A DNA stretch of 58,564 nt, taken from the NCBI GenBank assembly GCA_903826575.1, contig CAIKEU010000008.1, positions 1-58,564 on the forward strand, in the 5' to 3' direction. Within the stretch, counting starts at the first letter, position 1; every line of letters begins with the position of its first letter. The notes under the pieces are model-generated. The model made no database searches and was not told where the DNA came from. It was given only the letters and a program-made list of their open reading frames with translations. The translations under genes and the position numbers were made by a program. Of this stretch, positions 1-58,564 are shown one piece after another. Source of the stretch: an uncultured bacterium (GTDB lineage: Bacteria > Actinomycetota > Actinomycetes > S36-B12 > CAIYMF01).

Positions 1-439
<439 letters not shown>

Positions 440-612
440 TGTCTATTGGTAGGGCGGAGGAATAGTCCGCCAGTTACCGACTGAAGAGTTCCTGGCATGG
501 ATCGAGCTGACTCGATCAATACCAAAGGAAATTAACCAATCCTGCGGGAGGTCCTACGACGGATGTCGCGGTGCCGATCCCCAGGTTGGGGTTTGTTGGC
601 ATCAATAGTTGA

Positions 613-635
613 CACGCTGTTGAGTTCTCAAGGAG
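613..635 (-). promoter_or_regulatory. rrn leader boxA-like antitermination element
   Basis: The minus strand reads CTCCTTGAGAACTCAACAG followed by CGTG. This TTGAGAACTCAA core is the recurrent actinobacterial rrn leader motif associated with Nus-factor antitermination and processing. It lies between the proximal promoter and the 16S start, which is the expected place. Assigned by motif recognition only. Confidence 0.6.
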
Positions 636-693
636 CGGGCGCGCACCTCCACGTAGCCGATTTCTCGGCGAACCGTTTTGGGGCAACTCGCCT

Positions 694-722
694 AACTTAG
701 CGACTTGGATCCACCGAGTCAA
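694..722 (-). promoter_or_regulatory. rrn proximal promoter (P2)
   Basis: On the minus strand, -35 TTGACT (717-722) and -10 TAAGTT (694-699) have the optimal 17-base spacing and face the 16S gene, about 250 bases upstream of its mature 5' end. With the distal promoter this gives the tandem arrangement common in actinobacterial rrn operons. Confidence 0.7.
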
Positions 723-896
723 ATCGGCTTTTCGGTCGCACCCTCATGCTGTTCGTCTTCATCTTTACGATGACGACACACAACAACACCCGGATCAAAA
801 GATCCGGTTCTCGGTGAGGGGATCGTGCCCCGGGACCGGCCACTGTGTCGCTGTTGCTGACTGGTGTCCGTTACTCCCTAGCGGGCTGATACGTGA

Positions 897-926
897 ACAT
901 TAGGTTGCGAACAGGGTCAGCGTCAA
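897..926 (-). promoter_or_regulatory. rrn distal promoter (P1)
   Basis: On the minus strand, -35 TTGACG (921-926) and -10 TAATGT (897-902) are separated by 18 bases and point toward the 16S gene. This is close to the housekeeping sigma consensus and lies downstream of the tyrS stop. A transcript from here would carry a leader of roughly 450 bases. Start points are inferred. Confidence 0.6.
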
Positions 927-1010
927 ATCGACCATAAACCGGCGCGCCTTGTGGCGTTTATTCGTCAGATCCCATGCGGCCCACGGGCTTTGCCCGAACA
1001 AAGGCGCAGG

Positions 1011-2318
1011 TCAGGCCGTCAGGACCCGGAGACCGCCGATGTGACGTCGACCACGTCGGAGCAAAATCCATCCGCCAGCGAGCAGATCGTCATCTGTCAG
1101 AACGGCGTTTTCGTCAGCAACGCGAACGTTATTCACCGATGCACCCCCCTCGCTAATTGTGCGTCGGCCAGCACCCTTACCGGCCACCAGGCCAGTTCGC
1201 GCCAACGCATCCGCGACAGTAATGCCCTCTGCCCACTCGGTTTGCTGGATTTCTGCACTCGGCGCCTCTGCCAATGCAGCGGCTAATGTCGCTTCATCGA
1301 GTTCGGCGACATCGCCCTTTCCGAATAGAGCAGCTGCCGCTGCCTGGACTTTGCGCCGCTCGCCCTCGCCGTGCACTAGATCGGTTAGTTCTTCTGCAAG
1401 CGCGCGCTGCGCAGCGCGCTCATGTGGTCGCTCCGCGATCTCGACCTCAAGCGCCACGATTTCGTCGTGCGTGCGAAACGAGAACATCCGCAGCAACGTC
1501 GACGTGATCGAATCTTCCACACCAAGCCAGAACTGGAAGAACGCGTACGGCGACGTGAGAGCGGGATCGAGCCACACCGTTCCAGATTCGGTCTTACCAA
1601 ATTTGGTTCCATCGGCCTTGGTGACCAGCGGTGTTGTTAGCGCGTGCACTCGATGCGTGGTGACCCGTCGAATCAGATCGACACCCGCGGTGATGTTGCC
1701 CCACTGGTCAGATCCTCCGGTTTGCAATGTGCAGTCATACTGCTGATGCAGTTGCAGGTAGTCGTACGACTGCAGAAGTTGGTAGCTGAACTCGGTGTAC
1801 GAGATGCCTTGCGCAGCCAGACGGGCGGCGACGGCCTCGCGATCAAGCATTCGATTGACGCTGAAATGCTTTCCGACATCACGCAGGAACTCCAGCGTTG
1901 ACAGTCCGACCGTCCAGTCGTAGTTGTTCACCATCACTGCGGCATTGGGCACATCACCAAATTCGAAGAACCGCTCAAGCTGACCGCGGATTCGAGCGAC
2001 CCATTCATGCACCACCTCGATCTCATTGAGGGTGCGCTCCCCCGACTCCTTTGGATCACCAATCAGCCCCGTGGCGCCTCCTACCAGAGCAAGTGGACGA
2101 TGCCCTGCCAACTGAAATCGTCGAACCGTCAATATCTGCAGCAGGTTGCCCATATGCAAACTCGGCGCCGTTGGATCGAAGCCGCAGTAGAGCGTGACTG
2201 GCCCAGCACTGGCTTGTTCTCGAAGCGCGTCAAGGTCTGTCGAGTCAGCGATCAAACCTCGCCACGAGAGGTCGTCGAACACGGCGGTGCGGGAAGCAGC
2301 ATCTGTCGGTGAATTCAC
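1011..2318 (-). CDS. tyrS: Tyrosyl-tRNA synthetase
   Basis: Class I aminoacyl-tRNA synthetase charging tRNA-Tyr in the cytoplasm; 435 aa, a normal full length. The HIGH-type motif reads HMGN near residue 56 and the KMSKS-type motif reads KFGKT near residue 240. The C-terminal third ends in an S4-like RNA-binding domain (ITVADALARTGLV onward). The GTG start gives the expected N-terminus, but no clear Shine-Dalgarno precedes it. It lies directly upstream of the rrn promoters and downstream of the whiB-like gene, on the same strand. I see no T-box leader. Confidence 0.97.
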   Translation of the reverse strand: MNSPTDAASRTAVFDDLSWRGLIADSTDLDALREQASAGPVTLYCGFDPTAPSLHMGNLLQILTVRRFQLAGHRPLALVGGATGLIGDPKESGERTLNEIEVVHEWVARIRGQLERFFEFGDVPNAAVMVNNYDWTVGLSTLEFLRDVGKHFSVNRMLDREAVAARLAAQGISYTEFSYQLLQSYDYLQLHQQYDCTLQTGGSDQWGNITAGVDLIRRVTTHRVHALTTPLVTKADGTKFGKTESGTVWLDPALTSPYAFFQFWLGVEDSITSTLLRMFSFRTHDEIVALEVEIAERPHERAAQRALAEELTDLVHGEGERRKVQAAAAALFGKGDVAELDEATLAAALAEAPSAEIQQTEWAEGITVADALARTGLVAGKGAGRRTISEGGASVNNVRVADENAVLTDDDLLAGGWILLRRGRRHIGGLRVLTA

Positions 2319-2421
2319 CGTTACATCATGTCGTACTCGCGAAGATTCACGCCGTTGGGATTGCCTCGTTTGTGCACCAAGTGCGGGACGTCGAACCTAC
2401 CGAGGTGACTGGAACTTTCGG

Positions 2422-2778
2422 TTAGGCCGCAGACTCTGAAGTCGACGCGTTTGCATGCCGCGGGCGCACACTCGGGGTACCACCCGGGGCAGACACGTAT
2501 TCGTAATTCGATAGAGGATGCGTCGCCGGCACAGATCCCCGGAATACGTGCCCTGCAACAACCACGCCCATCCACGTTACGGGGCCAGCACAGTAGGACA
2601 GGCAGGCGTTGAACACGGGGCATTCATCACGACAGAGCCGAGCGGCTTCTCGGCGAAGACTCGGCAGCGCACGGGGATCAGTCCATAGCGTGGAGTCAGA
2701 TCCGGCGCAGCGAGCATCGCGCTGTGGAACTCCTACGACATCGCCGTACCTGTCTGCGAAATCGATATCCATCGTCAT
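2422..2778 (-). CDS. WhiB-family iron-sulfur protein with CX3C spacing
   Basis: A 118-aa protein of the WhiB-like family, actinobacterial regulators that hold a [4Fe-4S] cluster and usually bind the primary sigma factor. Seen: cysteines at 24, 49, 53 and 59, W32, the CPVFNACLSY segment typical of the family, and a degenerate turn (GVVVAG instead of GVWGG). The middle pair is CRDEC (CX3C), where the family norm is CX2C, and C63 is an extra cysteine. The ATG start follows GAGGGG at good spacing. The C-terminal 35 residues are Ser/Ala/Pro-rich and look disordered. The regulatory target is unknown; the neighbouring LPXTG gene is a possibility only. Confidence 0.85.
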   Translation of the reverse strand: MTMDIDFADRYGDVVGVPQRDARCAGSDSTLWTDPRALPSLRREAARLCRDECPVFNACLSYCAGPVTWMGVVVAGHVFRGSVPATHPLSNYEYVSAPGGTPSVRPRHANASTSESAA

Positions 2779-2866
2779 GTAATCCCCTCGTGGTGGGCGC
2801 GAAGCCCGTTTGTATGCACACCTCTGATAAGAAGACGATCTCGATCAAAACTCTACTTTTCCTCAA

Positions 2867-2878
2867 GTAGACGTCTAC
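2867..2878. promoter_or_regulatory. 12-bp palindrome upstream of the whiB-like gene
   Basis: GTAGACGTCTAC is perfectly symmetric and lies about 90 bases upstream of the whiB-like start codon in an AT-rich stretch. A regulator-binding site is possible, but a palindrome this short is expected by chance several times in a window of this size. Confidence 0.25.
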
Positions 2879-2977
2879 GAGTCCTCAGAAACATAAGTTT
2901 TAACCTCCATTTCACCACTGCTTTGCGGACGGTTGTTGACGGATGTCAGGCGAACGGCTCAATTCGGAGCCGGACGC

Positions 2978-3026
2978 ACAAGGATCCGAGCACGAGCGAC
3001 CGTTGCCGCCGTTCCCGGATCCTTGT
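2978..3026 (-). terminator. Inverted repeat downstream of the LPXTG gene
   Basis: ACAAGGATCCG (2978-2988) is perfectly complementary to CGGATCCTTGT (3016-3026), with a 27-base loop, about 85 bases past the LPXTG stop codon. It has no U-tract and a long loop, so an intrinsic terminator is only one possibility; an RNA-stabilising hairpin is another. Confidence 0.3.
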
Positions 3027-3110
3027 CGAACTATGACTTGTCAAGCTATGACTTGTCGGACTGGTTACTACGAGCCACGTTGAGCCAACACTCGACCTGG
3101 CAATCCTTGC

Positions 3111-4175
3111 CTAGTGCTGGCGTGGACGACGCAGCGTCATGACGATGCCAACGATAACCAAGCCGGCTGACCATGGCACCAGAACATCAATGATCGAACC
3201 GGTTCGCGGCAACGATGAATTCGAGTAAGGCGCCTGCGATTGGCTTGAAGACGGCGTTGCCGAATCAGTTGCACTCACCCAATCAGATGGGGTGGGCGAA
3301 GACGTATCAGTCGCACTGGCGCTATCAGTGGGGATGGGAGTATCGGTTGCCGAGGTGGAATCCGATGGCACCGGTGAACCAGTGTCCGATGATGTCGGCG
3401 ATGCAGAGTCTGTCGGGCTAGCCGTGGAGCTCTCACTCGGAGACGTCGACCCCGAATCGGTTGGCGTTGGTGTCAAAGTATCGGTGGGTGACGGCGATGG
3501 CGTCACCGTCGCAGAATCCGTCGGTGACGGCGATGGTGTCACCGTTGCAGAATCCGTCGGTGTCGGCGATGGTGTCACCGTTGCAGAATCCGTCGGTGTC
3601 GGCGATGGTGTCACCGAATCGGTGGGTGACGGCAATGGCGTCACCGTCGCAGAATCCGTCGGTGACGGCGATGGCGTCACCGAATCGGTGGGTGACGGCG
3701 ATGGCGTCACCGTCGCAGAATCCGTCGGTGTCGGCGATGGCGTATTCGACGGGCATGGCGTGGACGTATCGGTTGGAGTCACTGATGGCTCAGTCGAACA
3801 ATTCGAATCGTCGTCACCTTCACAGTCATCGGGAGAAAGCGTGGAATGACTGTGATGATCGGTAGGTCCTCCGGACCATGACCCACCCTCACCGCTGCCA
3901 GAACAGCCATAACCCATATCGCCTTGCGCACCATGACGATCTTTTGAATGACCACTGTGCGATTCATATCCGCTTGCATCGACGATGATGCGTGAGAAGG
4001 CTTGGCTCTGTTCAGACCAGTGACAAACCACCCTTTGGTTGTCACCGTTGCGCTGGGTCGCGGAGGCCGCGAGTAACGGAATGCTTGACGCAATCAGCGT
4101 GATCGAGGCAGCCATTCCCGCCGCGAATGCGGCCGAGCGACTGCGCGAAATGGCGGTTCGATATCCGAGAACCAT
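3111..4175 (-). CDS. LPXTG-anchored surface protein with Thr/Ser/Pro/Asp repeat stalk
   Basis: A predicted secreted, sortase-anchored protein of 354 aa. In order: signal peptide (about 1-39, Arg-rich start then a hydrophobic core ending LLAASA); a short conserved-looking module with C51-H52 and H73-x2-H76; a Gly/Ser/His/Asp linker; a low-complexity stalk (about 130-310) of PTDSATVTPSPS-like units; the sortase signal LPRTG at 322-326; a hydrophobic segment; and an RRPRQH tail. The ATG at 4175 follows GGGGGT at good spacing; a longer frame to 4298 adds residues before the signal peptide and is less likely. No sortase gene is in this window. The ligand is unknown; a stalk exposing the N-terminal module is plausible. 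Confidence 0.85.
   Translation of the reverse strand: MVLGYRTAISRSRSAAFAAGMAASITLIASSIPLLAASATQRNGDNQRVVCHWSEQSQAFSRIIVDASGYESHSGHSKDRHGAQGDMGYGCSGSGEGGSWSGGPTDHHSHSTLSPDDCEGDDDSNCSTEPSVTPTDTSTPCPSNTPSPTPTDSATVTPSPSPTDSVTPSPSPTDSATVTPLPSPTDSVTPSPTPTDSATVTPSPTPTDSATVTPSPSPTDSATVTPSPSPTDTLTPTPTDSGSTSPSESSTASPTDSASPTSSDTGSPVPSDSTSATDTPIPTDSASATDTSSPTPSDWVSATDSATPSSSQSQAPYSNSSLPRTGSIIDVLVPWSAGLVIVGIVMTLRRPRQH
3487..3747 (-). repeat. Tandem 36/30-bp coding repeat in the LPXTG stalk
   Basis: Seven full units and one partial unit run head to tail. The units at 3487, 3523, 3559, 3625 and 3691 are 36 bases; those at 3595 and 3661 are 30 bases and lack a GTCGCA hexamer. The first (3487-3522) and seventh (3691-3726) units are identical. 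They encode 12- and 10-residue Ser/Thr/Pro/Asp repeats. High identity between units suggests recent duplication and possible copy-number variation. The periodicity also opens long meaningless frames on the other strand. Confidence 0.9.
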
Positions 4176-4315
4176 GGTGACCCCCACGTGGTAAGTAACG
4201 AAAATTCGTCTCTCACCAGGGCCGGTCTCACCACTGACTCCCCGCGACCCGCCCGATGTTCTGAGCTGGTGACCGAGAAATCGGCCGCGGATCAACATCT
4301 CCCTAGCTACTCAGA

Positions 4316-4328
4316 TCCCCCTGAGTGA
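4316..4328. promoter_or_regulatory. Possible BldD box upstream of the LPXTG gene
   Basis: TCCCCCTGAGTGA matches the Streptomyces BldD consensus TNACNCWGNGTNA at 8 of 9 defined positions (C for A at position 3). It lies about 140 bases upstream of the LPXTG start in the gap after argH. A single site with one mismatch is weak evidence; about ten such matches are expected by chance in this window. Confidence 0.3.
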
Positions 4329-4438
4329 TTCCAACGGTAGGGGAAACGATCACGCGATTAGGGCCTGACGGCGCGAAAGCCGCCGAACTTCATCCATTCG
4401 GTCCATGCAGCCGATCCGACATCGTCCGTTCGGACGAC

Positions 4439-5887
<1,449 letters not shown>

Positions 5888-5928
5888 TCATCCGGTGCTG
5901 CCAACACAGTCGTAATCACAACACCTTC

Positions 5929-6432
5929 TCACCGGTTCGATTCAGCAAGCGCCAGCATGGCAGCAGCAACCTGCTCGCCACCGTTTGGGTCCTTAGTAAT
6001 CAGCAGCACAGTGTCGTCACCGGCGACCGTACCAATGACGGAAGGCAAGACGGTGTGATCGATTGTCGAAGCGAGGTACTGCGCCGCACCCGGCGGTGTT
6101 CTCAGAACGACAAGGTTGGCCGAGCTATCAGCTGATACGAGCACCTCACTGGCAACTCGCGCCAAGCGAGCGATGGTAGCCTCCTCACCTTTGGCTGCCA
6201 CGAGAACATGTTCACCGCCCTCGGACGGGACCGCGTACATCGACAAACCATCTGACCCGGGAACTTTGATCGCGCCGATCTCATCAAGGTCGCGGGATAA
6301 CGTGGCTTGCGTAACGGTGAGTCCATGTGCGGCAAGAAGTTCGGCCAAAGTTGCTTGATTGGGCACCGGCGTACGTTCGAGAAGTTGAACGATAAGTGCC
6401 CGACGAGCGGTTTTTGTATTCGGAGTTGTCAC
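5929..6432 (-). CDS. argR: Arginine repressor
   Basis: Arginine-responsive repressor/activator, 167 aa. The N-terminal winged helix contains [13 protein letters not shown], the SR DNA-recognition signature. The C-terminal oligomerisation and arginine-binding domain contains [12 protein letters not shown], the GTIAGDDT family motif. Its start overlaps the argD stop by 4 bases, so it is co-translated with the pathway it probably represses. I could not identify a clear ARG box at the argC promoter by eye. Confidence 0.97.
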
Positions 6433-7634
6433 CGGGCACCGTCCAAGATTGCCGGCAAAGCCTCAAGAAACGACTGAGCTTGCTCAGAGGTGAGAACTAG
6501 CGGCGGAGCAAGACGAATCGAGGTTGGGCGAACCGCGTTGACCAGGAACCCGCGATCACGGGCGGCCAGTTCCACCGCAGCGGCAACCGGTTCGGTTAAC
6601 TCGATCGCCCGCCACAGACCAACACCACGATGTGATGCCACGAGTGGGTGATCAATGGCATCGAAACCATTCGACAGTTGCTGTCCGACAGTGATCACAT
6701 GTGCAAGCAGATCTTCACTCTCGATCGTGTTCATCACCGCAAGTGCGGCTGCACACGAAATCGGGTTTCCACCGAACGTCGATCCGTGATCACCAGGGGC
6801 AAATGCATCCCCCGCAGTTCCGGTTGCGATAACAGCACCAATGGGAAGGCCACCGCCAAGCCCCTTGGCCAAAGTCACGACATCCGGCACAACTCCAGCG
6901 TCGATACTGGCAAGCCAGGCACCTGTTCTCCCGATCCCCGACTGAACTTCATCGACGATAAGCAAAGCGCCGGTCTGCGTGCAGATTTCACGAACCTGCG
7001 CGAGGTAATTGGCGGGCGGCATAATCACGCCGCCTTCACCTTGTATCGGCTCAACGATGACCGCGGCCGTCGCTTCGGTGACAGCAGCGCGCATCGCGTC
7101 GATGTCACCAAAGTCAACGAACATCACGGGTTCAACCAGCGGGACGAATGGCGCTTGTTTTGCCGGGCTACCCGTTACAGATAGCGCGCCAAACGTACGT
7201 CCATGGAACCCACCGTGAGTAGACACGAACTGCGTGCGACTACCGCGGTGGAATGTGCGCGCCAACTTGAGCGCTGCCTCGTTCGCGGTTGCACCGTCCT
7301 GACACAGAAAAACCCGTGACGGGACAGGTAAAAGCGCTGCTAAGCGCTGCGCGAGTTCGAGCCCGGGACGGTGCATCGCGAGGTTGCTCGTGTGCGCAAG
7401 CTTGCCGACCTGATCGATCACGGCAGAGGTGATCGCAGGATGGGCATGCCCCAGTGAAGATACGGCGATACCGGCAACAAGATCGAGGTACGCGTTTCCG
7501 TCCACGTCCCACACCACAGCACCCTCGCCGTGATCCAACGCGAGCGCAGGCACGCCGTAATTGCGCATCATGGTGTCGTCCCACACCTGCCGAAGTTCGG
7601 TGCTGACCAGAACGTTCTCAGCGGATTGCGTCAT
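6429..7634 (-). CDS. argD: Acetylornithine aminotransferase
   Basis: PLP-dependent class III aminotransferase, 401 aa, converting N-acetylglutamate semialdehyde to N-acetylornithine with glutamate as amino donor. The PLP lysine lies in [14 protein letters not shown]; the upstream [13 protein letters not shown] segment binds the cofactor. It begins 2 bases after the argB stop and overlaps argR by 4, placing it firmly in the arg operon. The enzyme may also serve lysine synthesis (succinyl-DAP), as in other bacteria; that is inference. Confidence 0.96.
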
Positions 7635-7636
7635 GC

Positions 7637-8482
7637 TCAGCCACCGTCCCGACGAAGAGTAACGACAGTTCCAACAGCTTCGCCGGTAATGGCCGCTGCG
7701 ATCAGCCCGTCCGCATCGCGGCCATCGACGACCAGCGCCCGGTCAACGCCACCGCGCACGGCCAGCAGACAGGCCTCCATCTTTGGAATCATCCCCGCGT
7801 CCAAGTGCGCAATCAGCGCCGCGAGTTCGTCCGAGGTGATGTGGTCAACGATCTCTTCGCTGTTTGGCCAATCTGAGTAAAGCCCTGCAACGTCAGTCAA
7901 CATCACGAGTGCAACAGCCTTCGCGGCAACCGCAAGAGCACCGGCGGCCGTATCAGCGTTTACGTTATGCACCACACCACGGGAGTCACATGAAACCGAT
8001 GAGACAACAGGTATGTAACCATTATTGATAAGCGTTGAGATCAGGTCGATATTGACGTGTGCAACCTCACCGACGAGACCGATGTCTACCTGCTCACCCT
8101 CGACCACAAGTCCGCGTCGCTCGGCAATGAATAGGGATGCATCCTCACCGGAAATTCCGACGGCCACCGGCTCGATTTCATTGAGCAGGTTCACCACGTC
8201 ACGTTGTACCAAACCCGTCAGAACCATTCGGACGACGTTCATCGCCTCCGGACTGGTAACCCGCTGGCCACCCCGAAACTCACTTTCGATACCCATCTGA
8301 TTGAGCATCGCCGAAATCTGCGGCCCTCCCCCGTGTGTCACGACCACCTTGAGTCCGGCCGAGCGCAGTTCATGAATCTGACGCGCGAAGACCCGGCCGA
8401 GTGCCGGATCGGTCATCGCGTTTCCGCCGTACTTGACTACGACGGTTTTGCCAGCAAATTCACTCAACTCACCGCGACTCAT
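7637..8482 (-). CDS. argB: Acetylglutamate kinase
   Basis: Amino-acid kinase family enzyme, 281 aa, phosphorylating N-acetyl-L-glutamate, commonly the feedback-controlled step. The N-terminal VVKYGGNAM (phosphate-binding Lys-Tyr-Gly-Gly) and THGGGPQI glycine-rich loop are present. The ATG overlaps the argJ stop codon (ATGA). Residues around GISGEDASLFIAER and the C-terminal ALVVDGRDADGLIAAAI segment match the family. Confidence 0.97.
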   Translation of the reverse strand: MSRGELSEFAGKTVVVKYGGNAMTDPALGRVFARQIHELRSAGLKVVVTHGGGPQISAMLNQMGIESEFRGGQRVTSPEAMNVVRMVLTGLVQRDVVNLLNEIEPVAVGISGEDASLFIAERRGLVVEGEQVDIGLVGEVAHVNIDLISTLINNGYIPVVSSVSCDSRGVVHNVNADTAAGALAVAAKAVALVMLTDVAGLYSDWPNSEEIVDHITSDELAALIAHLDAGMIPKMEACLLAVRGGVDRALVVDGRDADGLIAAAITGEAVGTVVTLRRDGG

Positions 8483-9630
8483 GTTGCATACGCCGAGTTC
8501 TCGTGGACGTACGCGGCCGTCAGATCGTTCGTCCAGATGGTCGCGGCCCGCACCCCTGCTTTGAGGTCGATCGTTATGGTCACCTCGCGACCAGCCATGT
8601 CCACCAATTCACGATTGTCGCCAGCCGCACCATCACGACATACCCAAACACCATTGAGTGCAACGCTAATGGCGTCCGCTTCAAACTGCGCAGACGTCAT
8701 ACCAACCTCGGCAAGGATGCGCCCCCAGTTGGGATCCTCACCATGAATGGCACACTTGACGAGGTTTGCACGAGCGACGCAACGTCCAACCTCGACCGCG
8801 TCAGTTTCGGTCGCTGCATTGATCACGTCAATGCGCACGTCCTTACTCGCACCTTCGGCGTCGGCAACGATTTGCCTGGCCAAGTCGGCACACACCGCCG
8901 TCACGGCGGCCGTGAGTTCGTCGAGGTGAGGTGTCACACCCGACGCACCGTTGGCAAGGAGTAGGACGGTGTCGTTCGTCGACGTACACCCGTCGCTGTC
9001 TACCCGATCAAACGTGACGCGCGTGGATGCGCGAAGAGCTGCGTCAAGATCTTCCGCCCGCACGACAGCATCAGTGGTGACAACAACGAGCATCGTCGCA
9101 AGAGATGGTGCAAGCATGCCCGCACCCTTGGCCATGCCACCAACGACGAAACCGGCGCCACTGGTTGTAGCTGTTTTGGGCACGGTGTCCGTCGTCATGA
9201 TCGCAGCGGCGGCCTGTGCACCACCATCGGCGCTCAACGCATCTCGCGCCGCATCGATGCCGGGCAAGAGCCGGTCCATGGGAAGTCGAACACCAATGAG
9301 TCCGGTTGAGCACACCGCCACTTCGGCGGCACCAATGTCTAAGAGCTTTCCAACGTGCTCCGCGGTTCGATGGGTGTCGAGAAAACCGTCCGCACCAGTA
9401 CACGCGTTGGCCCCACCGGAGTTTAAAGCCACGGCCCGAACAGACCCAGACGAGATGACCTGCTGACTCCACACGACGGGAGCCGCTTTAACGCGATTGC
9501 GGGTGAACACTCCGGCCGCGTCGAATCGAGGTCCGTCATTCACCACGAGGGCGACGTCTGGGGCTCCGGACGACTTCAATCCAGCCGCAACACCGGCCGC
9601 GCGAAAACCCTTGGCAGCAGTAACACTCAC
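8479..9630 (-). CDS. argJ: Bifunctional ornithine acetyltransferase / N-acetylglutamate synthase
   Basis: Recycles the acetyl group from N-acetylornithine to glutamate and in many species also makes N-acetylglutamate. It is a self-cleaving Ntn-type enzyme: the cleavage site is in GMLAPSLATML, with the Thr becoming the beta-chain nucleophile. I chose GTG at 9630, which overlaps the argC stop as GTGA and gives MSVTAAKGFRAAGVAAG (383 aa). A longer frame to 9660 would overlap argC by 34 bases and is unlikely. Whether it is bifunctional cannot be told from sequence alone. Confidence 0.95.
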   Translation of the reverse strand: MSVTAAKGFRAAGVAAGLKSSGAPDVALVVNDGPRFDAAGVFTRNRVKAAPVVWSQQVISSGSVRAVALNSGGANACTGADGFLDTHRTAEHVGKLLDIGAAEVAVCSTGLIGVRLPMDRLLPGIDAARDALSADGGAQAAAAIMTTDTVPKTATTSGAGFVVGGMAKGAGMLAPSLATMLVVVTTDAVVRAEDLDAALRASTRVTFDRVDSDGCTSTNDTVLLLANGASGVTPHLDELTAAVTAVCADLARQIVADAEGASKDVRIDVINAATETDAVEVGRCVARANLVKCAIHGEDPNWGRILAEVGMTSAQFEADAISVALNGVWVCRDGAAGDNRELVDMAGREVTITIDLKAGVRAATIWTNDLTAAYVHENSAYAT

Positions 9631-10658
9631 GGCGCGACTCCGATAGCGCTTAGGCCACATCCCTCATCGATTCCCAAGGCGATGTTGGCATTCTGGATAG
9701 CCTGACCGGCCGCGCCCTTGGTGAGGTTGTCGATTGCTGAAACGACGACGGCACGGCCGGAGTGGGTGTCGGCCGCAACCTGAAGGTGAACTGAATTCGC
9801 ACCCAACGTGGCACCCGTTTGCGGCCACATTCCAGTTGGCAGGACCGTCACAAATGACTCGTTGAGATACGCCGCGTACAGCGCTTCTGCCAACTCGACA
9901 GTGGTAATTCCAGGGCTTAGACGCGCAGTGCTTGTAGCCAGAATTCCGCGCGGCATCGGCGCGAGCATCGGGGTGAACGAGACGGTCACGGTGGCATTCG
10001 CCGCGCCAGTCAAGGCCTGCTCGATTTCCGGCGTGTGTTGGTGAACGCCGCCAACCTTGTACGTCGACAACTGGCCCATCACGGTGCTGGCCAGTAGTGC
10101 ATCCGATGCCTTGCGCCCCGCTCCCGTCGTACCCGACGCAGCCACGACCACCACGTCCGATGGCTCAACCAAACCGGCTGCCAAAAGCGGGGCCAGCCCC
10201 AGGATGACTCCGGTTGGGTAGCAGCCTGGGTTAGCGATGCGACGGGCGTCAGCGATCGCCTCGCGTCCAGTCAACTCCGGGAGCCCATAGACCCACGTGC
10301 CAGCGTGGCTGCCGCCGTAGTACGTCTGCCACGCCTGCGCACTGTGGAGGCGGTGATCGGCACCAAGATCTACGACGAGCGTCGAGGCGGGAAGAGCTGC
10401 GGCCAAGGCGGCCGATTCACCATGGGGAAGCGCGAGGAACACAACATCGCTCGTGGCAAGTGAATCCGCGTCTGTGGCGATGAAGCGCAGATCACCCAAG
10501 CTCGCCAGATGCGGGTGCAGATCGCTAACCCGCGCCCCCGCGTTGGCGCCAGCCGCGAGCGGGCCCAACTGCAGAAACGGGTGAGCGGAAATCAGCCTGA
10601 TCAGCTCACCGCCGGCATAGCCGGAGGCACCCGCGATCGAAGCCGTGAATGTGGTCAC
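9627..10658 (-). CDS. argC: N-acetyl-gamma-glutamyl-phosphate reductase
   Basis: NADPH-dependent reductase, first gene of the arg operon, 343 aa. The N-terminal Rossmann loop is GASGYAGGELIRL and the catalytic cysteine lies in RIANPGCYPTG. I place the start at GTG 10658 rather than the frame's first GTG at 10673 because a perfect TATAAT ends 6 bases before it and no Shine-Dalgarno is present, which fits leaderless translation. pheT ends only about 30 bases upstream. Confidence 0.95.
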   Translation of the reverse strand: MTTFTASIAGASGYAGGELIRLISAHPFLQLGPLAAGANAGARVSDLHPHLASLGDLRFIATDADSLATSDVVFLALPHGESAALAAALPASTLVVDLGADHRLHSAQAWQTYYGGSHAGTWVYGLPELTGREAIADARRIANPGCYPTGVILGLAPLLAAGLVEPSDVVVVAASGTTGAGRKASDALLASTVMGQLSTYKVGGVHQHTPEIEQALTGAANATVTVSFTPMLAPMPRGILATSTARLSPGITTVELAEALYAAYLNESFVTVLPTGMWPQTGATLGANSVHLQVAADTHSGRAVVVSAIDNLTKGAAGQAIQNANIALGIDEGCGLSAIGVAP

Positions 10659-10664
10659 CTCGTG

Positions 10665-10670
10665 ATTATA
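10665..10670 (-). promoter_or_regulatory. argC -10 element, leaderless promoter candidate
   Basis: TATAAT matches the -10 consensus exactly and ends 6 bases before the argC GTG, so transcription would begin at or next to the start codon. The -35 region is poor (TTAGAA, 15 bases upstream). The surrounding AT-rich stretch, which includes the last codons of pheT, is also where an ArgR operator would be expected, but no confident ARG box could be read. Confidence 0.55.
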
Positions 10671-10687
10671 CACATATTCCGATATTT

Positions 10688-13206
10688 CTAACCGCGAAGT
10701 ACGGCCCCATGTGCAACACGTGCGGACTCAATAGCCGCCGTTCTAGCGGCCGTCACCTCGTCAACGTTCAGGGTGCGATCAGGCGCGCGGAACCGAAGCG
10801 AGAAAGCAAGTGACTTCTTTCCAGCCGGCACCTGATCACCTGAATAGACATCGAAGAGTCTCACCGACTCCAACAGTGGCCCAGCCCCGGCTACCAGTGC
10901 ATCCTGGACATCCTGGGCGGGCACAGCTGCGTCCACGACGAGTGCGACATCTTCCTTAGCTACCGGGAATGTCGACAGACCCATGGCCGTCACCACAGCC
11001 TGGGCGCGAGCGATGACAGCGTCGAGATCAAGTTCCATCGCCGACGTGCGACGGGGCAACCCCGCCTCCTCGCACGAGCGCGGCGAAAGCTCTCCGGCAT
11101 AGCCAACGACCACATCGCCAACAACCAATTCAGCACACCGACCCGGGTGCCAAGGTGCCGGCGTCGCGCCAGATCGCACCGTCAGCTCAGCGCCGACAGC
11201 ATCGGCGACAATGCGCGCCGCTTCAACGGCATCAGCCCAGGACGAATCCGACGCAGCCCCCCACCATCCGGCGGGAGTCCGCGAGCCAGCAAGTGCGACG
11301 CCCACATGCAGAGGCTGATCGGGAAGCAAGCTTTCAAGGGTTGCCAGATCTGCATCGCTTGGCCGACCAGAGACACTCGGGCGAGGTGGGTTAGTGACAC
11401 CGCGCGTTGTCTGTCCTTCACGCAAGTGCACAACGGCACCCATTTCGAACACCGCAATGTCCGAGGTTCCTCGACCCGCATTGCGTCGCAGCGTGTTAAC
11501 CAATCCCGGCAGAAGTGTTGACCGCATCCCCGGCTGTTCATCTGAAATCGGATTGGCGAGCAGCAACACATTGCGACGCGGATCGTCAGCCGGAATGTTC
11601 AACGCGTCAAACTCCGCGACACCTACGAAGGGGTAACTCAACGCTTCAACATAGCCCGCACTGGCCAGTGCCCGACCAACCCTGCGTCGTGCCCGCTGAC
11701 TTTGCGTGAGCCCAAAGCCAACAGGAGCCTTTGGCAAGGTCGATGGGATCGCGTCGTACCCGCCGAGGCGCAGAACCTCTTCGACCAAGTCGGCAGGATC
11801 GGTCACGTCTGGACGCCATGTCGGCGGCTCAACGAAAAGTGGTTCGGCCTGATCATCACGAATTGTGGCTCCGACCGCGCGAAGTCGTTCGACGACAGTC
11901 GCGCGATCAATCGCGGTACCAGCCGTGCGGCCCGCAAGCTCAGCCGACATGGGAATGCGAACCGGCTCGTGAGGTGCTTCGACACCGTTCATGCCAATGT
12001 ACGCACCGCCGCCGTGAGCAAGCAGCAAGGCCGCAGCCCGCGCTGAAGCGTAGGGCGCCAACATGTAGTCGACGCCTCGCTCGTAGCGACGTGAGGCCTC
12101 ACTGGAAAGCTTGTGACGACGCGAGCTACGAGCGATTCCCCTCGACGCGAAATGCGCTGCTTCCAAGACAATCGCAGTTGTGGTCTCGTCCACCTCAGTC
12201 TCGAGGCCGCCCATGATGCCGGCAATGCCGATCCCGCCGCGATCATCGGTGATCAGGAGGTCGTCGGGATGCAGTTCACGTTGAACGTGATCAAGCGTCT
12301 CCATCGATTCGCCATCGCGCGCGTGACGAACGACGATTGGGCCGCGTAACTTGTTGCCGTCGAATGCGTGCAGGGGCTGGCCGGTTTCCAACATCACGTA
12401 GTTCGTAACGTCAACCGCCAGCGACACCGGCCGCATCCCCGACAGAATCAGCCGTCGCTTCATCCAGTGCGGCGACGCCGCGGCCGGGTCGAAGCCCACG
12501 ATGGTGCGCAGCGTAAACACATCGCACGCTTCGAGGGCTTCAACAGCGCACTCGTGCGGCTCGCCATCAGATGGCGCAGGAAGCTCGACAAGTTCAGTGC
12601 CGGGATCGCGAAACTGAGTGCCGAACTGGTGCGCGAGTTCACGGGCGACGCCGCGCATCGAAAGACAGAAACCCATATCCGGCGTGACAGATACGTCGAG
12701 GACTACCTCGCCGAGTCCCACGATCGGATACGCATCAGCACCAACCTCGGCGGTATTCGGTGGCAAGACGATGATGCCGGAATGTTCGTCACCCAGACCC
12801 AACTCGCGCTCGCTACAGATCATGCCGTCGCTGATATGGCCGTACGTTTCGCGGCTCGCAATTGCGAACCCGCCCGTTAGGACCGTGCCGGGTAGCGCAA
12901 CGACAACAAGATCGCCTTCGGCGAAGTTCCGCGCACCGCAGATGATGCCTCGCTCCCCGGGCGTATCTGGATGCCCATGTTCGGCCCCGACTGCAACACG
13001 ACAAAACCGAATTGGCTTTTTGAATTCCGTGAGCTCTTCGATGGACAGAACATGTCCGACAACGATCGGGCCAGTGTTGTCGTTACCAACGTGGATGATC
13101 TCTTCAAGTTCCAAGCCGACGCTTACCAACCGCTCACCAATGGTTTCGGGTGTTTCGTCCGCAGGAATATCTACGTATTCGCTGAGCCAAGACAATGGGA
13201 TACGCA

Positions 13207-13207
<1 letters not shown>
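10688..13207 (-). CDS. pheT: Phenylalanyl-tRNA synthetase beta subunit
   Basis: Large subunit of the alpha2beta2 PheRS, 839 aa, full length. The N-terminal tRNA-binding OB fold includes IVVGHVLSIEEL (near residue 47), the central region carries the B3/B4 editing and B5 modules, and the last ~90 residues form the ferredoxin-fold anticodon-binding domain, starting around TFPVAKEDVALVVD. Its ATG overlaps the pheS stop by one base (TAATG), so the subunits are translationally coupled. Confidence 0.97.
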
Positions 13208-14313
<1,106 letters not shown>

Positions 14314-14325
14314 CTAGGCATAGCG

Positions 14326-14357
14326 GACGCCCGGGACCTCATCGGTTTCCGGGCGTC
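14326..14357 (-). terminator. Hairpin between oxygenase-like gene and pheS
   Basis: A perfect 9-bp stem (GACGCCCGG 14326-14334 with CCGGGCGTC 14349-14357) encloses a 14-base loop, about 30 bases past the stop codon of the oxygenase-like gene. Allowing one bulge, the stem extends by AGC/GCT. No U-tract follows, as is common for actinobacterial terminators. Confidence 0.5.
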
Positions 14358-14387
14358 GCTAGAAAAGCAGGTTCGTACAGCGGAAAA

Positions 14388-15203
14388 TCAGGCCTCGGAG
14401 AGTTGTTCCATAGCGCGCAGGGTGCCATCGCCAAAGGTTGGATCTTCACCACGTGCTGCAAGAGCGGCGGCACGGGCGGCCCGCTTGGAAGCAGCCAGAG
14501 CCTCACCCTCGGCGATCTGTGCCTCGGTCATTGGATAAGACGCGACTTCACCGACACCGTTGTACTTCTCGATGTAGGCATCAAGTTCGGGGCCTGACTC
14601 CCACGACGTGATCAAGCAGTAACGGGGGACATCGCCCTGATGCCAGACAGCGTGGTAGAGACGCTGCGTATCGACGATCAGTTGCGCCCCGGCCGGCAAC
14701 GGGATCCGAGTCTCCGTTGACGGATCGTCCTTATCCCCGCGCAACACCATGACCGAATCGGGATTGTCTGTCAGGTTGAAAAACCCTCGAACAATCCAGC
14801 CGGTGCCCTCTGGGTTGAGCCGGTTGTTATCGTCGCGGTGGAAGTTGTAGAGGGTCTCACCGTACTGATTCGGCAAAAGTTCAATAACACGGCAGCGTCC
14901 GATGTTCGCACCCGGCTCCTCGGCTCGCCGAACCAGGTTCGGCGCCTTTTGCGTATTCGCCGGCACCCACACGCCATCTTTGTCGGTCTTGGGTGGAGTG
15001 TGGTTCCAGAATCCGTCACATTCCATATCTCCGTAGGCCGAAGCCAGCGGCGCGAATCGGGTCTCACCCGAGGACTTCCAATCGACGAATTCGATCTCAG
15101 TCCACTCCTGGGGATCCGCGGCCTGGTCGTACATGTCGAGAACGACATAGCCGTTCTTGCGGAACAACTCGATCTTGGTGTAGCCACCTTCGGTGTACAG
15201 CAT
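14388..15203 (-). CDS. Candidate 2-oxoglutarate/Fe(II)-dependent oxygenase-like protein
   Basis: A 271-aa cytoplasmic protein I do not recognise by name. It shows the metal-binding pattern of 2OG/Fe(II) oxygenases: H122-x-D124 (FHRDDNN), a distal H184 (LYHAVWHQGDVPR) and R194 ten residues later, the usual 2OG-carboxylate arginine position. Beta-rich segments between these fit the double-stranded helix fold. The C-terminal ~50 residues are Ala/Glu/Arg-rich and probably helical. I prefer ATG 15203 because GAGG lies 6 bases before it; ATG 15242 or 15239 is possible. It lies between trmH and pheS on the same strand, so a translation-related substrate is conceivable but unproven. Confidence 0.5.
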   Translation of the reverse strand: MLYTEGGYTKIELFRKNGYVVLDMYDQAADPQEWTEIEFVDWKSSGETRFAPLASAYGDMECDGFWNHTPPKTDKDGVWVPANTQKAPNLVRRAEEPGANIGRCRVIELLPNQYGETLYNFHRDDNNRLNPEGTGWIVRGFFNLTDNPDSVMVLRGDKDDPSTETRIPLPAGAQLIVDTQRLYHAVWHQGDVPRYCLITSWESGPELDAYIEKYNGVGEVASYPMTEAQIAEGEALAASKRAARAAALAARGEDPTFGDGTLRAMEQLSEA

Positions 15204-15313
15204 GTTGGACCTCACATCGTTAGGAGCAGTCCAGACCATCATGCCTCACACCGTCGAAAAGTCAGCGCAGGACAGGCATTCGAGCCTCGTTGCTCACATC
15301 ACATCGGTGAGGC

Positions 15314-16123
15314 TTACCGGTGTGCTCGCGCCGATGCGTAGAGGCAGACCGCGGCGGCGGTGGCCAAGTTTAGGCTCTCGGCGGCCCCATAGATTGGGAC
15401 GCGAACCACGTTGTCAGCAAGAGCCCGTGTGTCGTCCGGCAAACCCCACGCCTCATTGCCGAAGATCCAGACACAGTCGGCGCCGAGTGCACCTTCGTCG
15501 GCAAGCTGATCGAGATCCCGATCGCCAGCGCCATCTGCGGCAAGAATCTGCATTCCCACGGACCTCAGCGCGCCGACGGCAGCATCGACCGTCGGGCCCA
15601 CCACGATCGGCAGGTGGAATACCGATCCAGCTGAAGCGCGAACTGCCTTCGGATTGAAGGGATCGACGCTGGCATCCGAGACGATCACAGCGTCGGCCCC
15701 AGCTGCGTCAGCGCAGCGAATAACGGTGCCAATGTTTCCCGGATCCCGAGCATGTGCGAGCAACACCACAAGTTTCGGCGCGAGCTCAACAACCGCCGCT
15801 AGAGATCGCTCGGGCTTTACGCACACCCCAACCATGCCTTGCGGTGTGATCGTCCCAGCAAGTGACGACACCACTTCGCCCGACGCCCAGATGATCTCAG
15901 CACCAGCGGCTTTCGCAGAATCGACGATATCGCTGTGACGTTGCGCTGCCTCAGTTGTGACGTACAGATCTATCAGCACTCCGGGTTCACGAGCCGCCTC
16001 GCGGCAGGCCTGCGGACCCTCGGCTAAAAAACGACCGTCCCGATCGCGAAAGGCCCGCTTGATCAGCCGACGAGCCGCCGTGACCCGCGGTGAGCGGGTG
16101 GACGTGAGCTCGGAGCCGATCAA
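15314..16123 (-). CDS. SpoU/TrmH-family RNA 2'-O-ribose methyltransferase
   Basis: SPOUT-class SAM-dependent methyltransferase acting on rRNA or tRNA ribose, 269 aa. The three family motifs are clear: RDPGNIGTVIRCADAAG (motif 1), IFGNEAWGLP (motif 2) and VPIYGAAESLNLATAAAVCLY (motif 3, trefoil-knot SAM site). An N-terminal substrate-binding domain (about 1-110) precedes it. TTG at 16123 is supported by GAGG 6 bases upstream. It follows rplT after about 40 bases, the usual actinobacterial order. The exact target nucleotide cannot be told. Confidence 0.92.
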   Translation of the reverse strand: MIGSELTSTRSPRVTAARRLIKRAFRDRDGRFLAEGPQACREAAREPGVLIDLYVTTEAAQRHSDIVDSAKAAGAEIIWASGEVVSSLAGTITPQGMVGVCVKPERSLAAVVELAPKLVVLLAHARDPGNIGTVIRCADAAGADAVIVSDASVDPFNPKAVRASAGSVFHLPIVVGPTVDAAVGALRSVGMQILAADGAGDRDLDQLADEGALGADCVWIFGNEAWGLPDDTRALADNVVRVPIYGAAESLNLATAAAVCLYASARAHR

Positions 16124-16164
16124 TGCGATCCTCGCGATCGGGACGGAGGTGTTGTCTGGACTAG

Positions 16165-16545
16165 TTACGCGACAGGCGCGTTGACATCGGCCGGCAGTGC
16201 TGCCTTAGCGATGTCGACGATTGCGGTGAATGCCGCAGCATCGTTGACGGCAAGCTCGGCCAACATGCGACGGTCGACCTCAACACCCGCAATCTTCAGA
16301 CCCTGGATGAGGCGGCTGTACGTCATGCCGTTCAAGCGGGCCGCGGCGTTGATGCGCTGGATCCAGAGCTGTCGGAAATCGCCCTTGCGCTTGCGTCGGT
16401 CGTTGAACGCGTACACACCTGAGTGCGTAACCTGCTCCTTGGCCTTGCGATACAAGCGCGAACGCTGACCGCGGTAGCCAGAAGCCTGCTCAAGAACTTC
16501 ACGACGCTTCTTGTGGGCGTTAACCGCCCTCTTTACGCGTGCCAT
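16165..16545 (-). CDS. rplT: 50S ribosomal protein L20
   Basis: Early 23S rRNA-binding assembly protein of the large subunit, 126 aa. The N-terminal basic extension ([39 protein letters not shown]) and [21 protein letters not shown] are characteristic. A good GGAG precedes the ATG. It is third in the infC-rpmI-rplT operon, where L20 or leader RNA structures often control expression. Confidence 0.98.
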
Positions 16546-16607
16546 GGTTTTACTCCTACTTAAAAACGGGCCAGACCGGCCCGGCGATGGACGTCGGGGG
16601 TTGGCCG

Positions 16608-16802
16608 TTAGCGGCCGAGCAACTTCTTTACCTTCTTGACATCAGCAGGTGCGACAACGGCATCTACTGAGAGTCGACGAGTGCGACGACTGGACTTAAC
16701 TTCCAGCAAGTGACGCTTGTTCGTGCGCTCGTGCATGAGCTTGCCCGAGCCGGTCACCTTAAACCGCTTCTTGGCACCGCTGTGGGTCTTCTGCTTCGGC
16801 AT
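16608..16802 (-). CDS. rpmI: 50S ribosomal protein L35
   Basis: Small basic large-subunit protein, 64 aa, normal length. [21 protein letters not shown] is the canonical L35 start, and the body is Lys/Arg-rich throughout. GAGGAG lies upstream of the ATG. It sits between infC and rplT with about 60- and 90-base gaps, as in most bacteria. Confidence 0.98.
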
Positions 16803-16893
16803 GGTGGCCGCTCTCCTCGTACTCGGGGTGGTGCGTCGGGAAATTTCTCGGTTAACGTGCGGTGGTACTGACGGCTTTCGCCATCGTTAGTGC

Positions 16894-17559
16894 CTATTCG
16901 TCGTCTTCTACGTCTGTTTCAATGTCGAGATCTAACTCGCTGTCGGGCGCATCTATATCAATGTCCTCCACGCCTGACACCAGAGCGTCATCGAGTTCAG
17001 TGGCACTCTCGGAGTCACTTTCACCCTTTGAACTCGGCTTATCTGACTTCTTTCGAACTGGCCCCAGCACCATGATCATGTTGCGACCATCCTGCTTCGG
17101 CGAGTACTCGACGAAACCAAATTCAGTTACATCCTCAGCCAACTTCTTCAACAACCTGAACCCAAGTTCCGGACGTGATTGCTCACGACCACGGAACATG
17201 ATGGTGATCTTGACCTTGTCGCCAGCCCTCAAGAACCGGATGACGTGAGACTTCTTGGTCTCATAGTCGTGATCATCAATCTTTGGACGAAGCTTCATCT
17301 CCTTGATGACAGTGTTGACCTGCTTTTTACGGTCTTCACGTGCCTTCACTGCGGATTCGTACTTGAACTTTCCATAGTCCATGAGTTTGCAGACGGGTGG
17401 CTTTGACATCGGGGCTACCTCGACTAGATCGAGGTCTGCTTCCAGTGCCAGACGCAACGCATCTTCGATGCGCACGATGCCGACCTGCTCGCCATTCGGT
17501 CCGACTAGTCGGACTTCAGGAACTCGAATCCGCTCGTTGATGCGGGGCTCGACGCTGAT
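16894..17559 (-). CDS. infC: Translation initiation factor IF-3 (ATC start, acidic C-terminal tail)
   Basis: IF-3 binds the 30S subunit, proofreads start codon choice and blocks 50S joining. Translating from ATC at 17559 gives [20 protein letters not shown], the standard N-terminus; AAGGAG lies 5 bases before it and no ATG/GTG/TTG gives that sequence. A non-canonical start is the known basis of IF-3 autoregulation. Both domains and the linker are complete ([30 protein letters not shown]). Residues about 179-221 form an added, strongly acidic Asp/Glu/Ser tail, absent from short IF-3 forms; its role is unknown. Total 221 aa. Confidence 0.95.
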
Positions 17560-17610
17560 GTGTTCTCCTTAGGTTGCGGTTCAGTAACCACATGAGCCCA
17601 GACATGGATC

Positions 17611-17638
17611 GAGGCCTCGTGCACGCGCACAAGGCCTC
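17611..17638 (-). promoter_or_regulatory. Strong hairpin in the infC leader RNA
   Basis: In the transcript GAGGCCUUGUGC pairs with GCACGAGGCCUC: 12 continuous pairs including one U-G wobble, closed by a GCGU loop, about 50 bases upstream of the ATC start. Structured leaders in infC-rpmI-rplT operons are known control elements (L20 or IF-3 dependent). Which class this one belongs to is not clear. Confidence 0.5.
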
Positions 17639-17786
17639 GCAGTCGTGGCATGCTAAACAGCACACCTTCGGAATCCTCCGTCGAGGGTTCCGCGACCATA
17701 CCTGTCAGCCCTCGGGTTGATGCAGGTGGGAGCGAGACTCCGCTTGCGTGATCTTCACCAACGGTCGGTGAACATCGGTCTCCCCT

Positions 17787-17792
17787 AGATTA
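17787..17792 (-). promoter_or_regulatory. infC -10 candidate
   Basis: TAATCT on the minus strand lies about 230 bases upstream of the infC start, downstream of the aqpZ terminator, and would start the structured leader near 17780. No convincing -35 hexamer is seen. Confidence 0.35.
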
Positions 17793-17832
17793 GCGCATCA
17801 GTCGGCCAGAGCCGAATCCGACTGCCGACATA

Positions 17833-17866
17833 GCTGTGCCCCCACCCAACAGGGCGGGGGCACAGC
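17833..17866 (-). terminator. Terminator hairpin of aqpZ
   Basis: An 11-bp perfect stem (GCTGTGCCCCC/GGGGGCACAGC) with a further inner CCC/GGG and an AACA loop (plus-strand reading) starts 18 bases past the aqpZ stop codon. It is the strongest hairpin noticed in the window. The run after it is not U-rich, so this is a U-less, actinobacterial-style terminator. It isolates aqpZ from infC. Confidence 0.75.
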
Positions 17867-17883
17867 GTTTGCGACAAGGGTTG

Positions 17884-18558
17884 TTACGCGTCGGCTGCCC
17901 GGGTGAGGGGGTAGACGAACGCGGCGACGGCTCCACCGACAAGCGGGGCGAGGATGAACAGCCAAACCTGGCTCAGTGCCGTGCCGCCCGCCATGAGGGC
18001 CGGACCAAATGAGCGGGCCGGGTTCACCGACGTACCGTCGAGCGGAATACCCACAAGGTGGACTGCGGTGAGCGCAGCACCGATGGCCAGACCAGCGGTG
18101 GTGGCATTTGCTGCACGGTCCGTCACGAGCAAGATGACCAGCACGAAGGCGAAGGTGAGGAGAACCTCGAGAACGAATGCGCCCGCCATGTTGATATGGC
18201 CGTTGTCGTAGGCGTTACTTCCGAGCGCGCCGGTCTCATCGGTCACTCCGAAACTCGTCGTGAAGATTTTCAGGACCGCGGCCGCCGCGATCGCACCGGC
18301 AAACTGAACCACCCAGTAGCCGGCAGCTTCCGCAACGGGCATCTTACGACTGATAACCATGGCCAGAGTTACTGCCGGGTTTACGTGGGCACCGCTGACC
18401 GGACCGAAAGCGTAGGCGGCCAGGATCAAGACGAATCCGAATCCGATGGCCACGGCGAGAACACCACTGGTCTTGAGGCCGACAACCGCAGATCCAACTG
18501 CGAGCAGCACGAGGAAGAAGGTTCCGAGGAACTCAGCGACGAGCTTCCGCGAATTCAT
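17884..18558 (-). CDS. aqpZ: Aquaporin Z-type water channel
   Basis: Six-helix MIP-family channel in the cytoplasmic membrane, 224 aa. Both NPA half-helix motifs are present: HVNPAVT and SVNPARSFGPAL. Aligned with E. coli AqpZ the selectivity-filter residues appear kept: Phe in AIGFGF, His in TAVHLVGIP, Thr and Arg in GTSVNPAR. This points to a water channel, not a glycerol channel. I chose ATG 18558 (AGGA 6 bases upstream); the longer frame to 18624 adds a non-helical stretch. It is a stand-alone gene with its own terminator. Confidence 0.93.
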   Translation of the reverse strand: MNSRKLVAEFLGTFFLVLLAVGSAVVGLKTSGVLAVAIGFGFVLILAAYAFGPVSGAHVNPAVTLAMVISRKMPVAEAAGYWVVQFAGAIAAAAVLKIFTTSFGVTDETGALGSNAYDNGHINMAGAFVLEVLLTFAFVLVILLVTDRAANATTAGLAIGAALTAVHLVGIPLDGTSVNPARSFGPALMAGGTALSQVWLFILAPLVGGAVAAFVYPLTRAADA

Positions 18559-18691
18559 GAGCTGTCCTTTCGACGACACCAACCGTAGGTGATGACACGA
18601 CACGATCGACGACTTGCCGACCAACGTCCATGTTCCCGAAAGTCAAGTGTGCTTTGCGAGCGACACGCCGAATAGGACGACCCGCAATAAA

Positions 18692-19420
18692 CTAGGACGG
18701 ACGCGGCAATCCGCGCACGCCAATGCCCACTCCGAGAGGACAGCGGTCACGAACAAGATCAATGTCAGCAAGTTGATCCATCAGCGTTTGAGCCAGCTGA
18801 TCAACATCAGCACCTGGTTCTATCTCCAGCATGATCAGCACATCCAACTTCTGCAGGGCACCGTCGATCACCTCGTGCGCAGCCAATCCCCCGACCCCAG
18901 CGGCTACCGTGTCAATGGCGGCGTGAATCTCTGGGTCGAGATGTGGCCGAGACCAAGAGCGGCCCTCGGCAACGGCAGTCAGTGCGGGCTCGGTCAGTGC
19001 GTAGAGAACGGGACCAGCGACGTCGATCAGGACCGCATCGGCAGACTCTTGTTTCGCGGCCTGCGCAACCCTGCGAGCTCGCGCTGGGATACCCCGGGCC
19101 TGGGGATCCCAGGCCGCTAACGACTCCATGCTCGTAAAGGCCAAGAGCCCACGACGTCCGTCTGGCTGCACCAATGTCACTGTTGCCATGTGACTGGATT
19201 TGTCATGTGTGAGACCGCTTTGCGTCTGCGCTGCTTCCTCGACAACGGCCACGACCGGCACCATAAGCCGTCGATCGGACAGAACCTCAACGACGTCGTA
19301 TCCGGAAGCGGAACCTGTCCACCAGCCGTGCAGCACTGCGGCGAGATCAGGATCGGCAGTTCCATCGTCGCCGGCAAACTCGGGTTCCGGTATTTCGGCA
19401 CCTTGAAATTGTGAGCTCAA
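18692..19420 (-). CDS. SseB-family protein
   Basis: A 242-aa protein resembling actinobacterial SseB-type proteins encoded next to hisG and infC. Features include an Asp/Glu-rich N-terminus, RRLMVPVVAVVEE, and LVQPDGRRGLLAFTSMESLAAWDPQARGIPA, the SseB-like core. No signal peptide, membrane helix or catalytic motif is seen. TTG at 19420 with AGGA 5 bases upstream, 7 bases after the hisG stop, is preferred over an upstream start that would overlap hisG by 46 bases. Function in these bacteria is undefined; the name comes from a Salmonella-derived family label. Confidence 0.7.
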   Translation of the reverse strand: MSSQFQGAEIPEPEFAGDDGTADPDLAAVLHGWWTGSASGYDVVEVLSDRRLMVPVVAVVEEAAQTQSGLTHDKSSHMATVTLVQPDGRRGLLAFTSMESLAAWDPQARGIPARARRVAQAAKQESADAVLIDVAGPVLYALTEPALTAVAEGRSWSRPHLDPEIHAAIDTVAAGVGGLAAHEVIDGALQKLDVLIMLEIEPGADVDQLAQTLMDQLADIDLVRDRCPLGVGIGVRGLPRPS

Positions 19421-19427
19421 CGTCGTC

Positions 19428-20273
19428 CTAGAGTCGGCAGGCGTGGATGTCGGTGACGAGGATGCCGCGAGCACCCAGTTCGTATAACTCGTCCATTGCT
19501 CGATGCACCTCTTTGCGGGGAACCATCGCCCGCACGGCTACCCAGCCTTTATCGTGCAGCGGCGAGACCGTAGGCGACTCAATTCCTGGGGTAATGCCGC
19601 AGGCTGCCTCGACGCTTTCAACGCGAATGTCGTAGTCGACTAACACGTAGGCCCGTGCAACGATCACGCCTTGCAGCCGTCGGGTAAACGTATCCACTGC
19701 CACATCTGGTTGAGCATCAGCCCGCTGAATGAGGATCGCTTGACTCGTCAGGATCGGATCGCCCAACACTGCCAGGCCCGCCTGACGCAACGTCGTGCCG
19801 GTGGCAACGACGTCAGCTACCGCATCGGCAACGCCGAGGCGTACCGCATTCTCCACTGCACCATCGAGTTTGACGATCGTGGCCGGCAATCCAAGCTCGG
19901 CCAATTTGATTTCTAGGAGGCCGGGATACGCCGTGGCAATGCGCTTACCTTGCAAGTCCTGCAGGCTCGTCGCAGCACCAATGGGGGCCGCGAATCTGAA
20001 CGTGGACGGACCAAAACCCAAGTCAAGGATCACGTTCGCTGATGAACCCGAATCAAGGAGCAGATCAAGACCAGTGATTCCGATGTCTAGCTGTCCCGCC
20101 CCGACATACGTAGCAATGTCACGCGGACGAAGGAAAAAGAATTCGACATCGTTTTCTGGGTCTTGAACAACCAACTCGCGCGCATCGTGTGCGGCCGGGT
20201 AGCCCGCTTCACGAAGCATCAGTCGGGCCGGATCGGACAACTGGCCCTTGTTAGGTACGGCAACTCTGAGCAT
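19428..20273 (-). CDS. hisG: ATP phosphoribosyltransferase
   Basis: First, feedback-inhibited step of histidine synthesis: joins ATP and PRPP. It is the long form (281 aa) with a C-terminal regulatory domain (about 205-281) that usually binds histidine. MLRVAVPNKGQLSDPA and DIGITGLDLL are typical N-terminal segments; VADVVATGTTLRQAGL includes the PRPP-binding loop. GAGGAG precedes the ATG. It follows hisE by about 56 bases. Confidence 0.97.
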   Translation of the reverse strand: MLRVAVPNKGQLSDPARLMLREAGYPAAHDARELVVQDPENDVEFFFLRPRDIATYVGAGQLDIGITGLDLLLDSGSSANVILDLGFGPSTFRFAAPIGAATSLQDLQGKRIATAYPGLLEIKLAELGLPATIVKLDGAVENAVRLGVADAVADVVATGTTLRQAGLAVLGDPILTSQAILIQRADAQPDVAVDTFTRRLQGVIVARAYVLVDYDIRVESVEAACGITPGIESPTVSPLHDKGWVAVRAMVPRKEVHRAMDELYELGARGILVTDIHACRL

Positions 20274-20329
20274 GACAACTCCTCGATAGGACGAACGGTT
20301 AGCCAGTGACGCGGCGCCCTAGGGCACCG

Positions 20330-20593
20330 CTACAGATGGCGGTAAACGTCCTCAATCGAAACGTCGGCAGCGATCATTAAGACCTGAGTGTGGTACAGCA
20401 ACTGTGCGATTTCCTCGGCAGTTCTCGCGGGGCTCTCATATTCAGCAGCCATCCACGCTTCGGCGGCTTCTTCGAGTACCTTCTTACCGACCTCGTGGAT
20501 ACCCGCGTTGAGACGATCGACCGTCGAAGAATCGACGTCCTTCTGCGCCCACTTGGTCACAAGTTCGTTGTGCAGATCCTCAAATGTCTTCAC
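20330..20593 (-). CDS. hisE: Phosphoribosyl-ATP pyrophosphatase
   Basis: Second step of histidine synthesis, hydrolysing PR-ATP to PR-AMP and pyrophosphate. It is an 87-aa all-alpha MazG-like protein with the metal-binding [11 protein letters not shown] helix and [13 protein letters not shown]. It is separate from hisI, as in other actinobacteria. The ATG overlaps the ribH stop by 4 bases, so this histidine gene is translationally tied to the riboflavin genes. Confidence 0.96.
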
Positions 20594-21084
20594 GAACTGA
20601 ATCCTACGGAACCCTTGGGGGCCATCGATCGCAGGGTCAACGCCGTTGCCACAGCAGCCTCAACTGCTTCACGTCCCTTGTCCTCCGACGAGTCAGGGAA
20701 TCCTGCGCGAGCGATGGCTTGCTCGTCGTTGTCACAGGTCAACAGGCCGAACCCCACGGGTACCCCCGTATCGATGGCAACCCGGCTCAATCCATCAGTG
20801 GCCGCCTGGCAGACGTACTCGAAATGTGGGGTTCCGCCACGAACCACCACACCAAGTGCCACCACTGCATCGGCCGATGCCGCGGCTAACTTCGCCACAA
20901 CAGGCAGCTCGAAAGCCCCCGGTACCCGGATCACCTCGTAGTCGGCGCCCATCTCCTCGAGTGTGCGCACCGCACTATCGACCAAGCCACCCATCACCAC
21001 GTCATGCCACGACGACGCAACGACCGTGACGCGAAGACCTTCCGCACGGGTTCCAGAAAACGATGGTGCACCGCTGCCGCTCAT
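20590..21084 (-). CDS. ribH: 6,7-dimethyl-8-ribityllumazine synthase
   Basis: Penultimate riboflavin step: condenses the ribityl-pyrimidine with 3,4-dihydroxy-2-butanone 4-phosphate. Length is 164 aa. [15 protein letters not shown] and [18 protein letters not shown] are the conserved active-site segments (catalytic His in the RGGTPHF loop). It overlaps ribBA and hisE by 4 bases each. Confidence 0.97.
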
Positions 21085-22379
21085 GAGGTGATTCCTTCCA
21101 TCGGAATGTCTTCGGTTAGGTCGTCTTCGTGTACAAGGTCCATGTCCATCGGTAGGTCATGGCCCATCCGGTCACGCTTCGTCCGTAGGTATTCGAGGTT
21201 ATCGGCATTGGGCGTTATCTCTAATGGAACGCGACCAACAATCGATAGTCCGTAGCCGTCCAAACCCGCTCGCTTAGCCGGATTGTTCGTGAGCAGTCGC
21301 ATTGTCTTCACACCAAGATCGGCCAAAATCTGCGCTCCCGTACCGTAGTCGCGTGCATCTGCAGGCAGGCCCAACTCGAGATTCGCATCAACGGTATCTG
21401 CGCCAGCATCTTGAAGGGCATATGCCTGAAGTTTGTGCAGCAGGCCGATCCCCCGTCCTTCGTGGCCACGCATGTAAAGCACAACTCCGCGGCCTTCAGC
21501 CTGGACGCGAGCAAGTGCTGTGTGCAACTGCGGGCCGCAGTCACAACGTCGAGAGCCGAAAACATCACCGGTGAGACATTCGGAGTGGACGCGGACCAAG
21601 ATGTCCTCGCCATCACCAATATCGCCGTACACCATGGCGACGTGTTCAACCGCGTCAAGGCGGGATCGGTAACCAACAGCACGGAATTCGCCCAGCTCAA
21701 GCGGCAACCGCGTTTCCGTGATGCGATCCACCTGTCGTTCGGTACGACGGATGTACTCGATGAGGTCAGCAATGGAAATCATGAGCAGGCCATGCGTGTC
21801 AGCAAATTCACGACACTGTGGTGCACGCATCATCGAGCCGTCCTCGTTCACGAGTTCGCACAGGGCACCCGCCGAGGTGAGACCAGCTAAACGAGCGAGG
21901 TCAACCGTCGCTTCAGTATGTCCAGCGCGACGTAGTACCCCACCTTCCATCGCTCGCAAAGGAAGGACGTGACCCGGTCGCGTGAGATCCCGCGGCTCCG
22001 TTGCTGTGTCGGCCAACACTTTGATTGTCCGAGCACGATCCTCCGCACTGATCCCGGTGGCCTTTACATCGCGAGCATCAACGGTGACGGCATACGCAGT
22101 CCCCTTGCGGTCTTCATTGACCATCGTCATAGGGGGCAACCCGAGCCGGTCGAGGTCACGCCCTGGCATGGCGACGCAGATGTAGCCACTCGTCCAACGA
22201 ATCATGAAAGCCACCTGTTCAGGCGTTGCACGCTGGGCAGCAAAAATCAGGTCACCTTCGTTCTCTCGATCCTCATCATCGACAACGACGACGCTCTTAC
22301 CCTCGCGGATCGCGGCTATCGCTTCCTCAATTGAATCGAGTCGGATACCTGCGTATTGATCTGATTCAGACGCGCTCAC
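21081..22379 (-). CDS. ribBA: Bifunctional DHBP synthase / GTP cyclohydrolase II
   Basis: Supplies both riboflavin precursors. The N-terminal RibB domain (about 1-205) has [16 protein letters not shown]; the C-terminal RibA domain has the zinc-binding cysteines in [22 protein letters not shown] and the GTP-site [13 protein letters not shown] at 22379 (432 aa) is chosen because GGAGG lies 5 bases upstream and it overlaps the ribE stop as GTGA; a GTG 12 bases earlier is possible. Confidence 0.96.
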
Positions 22380-22972
22380 TGAGTCCTCCACTGCATCATG
22401 CGCTCAACATATTTTGCGACAACATCTACCTCGAGATTCACCGGATCCCCCGCCGTCTTATGCCCCAAAGTGGTCAACTCCAAGGTGGTCGGAATCAGGG
22501 AGACAGTGAACGAATCACGTTCAGCATCCACCACAGTCAACGAAACTCCATCCACGGTAATGGAGCCCTTCTCAACCACGTACCGACCAAGTTCATCCGG
22601 AAGTGAGACGCGCACGAGCTCCCAGTTCTCGCTCGGGGTACGACTGACGATGTGCCCCGTGCCATCCACGTGCCCCTGTACGAGGTGCCCGCCAAGCCGT
22701 GCGGCTAGCGTGACGGGACGTTCGAGATTGACCCGAGTTCCGGTTTGAAGTTGCCCCAGCGATGAGCGCAGAAGGGTTTCGTTCATGACGTCCGCGGTGA
22801 ACTGGCCATCGCCAAACTCGACCACGGTCAGGCAGACGCCGTTGACCGCAATGGACGCCCCATGAACTGCGTCGGAGGTCACCAGGGGGCCCTCGATCCG
22901 AATGCGGGCAGAGTCTGCAAGCGGCTCAATAGCAACCACCGTGCCTAACTCCTCGACGATTCCGGTGAACAT
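22376..22972 (-). CDS. ribE: Riboflavin synthase alpha chain
   Basis: Final riboflavin step: dismutation of two lumazine molecules. Length is 198 aa, with two homologous barrel halves: [12 protein letters not shown] begins the first and [13 protein letters not shown] lies at the start of the second; each half has a GVCLTV/GVSLTV signature. The ATG overlaps the ribD stop (TGATG). Confidence 0.97.
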
Positions 22973-24024
22973 CAGAACTTCTCCCTCGAACTATCGGTGT
23001 GTGCAGATGACATAAGACCCGTGATACGAACGTCGACACCCATGAGCGTCACCTCAGTCTGAGTAAGGCGACACATCTCACCGATCGATCCGACGCCGAA
23101 ATCGCCGACCGCATGATGGCCCGCACCGAGAATCGCCGGAGCGGTGTACCAGCGAACTGCGTTAACGGCTCCGGCAGCCAAGAACGCCGATGCCAGAGTT
23201 GGTCCACCCTCCAGCATCACGTGCCGTACACCGCGCTCGTGCAGAGTGGACAGCGCTTCGTCAACCGAATGCGTTCGGAGCCACAGCGTTTCAGCCGTCT
23301 CATCGAAGATGCGCAGACCTTGGTCTAGTTCACCCTCCCCCATCACGACTCGTAGCGGCTGAAATTCAGGATCGAGCACGTGCGAACCCTCGCGCACGGT
23401 CAACTGTGGATCGTCCGCCAAGACCGTGCCACGTCCCACAAGCACGGCGTCAACGCTGCGGCGGAATTCATGTACATCCGCGCGAGACTCCTCACTGGTG
23501 ATCCAACGACTCGTTCGGTCAGCGGCGGCGATTCGTCCATCGAGCGTCGTGGCAACTTTCCACGTGACATATGGACGACCACGAGTGACCGCATACGTCC
23601 ACGCCTGATTGAGCCGTGACGATTGCGTTGACAGGACCTCGCTGACAACCTGTATTCCTGCATCACGAAGCCGTTGCGCGCCACCGGATGCAATGACATT
23701 GGGATCGGACTGAGCAAAGACCACGCGAGCGATTCCAGCTGCAAGCAGCGCATCAACACAAGGGCCGGTTCGTCCCACATGAGCGCATGGCTCAAGGGTC
23801 ACGACAGCAGTGGAACCCACAGTCGACTCTGATGCGCTCGCCAACGCAGCAACCTCAGCATGCGGTGTACCTGCGCCCCGGTGGGCACCTTCACCGATCA
23901 GGTTGCCATCGGGCGAAAGGATAACTGCGCCAACGCGAGGGTTGCCGCGGAATTGAACATCGGGGGCAGCGGCGAGCTCCAGAGCGCGACGCATTGCGTC
24001 GATCTCGTGTGGAAGCGCCGTCAT
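22972..24024 (-). CDS. ribD: Bifunctional riboflavin deaminase / reductase
   Basis: Performs the second and third pyrimidine steps of riboflavin synthesis. The N-terminal deaminase (about 1-145) has the zinc sites HAEVAAL and PCAHVGRTGPC; the C-terminal reductase has YVTWKVATTLDGRIA and MLEGGPTLASAFLAAG. ATG 24024 has AAGGA 6 bases upstream and gives 350 aa; the longer open frame runs into the riboswitch region. First gene after the FMN riboswitch. Confidence 0.96.
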   Translation of the reverse strand: MTALPHEIDAMRRALELAAAPDVQFRGNPRVGAVILSPDGNLIGEGAHRGAGTPHAEVAALASASESTVGSTAVVTLEPCAHVGRTGPCVDALLAAGIARVVFAQSDPNVIASGGAQRLRDAGIQVVSEVLSTQSSRLNQAWTYAVTRGRPYVTWKVATTLDGRIAAADRTSRWITSEESRADVHEFRRSVDAVLVGRGTVLADDPQLTVREGSHVLDPEFQPLRVVMGEGELDQGLRIFDETAETLWLRTHSVDEALSTLHERGVRHVMLEGGPTLASAFLAAGAVNAVRWYTAPAILGAGHHAVGDFGVGSIGEMCRLTQTEVTLMGVDVRITGLMSSAHTDSSREKF

Positions 24025-24116
24025 GGTCCGTCCTTCGGTCAACTCGTGACCCGGCGGAAGCGTCGCGTGGCAGCGTCGACCTACGCGGATGCGCACGCCG
24101 ATCACAGACCGCGCGC

Positions 24117-24256
24117 GTCTCCTCCCATCCGGACTTTAACCGTCGGCTTCGGATGGCCACGTTCTAGCGAACGCGGTTGACCGAATCCACCGACTACACG
24201 AGGTAGTCGGGTCGCGGGCTACACCGCCGGTTCGGAATTACACCGACCCCGGGACG
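24117..24256 (-). promoter_or_regulatory. FMN riboswitch (RFN element)
   Basis: The minus strand carries the conserved aptamer blocks in order: GGGGTCGGTGTAATTCC, GAACCGGCGGT, a variable stem-loop (GACTACCTCGTGTAGTC), GGATTCGGT, CCGAAGCCGACGGTTAAAG and TCCGGATGGGAGGAGA. It ends about 92 bases before ribD. FMN binding is expected to shut down the operon; no U-rich terminator is obvious in the following stretch, so control could be on translation initiation. Confidence 0.95.
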
Positions 24257-24347
24257 CGCGAGCAGTTGCTCGTACACTCCAAGTGTAACGGCACCACGCA
24301 ATTCGACGTCATCGACCCATGGCCAATCGAGTGACGTGGCCGAGGTA

Positions 24348-25031
24348 TTAGTGACACCACCAACTGGACGCAGTTGCGTTCGAGGCCAACTCATTCAACT
24401 TGCGGATTGCCTCAGCCGGGTCAGCAGCTCCGTAAACCGAATTCCCTGCAACGAAAACGTCAGCACCGGCCTCGGCACAGATTTCGATCGTTTGCGCTGA
24501 CACACCGCCATCAACCTGCAACCACACGTCGAGGTCACGACCCTTAATGAGCTCGCGGGCACGTCGGATCTTGGGCACCACGACATCAAGAAACTTCTGA
24601 CCGCCGAATCCCGGCTCAACGGTCATGATGAGCAACATGTCCAACTCTGGAAGTAGATCGGCATATGGCTCGACTGGGGTCGCCGGCTTCAGGGCCATCC
24701 CCGCTCGACTTCCCGCCGAGCGCAAAGCCCGAGCCAGGCGAATGGGCGCCGCAGCGGCCTCGACGTGGAATGTCACAGAGGCTGCGCCCGCCTCGGCATA
24801 GGCTGGGGCCCAACGATCGGGGTCTTCAATCATGAGATGGCAGTCAACTGGAGTACTCACCGCTGCGAGCAAACGCTCGACGACGGGCAGACCCAGCGTC
24901 AGATTGGGAACGAAGTGGTTGTCCATGACATCCACGTGTAGCCAGTCCGCGGCTCCTGCCACCCGCTCACACTCGGCGGCCAGATTGGCAAAATCTGCAG
25001 ACAAAATACTTGGTGAAATCTGGATTCCCAT
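24348..25031 (-). CDS. rpe: Ribulose-phosphate 3-epimerase
   Basis: Pentose-phosphate TIM-barrel enzyme interconverting ribulose 5-P and xylulose 5-P; 227 aa from ATG 25031. [30 protein letters not shown] (metal ligands) and [12 protein letters not shown] are signature segments. No Shine-Dalgarno is visible; TAGCCT ends 7 bases before the ATG, so the message may be leaderless. The longer frame to 25133 would run through the BldD-box region. It is divergent from the diguanylate cyclase gene. Confidence 0.95.
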
Positions 25032-25093
25032 GCCGATAAGGCTAGTGGGAACGATAGGCCGGCCTGCGGAGTTATACGTGCGACATACCGAGG

Positions 25094-25106
25094 TCACTCT
25101 GTGTGT
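25094..25106. promoter_or_regulatory. BldD box 1 upstream of the diguanylate cyclase
   Basis: TCACTCTGTGTGT matches TNACNCWGNGTNA at 8 of 9 defined positions (only the last base differs). It lies 77 bases before the cyclase start and 63 before rpe, in their shared 151-base intergenic region. It pairs with a second box 21 bases further on. Consensus taken from Streptomyces BldD work. Confidence 0.55.
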
Positions 25107-25114
25107 CAGTGTGC

Positions 25115-25127
25115 ATACACAGTGTAA
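25115..25127. promoter_or_regulatory. BldD box 2 upstream of the diguanylate cyclase
   Basis: ATACACAGTGTAA matches TNACNCWGNGTNA at 8 of 9 defined positions (A for T at the first). Its centre is 21 bases from that of box 1, about two helical turns, so two dimers could bind the same face. A TAAGAT -10-like sequence (25125-25130) overlaps its end, which would suit repression; the -35 is not clear. Confidence 0.55.
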
Positions 25128-25182
25128 GATCAATTAGGTTAGGCTGACCGTGTCGAGCCGAGCACCCGGTAGGAGGAGCCAG

Positions 25183-26448
25183 ATGACGACAACAACGCGT
25201 ACGGGCTTCTTTTCCATCGACACTGAGAACTCTGACCTTCGATGGCGAGCACACAACGCCCTTCTGGTACTCACCGGAGTCCTGATTGCGGCAGTCGTCC
25301 TGACGTTCTTAAATTACATCTCGGGATCGTCCGACGTCGCCCTGACACTCCTGGGTGTCACATTGGCAAGCGGTCTGGCCATCGTTCTGATCAAATCGGG
25401 GCGCGTGAACCTCGGCCTTGCGCTGTTCTTCATCGTCCCACCCATCGGTCAAGCGGTAGGGATGGCCACACATCAAGATGCACGCCTAGGCGCACTCTTG
25501 ATCCTGGCTCCCGTGGCTCTGGCGGGCGCAATGCTGCCTCCACGTGGAATCGTTGCGGTAGCCGCACTTTCCGTTGTGGTGGGCGTCGGGTGCACTGTGG
25601 CTTTCCCACCCAAAGTCCCCATCACAACCGCAGAAATAATTCTGTGCATGTCCGCGCTTCTGTGCGCCATCCTGCTCTCTGCTCTGCTCGGAGTCAGTGG
25701 CCTTCGCCAGGAGATGAAGCGCGCCGATAAATCCACGCGAGCTTTGGCGCAACTCAATGCTGACCTTGAAAGGCGCGTTGCCGAACGCACTGACGAACTC
25801 CAGCAGGCGCTTTCGCAGCAACGCCAGTTGATTGGCGAGTTGGCTGAAAACGCAGTTCGAGATCCGCTAACAGGTCTACACAACCGACGATTCTCTGATC
25901 ACGAGCTTCCGATCATGATCGCTACAGGCGAGCGTTACAACCATCCTGTGGCCGTTGCTTTGGCCGACGTCGACAACTTCAAGCTCATCAACGATGGCTA
26001 CAGCTACGACGTGGGTGACGAGGTCCTACGCCAGTTCTCTGCGATCCTCATCGAGGTGACACGATCATCAGATCGCGTCACTCGACACGGTGGCGAAGAG
26101 TTCTTGATCGCGATGCCCGAAAACACCGTGGAACAAGCCGCCTTTGCAGCTGAACGAATTCGTCGTGCTGTACAAGAGCATCCCTGGCATCTCGTCGCGC
26201 CGGATCTGAAGGTCACCGTCAGCATCGGCGTGGCGGACACGATCCATAGCCCAGGCTTGCATGAGGTGCGTGATGCCGCCGACCGCGCCGTTCACGAAGC
26301 CAAGCGATCGGGACGCAACAGAGTTGTCGCGGTCACAACTGACCCCGGTCCGATTGAGTTTCCTAACCTTCCGGAAGTGCAGACCGATTCAGAGCCGGCG
26401 CAGCAACGCGAGGTACATTCCGTCGGTTCCGTGGATGTGCGGCCATAG
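25183..26448 (+). CDS. Membrane-bound diguanylate cyclase (GGDEF domain)
   Basis: Makes c-di-GMP from two GTP. It is a 421-aa protein with about six predicted membrane helices (residues ~25-47, 51-70, 75-95, 101-118, 122-141, 150-174), a coiled-coil linker (~175-220) and a GGDEF domain (~226-385). The active site is GGEEF (303-307); the inhibitory I-site RSSD (294-297) lies exactly 5 residues before it; DPLTGLHNRR starts the domain. ATG 25183 is chosen over GTG 25150 because AGGAGG lies 6 bases upstream. Its last ~60 bases overlap rsmB tail to tail. No sensor domain is recognisable in the membrane part. Confidence 0.92.
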   Translation: MTTTTRTGFFSIDTENSDLRWRAHNALLVLTGVLIAAVVLTFLNYISGSSDVALTLLGVTLASGLAIVLIKSGRVNLGLALFFIVPPIGQAVGMATHQDARLGALLILAPVALAGAMLPPRGIVAVAALSVVVGVGCTVAFPPKVPITTAEIILCMSALLCAILLSALLGVSGLRQEMKRADKSTRALAQLNADLERRVAERTDELQQALSQQRQLIGELAENAVRDPLTGLHNRRFSDHELPIMIATGERYNHPVAVALADVDNFKLINDGYSYDVGDEVLRQFSAILIEVTRSSDRVTRHGGEEFLIAMPENTVEQAAFAAERIRRAVQEHPWHLVAPDLKVTVSIGVADTIHSPGLHEVRDAADRAVHEAKRSGRNRVVAVTTDPGPIEFPNLPEVQTDSEPAQQREVHSVGSVDVRP

Positions 26449-27822
26449 CCTAAGATCCGGACCGGCGCCGAGATCGCTCACCTCAGGAAGCAGTTCTCGA
26501 ACGTCGATTCGCTCAACGGGGAATCCGGCGCACACATCGTCGACAACGATCTCCGTTTCGGCAAGATGCGGTGAACAGGTCGCGTACCCGACAATCCCAC
26601 CCACTCGCACCGCCGACAGTGCGGAAGTGAGAAGTTCACGTTGCAAGCCAGCCAACGCCGCCACGTCGGCGGTGGAGCGACGCCAGCGTGACTCGGGTCG
26701 ACGACGAATGACGCCTAGCCCAGTGCACGGAGCATCGAGAAGGATCCGGTCAAAAACACCCGGTGACCATGGGCCCTCGCGGCCGTCAGCAACCACCGTC
26801 ACATGATCGCCAGGCGAACCCGCCAGTGTTTGGGCAACGAGGAATGCGCGGTGCTCCGATCGATCCGAGGCGACGAGGCGAGCCCCCCGTTCCGCACCGA
26901 TCCCAGCCAGCAACGCCGCCTTACCACCCGGGCCCGCGGCCATGTCGAGCCACAACCGATCGGGACCAGATAACTGCGCCCGACTCAGGGCAAGAGCGAC
27001 GAGTTGGCTGCCCTCATCTTGAACACCAACGTCACCCGAACGCACTTCGGGAAGTTCAGACGGTGCACCGAAACCGAGGGTGACGGCATACGGCGAATAC
27101 CGGCCAGGGTCTGCGTTGTAGCGACGAGCGATCTCGCCTGCATCCGCTCGACCGGGTCGTGCCGCGAGAGTCACGTCAGCCGGTTCATTGTTGGTGATGA
27201 GGAGGTCTTCGACCTCCATCCACGTGGCAGCGGGCTGACCTTGATTCCGTCGCCAAGCCGACAGTGATTCTTGCAGAGCCCGCACAACCCACTGCGGATG
27301 TGACTGCGCTACTGACAGATGCGCAACGGGATCTATAGATGCATCGGGCGATACCAAAGCAATCCACTCGTCAACACTGCGTTCACCGATGCGCCGCATG
27401 ATTGCGTTGACGAACTTCGTGCGTGATTCCCCCGCAACTACGCGGGTTAGTTGAACGGTCTCGGCAACCGCAGCATGGGGTGGCACTCTCATGAACATCA
27501 TTTGAAAGGCACCCAGTCGAAGCAGGGTCAACACATGTGGGTCGACCTCGCTAAGCGGACGCGAACTTGCAGACGCGATAACCGCATCAAGTAGACCCTG
27601 CCAACGCAAAGTTCCGTACGTGAGATTTGTCGCGAACGCAGCATCGCGGCCCTGCAGTTCAGCTTCGCGGATGACTACCGGCAGAACGAGATTCGAGTAC
27701 GCCTGCTCTTCGGTCACGGCCTGCAAAACTTCGTAAGCCACCATGCGTACCGGATCGGCAGCACGCCGATCAGCACGCCATTGCACGGGACGATTTCCGC
27801 TGCCCTCTGAAGGTTCCATCAC
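26389..27822 (-). CDS. rsmB: 16S rRNA (cytosine-967-C5) methyltransferase
   Basis: SAM-dependent m5C methyltransferase, 477 aa, with the NusB-like N-terminal domain (about 20-160) typical of RsmB. The SAM loop is [16 protein letters not shown]; the two catalytic cysteines lie in DAPCTGLGV and [13 protein letters not shown]. The start overlaps fmt by 4 bases (GTGA) or by one base if the next codon, ATG, is used. The 3' end overlaps the convergent cyclase gene by 60 bases. Confidence 0.93.
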
Positions 27823-28754
27823 AACACCATCTCGCCCTGATCGATGCGAATACCGCGCGCCCAGTCAGATGCGCTCATGAGTTTCTTGCCGGCAGGCCTC
27901 ACGTCACCCAAAACCACAGGGCCCGTGGCAGTACCGACAAGAATCCGAGACTTTTCAACGACGATCGCACCGGGTGCGAGTTCCTGCGAATCTGGTGCAT
28001 GCGGCTCAATGCGCACCGGGCCAAGCCCAAGTCGTTCATCGCGGAATGTCGTCCATGCACCCGGGTCCGGCGTGCACGCTCGAATTTTACGATCAATTCC
28101 CAGCGCTGGCGCAGCCCAATCGATACGCGCATCGGCAACCGTCAACTTCGGAGCATGGCTGGCCAGATCGCCACTTTGGGCGACGGGTACAAGTGCGCCA
28201 ACCGCCAACGCATCGAGAGTGGAGACAAGTAGGTGCGCACCGGTCTCCGCCAACCGCGCGAGCAATTCACCTGACGTATCCGTTGGGCGAATTGATTCGG
28301 TGACGACACCAAGAACCGGGCCAGTGTCGAGTCCCTCGTCGAGCAAGAAGGTGGTAGCCCCGGTGACATCGTCACCATGCCAAATCGCATGTTGAACCGG
28401 TGCAGCACCACGCCACACCGGAAGAATCGAAAAGTGCAGATTGACCCAGCCTCGGGTTGGGATATCCAGTGCTGCCTTCGGCAGCAGTCCGCCATATGCC
28501 ACTACCGGACAGCAGTCAGGCTCGAGTGCGGCCAACTCCGCGAGGAATTCGGGGTCAGTCGGAGTGCCTGGAGTCAGGACGGGAATGCCCAATTCCTCGG
28601 CCCTGGCCGCGACGGGTGACCGTGTGAGCACCCGCCCACGTCCGGACGGTGCCGCCGGTCGCGTTACGACCGCGGCGATATGATGCGCTGACTGCACAAG
28701 TGCTTCAAGCGACGGTAACGCCGTATCCGGTGTCCCGGCGAAAACCAGACGCAT
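27819..28754 (-). CDS. fmt: Methionyl-tRNA formyltransferase
   Basis: Formylates initiator Met-tRNA with 10-formyl-THF; 311 aa. [20 protein letters not shown], the [18 protein letters not shown] active-site segment and [17 protein letters not shown] are diagnostic; the C-terminal OB-fold tRNA-binding domain follows. It starts 10 bases after the def stop, the usual def-fmt pairing. Confidence 0.97.
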
Positions 28755-28764
28755 CAGTGGCCGT

Positions 28765-29310
28765 TCACAGCCATTTTTCGGAAATTGAATGGGGTGAAAG
28801 TTTCACTACGGGGGCATTGTCGCCAAACCATTCGGCCTCACGGATCGCCTTCATGGCCTCTTTACGCGTCTCAACGTCGAGCCGATCGATAAACATGATC
28901 CCGTCGAGGTGATCGGTCTCATGCTGCACACAGCGCGCCAGCCAATCGGTACCTTCTAGGACGACGGGTTCACCCCACATGTTCATACCCTTGGCAACCA
29001 CACGACGTGACCGACGGGTGTTGAACGCAAGGTTGGGCAACGACAGGCACCCTTCGTCACCTTCGACCATGTCGTCGGAGAGGTCCAACGTCGGATTGAT
29101 CAAATGGCCAATCTCATCGTCAACGTCATAGGTAAAAACCCGCAAACTCACCCCGAGTTGCGGTGCAGCCAATCCCGAACCCGGAGCATCAAGCATCGTG
29201 TCGGTGAGGTCCTTGACTAACTTGCGCAATTCCTTGTCGAACGTCTCCACGGCGGCAGCCGGAGTTGTCAGGACAGGATCCCCGAACAATCGGATGGGCT
29301 TGACGGCCAC
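28765..29310 (-). CDS. def: Peptide deformylase
   Basis: Fe(II)/metal hydrolase that removes the formyl group from nascent proteins; 181 aa. The three motifs are complete: [19 protein letters not shown] (metal Cys) and QHETDHLDG (HExxH type). GTG at 29310 has AAGGAG 8 bases upstream and gives [14 protein letters not shown]; the open frame to 29421 passes through the probable promoter and is not believed. Confidence 0.96.
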
Positions 29311-29391
29311 TCGCGTTACTCCTTGAACATCAACTCGACTAAGTGGTGGCGCCTGATTTCCGCGCGACCGTACGAACTCCCCCAGTCTAGA

Positions 29392-29405
29392 GCCCGTCGA
29401 CGGGC
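29392..29405. promoter_or_regulatory. 14-bp palindrome at the def promoter
   Basis: GCCCGTCGACGGGC is perfectly symmetric and sits 2 bases upstream of TAGACT, a -10-like hexamer on the minus strand (29384-29389), in the gap between priA and def. It could be an operator in the promoter spacer or a hairpin ending priA transcripts. Low certainty. Confidence 0.3.
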
Positions 29406-29456
29406 CGGAGTGCACACCCATGCAACGCCACTAGGCGACGGTAGTTCATAACTCCA

Positions 29457-31541
29457 CTAGCCAAGGACGATGGGGTCAATGCGAACGGTGACGGGCGCAC
29501 CCTCTTTGCGCGCACTTCGGACCGCCGACCCGGCAGCAAGTGCCGCGGAGAGCTCCGATCCAACCGCCGACGGTACGACCACCAGTGCCCGCACAACGGC
29601 TTCTCCCGGCACGGGACGCTTCGATCTAGACACGGGCACCGGAACCGGCCCCAGAACCTGAGCATGGGCCGGAAGCTTTGCCTGAGCAATGAGATCGGCA
29701 ATGTCACGCTGCTGCCCAGTTAACTCAGCCACCCGATAATGCGGAGGCAGCCGAACAGCATCGCGCTCCATCAATTCACGATCCGAGAAACCAACCGGGT
29801 CGTTACGGACAATCGCTTGAACCGCAGCAAGTGTTGGGTCTGCCACCAGCACGACAGCCCCGCCGTCGTTAGCACTTCGTACCAGTGAGATGGCAGCGAA
29901 CCATCGACTGACCGCCTCTTGCGCTGCCCGCAGATCAGGACGGTCGAGCATCACGCGTCCGTCGAGAAGTAGCGCTGCTGCGTAGCCCCCAGCAACTCGC
30001 GGCTCTGCACCAGGTGTTGCCACGATCAGGGCAGGCGCGTCGTCCACCTCGTCGAGAACACCAGCGCCGGACGAGTCACGACCCGAGGTTCGAACAACCA
30101 CACCGGGGAATGCTCGGCCAAGTTCTTCAGCCGTTCGGCGTTCCCCGAAGGACATGGCACGCAGCGCACGGCCCTTACAACTCGGGCACACCCAATCCCC
30201 CGCCAACCGACCACACCACGTACATGCGGCAATCGCACTACCGCTGGTGACCCCAACCGGACCGTGACAACTGCTACAGGTGGCCGCACGTCGACAGGTC
30301 TGACAGGAAAGGCTAGGCACGTATCCGCGTCGTGGCACTTGCACCAACACCGGGCCCACTTCTAAACCTCGTTTTGCTGTCTGCCAGGCGATGTTGGGCA
30401 ACCGGGCTGTCATCGCCGCTTCATCGCGCGCTTGCTCGACGTCACCACCAATAGTGATGATGCGCGGTGCAGATGCACGGGCAGCCGTTCGCGGCTCGAC
30501 AACATTGCGCGCCCACCCGGAACTCACCAGGGCTGCGGCTTCGACGGAGCGCGAGGTTGATCCCACCACCATGGCAGAGCCCGTCGTATTTGCCCGCATC
30601 ACCAGAACTTCACGAGCATGCCAGTACGGGGCATGTGGTTCTGCGTGCGAGTCGTCGCTGTCATCCCACAGAACGATGAGCCCCAGATCTGCGACGGGTG
30701 CGAAGACTGCTGCCCGAGTACCCACGACAACGCGAACCTCTCCACGTCGAATCCGCAAAAACGCGCTATAACGTGCCGACGGACCCAGATCAGCTGTCAG
30801 GACAACATGCTGTTGCGGCCCTAATTCGGCCGAGAGAGCGGCGTCGAGTCGTGCTACATCACGTGCATCCGGCACGACGATCAAAACCCCGCGACCCGCC
30901 AGCGCTGCGGTATGTGCCAACTCGCGGATCTGCTCGGCTGGATCAGTCGCCGCTGCTGCAACCCACACCGCTCGGGGGCCAGGAGTTGTCGGCGAGTATG
31001 GATCACCCATGACCAGTCGAGAAAGCAGAGCCGGTCCCCCCGTGTATCGGCTCCACGACGTGGATTCAGGTATCGGGGGCAGCGCAGGGTGTTCGGGTGC
31101 TGGCTTCGCGGCCAGGGCCGCTTCGGCGGCTGCATGACGCGTCGGAACAGCAGCCCGAACAACATCCGGCAGCGTGCCGGCGTAGTAGTCGGCCACGTCG
31201 CGACACAGCCTCAAGATCTGTGGAGTAAGCGCCGGCTCCGGACTGACCACCTTGGCTATCCGCTCAAGTCGCCCTGAGTGATCCGAGGCCGCACAACGTT
31301 CGAGAATCCAACCGTCGACCAGAGAACCGGAGAAACGGACGCGAACCCGCACACCTGGCACGGCCGTCTGCGACATGGCTTCCGGGACGAGATAGTCGAA
31401 TGGTCGATCCAGGTGAGGAAGGGAGATATCGACCATCACCCGCGCAACCGGGTCAATGAGGGCCGGTTCCGGTACAGGTTTGGCTTTAGTTTTACGGATC
31501 GAACGTGCCACGAGCGCTAGTTGCTCGTTTTCGATGTCCAC
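29457..31541 (-). CDS. priA: PriA-like primosomal protein N' without a Walker A motif
   Basis: Homologue of replication-restart protein PriA, 694 aa. The N-terminal DNA-binding domain (LDRPFDYLVPEAM) and the zinc module with four CxxC pairs (CQTC, CSSC, CTWC, CPSC, roughly residues 415-455) are intact. The helicase core lacks a GxxGKT loop, and the Walker B/DEAH region reads WDDSDD, so helicase activity is unlikely; this is typical of actinobacterial PriA. I place the start at GTG 31541 from the QLALV N-terminus common in relatives; a TTG at 31589 is the alternative. It follows metK after about 215 bases. Confidence 0.88.
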   Translation of the reverse strand: MDIENEQLALVARSIRKTKAKPVPEPALIDPVARVMVDISLPHLDRPFDYLVPEAMSQTAVPGVRVRVRFSGSLVDGWILERCAASDHSGRLERIAKVVSPEPALTPQILRLCRDVADYYAGTLPDVVRAAVPTRHAAAEAALAAKPAPEHPALPPIPESTSWSRYTGGPALLSRLVMGDPYSPTTPGPRAVWVAAAATDPAEQIRELAHTAALAGRGVLIVVPDARDVARLDAALSAELGPQQHVVLTADLGPSARYSAFLRIRRGEVRVVVGTRAAVFAPVADLGLIVLWDDSDDSHAEPHAPYWHAREVLVMRANTTGSAMVVGSTSRSVEAAALVSSGWARNVVEPRTAARASAPRIITIGGDVEQARDEAAMTARLPNIAWQTAKRGLEVGPVLVQVPRRGYVPSLSCQTCRRAATCSSCHGPVGVTSGSAIAACTWCGRLAGDWVCPSCKGRALRAMSFGERRTAEELGRAFPGVVVRTSGRDSSGAGVLDEVDDAPALIVATPGAEPRVAGGYAAALLLDGRVMLDRPDLRAAQEAVSRWFAAISLVRSANDGGAVVLVADPTLAAVQAIVRNDPVGFSDRELMERDAVRLPPHYRVAELTGQQRDIADLIAQAKLPAHAQVLGPVPVPVSRSKRPVPGEAVVRALVVVPSAVGSELSAALAAGSAVRSARKEGAPVTVRIDPIVLG

Positions 31542-31557
31542 TCCAAAGTTGTACACG

Positions 31558-31570
31558 ATGACACTGTCAT
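31558..31570. promoter_or_regulatory. 13-bp palindrome upstream of priA
   Basis: ATGACACTGTCAT is symmetric around its central base and lies 17 bases upstream of the chosen priA start, just upstream of TACAAC (31548-31553), a weak -10 candidate. It could be a repressor site. It shares a GTGT half with BldD boxes but scores only 6 of 9 against that consensus. Confidence 0.3.
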
Positions 31571-31609
31571 TGGAGGTATGCACCCACAAACATGCGTCGC
31601 ATCACCGAG

Positions 31610-31642
31610 GTTCAGGTGTCGAACCCACCATTGCACCTGAAC
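31610..31642 (-). other. Inverted repeat between metK and priA
   Basis: GTTCAGGTG (31610-31618) is perfectly complementary to CACCTGAAC (31634-31642), with a 15-base loop. It lies about 115 bases past the metK stop, upstream of priA. It may end metK transcripts or shape the priA leader; no U-tract follows. Confidence 0.35.
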
Positions 31643-31756
31643 TTCCAACGCCGTACCGACGTAGTCGCGCCGATCACGTAGCCACGAGCCACCAGTGCGG
31701 TGCCTCAAGAACACGGAAAACAACCCGGTCGCTAAACCCGACTCGCGAAAACCAGG

Positions 31757-32953
31757 CTAGATACCCGCTGCGGCCCGCAGAGCGTCGGCACGATCCGTGC
31801 GCTCCCAGGTGAAGTCCGGTAGCTCACGACCAAAGTGGCCGTAGGCAGCCGTCTGCGCGTAGATCGGACGAAGTAGGTTAAGATCACGGATGATCGCTGC
31901 CGGACGCAGATCGAACACCTCGAGCACCGCAGATTGGATGTCCGAGTCAGCCTTGACGCCCGTGCCAAAGGTTTCGACGAACACACCCACCGGATGTGCT
32001 TTACCAATTGCATAGGCCACCTGAACTTCACAGCGACGAGCAAGGCCCGAAGCTACAACGTTCTTGGCCACCCAGCGCATCGCATATGCCGCAGAGCGGT
32101 CAACCTTCGACGGGTCTTTACCAGAGAACGCACCACCACCGTGGCGGGCCATTCCACCATAGGTGTCGACGATGATTTTGCGTCCGGTCAAACCAGCGTC
32201 ACCCATGGGCCCACCAATTTCAAAGCGGCCCGTTGGGTTGACCAGAAGACGGAAGCCCTCGGTTTCGATACCGAGGCCGGCAACCTCGGGGCCAACGACC
32301 AATTCAGCAATATCCGGCGTCAGCAAGGTGGCCAGATCGATATCAGCTGCGTGCTGAGTCGACACCACAACGGTGTCCAGACGAACCGCCTTGTCGTTAT
32401 CGTCGTACTCAATGGTGACCTGAGTCTTGCCATCGGGACGCAGGTACGGAATCGATCCGTCCTTGCGCACCGCAGCAAGCCGGCGGGCAAGGTTGTGCGC
32501 CAGATGAATAGGCAGCGGCATCAATTCAGGAGTGTCATCGCAGGCGTAGCCAAACATCAGACCTTGATCGCCCGCACCCTGACGATCGAGGGCGTCCTCG
32601 GAGTGTCCTTCACGCTCTTCGATCGCGTCGTCAACACCCTGCGCGATATCGGGACTCTGCGAGCCGATCGAGACGCTCACACCACATGAGCCACCGTCGA
32701 AACCCTTCTTGCTGGAGTCGTATCCGATGGCAAGAATTCGCTCACGCACCAGGCTCGGGATATCGACCCAGCCCGACGTTGTGACCTCACCTGCGATATG
32801 GACCTGACCGGTTGTGATCAACGTTTCACATGCCACCCGGCTGCGTGGGTCTTCCTTCAGCATGGCATCCAGAATCGTGTCGCTGATCTGATCAGCAATC
32901 TTGTCTGGGTGCCCCTCGGTAACGGATTCTGAGGTAAACAGCCGACGGGCCAA
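31757..32953 (-). CDS. metK: S-adenosylmethionine synthetase
   Basis: Makes SAM from methionine and ATP; 398 aa. [30 protein letters not shown] and [16 protein letters not shown] (the phosphate loop) are the family signatures. TTG at 32953 is chosen because AAGGAG lies 8 bases upstream and it gives [14 protein letters not shown], the standard N-terminus; an upstream in-frame GTG (32989) lacks this support. No SAM riboswitch is visible in the 132 bases before it. Confidence 0.96.
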
Positions 32954-33085
32954 AGGACTCGCTCCTTGATAGACGTAAGAACTTGCCACAGTCTAACTGG
33001 CGTAAGTCCGTATCTTTCACGCCCGTCGACTGTGGCGCAGAGCAGTATCTGAGCGACGAATCCACGTGAATGCCCAAGCGAGCGA

Positions 33086-34339
33086 CTATGGGGCCGCGTT
33101 CACCAGAAGCTGCCCGACGATCACATCAAGGACTGCATCGGCAATATCGGTCTTGGACGCCGACCCAACCACCGTGGATGTTCCATCCCTATTGAGAATT
33201 ACCACGGCATTGTCATCACGACCGAATACCTGTCCTGCGCTGACGTCATTGACGACGAGAAGATCGCAGCCTTTGCGCACGAGCTTCGCCTGCCCGTGAG
33301 CCAGAACGTCACCATGCTCATCACCAGTCTCCGCCGCAAAACCAACGATCAGCGGAGTCGGTCTGGCCCCTCGTGAGGTAACCAACTCGGCCAGCACATC
33401 GGTGGTGCGCTCAAGGTCAATCGTGGGGGCTGGGCCATCGTCCTGCTTTTTCATCTTGTAGCCAGCGACGTGACGGGGACGAAAGTCTGCAACCGCCGCG
33501 GCCATCACGATGACATCGCAATCATGCGAGTGCGCCATCATCGCGTCGTGCAGATCTTGGGCTGATTCGACGGAGACGACCGCGGCTCCTGCTGGCGCTG
33601 GCAGATCAACGTTGGCCGACACGAGGGTAACTGTCGCGCCGCGGGCGAGGGCTCTGGTTGCAAGGGCATAACCCTGCTTACCGCTGCTGCGGTTGCCGAG
33701 GAAACGAACCGGGTCGAGTGCCTCCCGCGTTCCACCCGCCGAGATCAACACCTGCGTGCCAATCAGGTCCGTCTTGCTACCGGCCAGAACGGCAAAGCAC
33801 ACCTCGGCGATCGCGTCAGGCTCTGGCAGCCGGCCGGGTCCTGAGTCCGCGCCCGTTAGCCGTCCGACGGCGGGGTCGAGCACGATGATCCCGCGCGAGC
33901 GCAAGGTGGCGACATTGGCTTGCGTGGCAGCGTGTTCCCACATTTCCGTGTGCATCGCTGGAGCCATCACAACGGGACACGATGCTGTAAGGAGAACGTT
34001 TCCTAGGAGGTCATCGGCTAGACCCTGCGCTGCGCGCGCAAGCAAATCTGCGGTTGCCGGCGCGATTACGACCAGAGCTGCTTGCTGACCGAGTCGGACG
34101 TGCGGCACCTCATGTACGTCATCCCATACCTCGGCGCTCACCGGTTTGCCAGAAAGAGCCGACCAAGTCGGCTCGCCGACAAAGCGAAGGGCCGCTCGCG
34201 TTGGTACGACGGTGACGTCGCACCCATGGGCTCGAAGCCGGCGCAAGAGTTCAGCCGCCTTATACGCGGCGATCCCGCCACCAACGCCCAAAACCACCGA
34301 AGGTGGGGCGCCGGCGACGGGATCGTCGCTGGTGGTCAC
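33086..34339 (-). CDS. coaBC: Bifunctional phosphopantothenoylcysteine decarboxylase / synthetase
   Basis: Two consecutive steps of coenzyme A synthesis; 417 aa. The N-terminal flavoprotein decarboxylase (about 1-190) has [14 protein letters not shown], the active-site PAMHTEMW (usually PAMNxxMW, so His replaces Asn) and [11 protein letters not shown]. The C-terminal CoaB has [24 protein letters not shown] and [12 protein letters not shown]. The GTG start overlaps the rpoZ stop by 4 bases. Confidence 0.95.
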
Positions 34340-34626
34340 GAGACGAACGCGGCGTCCGGGGATTCCGGATCGATGGGCTCGCTGGTAAGAAGACCTGCAT
34401 TGATTTCGCGCATGGCGATCGACAGAGGCTTTTCTTGAACGTGGGTCTCAACGAGTGGGCCCACGTATTCGAGCAAGCCTTCACCGAGCTGTGAGTAGTA
34501 GGCGTTGATCTGGCGAGCACGCTTGGACGCGTAGATGACCAGCGAGTACTTCGAGTCTGTTGCCTCAAGCAGGTCGTCGATCGGCGGGTTGGTGATGCCC
34601 TCTGGGGCAGACGCAGTGCCAGACAC
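34336..34626 (-). CDS. rpoZ: RNA polymerase omega subunit
   Basis: Small RNAP subunit assisting beta' folding; 96 aa. [36 protein letters not shown] is the conserved core, with the acidic C-terminal extension usual in actinobacteria. GTG 34626 follows AAAGG by 7 bases; a longer frame to 34692 is not supported. Between gmk and coaBC, the standard order. Confidence 0.96.
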
Positions 34627-34711
34627 GTGGGCGCCTTTCAGTCGATATGTCCGGCACAGGCGATTCCTGACCGGCAACAACAACCACATCACGACCCTGG
34701 GCCGCGCGAGG

Positions 34712-35266
34712 TCAGTCGTCTAACTGAGATAACTCTATCAAGGTGTGAGCTGCTTGCTGAACTGACGTGTTGACGACCACGTGATCAAACTCGGACTGCG
34801 CTGCCAATTCCTCGCGAGCAGTTTGGAGTCGTGCCTCGATTACCTCAGCCGATTCAGTGCCGCGAGAGGTCAATCGGCGGACTAACTCATCCCACGATGG
34901 TGGCGCTATGAACACAAGTTGCGCCGTGGGCATCGCCTGCTTCACCTGGCGGGCACCCTGAAGTTCAATTTCCAACAGCACCGACTGCCCGTGGGCTAAT
35001 CGGTCCGTTACGGCCTTACGCGGCGTTCCATATAGATTTCCGGCGAATTGTGCATATTCCAACAATTCGTCTGTCTCGATGAGTCGCTCGAACTCTGGAC
35101 GGCTCAGGAAAACGTAATGTTTTCCATTGATTTCCCCCGGGCGCGGCTCGCGAGTGGTCGCTGATACCGATAGCCACATGTCGGGTTGGTCGTGGCATAC
35201 CTGTGCCACGACGGTGCTCTTGCCAACTCCCGACGGACCGGAGACAACAGTGAGTCGAGCGTTCAG
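34712..35266 (-). CDS. gmk: Guanylate kinase (CTG start)
   Basis: Phosphorylates GMP to GDP; 184 aa. The P-loop [12 protein letters not shown] is encoded at about 35200-35250. In this frame no ATG, GTG or TTG occurs between an upstream in-frame TAA and the P-loop. CTG at 35266 lies 8 bases after AAGGAG and overlaps the mihF stop as CTGA, mimicking an ATGA junction, so CTG is the most likely start. Starting at the first ATG/GTG downstream would delete the ATP-binding loop. The rest ([32 protein letters not shown]) is normal. Confidence 0.93.
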
Positions 35267-35577
35267 TCCGCAAACTCCTTAGTCAGTGCAGCGGCCTGAT
35301 GGGTACCTAGGCCACGAACACGTCGATTAACGGCAATATTCAGCCGCTCCATAATCTCCGCCGCCCGAACCTTGCCAACTCCAGGCATGGATTCCAGCAG
35401 CGCAGACACCTTCATTTTACCGATGATGTCGTCGGTTTGGCCGGACGCAATAACCTCCGCAATTGATGCGCCGGAACGCTTGAGGCGGTTCTTCACCTCG
35501 GCGCGGACGCGTCGTGCTTCGGCTGCCTTCTCGAGTGCGGCTGCCCGTTGCTCTGGCGTGAGGGGTGGTAACGCCAT
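35263..35577 (-). CDS. mihF: Actinobacterial integration host factor
   Basis: Nucleoid-associated DNA-binding protein of the mIHF/sIHF type, unrelated to HU-like IHF; 104 aa. The sequence is very close to the family: [18 protein letters not shown], then [10 protein letters not shown], then [20 protein letters not shown] (helix-two turns-helix) and [17 protein letters not shown] precedes the ATG by 6 bases. It begins about 100 bases after pyrF, with a TAGGGT -10-like element in the gap, so it may have its own promoter. Confidence 0.97.
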
Positions 35578-35679
35578 CGTGTGTCCTCTCGTAAAAGATG
35601 CTCGAGGCTGACCCTAGCGAGATGACGCACACCCCGAAAGCAACTCTGAAGAAGAATTCGACCTTTAACAAAACTTGAG

Positions 35680-36372
35680 TTAAGAAACCAGACCGTTGGA
35701 AATGTCCTGCGCGGCTTTTTCCTGGTCAACGGCGGCCGTTATTGGTCGACCAATTACCAACAGGTCGGCTCCATCTGCCAAGGCTTGTTCGGGGGTGGCC
35801 ACTCGCGCCTGATCGCCCAGCGCTGCACCAGCAGGACGAACACCGGGTGTGATCAGGGTGATCTCCGCTGGAACGCACGCGCGAATCGCGGCAACCTCCT
35901 GGGGAGAGCAGACGATCGCCCTGGCCCCAGCGGAAACGGCCAACTGCGCCAGTCGACAGGCAGCGTCCAAGGCCGGGCCTTTGACCCCTATCGCAGCCAA
36001 CTCAGCTTCGTCGAGTGAGGTCAAAATTGTGACGGCGGTGACCTTGGTCTCTGGCAGTGCCTGCACCGCAGCGTTGATCATGGCCGAGCCGCCACTGGCA
36101 TGAACCGTGAGATAGCTTGGTTGCAAATGTGCGATGGATCTCGCTGCTCCCGCAACCGTGTTTGGAATGTCATGGAGTTTCAAGTCGAGGAAAATGTCGC
36201 GACCACCTGACGCATCGCGAACTTCATGAATCGCTCGATCTCCGTCACGCAAATACGTCTCGAGTCCGATCTTCATTGTCGAGATGTAGGGCCCGGTACT
36301 GCGGGCCCACTTAGTGGCCGTCTCGAGGTTCGGTGCGTCAAGCGCAAGTGCAATGGGTGCTAGCCGCGTCAT
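35680..36372 (-). CDS. pyrF: Orotidine 5'-phosphate decarboxylase
   Basis: Last step to UMP; TIM barrel of 230 aa. The catalytic Lys-Asp array is FLDLKLHDIPNTV; ITPGVRPAGAALGDQARVATP and GADLLVIGRPIT complete the phosphate site. This spacing is the short, PyrF class I form. The ATG overlaps the pyrD stop by 4 bases. Confidence 0.96.
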   Translation of the reverse strand: MTRLAPIALALDAPNLETATKWARSTGPYISTMKIGLETYLRDGDRAIHEVRDASGGRDIFLDLKLHDIPNTVAGAARSIAHLQPSYLTVHASGGSAMINAAVQALPETKVTAVTILTSLDEAELAAIGVKGPALDAACRLAQLAVSAGARAIVCSPQEVAAIRACVPAEITLITPGVRPAGAALGDQARVATPEQALADGADLLVIGRPITAAVDQEKAAQDISNGLVS

Positions 36373-37448
36373 CCCTCAACCCCGCCGCGTATATCGGAAT
36401 CGACAACGTCGTCCTGCGGATTCACCGGGTGAACAGCCACGACGCCACCCGGAGCCGCTGACGGCTCTGGACTGCGATGGGCATAACCAATGGCATCTTC
36501 AAATCGACTAAAACCGCGCTCCGCCAGGGCAATAGCGAGTTCCTTAGCCACCCGCGCGGGAGCCGATGGGTCGTTGAATGTGGCCGTACCGACACTGACA
36601 GCACTCGCCCCTGCAAGTACGAATTCGAGCGCATCGAGCCCGGTACGTATTCCACCCATGCCCAAAATCGGAACGTCCGGGAGTTGGGCGTGAACTTGAT
36701 AGATACAGCGCACCGCAACCGGTCGAATGGCCGGGCCAGACAGCCCACCGGTGACACCAGCCAGAGCCGGCCGCATCGTATTCGTGTCGATCACCATTCC
36801 GAGCAGAGTGTTGATCATCGAAAGACCATCAGCACCCGCGCTGACAACCGCCTTGGCGATCGCGACGATGTCGGTGACATCAGGTGACAATTTCGCTAGA
36901 ACAGGGATACCAGGTGCAGTGTTACGACGCACTGACGCAATGACCTCAGCGGCCGCAAGCGGATCACAGGCAAAGACTTGACCACGTGACTCAACATTCG
37001 GGCACGAGATGTTGACCTCGATAGCCGCGATGTCCGAAACATGACGCAAACGCGATGCCAGACGGGTGTATTCGTCGACCGACCCCCCTGCGATCGAAAC
37101 CACCGCGCGGGCGCCACGCTGGCGCAACCAATCGAGATCGTTGTCTAAGAACGAGTCAATACCCGGTCCCTGCAGGCCAATCGAGTTCAGCATTCCACTG
37201 GGTGTTTCAGCCATCCGCGGAGTCGGCCGACCCGAGCGTGGATTCATCATGATGCTCTTGGTGACAACGGCACCGATGGTGGTGATGTCGAAGAACTGGT
37301 CGAGTTCGCGGCCGGCCGCCGCACACCCCGACGCCGTCAAAACCGGTGACGGTAACTCCAGGCGAGCCAGGGACGTCGACATATCCACGTCGGGGCTTGC
37401 CAACTCATCCGACTCACGAGGTGAATGAGTTATAACTGCTCTGGTCAT
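36369..37448 (-). CDS. pyrD: Dihydroorotate dehydrogenase B, catalytic subunit
   Basis: FMN-containing class 1B DHODH, 359 aa, which needs the PyrK partner and NAD. LPSPVLTASGCAAAGRELDQFFD, the catalytic cysteine in EVNISCPNVESRG, and the C-terminal GMGGIRTGLDALEFVLAGASAVSVGTA FMN site are seen. ATG 37448 has GGGAGG 6 bases upstream and overlaps the pyrK stop (TGATG). Many actinobacteria use the quinone-linked class 2 enzyme instead. Confidence 0.95.
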   Translation of the reverse strand: MTRAVITHSPRESDELASPDVDMSTSLARLELPSPVLTASGCAAAGRELDQFFDITTIGAVVTKSIMMNPRSGRPTPRMAETPSGMLNSIGLQGPGIDSFLDNDLDWLRQRGARAVVSIAGGSVDEYTRLASRLRHVSDIAAIEVNISCPNVESRGQVFACDPLAAAEVIASVRRNTAPGIPVLAKLSPDVTDIVAIAKAVVSAGADGLSMINTLLGMVIDTNTMRPALAGVTGGLSGPAIRPVAVRCIYQVHAQLPDVPILGMGGIRTGLDALEFVLAGASAVSVGTATFNDPSAPARVAKELAIALAERGFSRFEDAIGYAHRSPEPSAAPGGVVAVHPVNPQDDVVDSDIRGGVEG

Positions 37449-38323
37449 CAGTGGCCTCCCTTCACCGGGGCACCGTAAACATCATCCGGAATGGTGTCTA
37501 CATCGTCCCAACGAACCCGATCGCCACGGAAGATCGGCCCATCCACGCAGGATCGAAGCATTCGGGTGATTCCATCCTGTCCAATGACCGGCAAGACGCA
37601 CGTCATGCACACACCGATACCGCAGGCCATAGATTCTTCAACTGCGCACTGGGAATAGGCACCGTGTTCGGCGGCAACTCTGGCCACCTCACGCAACATT
37701 GCCATCGGCCCGCACGCGTAGACAACGTCAGCATCGGTGCGCTTGATAACCGACGGCAGAACATCGGTGACGCGGCCCTTCTCCCCCACGCTTCCGTCGT
37801 CGGTCGTGATGGTGATGGACGCGGCAACGCGCTTGGCTTCAAGAACGCCGAACAACTTACTTTCCGTAGCAGCACCGAAAACGACATCGACGCGACAGCC
37901 GCGAGCTCTCAGCGCGTCAGCCAGCATGAACATTGGTGCCGAGCCATACCCCCCGGCCACGAGCACGCACGGGACCGGATTTTTCGGCAACAGGAATGGT
38001 TTACCGAGTGGCCCAACGATGTCGACCTGCTGGCCTCGGTGCAGCCCGGACATCCATTCAGTACCAGCACCATGAACCGCGAAGACGACTTCCAGAGTTC
38101 CACCGTAGACACCACGACTTTGAACGGTGTAGATCGAGAAGGCTCGTCGAAGTAAGTTCGCTGACGTCACCCCACCCACGCCAAGTGCAACGAAGTGTCC
38201 AGGCCGTGCTAGTTCAGGGATTCCCGGTGCTGTCAGCGTCAGGACGAAGTAGTCGCCGGCACGTCGCATAGACAGCACCTCACCGGTGACTTGGATCGCT
38301 CCAGATCTTGGGCTCTCAGCCAT
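37448..38323 (-). CDS. pyrK: Dihydroorotate dehydrogenase B, electron-transfer subunit
   Basis: FAD/[2Fe-2S] subunit passing electrons from PyrD to NAD+; 291 aa. A ferredoxin-reductase-like FAD domain ([11 protein letters not shown]) and an NAD domain ([18 protein letters not shown]) are followed by cluster cysteines in [14 protein letters not shown] and a later RSC. ATG 38323 is preferred; it overlaps the carB end by 8 bases. Confidence 0.95.
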
Positions 38324-41300
38324 CAATCGTTCCGTTTCCGCCGCTCACGCGCGCTGAGTCGTCTCCATGTGCACCATCTGATTGCTGAGCCAACTGCTCA
38401 GCGCGAAGCGCGTTGAGATCGGCCGCCCACTCTTGCAGAGACCGCACTCCGATCTCACCTGATATCAACGATTCAATCCCCTGGACAGTGGCCGCCAGAC
38501 CCTGAACCGTTGTGATGCACGGTACGCCTCTAGTGACCGCTGCGGTGCGAATTTCATATCCGTCCACACGGGAACCGACTCCGTAGGGCGTGTTCACGAT
38601 GAGATCGATCTCGCCGGCAAGGATGGCGTCGACGGTTGTCGGCTCGCCGTTATCCCCTCGACCATGGTGCAACTTACGAAGGACCGTGGCCTTGAGGCCG
38701 TTGCGACGGAGAACCTCGGCTGTGCCCTCGGTGGCCAGAATCTCAAATCCAAGGTCGGCCAAACGCTTTACTGGGAACACCATTGACCGTTTGTCACGGT
38801 TTGCGACCGAGACAAATGCCCGCCCGGACGTCGGCAACCCCGATGAATAGGCAGCCGTTTGCGATTTGGCGAAGGCGGAACCGAAGTCCGCGTCAATGCC
38901 CATGACCTCGCCGGTCGATCGCATCTCGGGACCTAGGACAGTGTCTACGCCGCTGAACCTGCCAAAGGGCAGCACAGCTTCCTTAACCGCAATCGGCGCC
39001 CCGATTGGAAGTGTGCCGCCGTCACCCCATGTTGGCAGCAGGCCCTCGTCACGAAGTTGCGCGATCGTGGCGCCAAGGCTCACCCGCGCTGCGGCCTTCG
39101 CAAGTGGAACACCAGTCGCTTTCGCCACGAATGGAACAGTTCGTGACGCCCGCGGATTGGCCTCAAGGACGTATAGAACATCACCGGCCATTGCGTACTG
39201 GACGTTAAGGAGCCCAAGGACACCTACACCTGACGCAATAGCCTCGGTAGATTTGCGAATACGCTCAATATCCCTGTCTCCCAACGTGATTGGTGGGAGC
39301 GCGCAGGCCGAGTCGCCTGAGTGAATACCGGCTTCTTCAATATGTTCCATAACGCCACCGAGATAAAGTTCAGTGCCGTCATACAAAGCATCGACATCAA
39401 TCTCGATTGCATCGTCGAGGAATCGATCCACAAGTACCGGGTGCTCAGGTGTTGCCTGCGTCGCACGGCCGATGTAATCGCGGAGCATCGATTCGTCGTA
39501 AACGATCTCCATCCCGCGACCACCGAGGACATAGGACGGTCGCACGAGGACCGGATACCCGATTCGCTCAGCAATGTCGAGGGCCTCGTCGTAACTCGTG
39601 GCGATGCCATGGGCTGGGGACGGCAGGTGTGCCTCTTCCAGAACGAGGCCGAAAGCTCCCCGATCTTCGGCCAGGTGGATCGCTTCGGGACTCGTTCCGA
39701 CGATGGGAACACCAGCGTCTTTAAGCCCTTGTGCCAGACCGAGAGGTGTTTGACCGCCAAGCTGCACGATGACACCAGCGATGGGCCCCGCCGCTAGCTC
39801 GGCGCGGTAGACCTCCAGCACGTCTTCGAGAGTCAGCGGCTCGAAATACAGACGACTCGAGGTGTCGTAATCCGTGGACACCGTCTCGGGGTTGCAATTG
39901 ACCATCACCGTGTCATAACCCGCTTCACGCAAGGTCAGGCTGGCGTGGACGCAGGAGTAGTCGAACTCAATACCCTGGCCAATGCGGTTGGGGCCAGAGC
40001 CGAGGATGAGAACGGCCGGCGTCGTTCTTGGCTCCACCTCGTTCTCTTCGTCATAGCTCGAATAGTGATACGGGGTCTTGGCCGCAAACTCCGCCGCACA
40101 GGTATCAACCGTCTTATAAACCGGATGAATGCCCAATGCATAGCGAGCTTCACGAACCGCGGCCTCGGACGTGCCACGAGCGTCGGCGATCTGCGCATCG
40201 GAGAAACCATGTCGCTTCGCCAGTCGAAGTACCTGAGCGCTCAGTTCCGGCGATTCGACAATCAGCTCCCCTACCTCGTTAATCAACGCGATCTGATCGA
40301 GGAACCACGGATCGATATCGGTTATCTCGTGCACCTGTTCGACAGTGGCCCCAGCCCACATGACTTGCTGAACTTCACGAAGGCGACCGTCGTGGGGAAC
40401 CGCGATCGAGGTTAAAAGCGCGTCAACATCGACCTCGCTCTTGCTACCGGCCCAACCAAAAGGCGCCTCTTTGCGCTCGATCGAACGAAGTGCCTTTTGC
40501 AATGCTTCGGTGAAATTGCGACCGATAGCCATCGCTTCGCCGACACTCTTCATTGTTGTGGTGAGCGTGGGATCGGCCTGTGGGAACTTCTCGAACGCGA
40601 AACGCGGCACCTTGACCACGACATAGTCGAGGGCAGGCTCAAAACTTGCTGGAGTCTCACGGGTGATGTCGTTTGGAATCTCGTCCAGTGTGTAGCCAAC
40701 GGCCAATTTCGCCGCGATCTTCGCGATCGGGAAACCCGTTGCCTTAGATGCCAATGCTGATGATCGAGACACCCGAGGGTTCATTTCGATGACGATCATT
40801 CGACCATCATCAGGATTAATTGCGAACTGAATATTGCAACCACCGGTATCAACACCGACCGAGCGGATGATCGCGATACCAACGTCGCGCATATGCTGGT
40901 ACTCACGGTCTGTCAACGTTAACGCAGGCGCCACTGTAATCGAATCACCGGTGTGAACACCCATCGGATCAACATTTTCGATCGAACAGATAACGACGAC
41001 GTTGTCTTTGACATCGCGCATTAGTTCGAGTTCGTATTCTTTCCAACCGAGGATCGACTCTTCGAGAAGAATCTCTGTGGTCGGCGACGCCGCCAAACCG
41101 GCTCCGGCGATGCGTCGAAGGTCGCTTTCGTTGTATGCCATACCCGAACCGGCGCCACCCATGGTGAATGACGGTCGAACCACCATCGGATAGCCAAGCA
41201 CCTCAGCCCCAGCGACACACTCATCCATAGAGTGGCAGATCACGCTGCGGGCGGACTCCGCTGATAGACCGCTGGCGTTGATTTCAGCAACGATTCCCTT

Positions 41301-41696
41301 GAACTTCTCTCGGTTTTCACCGCGCTCAATTGCGTCAACGTTCGCTCCGATGAGCTCGACGTTGTACCGCTCGAGAACCCCGTTCGCGTGCAATGCCATT
41401 GCCGCATTCAACGCGGTCTGTCCGCCGAGTGTTGCCAGCAGTGCGTCAGGGCGCTCGCGGGCGATGATTTTCTCTACGTACTCCGGAGTGATGGGTTCGA
41501 CGTACGTCGCATCAGCAAACTCAGGATCGGTCATGATCGTTGCCGGGTTGCTATTGACCAAAACAACCCGAATTCCTTCATCGCGTAGCACGCGACATGC
41601 TTGGGTTCCGGAATAGTCGAACTCACACGCCTGCCCGATAACGATCGGCCCGGAGCCAATAACCATGACCGACTTTAGATCTTCACGCTTAGGCAC
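38316..41696 (-). CDS. carB: Carbamoyl-phosphate synthase large subunit
   Basis: Makes carbamoyl phosphate for pyrimidines and arginine using ammonia from CarA; 1126 aa. Two homologous ATP-grasp halves are present: [22 protein letters not shown] in the first and [20 protein letters not shown] in the second. The C-terminal MGS-like allosteric domain (about 935-1080) is followed by a ~45-residue Ala/Gln/Gly-rich tail. It overlaps carA by 8 bases. Confidence 0.97.
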
Positions 41697-42831
41697 GTGA
41701 TGCCTCCATCAGGTCGCAGAAACGATCAAACAAGTACGCCGAGTCATGCGGGCCGGCCGCCGCCTCAGGGTGGTACTGCACCGAAAACGCAGGGACATCG
41801 AGGCATCGCAGACCTTCAACCACGTCATCATTGAGACAGACATGGCTGACTTCCACTCTGCCGTAAGGCGTTTCGCTAACCCGATCGATCGGCGCATCGA
41901 CGGCGAATCCGTGGTTCTGCGCGGTGATCTCCACCTTGCCGGTAGTGCGGTCCATGACCGGCACGTTGATTCCGCGATGCCCGTACCGGAGTTTGTACGT
42001 CCCAAAGCCCAAGGCACGTCCAAGGATTTGATTACCGAAGCAGATACCGAAGAGCGGACGCCGCACATCGAGCGCAGCCTTCATCAGCTCTACGGCATGG
42101 TGCGCCGTGGCCGGGTCACCTGGGCCGTTACTGAAGAACACTCCGTCAATGCCGAGTTCGAGCATGCGTTCGGCGGTCGTCGTCGACGGCAGTATATGCA
42201 CGTCGATCCCTCGATCGGCCATCAATCTCGGCGTTGCTCCCTTGATACCAAGGTCGATCGCCGCCACCGTGAAACGACGTTCACCGACCGCGGGAATCAG
42301 GAGTTCCGCATCGGTCGACACTTCGTCAGCCAAGCTCGAACCCTCCATCTGCGGGCTGCCTAAAACCCGCTCAAGAAGTTCGGACACCGGCTTGGTCGCG
42401 AGTGCACCGCTGAAGATTCCGACGCGCATGGCACCGCGTTCCCGAAGGTGCCGCGTCAATGCGCGGGTATCTACATCGCTGATGCCAACGACTCCTTGCT
42501 CAATCAGGTCGTCCTGCAGGTCCCTTTGTGCTCGCCAGTTGGATGAGATTCGCGATGGGTCGCGTACGACGTATCCGGAGACCCAGATCTGGCGAGACTC
42601 CGCATCATCGTCGTTGACCCCGTAGTTACCAATGTGCGGTGATGTTTGTACGACCACCTGCCGGTGATACGACGGATCAGTGATCGTCTCTTGGTACCCA
42701 GACATGCCGGTGGTGAATACGGCTTCACCGAAGGTCTCGCCAACCGCACCATAGGCCCGGCCGCAGAAACTGCGTCCATCTTCAAGAACTAGCAGGGCTG
42801 CCTCAGCGTTGAGTAAGTCCGAGTTCGTCAT
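41689..42831 (-). CDS. carA: Carbamoyl-phosphate synthase small subunit
   Basis: Class I glutamine amidotransferase subunit, 380 aa. The N-terminal CPSase domain begins [17 protein letters not shown]; the nucleophile cysteine is in [10 protein letters not shown] and the His/Glu pair lies in [14 protein letters not shown]. Overlaps pyrC by 4 bases. Placed in the pyr operon, so arginine synthesis depends on it too. Confidence 0.97.
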
Positions 42832-44150
42832 ACGGCGCTCCCCTCGTTGTGTGCCTGACCCACAAGAACTCCCTCATCCAGGGTGAGTGCACCCTTGTAG
42901 AAGGTGGTCCACACCGAAACTGGCAGGGACCGACCTGCAAAGGGCGTATTACGGCTTGCACTTCGCAGCGCACGCGGCTCAACCAGATATGGCCTGCTGG
43001 TGTTGATCAACGTGATATTCGCTGGCTCGCCAACGGCCAGTGATCGACCTTGACCGTCAAGACGCCCAATGACAGCCGGTGTCACGGACATGCGCTGCGC
43101 GACCCCTGCCCAATCGAGCAGACCTGTCGACACCATTGCTTCGGCAACCACACCAACCGCTGTCTCCAGACCAACCATGCCCATCGCAGCTTCAGCCCAT
43201 TCGCAATCCTTGTCTTCGGCAGGATGCGGCGCGTGGTCGGTCGCAACCACATCAATAGTGCCGTCAGCAAGGGCTTCCCTAAGGGCGTGCACATCACGCT
43301 CAGATCGCAGCGGCGGATTCACTTTGTAGATCGGATCGTAGGAACGCACTAACTCCTCAGTGAGCAGCAGGTGGTGTGGGGTAACTTCCGCCGTGACGTC
43401 GATTCCCCGCGACTTCGCCCAGCGGATAATCTCGACCGATCCTGCCGTCGACACATGGCACACGTGCAGGCGCGACCCGACGTGATCGGCCAGTAACACG
43501 TCGCGGGCAATGATCGCCTCTTCAGCGACGGCGGGCCAGCCACGGAGTCCAAGAATGCCCGACAGGGCGCTCTCGTTCATCTGAGCATCTTCGGTTAGCC
43601 GCGGTTCTTGAGCATGCTGGGCGATCACCCCGTCGAACGCCTTAACGTACTCGAGTGCGCGACGCATCAGAACCGCATCGTGCACACACTTGCCGTCGTC
43701 GCTGAACATGCGGACATTCGCTGCGCTGTCAGCCATCGCACCTAGCTCAGCTAATTGCGTACCAGCCAACCCCATGGTGACGGCGCCAACGGGTTGGACG
43801 TCAACAAGTCCGGCTTGTTGACCAAGTCGCCACACCTGCTCGACGGTGCCAGCGGTGTCCGCTACCGGATTCGTGTTTGCCATCGCGAACACAGCCGTGT
43901 AACCGCCAGCGGCAGCGGCCTGGCTGCCGCTGAGAACTGTCTCGGCATCTTCTCGGCCCGGCTCACGTAAGTGAGTGTGTAGATCGACAAGGCCAGGTAG
44001 CGCAATGCAATCCTGAGCGTCAATGACGCGAGCACCAACCGGTACATCAACCGACGAACCCATGGCAGCAATGAGGCCGTCGCTGATGACAATGTCGACG
44101 CTAGGACCGCCGAGTGGACGGCTTGCGCGAATTACGTAGGACACGGTCAT
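42828..44150 (-). CDS. pyrC: Dihydroorotase
   Basis: Zinc amidohydrolase closing the pyrimidine ring; 440 aa, class I/III type. Metal ligands appear in [12 protein letters not shown] (HxH), LHVCHVS and ATDHAPH (catalytic Asp). Overlaps pyrB and carA by 4 bases each. No lysine-poor or inactive-homologue features are seen. Confidence 0.96.
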
Positions 44151-45127
44151 GGGGCAACAACCTCCGCAGTGCGATCAGAGCCTTCGGATTCACCAAGTTG
44201 AGCGCCGGCGAGTAACAGATAGAGCACAGCCATTCGAACGTTCACTCCGTTGGTGACCTGCTCGACGATGACTGAGCGATCGGAATCTGCCACATCGGCG
44301 GCGATTTCCATTCCGCGATTCATCGGGCCGGGATGCATGACGATGGCATGTTCAGGAAGCGCGTTCATTCGACGAACATCGAGGCCATATCGACGGCTGT
44401 ATTCACGAGCCGACGGGAAGAAGGCCGCATTCATTCGCTCTCGCTGAACGCGCAGCATCATCACCGCGTCAGTGGACGACAGGTGGGAATCGAGGTCGAA
44501 GGAGAATTCGCAGGGCCAGGTCTCGATGCCAACTGGCAACAGCGTTGGCGGCGCAACCAGGGTGACGTGCGCACCAAGGGTGGACAGCAGCAGCACGTTG
44601 CTTCGCGCGACACGGCTATGCAGCACGTCGCCAACGATCGTCACCTTGCGTCCGGCCAGATCACCCTTGCCACCGGCCAAGTGCTGGCGCATCGTGAAGG
44701 CGTCGAGCAGTGCCTGAGTTGGGTGCTCGTGCGTGCCGTCGCCTGCGTTGACGACTGATCCACCGATCCACCCCGAATGTGCAAGGCGGTCGGGCGCTCC
44801 AGATGCCGGATGGCGGATGACTACAGCGTCCGCCCCCATCGCCTCAAGGGTCAAAGCCGTGTCCTTGAGACTCTCCCCCTTCGACACACTCGAACCCTTA
44901 GCCGAGAAGTTGATCACATCGGCCGAAAGTCTTTTAGCTGCAGCCTCAAATGAAATTCGTGTGCGGGTTGAATCTTCGTAGAAGAGATTGACGACGGTAC
45001 GTCCGCGCAAGGTAGGAAGTTTCTTGACTGCGCGATCGGTCAGCGCCGCTAACTCTGCCGCAGTGTCGAGCACCAACAGCGCATCGTCGCGATCGAGATC
45101 AGACGCCGACAATAGGTGTCGATTCAT
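44147..45127 (-). CDS. pyrB: Aspartate carbamoyltransferase catalytic chain
   Basis: Condenses carbamoyl phosphate and aspartate; 326 aa. The carbamoyl-phosphate site is [27 protein letters not shown] and the aspartate-binding [10 protein letters not shown] loop are present. No regulatory chain (pyrI) is encoded nearby, as is usual outside enterics. It overlaps pyrR by 4 bases. Confidence 0.97.
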
Positions 45128-45693
45128 GATTCCTCCAGCGGCTGACCGCTGAGCCGAACAGCGTCATCTCCGTCAAATTCGACGAGGTGGACAAGCACCT
45201 TCTCGGTCTTCGCGGTGGGGATGTTCTTTCCGACGTAATCGGGTCGAATCGGAAGTTCGCGATGACCTCGATCTACGAGTACGGCGAGTTGAACCATCCG
45301 CGGTCGGCCAATGTCACTGAGCGCGTCCAAGGCGGCCCTGATCGTACGTCCGCTATAAAGCACATCGTCGACGAGCACGACTACTTTGTCGTCGATTCCA
45401 CCCGTCGGAATCGAGGTTGGAAGTAGCGCTCGCGCAGGCGCTCTTCGTAGATCATCGCGATACAGCGTGACATCCAGCGATCCGACCGGGATCTCACGAC
45501 CCTCGATCTGGTGGATGCATTCAGCGATACGATCGGCCAGGAAGACTCCACGAGTGGGGATTCCCAAGAGCACAATGTCATCGGCACCCTTAGTGCGCTC
45601 GACGATCTCATGTGCAACACGCGTCAGGGCGCGGGCAATATCGCCGGCATCAAGAACCGTGCGTGTTTCATCAGGTGTGCGAGCAGCAGACAC
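45124..45693 (-). CDS. pyrR: Pyrimidine operon regulator PyrR
   Basis: UMP-sensing RNA-binding regulator with uracil phosphoribosyltransferase fold; 189 aa. The PRPP motif is [19 protein letters not shown] take GTG 45693, 8 bases after the AAGGGGG run; GTGs at 45699 and 45702 are in frame but too close to that run. First gene of the pyr operon, preceded by a PyrR-recognition hairpin over its ribosome binding site, which implies autogenous translational repression. Confidence 0.95.
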
Positions 45694-45710
45694 TCTCACC
45701 ACCCCCTTCC

Positions 45711-45726
45711 CCGCCTCACAGGACGG
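45711..45726 (-). promoter_or_regulatory. PyrR-binding hairpin over the pyrR ribosome binding site
   Basis: The leader RNA reads CCGUCCUGUGAGGCGG. CCG/CGG form a stem and the loop contains UCCNGNGAGGY, the PyrR recognition core known from Bacillus and shown to work translationally in mycobacteria. The purine-rich GGGGAAGGGGG follows directly, so PyrR binding would mask the ribosome binding site. An upstream CTCCTT (45732-45737) could also pair with AAGGGG. Promoter and start details are inferred. Confidence 0.75.
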
Positions 45727-45950
45727 ATTTAAAGGAGTTCGTTGCTCACGACCCTACCTGATAATGAACGCCCCAACCGCCGCGGGGTCGGCCATGTCCG
45801 AACATAAAAGCTCGTTACGCAACGTCAGCAACGGGATCATCGGGAAACTACGTTCGGTCATCGAAATGGACTCCCGAGCAGTAAATCGTGCGTTTCGCTT
45901 ACTCAAAGTATCGCCCAAATGGGCTATCGGTTCGACGAGACTAACACCGG

Positions 45951-45963
45951 TAACGCTCCGTAA
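45951..45963. promoter_or_regulatory. BldD box upstream of bldD
   Basis: TAACGCTCCGTAA matches TNACNCWGNGTNA at 8 of 9 defined positions (C for G at position 8) and lies 47 bases before the bldD start. BldD represses its own gene in Streptomyces through such a box. It is flanked by GGTAAC and GTTACC, giving extra symmetry. Confidence 0.55.
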
Positions 45964-46010
45964 CATTGAGTTACCCGGTATCAGAACTCCCGGGCCTTAA
46001 AGGAGACACG

Positions 46011-46508
46011 ATGTCCAGCGATTACTCACGCGCACTCGGCACCCGGCTGCGCTCAATTCGACAGCAGCAGGGTCTGTCACTGCACGGTGTTGAGGAAAAA
46101 TCGCGCGGACGGTGGAAGGCGGTCGTGGTCGGCTCGTACGAGCGCGGCGACAGGGCCGTAACCGTCCAGCGCCTAGCTGAGCTGGCGGACTTTTACAGCG
46201 TTCCTGTCTCCGAACTCCTTCCCGACGGTGCACCAGCGGCAACCGTCGAGGCCCCACCCCGCCTGGTACTCGACCTTGAACGGCTTGGCCTTGTTCCGGC
46301 AGAAAAGGCCGGCCCACTTGCTCGCTACGCGGCCGCGATTCAGGCACAGCGCGGTGACTACAACGGTCGCATTCTTTCGATCCGCCAAGATGATCTGCGC
46401 ACCCTTGGCGTCATCTACGACGAGCCGCCAAGCCAGCTTACTGAGCAACTCATCGCTTGGGGTGTACTCAATCCCGAGGCACGACGGGCACTTAACGAGG
46501 GCCCGTAG
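46011..46508 (+). CDS. bldD: c-di-GMP-responsive transcription factor BldD
   Basis: DNA-binding global regulator dimerised by c-di-GMP; 165 aa. The N-terminal helix-turn-helix (residues about 1-75; LRSIRQQQGLSLHGVEEKS, then KAVVVGSYERGDRAVTVQRLAE in two parts) is nearly identical to Streptomyces BldD. The C-terminal signature RGD (114-116), eight residues, then RQDD (125-128) is complete and at the same residue numbers. AAAGGAG lies 5 bases before ATG 46011, which is preferred to an upstream in-frame start. Divergent from pyrR and convergent with pyk, 14 bases away. Confidence 0.97.
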   Translation: MSSDYSRALGTRLRSIRQQQGLSLHGVEEKSRGRWKAVVVGSYERGDRAVTVQRLAELADFYSVPVSELLPDGAPAATVEAPPRLVLDLERLGLVPAEKAGPLARYAAAIQAQRGDYNGRILSIRQDDLRTLGVIYDEPPSQLTEQLIAWGVLNPEARRALNEGP

Positions 46509-46522
46509 CCCCGAGATCGCGA

Positions 46523-47950
46523 TTAAACCCCGCTGGGAATTTGCGACCCAATCTTGTGTACACGCATGCCGTTCGTCGTACCGGGGACGCCCGGCGGCAC
46601 ACCGGCGATGATGACGATTAACTGTCCCTCGTCAACGCGTCCGATCTCGCGGAGCGAATGGTCGACCTGACGCACCATCTCATCGGTACTTGTGGCGGCT
46701 GGAACTAAAAACGTCTCAACTCCCCACGACAATGCCAACTGGCTGCGAACTCTGGGGTTCGGCGTGAACGCCATCAGCGGCACGGGAGAGCGGTAACGAG
46801 CCACGAGACGCGCCGAACGTCCCGTCTCAGTAAAGGCAATAACGGCTGCCGCACCAACATCGGTACTCACACTCACCGCGGCGTGCGTCAGTGAATGAGA
46901 AGTGGAGTCGTTGCGGTCGTGTAGTTCAGGCAACTGCTCGATCGCCTCGGATTCAACCTGCACGATGATCCGGGCCATCGTTCGCACGACATGGTCGGGA
47001 TGGGCGCCGACAGAGGTTTCCCCCGACAGCATCAGCGCATCGGCACCATCGAGAACCGCATTGGCTACATCACTTGCTTCCGCACGGGTGGGACGCGTCA
47101 TCGAGATCATCGAGTCAAGCATCTGCGTTGCGACGATCACGGGCTTGCCGACGAGCCGGGCAAGTGTGACGGCCCGCTTTTGCACTAGCGGCACCTGCTC
47201 GAGCGGGAGTTCCACCCCGAGGTCACCGCGGGCCACCATGATGCCGTCGAAGGTGTCGATGATCGCTTCGAGATTTTCGACGGCCTGCGGCTTTTCGATC
47301 TTCGCCAAGACCGGAACCCGAATACCTTCTTCGTCCATGATGCGACGAACGTCGACGATGTCGTCGGCGCGTCGAACGAATGACAGCGCGATCATGTCGG
47401 CACCAAGATGAAGGGCCCAGCGAAGATCGGCTATGTCCTTGTCAGACAACGCCGGAACGCTGACAGCGACACCGGGAAGATTCAGTCCCTTGTGGTTGCT
47501 GACACGTCCACCTTCGATAACGCGCGTCACAACGTCTGTATCGGTCACAGAGAGCGCTTCGAGGGCAACCCGTCCATCGTCGATCAAAATGGGATCTCCG
47601 GGCGATACATCGCCGGGAAGCCCAAGGTAGGTCGTGGAACATTCGTTGACGTCACCCGGTACGTCGCGGATGGTGATCGTGAACTGAGCGCCAGCCTCGA
47701 GAAGTTCCGATCCGTTGGCAAATGTGCCAAGTCGGATCTTGGGTCCCTGCAAGTCGACGAAGATGCCAATACCGCGACCGGCTGCATCTGCTGCCGCCCG
47801 AACATATTTGTAGACCAGTTCATGATCTTCGTAGGAACCGTGCGAGAGATTGAGTCGGGCAACGTCCATTCCCGCGTCAACGAGAGCAGCGATCCCCTCG
47901 GGGGTCGACACAGCTGGTCCTAACGTGCACACAATCTTGGCTCGACGCAC
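46523..47950 (-). CDS. pyk: Pyruvate kinase
   Basis: Glycolytic step from PEP and ADP to pyruvate and ATP; 475 aa. KIVCTLGPAVST, VARLNLSHGSYEDH, LAKIEKPQAVENL and MVARGDLGVELP (catalytic Lys and metal Glu/Asp regions) are intact; the C-terminal allosteric domain is present. The GTG start has TAAGGT ending 6 bases upstream, so the message may be leaderless; an AGGA also lies just before it. Confidence 0.97.
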   Translation of the reverse strand: MRRAKIVCTLGPAVSTPEGIAALVDAGMDVARLNLSHGSYEDHELVYKYVRAAADAAGRGIGIFVDLQGPKIRLGTFANGSELLEAGAQFTITIRDVPGDVNECSTTYLGLPGDVSPGDPILIDDGRVALEALSVTDTDVVTRVIEGGRVSNHKGLNLPGVAVSVPALSDKDIADLRWALHLGADMIALSFVRRADDIVDVRRIMDEEGIRVPVLAKIEKPQAVENLEAIIDTFDGIMVARGDLGVELPLEQVPLVQKRAVTLARLVGKPVIVATQMLDSMISMTRPTRAEASDVANAVLDGADALMLSGETSVGAHPDHVVRTMARIIVQVESEAIEQLPELHDRNDSTSHSLTHAAVSVSTDVGAAAVIAFTETGRSARLVARYRSPVPLMAFTPNPRVRSQLALSWGVETFLVPAATSTDEMVRQVDHSLREIGRVDEGQLIVIIAGVPPGVPGTTNGMRVHKIGSQIPSGV

Positions 47951-48037
47951 AGTCCTACCTTATCTAAAAGCGTTTACAGAACGTGAACATGCGGACACGC
48001 TCACGTGAATGGGCACTGAGTTTGGACGAAGAGTCGA

Positions 48038-49492
48038 TCAAACCACGAGTGGACGCACGGTAGGTGCAATGGGCGCCGGCAGCGTGGTGCTTCCGGTGAG
48101 CCACTGATCAACTCCACTGGCCGCCGAACGGCCCTCGGCGATGGCCCACACAATCAGGGACTGACCGCGGCCTGCATCACCTGCAACGAACACCCCGTCG
48201 ATCGTGCTCATGTACGACGAGTCGCGCACGATGTTCCCTCGTGAATCAAATTCAACCCCGAGTTGCTCAAGTAGCGGGCTACGTTCCGGGCCAACGAATC
48301 CCATCGCCAGAAACACCAGGTCAGCCGGGATTTCGCGCGCCGTCCCCTCGACGGGCTCGAAGGTGCCGTTGACGAAAGCTACCTCGGTGAGCGCTAAACC
48401 TTTCACCTGTCCTGTCCGGTCATCGACGAAGTGAGTTGTTGAAACCGAATAGATTCGGTCTCCACCCTCCTCATGCGCGCTCGTCACTTTGTACGTCATT
48501 GGATACGTGGGCCACGGCTGCGCGTTCGGTCGACTTTCCGGTGGCAGCGGCATGATCTCGAGTTGGGTTACCGACGCAGCACCTTGTCGGTGAGCTGTAC
48601 CGAGGCAGTCCGCCCCGGTGTCTCCACCGCCAATGATGACGACATGCTTGCCATGGGCATTGATGTGCTGGGCGCCGATATCGCCTTCCTGCTCTCGGTT
48701 CGATCCAGGCAGATACTCCATCGCTTGATACACGCCAGCAAGTTCCCGTCCGGGAATACCGAGATCTCTCCAAGCAGTCGCACCGACGGCTAAGACGATG
48801 GCGTCGTATCGGCGCCGCAGATCCTGACCAGTAATGTCGGTTCCGACGTCGACTCCGGAGCGAAACTTCACACCCTCGGCCTGCATTTGCTCAAGGCGAC
48901 GATCAAGGTGACGCTTTTCCATCTTGAACTCGGGAATTCCGTAGCGCAGCAGCCCACCAATTCGGTCAGCTCGTTCGTAGACAGCGACTGTGTGGCCGGC
49001 TCGCGCCAGCTGCTGCGCCGATGCTAGGCCAGCCGGACCGGAACCAATCACTGCGACAGTCTTTCCCGTCTGACGAGGAGCAGCCTGAGCGGTTACCCAA
49101 CCTTCACCCCAAGCGCGATCAACGATCTCAACTTCAACTTGCTTGATAGTTACCGGATCAGCGTTGATGCCAAGAACACACGCGGTTTCGCAGGGTGCCG
49201 GACACAACCGTCCGGTGAACTCAGGGAAATTGTTCGTCGCATGTAGACGCTCAGAAGCAGCTTGCCAGTCTGCTTGGTAGACCAGATCGTTCCATTCGGG
49301 AATGAGATTGCCAAGCGGACAGCCGTTGTGGCAGAACGGGATTCCGCAATCCATGCAGCGACCGGCCTGCTTTTCCAGTGACTGTGCAGGGAACGGCTCG
49401 TAAACCTCTTTCCAATCCAGCAGACGAACGTCAACTGGTCGCCGAGTGGGCCCCTGCCGGCCCGTTGTCATGAATCCCTTTGGATCACCCAT
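48038..49492 (-). CDS. gltD: Glutamate synthase small subunit
   Basis: NADPH-oxidising FAD subunit of GOGAT; 484 aa. N-terminal [4Fe-4S] cysteines are in [17 protein letters not shown] and [15 protein letters not shown] ([16 protein letters not shown]) and NADPH ([14 protein letters not shown]) loops follow. ATG 49492 has GGAGG 6 bases upstream and overlaps the gltB end by 8 bases; the longer frame to 49534 lies inside gltB. Confidence 0.96.
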
Positions 49493-52400
49493 GAGTGGCC
49501 TCCATAACTGCCTGCTGCACGTCACGGCCATCACGCTCAGCCGCGGCCGCTGCTGCTAGCACCTTTGCATAATCGCGTGGCATGACCTTGATGAAGCGTC
49601 GCCCGAAGTTCTCATCGGCGAGAAGCAATCTGGCAACGGGCGAATCGGTCCACTGTTCGTGGGCGGTCAGAAGCTCACGAACGTGCGCGATATCAATGTC
49701 ATCAAGGGGTAGGACGTCAACCAACTCCGGATTGATGCGAGCGGTTACCGCATCGAGAAGGTACGCCACACCGCCGGACATACCAGCGGCAAAATTGCGA
49801 CCCGTAGGTCCCAGGATCACTACCCGGCCGCCAGTCATGTACTCACTACCGTGATCGCCGACACCCTCAACCACGGCCGTCGCACCAGAGTTACGAACGC
49901 AGAAGCGCTCGCCGACCATTCCACGGATGAACAACTCCCCCGACGTGGCGCCGTATCCAATAACGTTCCCCGCGATCACATTGGCTTGCGCCGTCAGCGT
50001 CGATTCACGATGCGGACGTACAACAATGCGTCCACCGCTCAGCCCTTTGCCGACGTAGTCATTGCCGTCACCTTCGAGTCGCAGGGTGATGCCTGACGGT
50101 AGGAACGCGCCAAATGACTGCCCCGCTGAGCCTGTGAACGTGATGTCGATCGTTCCGTCCGGTAGTCCTGCACTACCAAAGCGACGACTCACCTCAGAGC
50201 CAAGCATCGTTCCAACTGTGCGGTTCACGTTGCGGACTGGCAGTGCCGCACGCACCGGTTCACCGCGTTCGAGTGCATCAGCTGACAAGGCGATGAGTTC
50301 GTTATCCAGCGCTTTGGCTAGGCCATGATCTTGAGGAACCATGTGCCGACGAGCTGCACCCTCAGGGAGTTCGGGCACGTACATCAACGGACTCAGGTCG
50401 ATGCCATCAGCCTTCCAGTGCGAGATCGCTGCATCTGCGTCGAGCACTTCGGCGTGACCAACCGCTTCAGCAATCGATCTGAAGCCGAGAGCTGCGAGAT
50501 ATTCGCGCACCTCCGTCGCCAAGTACGTGAAGAAGTTCTCAACGAATTCGGGCTGGCCGGTAAACCGTTCGCGCAGAACAGGATTCTGAGTCGCAACTCC
50601 GACCGGACACGTGTCGAGATGACACACCCGCATCATCACGCATCCCATCACCACCAGTGGTGCCGTGGCGAAACCAAACTCTTCCGCACCAAGCAAGGCG
50701 GCGATGACAACATCGCGGCCGGTCTTCAACTGACCATCTGTTTGCACAACCACACGATCGCGCAATCCGTTGAGCAACAGCGTCTGCTGAGCCTCAGCCA
50801 GACCAAGCTCCCACGGCCCACCTGCGTGTTTTAACGACGTCAGTGGCGACGCACCCGTGCCGCCGTCGTGACCTGAGATGAGGATGACGTCTGCGTGAGC
50901 CTTGGCAACGCCGGCGGCGACAGTGCCAACTCCAACCTCAGCTACGAGTTTCACGTGCACCCGCGCATGCGGATTTGAGTTCTTTAGGTCGTGGATCAGT
51001 TGAGCAAGATCCTCGATCGAGTAGATGTCGTGGTGCGGTGGTGGTGAGATCAGGCCAACGCCAGGAGTTGAGTGCCGCGTCTTGGCAATCCACGGATACA
51101 CCTTGTGCCCCGGCAGCTGACCGCCTTCGCCTGGCTTAGCTCCCTGTGCCATCTTGATCTGAATATCGTCTGCATTGACGAGGTAGTTGCTGGTGACGCC
51201 GAATCGGCCGGACGCCACCTGCTTGATGGCTGAGCGACGCGAGTCACCATTTGCATCAGGGACAAAGCGCTCCTCGTCTTCACCGCCCTCGCCTGTATTC
51301 GACTTGGCACCAAGCCGATTCATGGCAATCGCAAGAGTTTCGTGTGCCTCACCGGAGATGGAACCGTACGACATCGCACCGGTTGAGAATCGCTTCACGA
51401 TCTCGCTGACTGGCTCAACCTCGTCAATCGAGATCGGCTCACGTACGTCGTCGCGGAATTGGAATAGTCCCCGCAACGTCATCAGCCGCTGAGCCTGATC
51501 GTTGACCCGCTCGGTGTACTGCTTAAAAATGTCGTAACGCCCGGCGCGAGTCGAGTGCTGAAGCCGAAACACCGTCTCCGGGTCGAAGAGGTGCGGCTCA
51601 CCTTCACGACGCCACTGATACTCGCCACCGACATCAAGTTGGCGATGTGCCGGTGATATTCCAGATTTGGGATAGGCCACCGCGTGACGCTGCGCAACCT
51701 CTTGTGCAACAACATCGATCCCGATACCACCAAGCCGTGACGTCGTGCCGGTAAACCAACGGTCAATGACCTCGGGCGCAAGGCCGATCGCCTCAAACAC
51801 CTGTGCCCCGCGATAGGACGCAACTGTCGAGATGCCCATCTTGCTCATTACCTTGAGCACACCTTTGCCGAGTGCCTTAACGAGATTGCGCACAGCCTTT
51901 TCCGGTGCAATCCCGGACACAACGCCACGTGCAACGAGGTCTTCGACAGTTTCCATAGCCAGATACGGATTCACCGCGGCAGCGCCGTAGCCAATCAGCA
52001 ACGCGACGTGGTGCACCTCGCGCACGTCGCCAGCCTCGACGATCAGGCTGACCTGAGTACGTTCCTTCTGACGAACGAGATGGTGATGAACTCCCGCAGT
52101 TAACAACAGCGAAGGAATCGGAGCAAGGTCGGAGTCACTATCGCGATCAGAAAGAACCACGAAACGGTGGCCGCTAGCAATGAGCGACGATACCTCGGCA
52201 CAGATCTCGTCCATACGCTCGGCAAGCGCCTCGCCCCCACCTTCGACGCGGTACAGCCCGTTGACCTTCGCGGCGGCAAATCCCGGTAAATCGCCATCAG
52301 CATTGATGTGCAGGATCTTTGCAAGCTCGTCATTGTCTATGACGGGGAAGGGAAGTACGACCTGACGACAGTGCGATGGGCTCGCTTCGAGAAGGTTCGC

Positions 52401-54026
52401 TTCGGGCCCGATATGGCTTGAAAGTGATGTCACGAGTTCTTCGCGAATTGCATCCAGCGGCGGGTTCGTCACTTGAGCGAAGAGTTCGGTGAAGTAGTCA
52501 AATAGCAAGCGCGGACGCTGACTCAGCACAGCGATCGGCGTGTCAGTGCCCATCGAGCCAATCGCCTCGGCACCCGCCCTGGCCATCGGTGCGACGATGA
52601 TGCGCAATTCCTCTTCGGTGTAACCAAAGGTTTGCTGCCGGCGCACAACACTCTCGTGAGTGTGGACGATGTGTTCGCGTTCTGGGAGTGAATCAAGATG
52701 CATGATGCCGGCATGCAACCACTCGTCGTATGGCTTCGCCGCTGCCAACTCAGCCTTGATCTCGTCATCTTCGACGATGCGCTGCGCTTCGGTGTCAACG
52801 AGGAACATGCGGCCGGGCTGCAGACGTCCCTTGCGAACAATGCGGGCCGGCTCAATGTCGAGAACGCCAACCTCGCTAGCGAGCACCACAAGACCATCGT
52901 CGGTGACCCAGTAGCGACCAGGACGCAAACCATTGCGATCAAGAACTGCGCCGATCACCGTTCCGTCGGTAAAGGCGACGTCGGCCGGCCCGTCCCATGC
53001 TTCGATCAGCGTCGCATGGAATTCATAAAACGCCCGCCGAGCTGGATCCATCTCAGCGTGGTTTTGCCACGCTTCGGGAATCATCATGAGCACGGCATGA
53101 GGAAGGCTGCGACCGCCGAGATGTAGGAGTTCGAGCACCTCATCGAATGAAGCCGAATCACTCATGGCTTCGGTAACGATCGGGAACAGACGGGTCAGGT
53201 CGCCTTTGATCAGATCAGAAGATAGCTGAGCTTCACGTGCACGCATCCAGTTGCGATTGCCCTTGACGGTGTTGATTTCACCGTTGTGGGCAATCAGGCG
53301 ATAGGGATGAGCCAACGGCCAACTCGGGAACGTATTAGTGGAGAAGCGCGAGTGGACAAGAGCGAGTGCAGATTCGTAGCGGTCATCAGTTAGGTCGGGA
53401 AAGAACGCAGCTAACTGACCCGTGGTGAGCATGCCTTTGTAGACGATTGTGCGCGAGGACAGACTTGGGAAGTAGACGTCTACTTCGTGCTCTGCCCGCT
53501 TACGTAAGCAAAAGGCCAACCGTTCGAGCGCCAAACCCCGAACTCGTCCACCCTGTGCCTGCACGATGAGTTGGCGGAAACGCGGCATCGTGCCGAGCGC
53601 AGTAACTCCGACTCCCGAGCTGGCGGCTTCGATCGGAAGTTCGCGCCACGCCACCACCGACAGGCCCTCTTCGACGGCGATTCGCTCAATCGCCGCAACG
53701 ACTCGAGCATTCTCAATGTCGCCAGTTGGCAAAAAGGCGATTCCGACGGCATACGCACCGGCTGCCGGAAGTTCAATGCCCTCGTCGGCCAGAACACTGC
53801 GTAGGAATCGATCAGGGATCTGGGTCAGAATTCCCGCACCGTCACCAGAGTCAGGCTCAGCACCGGACGCGCCGCGGTGCTCCAGGTTCTCCAGCGCAGT
53901 GATTCCGAGGGCGACGATGTCATGCGAAACCACACCGGACATCTGCGCGACGAACGCGACACCACAGGCATCTTTCTCGTTGCTGGGGTGGTAGAGCCCT
54001 TGAGCCGCAGGAATTGCAGACTTCAT
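49485..54026 (-). CDS. gltB: Glutamate synthase large subunit
   Basis: Transfers glutamine amide to 2-oxoglutarate; 1513 aa. A ~20-residue propeptide precedes the catalytic Cys of CGVAFVAQ (class II amidotransferase). The FMN/synthase domain carries the [3Fe-4S] motif [15 protein letters not shown] (Cx5Cx4C), and the C-terminal beta-helix ([14 protein letters not shown]) follows. AGGAGG lies 5 bases before the ATG. With gltD it forms the ammonia-assimilating GOGAT. Confidence 0.97.
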
Positions 54027-54211
54027 GGGGACCTCCTGTCGTGGATGCTCGCCTGGTGCCCAGAGGGCGGTGGTCGAGCAGGGGACGACATTGGCCGCAC
54101 TGCTAATACCTCAGCGTAGCGGACGCCTTCCCTTCCCACGCAAGTGCTGGGGCCCTCGATGACTCAGGTGGCGAAACACGCCAACGCACCGATTCGGTAC
54201 GTGTGGTGCGC

Positions 54212-54928
54212 CTAACCCAGACTCGTCCCCACCATCGTGCCGATTCCCCATGTGACACCGGCCGCTAGAGCCCCGATCAGGAGTTGCCGCGTCCCGGAGA
54301 ACCACCAGCTGCGCGCAGTGACCCGAGAAACAAGCGCACCGGCTCCAAAGAGACCAACGAGAGACAAGATGAGCGACCACATGAAGGTGGTAGCTCCGAA
54401 CAGGAAGGGCAGCACCGGGATCGCCGCACCAATGACAAAGGAGATGAACGACGAACCTGCAGCCAACCATGGATTGGGAAGTTCGCCGGGCGCCATGCCG
54501 AGTTCTTCACGAGCGTGCACTTCGAGAGCCGCCTCAGGATTGCGACCCAGTTGCAACGCTACCTGCTCAGCAAGATCACGATCTACCCCCCGCGATGACC
54601 AGATGGCCGCAAGCTCGCGAGCTTCCGATTCGGGATTGCGGCTCAGTTCCAAGCGCTCATTTTCGAATTCTTGCTCGGCTAGTTCAGACTGCGAAGCAAC
54701 CGAGGTGTACTCACCCGCTGCCATCGAAAATGCGCCACCGGCCAATCCGGCCATGCCCGCGAGAATTATCGGCGTCGTTCCGCTGCCAATCACCGCCGCA
54801 CCGCCGGCGATACCGGCCATCAGGGACAGGTTCGAAACCAGACCATCCATGGCACCGAAAACGGCCGGCCGTAACCAGCCACCGGTGACATCGCGGTGCC
54901 CATGCTCATAAATCTCATGTGTAGTCAC
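54212..54928 (-). CDS. VIT1/CCC1-family metal transporter
   Basis: Predicted Fe2+/Mn2+ exporter of the cytoplasmic membrane; 238 aa, five membrane helices expected. The family opening RPAVFGAMDGLVSNLSLMAG and MAAGEYTSVASQSELAEQE are clear; a Glu-rich cytoplasmic segment (about 85-145) matches the metal-binding region of the plant and bacterial proteins. GTG start, no Shine-Dalgarno; TAACGT ends 6 bases upstream, so possibly leaderless. The metal is inferred from the family. Confidence 0.9.
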   Translation of the reverse strand: MTTHEIYEHGHRDVTGGWLRPAVFGAMDGLVSNLSLMAGIAGGAAVIGSGTTPIILAGMAGLAGGAFSMAAGEYTSVASQSELAEQEFENERLELSRNPESEARELAAIWSSRGVDRDLAEQVALQLGRNPEAALEVHAREELGMAPGELPNPWLAAGSSFISFVIGAAIPVLPFLFGATTFMWSLILSLVGLFGAGALVSRVTARSWWFSGTRQLLIGALAAGVTWGIGTMVGTSLG

Positions 54929-54997
54929 GGTTCGACGTTACCGTGCCAGCCGAGTTTCACACCTCGAAAGTCCGCCGACGACACAGGTTTGTGCCGG

Positions 54998-55870
54998 CTA
55001 ACTGGTTGCTTTCGAGACCAGATCCGCAAGCAGTGCTGGGTCCGCTAGTTGGTCAGGCGTTAGTTCTGTTCCATTCAGGAACCCCGCTGGTGTACCGGCG
55101 ACGCTCTCAGACTCGAATGCTGCGTATGAATTCTTCACCCACGATTGGTACTTGTGTGATGCGTAGCAGGCTTTGAAGGTATCGAGAGCCGATCCAGTGA
55201 TTCCGACGTCAGAGGCATAAGTGGCCAACTCATCGTCTGTCCAACCAGTCCCCTCTTTAGCCGGCTGATGCGCGAACAGATACGCGTGGAAATCCGCACC
55301 CTTACCGGCGTCGATCGCACATCCCCAAGCCATTGTCGCCCGAACACTTGAGTTCGGATTGGGTCCAGACTGCGACGCGGGGCTACCGTCCAGGAAGACG
55401 GTCGGCCGCCAGATCAACGTAACTTTCCCCGCGTCAGCCAGCGCACGGATTCCCGCACCATTGGCCTGTTCAAGCTGCGAGCAGTAGGGGCACTGGAAGT
55501 CCTCCCAGATCGCCAAAACCGGCTTACCCGGTGCGCTGTTGTACTGCACACCCCACGGCGTCGAACCGGTACCGTCGAGGATCGTCGTGGGGGTTGCCGC
55601 CTGCGCGTCAACCGTCGGCGCGTTGGCGCGAGACGACATCAGACCCCACACCGCAATGCCGACGACCGACAGCAGAATCAACGCGAGGATTCCCATGCGC
55701 AATCCGGTGCCTGGCTTGCTCGCAGGTATCGAGGCAACGGGCGCATCCAACCCACCATCGGACATTGTGTGAGACATAGTCGGCGCAGGTTCGGCGAGAT
55801 CGGGCTGGTCCATGTTGGGAACGCCTAAACCATCACCTTGACCCGGCACAACATCGGGAGTTTCGCTCAC
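54998..55870 (-). CDS. Membrane-anchored DsbA-like thioredoxin protein (CPYC)
   Basis: A 290-aa protein with a ~56-residue Pro/Asp-rich cytoplasmic N-terminus, one membrane helix (about 57-78) and an extracytoplasmic DsbA-type domain. The active site is CPYC (127-130) in AIWEDFQCPYC; the cis-proline loop is AGTPAGF; a second Cys pair (WGCAIDAG and FKACYAS) probably forms a structural disulfide. GTG start with GGAAGG 8 bases upstream. Paralogue of the next gene. Likely thiol oxidation or exchange of exported proteins. Confidence 0.9.
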   Translation of the reverse strand: MSETPDVVPGQGDGLGVPNMDQPDLAEPAPTMSHTMSDGGLDAPVASIPASKPGTGLRMGILALILLSVVGIAVWGLMSSRANAPTVDAQAATPTTILDGTGSTPWGVQYNSAPGKPVLAIWEDFQCPYCSQLEQANGAGIRALADAGKVTLIWRPTVFLDGSPASQSGPNPNSSVRATMAWGCAIDAGKGADFHAYLFAHQPAKEGTGWTDDELATYASDVGITGSALDTFKACYASHKYQSWVKNSYAAFESESVAGTPAGFLNGTELTPDQLADPALLADLVSKATS

Positions 55871-55938
55871 AAGACAAACCTTCCTGACGAACAGGTCGCG
55901 CCCATTAACGCCATGACCTGACGACCTGAAACCGGCGA

Positions 55939-56742
55939 CTACTTCGTAGCGTCCGCAACAGCCTTCGTTAGCTTGGTCGGATCGCCGAGGACATCCAAGG
56001 TGACCTCTTTACCGTTGAGGTACGCCGTCGGCGTTCCAGGCACCGCATCCTTGATGAAGGTCTGGTACGAGTTATTTGCCCATGCGTGATACGTGTCGTT
56101 CTCAACGCAGGTCTTAAAGGTTGCTTGGGCGTCACCGGTAATTCCGGCCGTGGTTCCGAAATCAATCAACTGCTGCTGCGACCAGCCGTCACCTTCATTG
56201 GCGGGCTGATTTGCGAACACAGTGTTGTGGTACTCCGGACCCTTGCCTGCATCGATCGCACAGCCCCATGCTGCTGTCGCGCGCAACGACGACTTTGGAT
56301 TCGGGCCAGCCGATGAAGATGTCTTCTCATCGATAAACGCTGTTGGACGCCAGATCAAATTGATCTTTCCATCGGACGCCAACTGCTCAATCGTCTTGCC
56401 ATTGGCCTTTTCGACTGCGCCACAGGTTGGGCATTGGAAGTCTTCCCAGATGGCCAGGGTCGGCTTGGTGCCGGCCCGATTAACCGGGTAAGCCCACGGG
56501 TAATCGCCCGTCGACGTGTTGGCGCCCTTGGGCACTGATGCATCGGCGACAACATCGTTTGCGGACGCCGTTTTCTTGTTGTTCCAGATCACCGCACCGA
56601 AGATCGCTCCGATAACAGCAAGAACCGCCAGACCACCGATGATTCGCACCGTACGGTCACGACGCTTTTGCTCAGCCTCGGCCTCAGCGCGTGCCGCTGC
56701 AGCCTTCTCACGGGTTGACTTAGCACTCTCTTTTGCGCTCAT
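55939..56742 (-). CDS. Membrane-anchored DsbA-like thioredoxin protein (CPTC)
   Basis: A 267-aa paralogue of its neighbour. A charged, Ala/Glu-rich helical N-terminus (1-32), one membrane helix (33-53) and a DsbA fold with CPTC at 104-107, cis-Pro loop PGTPTAY and a second Cys pair (WGCAIDAG, FKTCVEND). The shared WEDFQCPxC, IWRPT and GPNPxSS segments show a tandem duplication that has diverged in the CxxC dipeptide, which tunes redox potential. It lies between the MauE/DoxX-like gene and the CPYC paralogue. Confidence 0.9.
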   Translation of the reverse strand: MSAKESAKSTREKAAAARAEAEAEQKRRDRTVRIIGGLAVLAVIGAIFGAVIWNNKKTASANDVVADASVPKGANTSTGDYPWAYPVNRAGTKPTLAIWEDFQCPTCGAVEKANGKTIEQLASDGKINLIWRPTAFIDEKTSSSAGPNPKSSLRATAAWGCAIDAGKGPEYHNTVFANQPANEGDGWSQQQLIDFGTTAGITGDAQATFKTCVENDTYHAWANNSYQTFIKDAVPGTPTAYLNGKEVTLDVLGDPTKLTKAVADATK

Positions 56743-56813
56743 TTACGTTCGACTCCAAGTTATGGTGCTGGCGATAGTGATGATGCGGTGTTCAGAACTA
56801 GTGCGACGAAGCC

Positions 56814-57326
56814 TTAGGCGATCTCGGCCGGGACGGGGGTTGCCGCCGACGCGTCATCGGGGATTCGATCGAGGGCGAACTTCGTGTGTGGCCACCAGGC
56901 GAGCCAACATGCCATGCCGGTAAAGAGGGCATCGCGCAAAAGCTCGCTCGTGTAACGCCACGTCTTGCCTGACTCAGTGATGTCTCCACCGCCGCCGAAA
57001 CACCCGCAGTCGATCGAGTAGCCGCGGATCCAGACACTGGAGATCCCGATGATGAAAGCGGTGAACAGCAGCGCACTGGCGATGGCCGCAATCCGCGTGA
57101 ATAAGCCGATCAGAAGTAGCGCGCCGAGCCCAACTTCGATGGCCGGTAGCGCCCACCCTAAGAAGTCGACCCACGACGCGGGGAAAATCCGATAGGCAAT
57201 GATCGCTTCGCGCGCACCACCGGGCTGAAACAGTTTGACCCCACCCGCGTACAACCACACAGCGGCAAGCACCAATCTAAAAACCGTGCTGATCCACGTG
57301 CGCGACCCAAGGCTCAATGAACTCAC
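56814..57326 (-). CDS. MauE/DoxX-type redox-associated membrane protein
   Basis: A 170-aa protein with four predicted membrane helices. VFRLVLAAVWLYAGGVKLFQP and ALPAIEVGLGALLLIG are typical of the MauE/DoxX group; DCGCFGGG (106-113) provides a conserved cysteine pair on a loop. By position it could keep the two downstream DsbA-like proteins oxidised or reduced, like DsbB/VKOR/MauE partners; this is inference. GTG start; GGGG lies 11 bases before it. Confidence 0.85.
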   Translation of the reverse strand: MSSLSLGSRTWISTVFRLVLAAVWLYAGGVKLFQPGGAREAIIAYRIFPASWVDFLGWALPAIEVGLGALLLIGLFTRIAAIASALLFTAFIIGISSVWIRGYSIDCGCFGGGGDITESGKTWRYTSELLRDALFTGMACWLAWWPHTKFALDRIPDDASAATPVPAEIA

Positions 57327-57439
57327 CTGACGATCATCCCCTACTTAGGTCTTGTTCGCGGGTTGGCATGGCCCGTGCGGATCAATATGTCGGACGCATC
57401 ACAGGGCATAAATAGTTCCCGCTGTCCGTTTTGCCCGCA

Positions 57440-58237
57440 TCAGGATGTGCGACGAACTCCAGCAGCAAGTTCCGCGGCGAGTTTGCCGACGGCTGCAACT
57501 CCCTCGGCAGGGGAGGCAGCGTCGATCAGTTTGCGGACGAAGGCAGAGCCAACGATCACTCCGTCGGCATACGTGGAGATCTCCGCGGCCTGGGCAGCGG
57601 TCGAGACGCCCAGGCCGACTGCAACCGGAAGGTTCGTGTAGGGACGGCTGCGCTCGACCAATGCCGGTGCAGCAGCCGAGACGGATTGCACGCCCGTAAC
57701 ACCCATCAGCGATGCTGCATAAAGGAACCCCGTGGTGATATTGCTGACGACCTCAATACGCTCAAGCGTGCTACTTGGTGCGACGAGGAAAACCCGATCA
57801 ATTCCAGCGGCATCACTTGCCGCGATCCAATCGCCGGCCTCCTCCGGCGTCAGATCGGGGGTGATGACGCCCACTCCGCCGCAGGCTGCGAGCTCTGCGG
57901 CAAACTTCTCGACGCCAAACCGCTCGATCGGGTTCCAGTAGGACATCACCAGAGTCGGCGCACCGGTAACTGCAACAGCTCGGACCGTTTCGAGCACATC
58001 GCGAATCGTCGTTCCCTGACGCAACGACTGATCGACGGCAGCCTGAATAGTCGGGCCGTCCATGAGCGGATCTGAGTAAGGCAGCCCGATTTCAACGATA
58101 TCGACACCGTTCTCAACCATGGCGGTGATCGCGTCGATAGCGCCTGGCACAGTCGGGAATCCTGCCGGCAGGTAGCCGATCAGAGCCGAGCGATTTTCGG
58201 CCTTCGCCGCAGCGAACACTTCGTGAAGCTTGCTCAC
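57440..58237 (-). CDS. trpA: Tryptophan synthase alpha chain
   Basis: TIM-barrel subunit cleaving indole-3-glycerol phosphate; 265 aa. The catalytic Glu and Asp lie in [32 protein letters not shown] and VAVGLGVST complete the phosphate site. Its ATG overlaps the trpB stop by 4 bases. Confidence 0.97.
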
Positions 58238-58564
58238 GCGCGACCCTCCGGCGCCCGCTGGCCATCCATGATGCCGAACCAGCGGCTTGCGGTCTCAACA
58301 TCCTTATCGCCGCGGCCTGAGCAGTTCACGAGGATGATCGCGTCAGGACCTAACTCACGTCCGAGTTGAATCGTGCCGGCAAGGGCGTGCGCAGTTTCGA
58401 TTGCCGGGATGATGCCTTCAGTACGGCACAGGATTCGGAAGGCCTCCATGGCCTCGGTGTCCGTGACAGCGATGTACGTTGCGCGGCCACTGTCTGCGAG
58501 CCATGCGTGCTCGGGGCCAACCCCCGGGTAGTCGAGGCCGGCACTGATCGAGTGTGATTCGACC
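58234..58564 (-). CDS. trpB: Tryptophan synthase beta chain, C-terminal part (cut by window edge)
   Basis: The last ~109 residues of TrpB, a PLP enzyme joining indole and serine. [31 protein letters not shown] and [16 protein letters not shown] (cofactor phosphate loop) are diagnostic. The frame is open to base 58564, so the gene continues beyond the window. Overlaps trpA by 4 bases. Confidence 0.97.

Follow-up and report, generated by a model that had tools for sequence, protein, structure and literature searches.

A gene without a family name lies on the minus strand of the window (the whole 58,564-nt stretch of DNA that was analysed), between a gene for an RNA methyltransferase and pheS. 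The locus raised the question of which enzyme class the product belongs to, what it would act on, and whether its place beside translation genes says anything about its substrate.

Gene call and distribution of the family

The minus-strand open reading frame is a genuine gene (Table 1). A longer alternative start at 15242 would give a protein of 284 aa; the start at 15203 was favored because the alignments with the relatives in loci L001, L002, and L015 begin at residue 1. The genome of the window held only one copy of the gene, copy A, and lacked the tandem copy B that is described below. The search for relatives stayed inside the phylum and gave 194 stretches in the species-genome collection; the best 80 of 194 were carried forward as loci.

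Of 396 genomes sampled from the phylum, 19 had a member of the family, as did 93 of 148 genomes of the order of the window (58 of 80 among those at least 90% complete) and 5 of 99 genomes of the order of genome G031. The hosts among the best 80 of 194 loci included Candidatus Nanopelagicales, genera of Microbacteriaceae, and many unplaced actinobacterial MAGs. At the sensitivity used, no relative was matched in phages and plasmids, and none of the 15 and 25 stretches of viral contigs that fitted a peptide pattern encoded one.

Table 1. Features of the hydroxylase locus in window coordinates.
Feature	Position	Strand	Remarks
pheS	13207..14274	-	TIGR00468, 301.2 bits (cut-off 237.45)
Hydroxylase gene (copy A)	14388..15203	-	271 aa plus stop; stop codon at 14388-14390
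C-terminal tail, residues 207-271	14391..14585	-	helix 227-250, variable linker, SEA end (14391-14399)
Codon of R194	14622..14624	-	predicted 2OG 5-carboxylate site; invariant 81/81; +10 from H184
Codon of H184	14652..14654	-	predicted iron ligand; invariant 81/81
Codon of R139	14787..14789	-	predicted substrate-carboxylate site; counterpart of R122 of proline 3-hydroxylase; 101/101
Codon of N127	14823..14825	-	at the site where proline hydroxylases have the amine-binding Glu; Asn in 101/101
Codon of D124	14832..14834	-	predicted iron ligand; invariant 81/81
Codon of H122	14838..14840	-	predicted iron ligand; invariant 81/81; spacing as in PMC9968057 (excerpt)
Codons of R103-C104-R105	14889..14897	-	predicted substrate-carboxylate site; counterpart of R95-x-R97 of proline 3-hydroxylase; R103 and R105 in 101/101
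SpoU-family RNA methyltransferase (labelled trmH)	15314..16123	-	best TIGR00186, 101.5 bits (cut-off 160.15)
rplT (L20)	16165..16545	-	TIGR01032, 148.9 bits (cut-off 65.65)

Overall predicted structure

The AlphaFold2 model, which was built from 51 sequences, was a double-stranded beta-helix with a pLDDT of 89.9 and a pTM of 0.88. The C-terminal helix (residues 227–250) was predicted confidently, and the last five residues fell below a pLDDT of 50. Foldseek gave 230 PDB matches at E ≤ 0.001, and the 50 of these 230 that were listed were all 2-oxoglutarate (2OG) enzymes by title. When the whole model was compared by VIA with L-proline cis-4-hydroxylase (PDB code 4p7x), proline 3-hydroxylase (1e5r), Cpz10 (7v4m), and AspH (5jqy), the Z scores were 14.6, 13.5, 13.2, and 12.3, with deviations of 3.9, 4.8, 2.9, and 3.0 Å over 227, 207, 157, and 156 aligned residues, respectively. 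The 100 matches that reached E 0.001 in the viral fold library included phage proteins of the PF05118 type and the 2OG domains of giant viruses and plant viruses; the best-named one, at E 2.7e-7, was a phage protein titled ‘aspartyl/asparaginy/proline hydroxylase domain’. The double-stranded beta-helix, on which the sequence-only reading had made its claim of an oxygenase depend, was thus given by AlphaFold2 and by the Foldseek and VIA comparisons.

The effect of the tail was examined by predicting the core alone (residues 1–206; pLDDT 85.7). The core was matched to 6n1f with a Z score of 14.5 (3.5 Å, 167 aligned), to PHD2 entries with Z scores up to 13.7, to Pseudomonas putida prolyl-4-hydroxylase (4j25) with 13.2 (3.4 Å, 157 aligned), to cis-4-hydroxylase (4p7w) with 12.9 (2.8 Å, 166 aligned), and to the P. 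putida prolyl hydroxylase complexed with EF-Tu (4iw3) with 12.8. On these scores the P. putida enzyme and cis-4-hydroxylase are level. Because the order of the matches shifts without the tail, the fold fixes the superfamily and not the substrate class, and it cannot separate hydroxylases of free amino acids from those of proteins.

Predicted residues for iron and 2OG binding

Enzymes of the Fe(II)/2OG class use O2 and decarboxylate 2OG to succinate, with the formation of Fe(IV)=O and the hydroxylation of a C–H bond. In the window protein, residues H122, D124, and H184 would hold the iron and R194 would hold the 5-carboxylate of 2OG, judging from their invariance, spacing, and the fold, and the hydroxylase would follow the same course from O2 and 2OG to a hydroxylated C–H bond. 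These four residues had been proposed from their spacing, and the positions were correct. The step of +10 between H184 and R194 is the same as that between H158 and R168 of proline 3-hydroxylase, in the excerpt of PMC9968057, and between H160 and R170 of Cpz10, in the excerpt of PMC9814697.

Their conservation, which had been named as a check, was complete at every depth. All four were identical in 81 of 81 sequences (the window and the best 80 of 194 relatives), in all 21 rows of A2, a diverse alignment (44–87% identity to the window), and in 101 of 101 sequences with 13 tandem paralogues included. In alignment A2, 46 of the 271 positions were invariant, from which the chance of four given positions all being invariant is roughly 0.001 by our own arithmetic with residue types ignored.

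Relationship to PF05118 and the proline hydroxylases

The window protein scored 13.6 bits against PF05118 (Asp_Arg_Hydrox), under the Pfam cut-off of 22.6, and sub-threshold matches of this kind (E up to 1) were also present in 4 of 14 control genomes. At the same limit, 27 of the 51 members of alignment A1 (best 0.0065) and 9 of the 21 members of A2 (best 8.1e-4) matched. PF05118 proteins over the cut-off were found in 4 of 149 genomes sampled from the phylum, and three of these four proteins made up alignment A3. The fourth, in L132, was searched singly and had 4p7w as its best chain (E 0.0018).

The profile–profile comparison of A2 with A3 by hhalign gave a probability of 83% and an E value of 8.6e-6. 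It paired GRCR with GRTR, HxD with HxD, and VR with VR, followed by the His and the Arg, so that the order GRxR, HxD, VR, H, R was common to both alignments. As a profile, A3 matched 4p7w at E 3.9e-9, 1e5r at E 1e-5, and Cpz10 at E 2e-3; the link from A2 to the proline hydroxylases passes through these three PF05118 proteins only. In three stretches of other Actinobacteria (L131:583-2043, L133:1-2001, and L134:1-2001, all on the minus strand), a PF05118 domain and a sulfotransferase-like part appeared by eye to share one open reading frame, and the sulfotransferase-like part in L133 had a weak match to NoeE.

Direct searches of the solved structures by sequence, with the single protein, A1, or A2, gave no usable match. 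Shedu, calmodulin, and a starch-binding protein, which A2 reached at E 0.22–0.59, were judged to be chance matches. The hydroxylase had no match in NCBIfam and one in PHROGs at E 0.099. JmjC_2 (PF08007) had two matches under the cut-off and none over it in the genome of the window, and the control passed the cut-off in 4 of 14 genomes. In the open PMC literature, no paper was found on a 2-oxoglutarate oxygenase in Nanopelagicales, on a 2-oxoglutarate hydroxylase with cysDN in Actinobacteria, or joining asparaginyl beta-hydroxylase, proline hydroxylase, and Actinobacteria.

The identity as a 2OG/Fe(II) oxygenase that had been claimed was supported by the fold, by the invariant catalytic set, and by the profiles that connect the family with PF05118 and the proline hydroxylases, and membership of the Fe(II)/2OG oxygenase superfamily is very likely. 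The hydroxylase belongs to an unnamed family near PF05118 in some Actinobacteria. The family so defined is conserved and chromosomal, and its hosts are little-studied, largely uncultured Actinobacteria and culturable Microbacteriaceae.

Putative substrate binding site

In the excerpt of PMC9968057, H107, D109, and H158 are the iron ligands of proline 3-hydroxylase, and R168 binds 2OG together with H124. The carboxylate of the substrate is placed at R95, R97, and R122 and its amine at D109 and E112, these roles being derived from docking on a predicted model. When the residues were mapped through the A2–A3 hhalign alignment and the A3 profile matches, R103, R105, R139, and R194 of the window protein were the counterparts of R95, R97, R122, and R168, respectively. 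E112 corresponded to Asn127, which was Asn in all 101 sequences. A divergent homologue in L129, outside the 101, had Gln by eye in place of R105. At position 141 the 21 rows of A2 carry Phe (11 rows), Trp (9), or Ser (1); the type II proline 3-hydroxylase has Phe at this place, and His was found in A3 and in cis-4-hydroxylase.

Like their counterparts in the L-proline hydroxylases, residues R103-x-R105 and R139 would most likely clamp a small metabolite by its carboxylate. With this clamp retained and the one for the amine absent, a small carboxylate substrate other than simply L-proline is suggested. The same-place arginines also occur in the three PF05118 proteins and are therefore not specific for amino acids. 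That the window protein is an active Fe(II)/2OG hydroxylase of a small carboxylate-bearing metabolite is, from sequence and model, an evenly balanced proposition. If it is true, the protein adds an enzyme for selective C–H hydroxylation.

An amino-acid hydroxylase proper, acting on L-proline or L-pipecolate, would agree with the three matching arginines, with the top fold match of the whole model, and with the profile link to such enzymes. However, the Glu that binds the amine (E112, and also the residue at His+5 in 4p7w) is Asn127 in 101 of 101 sequences, and the identity to these chains was 14–18% in the structural alignments, so that this substrate is quite unlikely. With the acidic amine-holding residue replaced by an invariant Asn, the protein is probably not itself an L-proline hydroxylase.

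Gene neighborhood

Gene listings by longest open reading frame were dropped because antisense frames dominate at high G+C. They were replaced by our own codon-usage gene caller, which still overlooks genes, among them copy A or trmH at several loci, and the neighbor counts were therefore taken from tblastn on the fetched flanks of the best 80 of 194 loci, some of which lie on short contigs.

The sequence-only reading had placed the gene between a ribosomal-operon RNA methyltransferase and pheS. Both flanking genes were present, but the methyltransferase fell under every NCBIfam cut-off, so that its RNA target, and hence the label ‘ribosomal’, is not fixed. The L20 protein (16168-16545) also had a match to a ‘sunset domain variant’ model of NCBIfam, at 239.5 bits where the cut-off is 375. 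The neighborhood was conserved in part: among the best 80 of 194 loci, tblastn found trmH in 43, rplT in 41, and pheS in 38, but 37 had none of the three, and for 23 of these 37 each flank is 4.9 kb or longer.

Elsewhere the neighbors varied. In L144 the hydroxylase adjoined an ABC-F-like ATPase, and in L103 and L105 it lay near putative FAS II genes (all by eye). In five f30 loci (L110 and L116–L119), the homologue adjoined a methylmalonyl-CoA mutase-like gene, with the mutase domain over the cut-off in L117; no such gene occurred within the part seen of L115 and L121, and L111–L114 were also surveyed in part. Because of these varied neighbors, the place beside trmH and pheS would be a position inherited within one genome group, with no shared task in translation, rather than a shared-function operon.

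Gene order gave no support to the translation-linked substrate that had been suggested, and the translation link is weak. Hydroxylation of a translation component (a ribosomal protein, EF-Tu, or tRNA) would account for the loci that do keep trmH or pheS nearby, for the core matches to the P. putida prolyl hydroxylase alone and with EF-Tu, and for the nearly invariant N-terminal residues 40–80, which would fit a highly conserved partner. It is nevertheless unlikely in view of the 37 of the best 80 of 194 loci without these genes and the other neighbors in other families, the patchy occurrence in the phylum (19/396) with the family missing in 55 of 148 genomes of its own order (some incomplete), and the lack of the winged-helix and dimerisation domains that the excerpt of PMC4295552 gives for a bacterial ribosomal oxygenase. 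Function should not be read from gene order retained in a single group.

Another recurrent neighbor was cysD. In 26 of the best 80 of 194 loci it shared the strand of the hydroxylase and lay 12–168 nt downstream of it; cysN came next in 25 of the 26, and the contig of L024 stops too early to show it. In these loci cysD, with cysNC, stood between the hydroxylase and pheS (e.g., L031:5838-8656 and L023:5801-8604). The variety of arrangements was seen in eight stretches from six genomes (L137–L144): the order in L141 was rplT, B, A, pheS; L139 and L143 had the hydroxylase in the same place as a single copy without cysDN; in L140 and L142 cysDN was on contigs apart from the hydroxylase; and in L137 and L138 cysDN came from genomes without the hydroxylase.

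A role in sulfur metabolism, in which the product is sulfated with PAPS from CysD–CysNC or sulfur is freed from an organic compound, would be consistent with the close downstream cysD, with the CysD and CysNC of L031, which were over the NCBIfam cut-offs, and with the sulfotransferase-like half of some PF05118 proteins. Against it, the genome of the window has the hydroxylase and no CysD was detected in it, by a query that recovers CysD (E 1e-20) from 106 of the 148 genomes sampled in the order; genomes G404 and G413 have cysDN without the hydroxylase; and G399 and G402 have both on separate contigs. This role is very unlikely, and hydroxylation of a small carboxylate-bearing metabolite remained the preferred reading.

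Tandem copy B and the C-terminal tail

Copy B was present in 13 of the best 80 of 194 loci (L002–L009, L011, L019, L027, L031, and L037), where it lay directly upstream of copy A and ended 59–199 nt before it. All 13 copy-B sequences formed one clade (support 0.988), kept the catalytic residues, and ended in SEA.

The same ending was frequent in copy A. Among the 78 complete copy-A proteins of the best 80 of 194 loci, 44 ended in SEA, 22 in PEA, 1 in DEA, and 11 otherwise; the loci carry 332 further well-scored genes, of which 23 ended in EA and none in SEA or PEA. The linkers before SEA or PEA vary in length, and the tail was absent in the nine rows of A2 from another class of the same phylum. 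At the DNA level, the pattern Leu/Met-Ser-Glu-Ala-stop gave 24 matches in 23 of 144 loci, all of them at the ends of copy A or B by position. It gave none in the genome of the window, being a narrow pattern outside which the window's own Leu codon falls.

One idea is that the SEA/PEA ending is a docking peptide. It is a long shot that the anciently duplicated hydroxylases A and B, whose Ser/Pro-Glu-Ala tails sit on linkers of unequal length, dock through these tails to a common partner or carrier, which the pair would modify at two sites. Were this partner part of the translation machinery, the place kept beside trmH and pheS would be accounted for. If the substrate is a macromolecule bound through the conserved tail, this would be a new modification system. 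The family offers a precise set of residues for testing.

Comparison with known 2OG enzymes

The bacterial ribosomal oxygenase YcfD is also a 2OG oxygenase with a double-stranded beta-helix. In the excerpt of PMC4295552 its beta-helix is accompanied by dimerisation and winged-helix domains, which are absent from the window protein (271 aa, a beta-helix and a C-terminal helix). The P. putida prolyl-4-hydroxylase (4j25, and 4iw3 with EF-Tu) and PHD2 share the core fold with Z scores of 12.6–13.7, whereas no sequence match to their chains was found. The PF05118 family (AspH, Cpz10, and the proteins of L131, L133, and L134) has the GRxR strand, HxD, VR, His, and Arg in the same order; the window protein, however, is under the cut-off of that family and has R139-G-F141 where A3 has RxH.

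L-proline cis-4-hydroxylase (4p7w and 4p7x) resembles the window protein in the double-stranded beta-helix and in HxD...H...R(+10), with Z scores of 14.6 (whole model) and 12.9 (core). It differs in its Glu at His+5, which is Asn127 here, and in an identity of 14–18%; a direct sequence match is absent and the two are linked only through A3. The type II proline 3-hydroxylase (1e5r and 1e5s) likewise has E112 in place of Asn127 and an identity of 14–16%, but R95-x-R97, R122, H107-x-D109, H158, and R168 all have counterparts in the window protein, and Phe follows R122 by two residues as it does R139 here.
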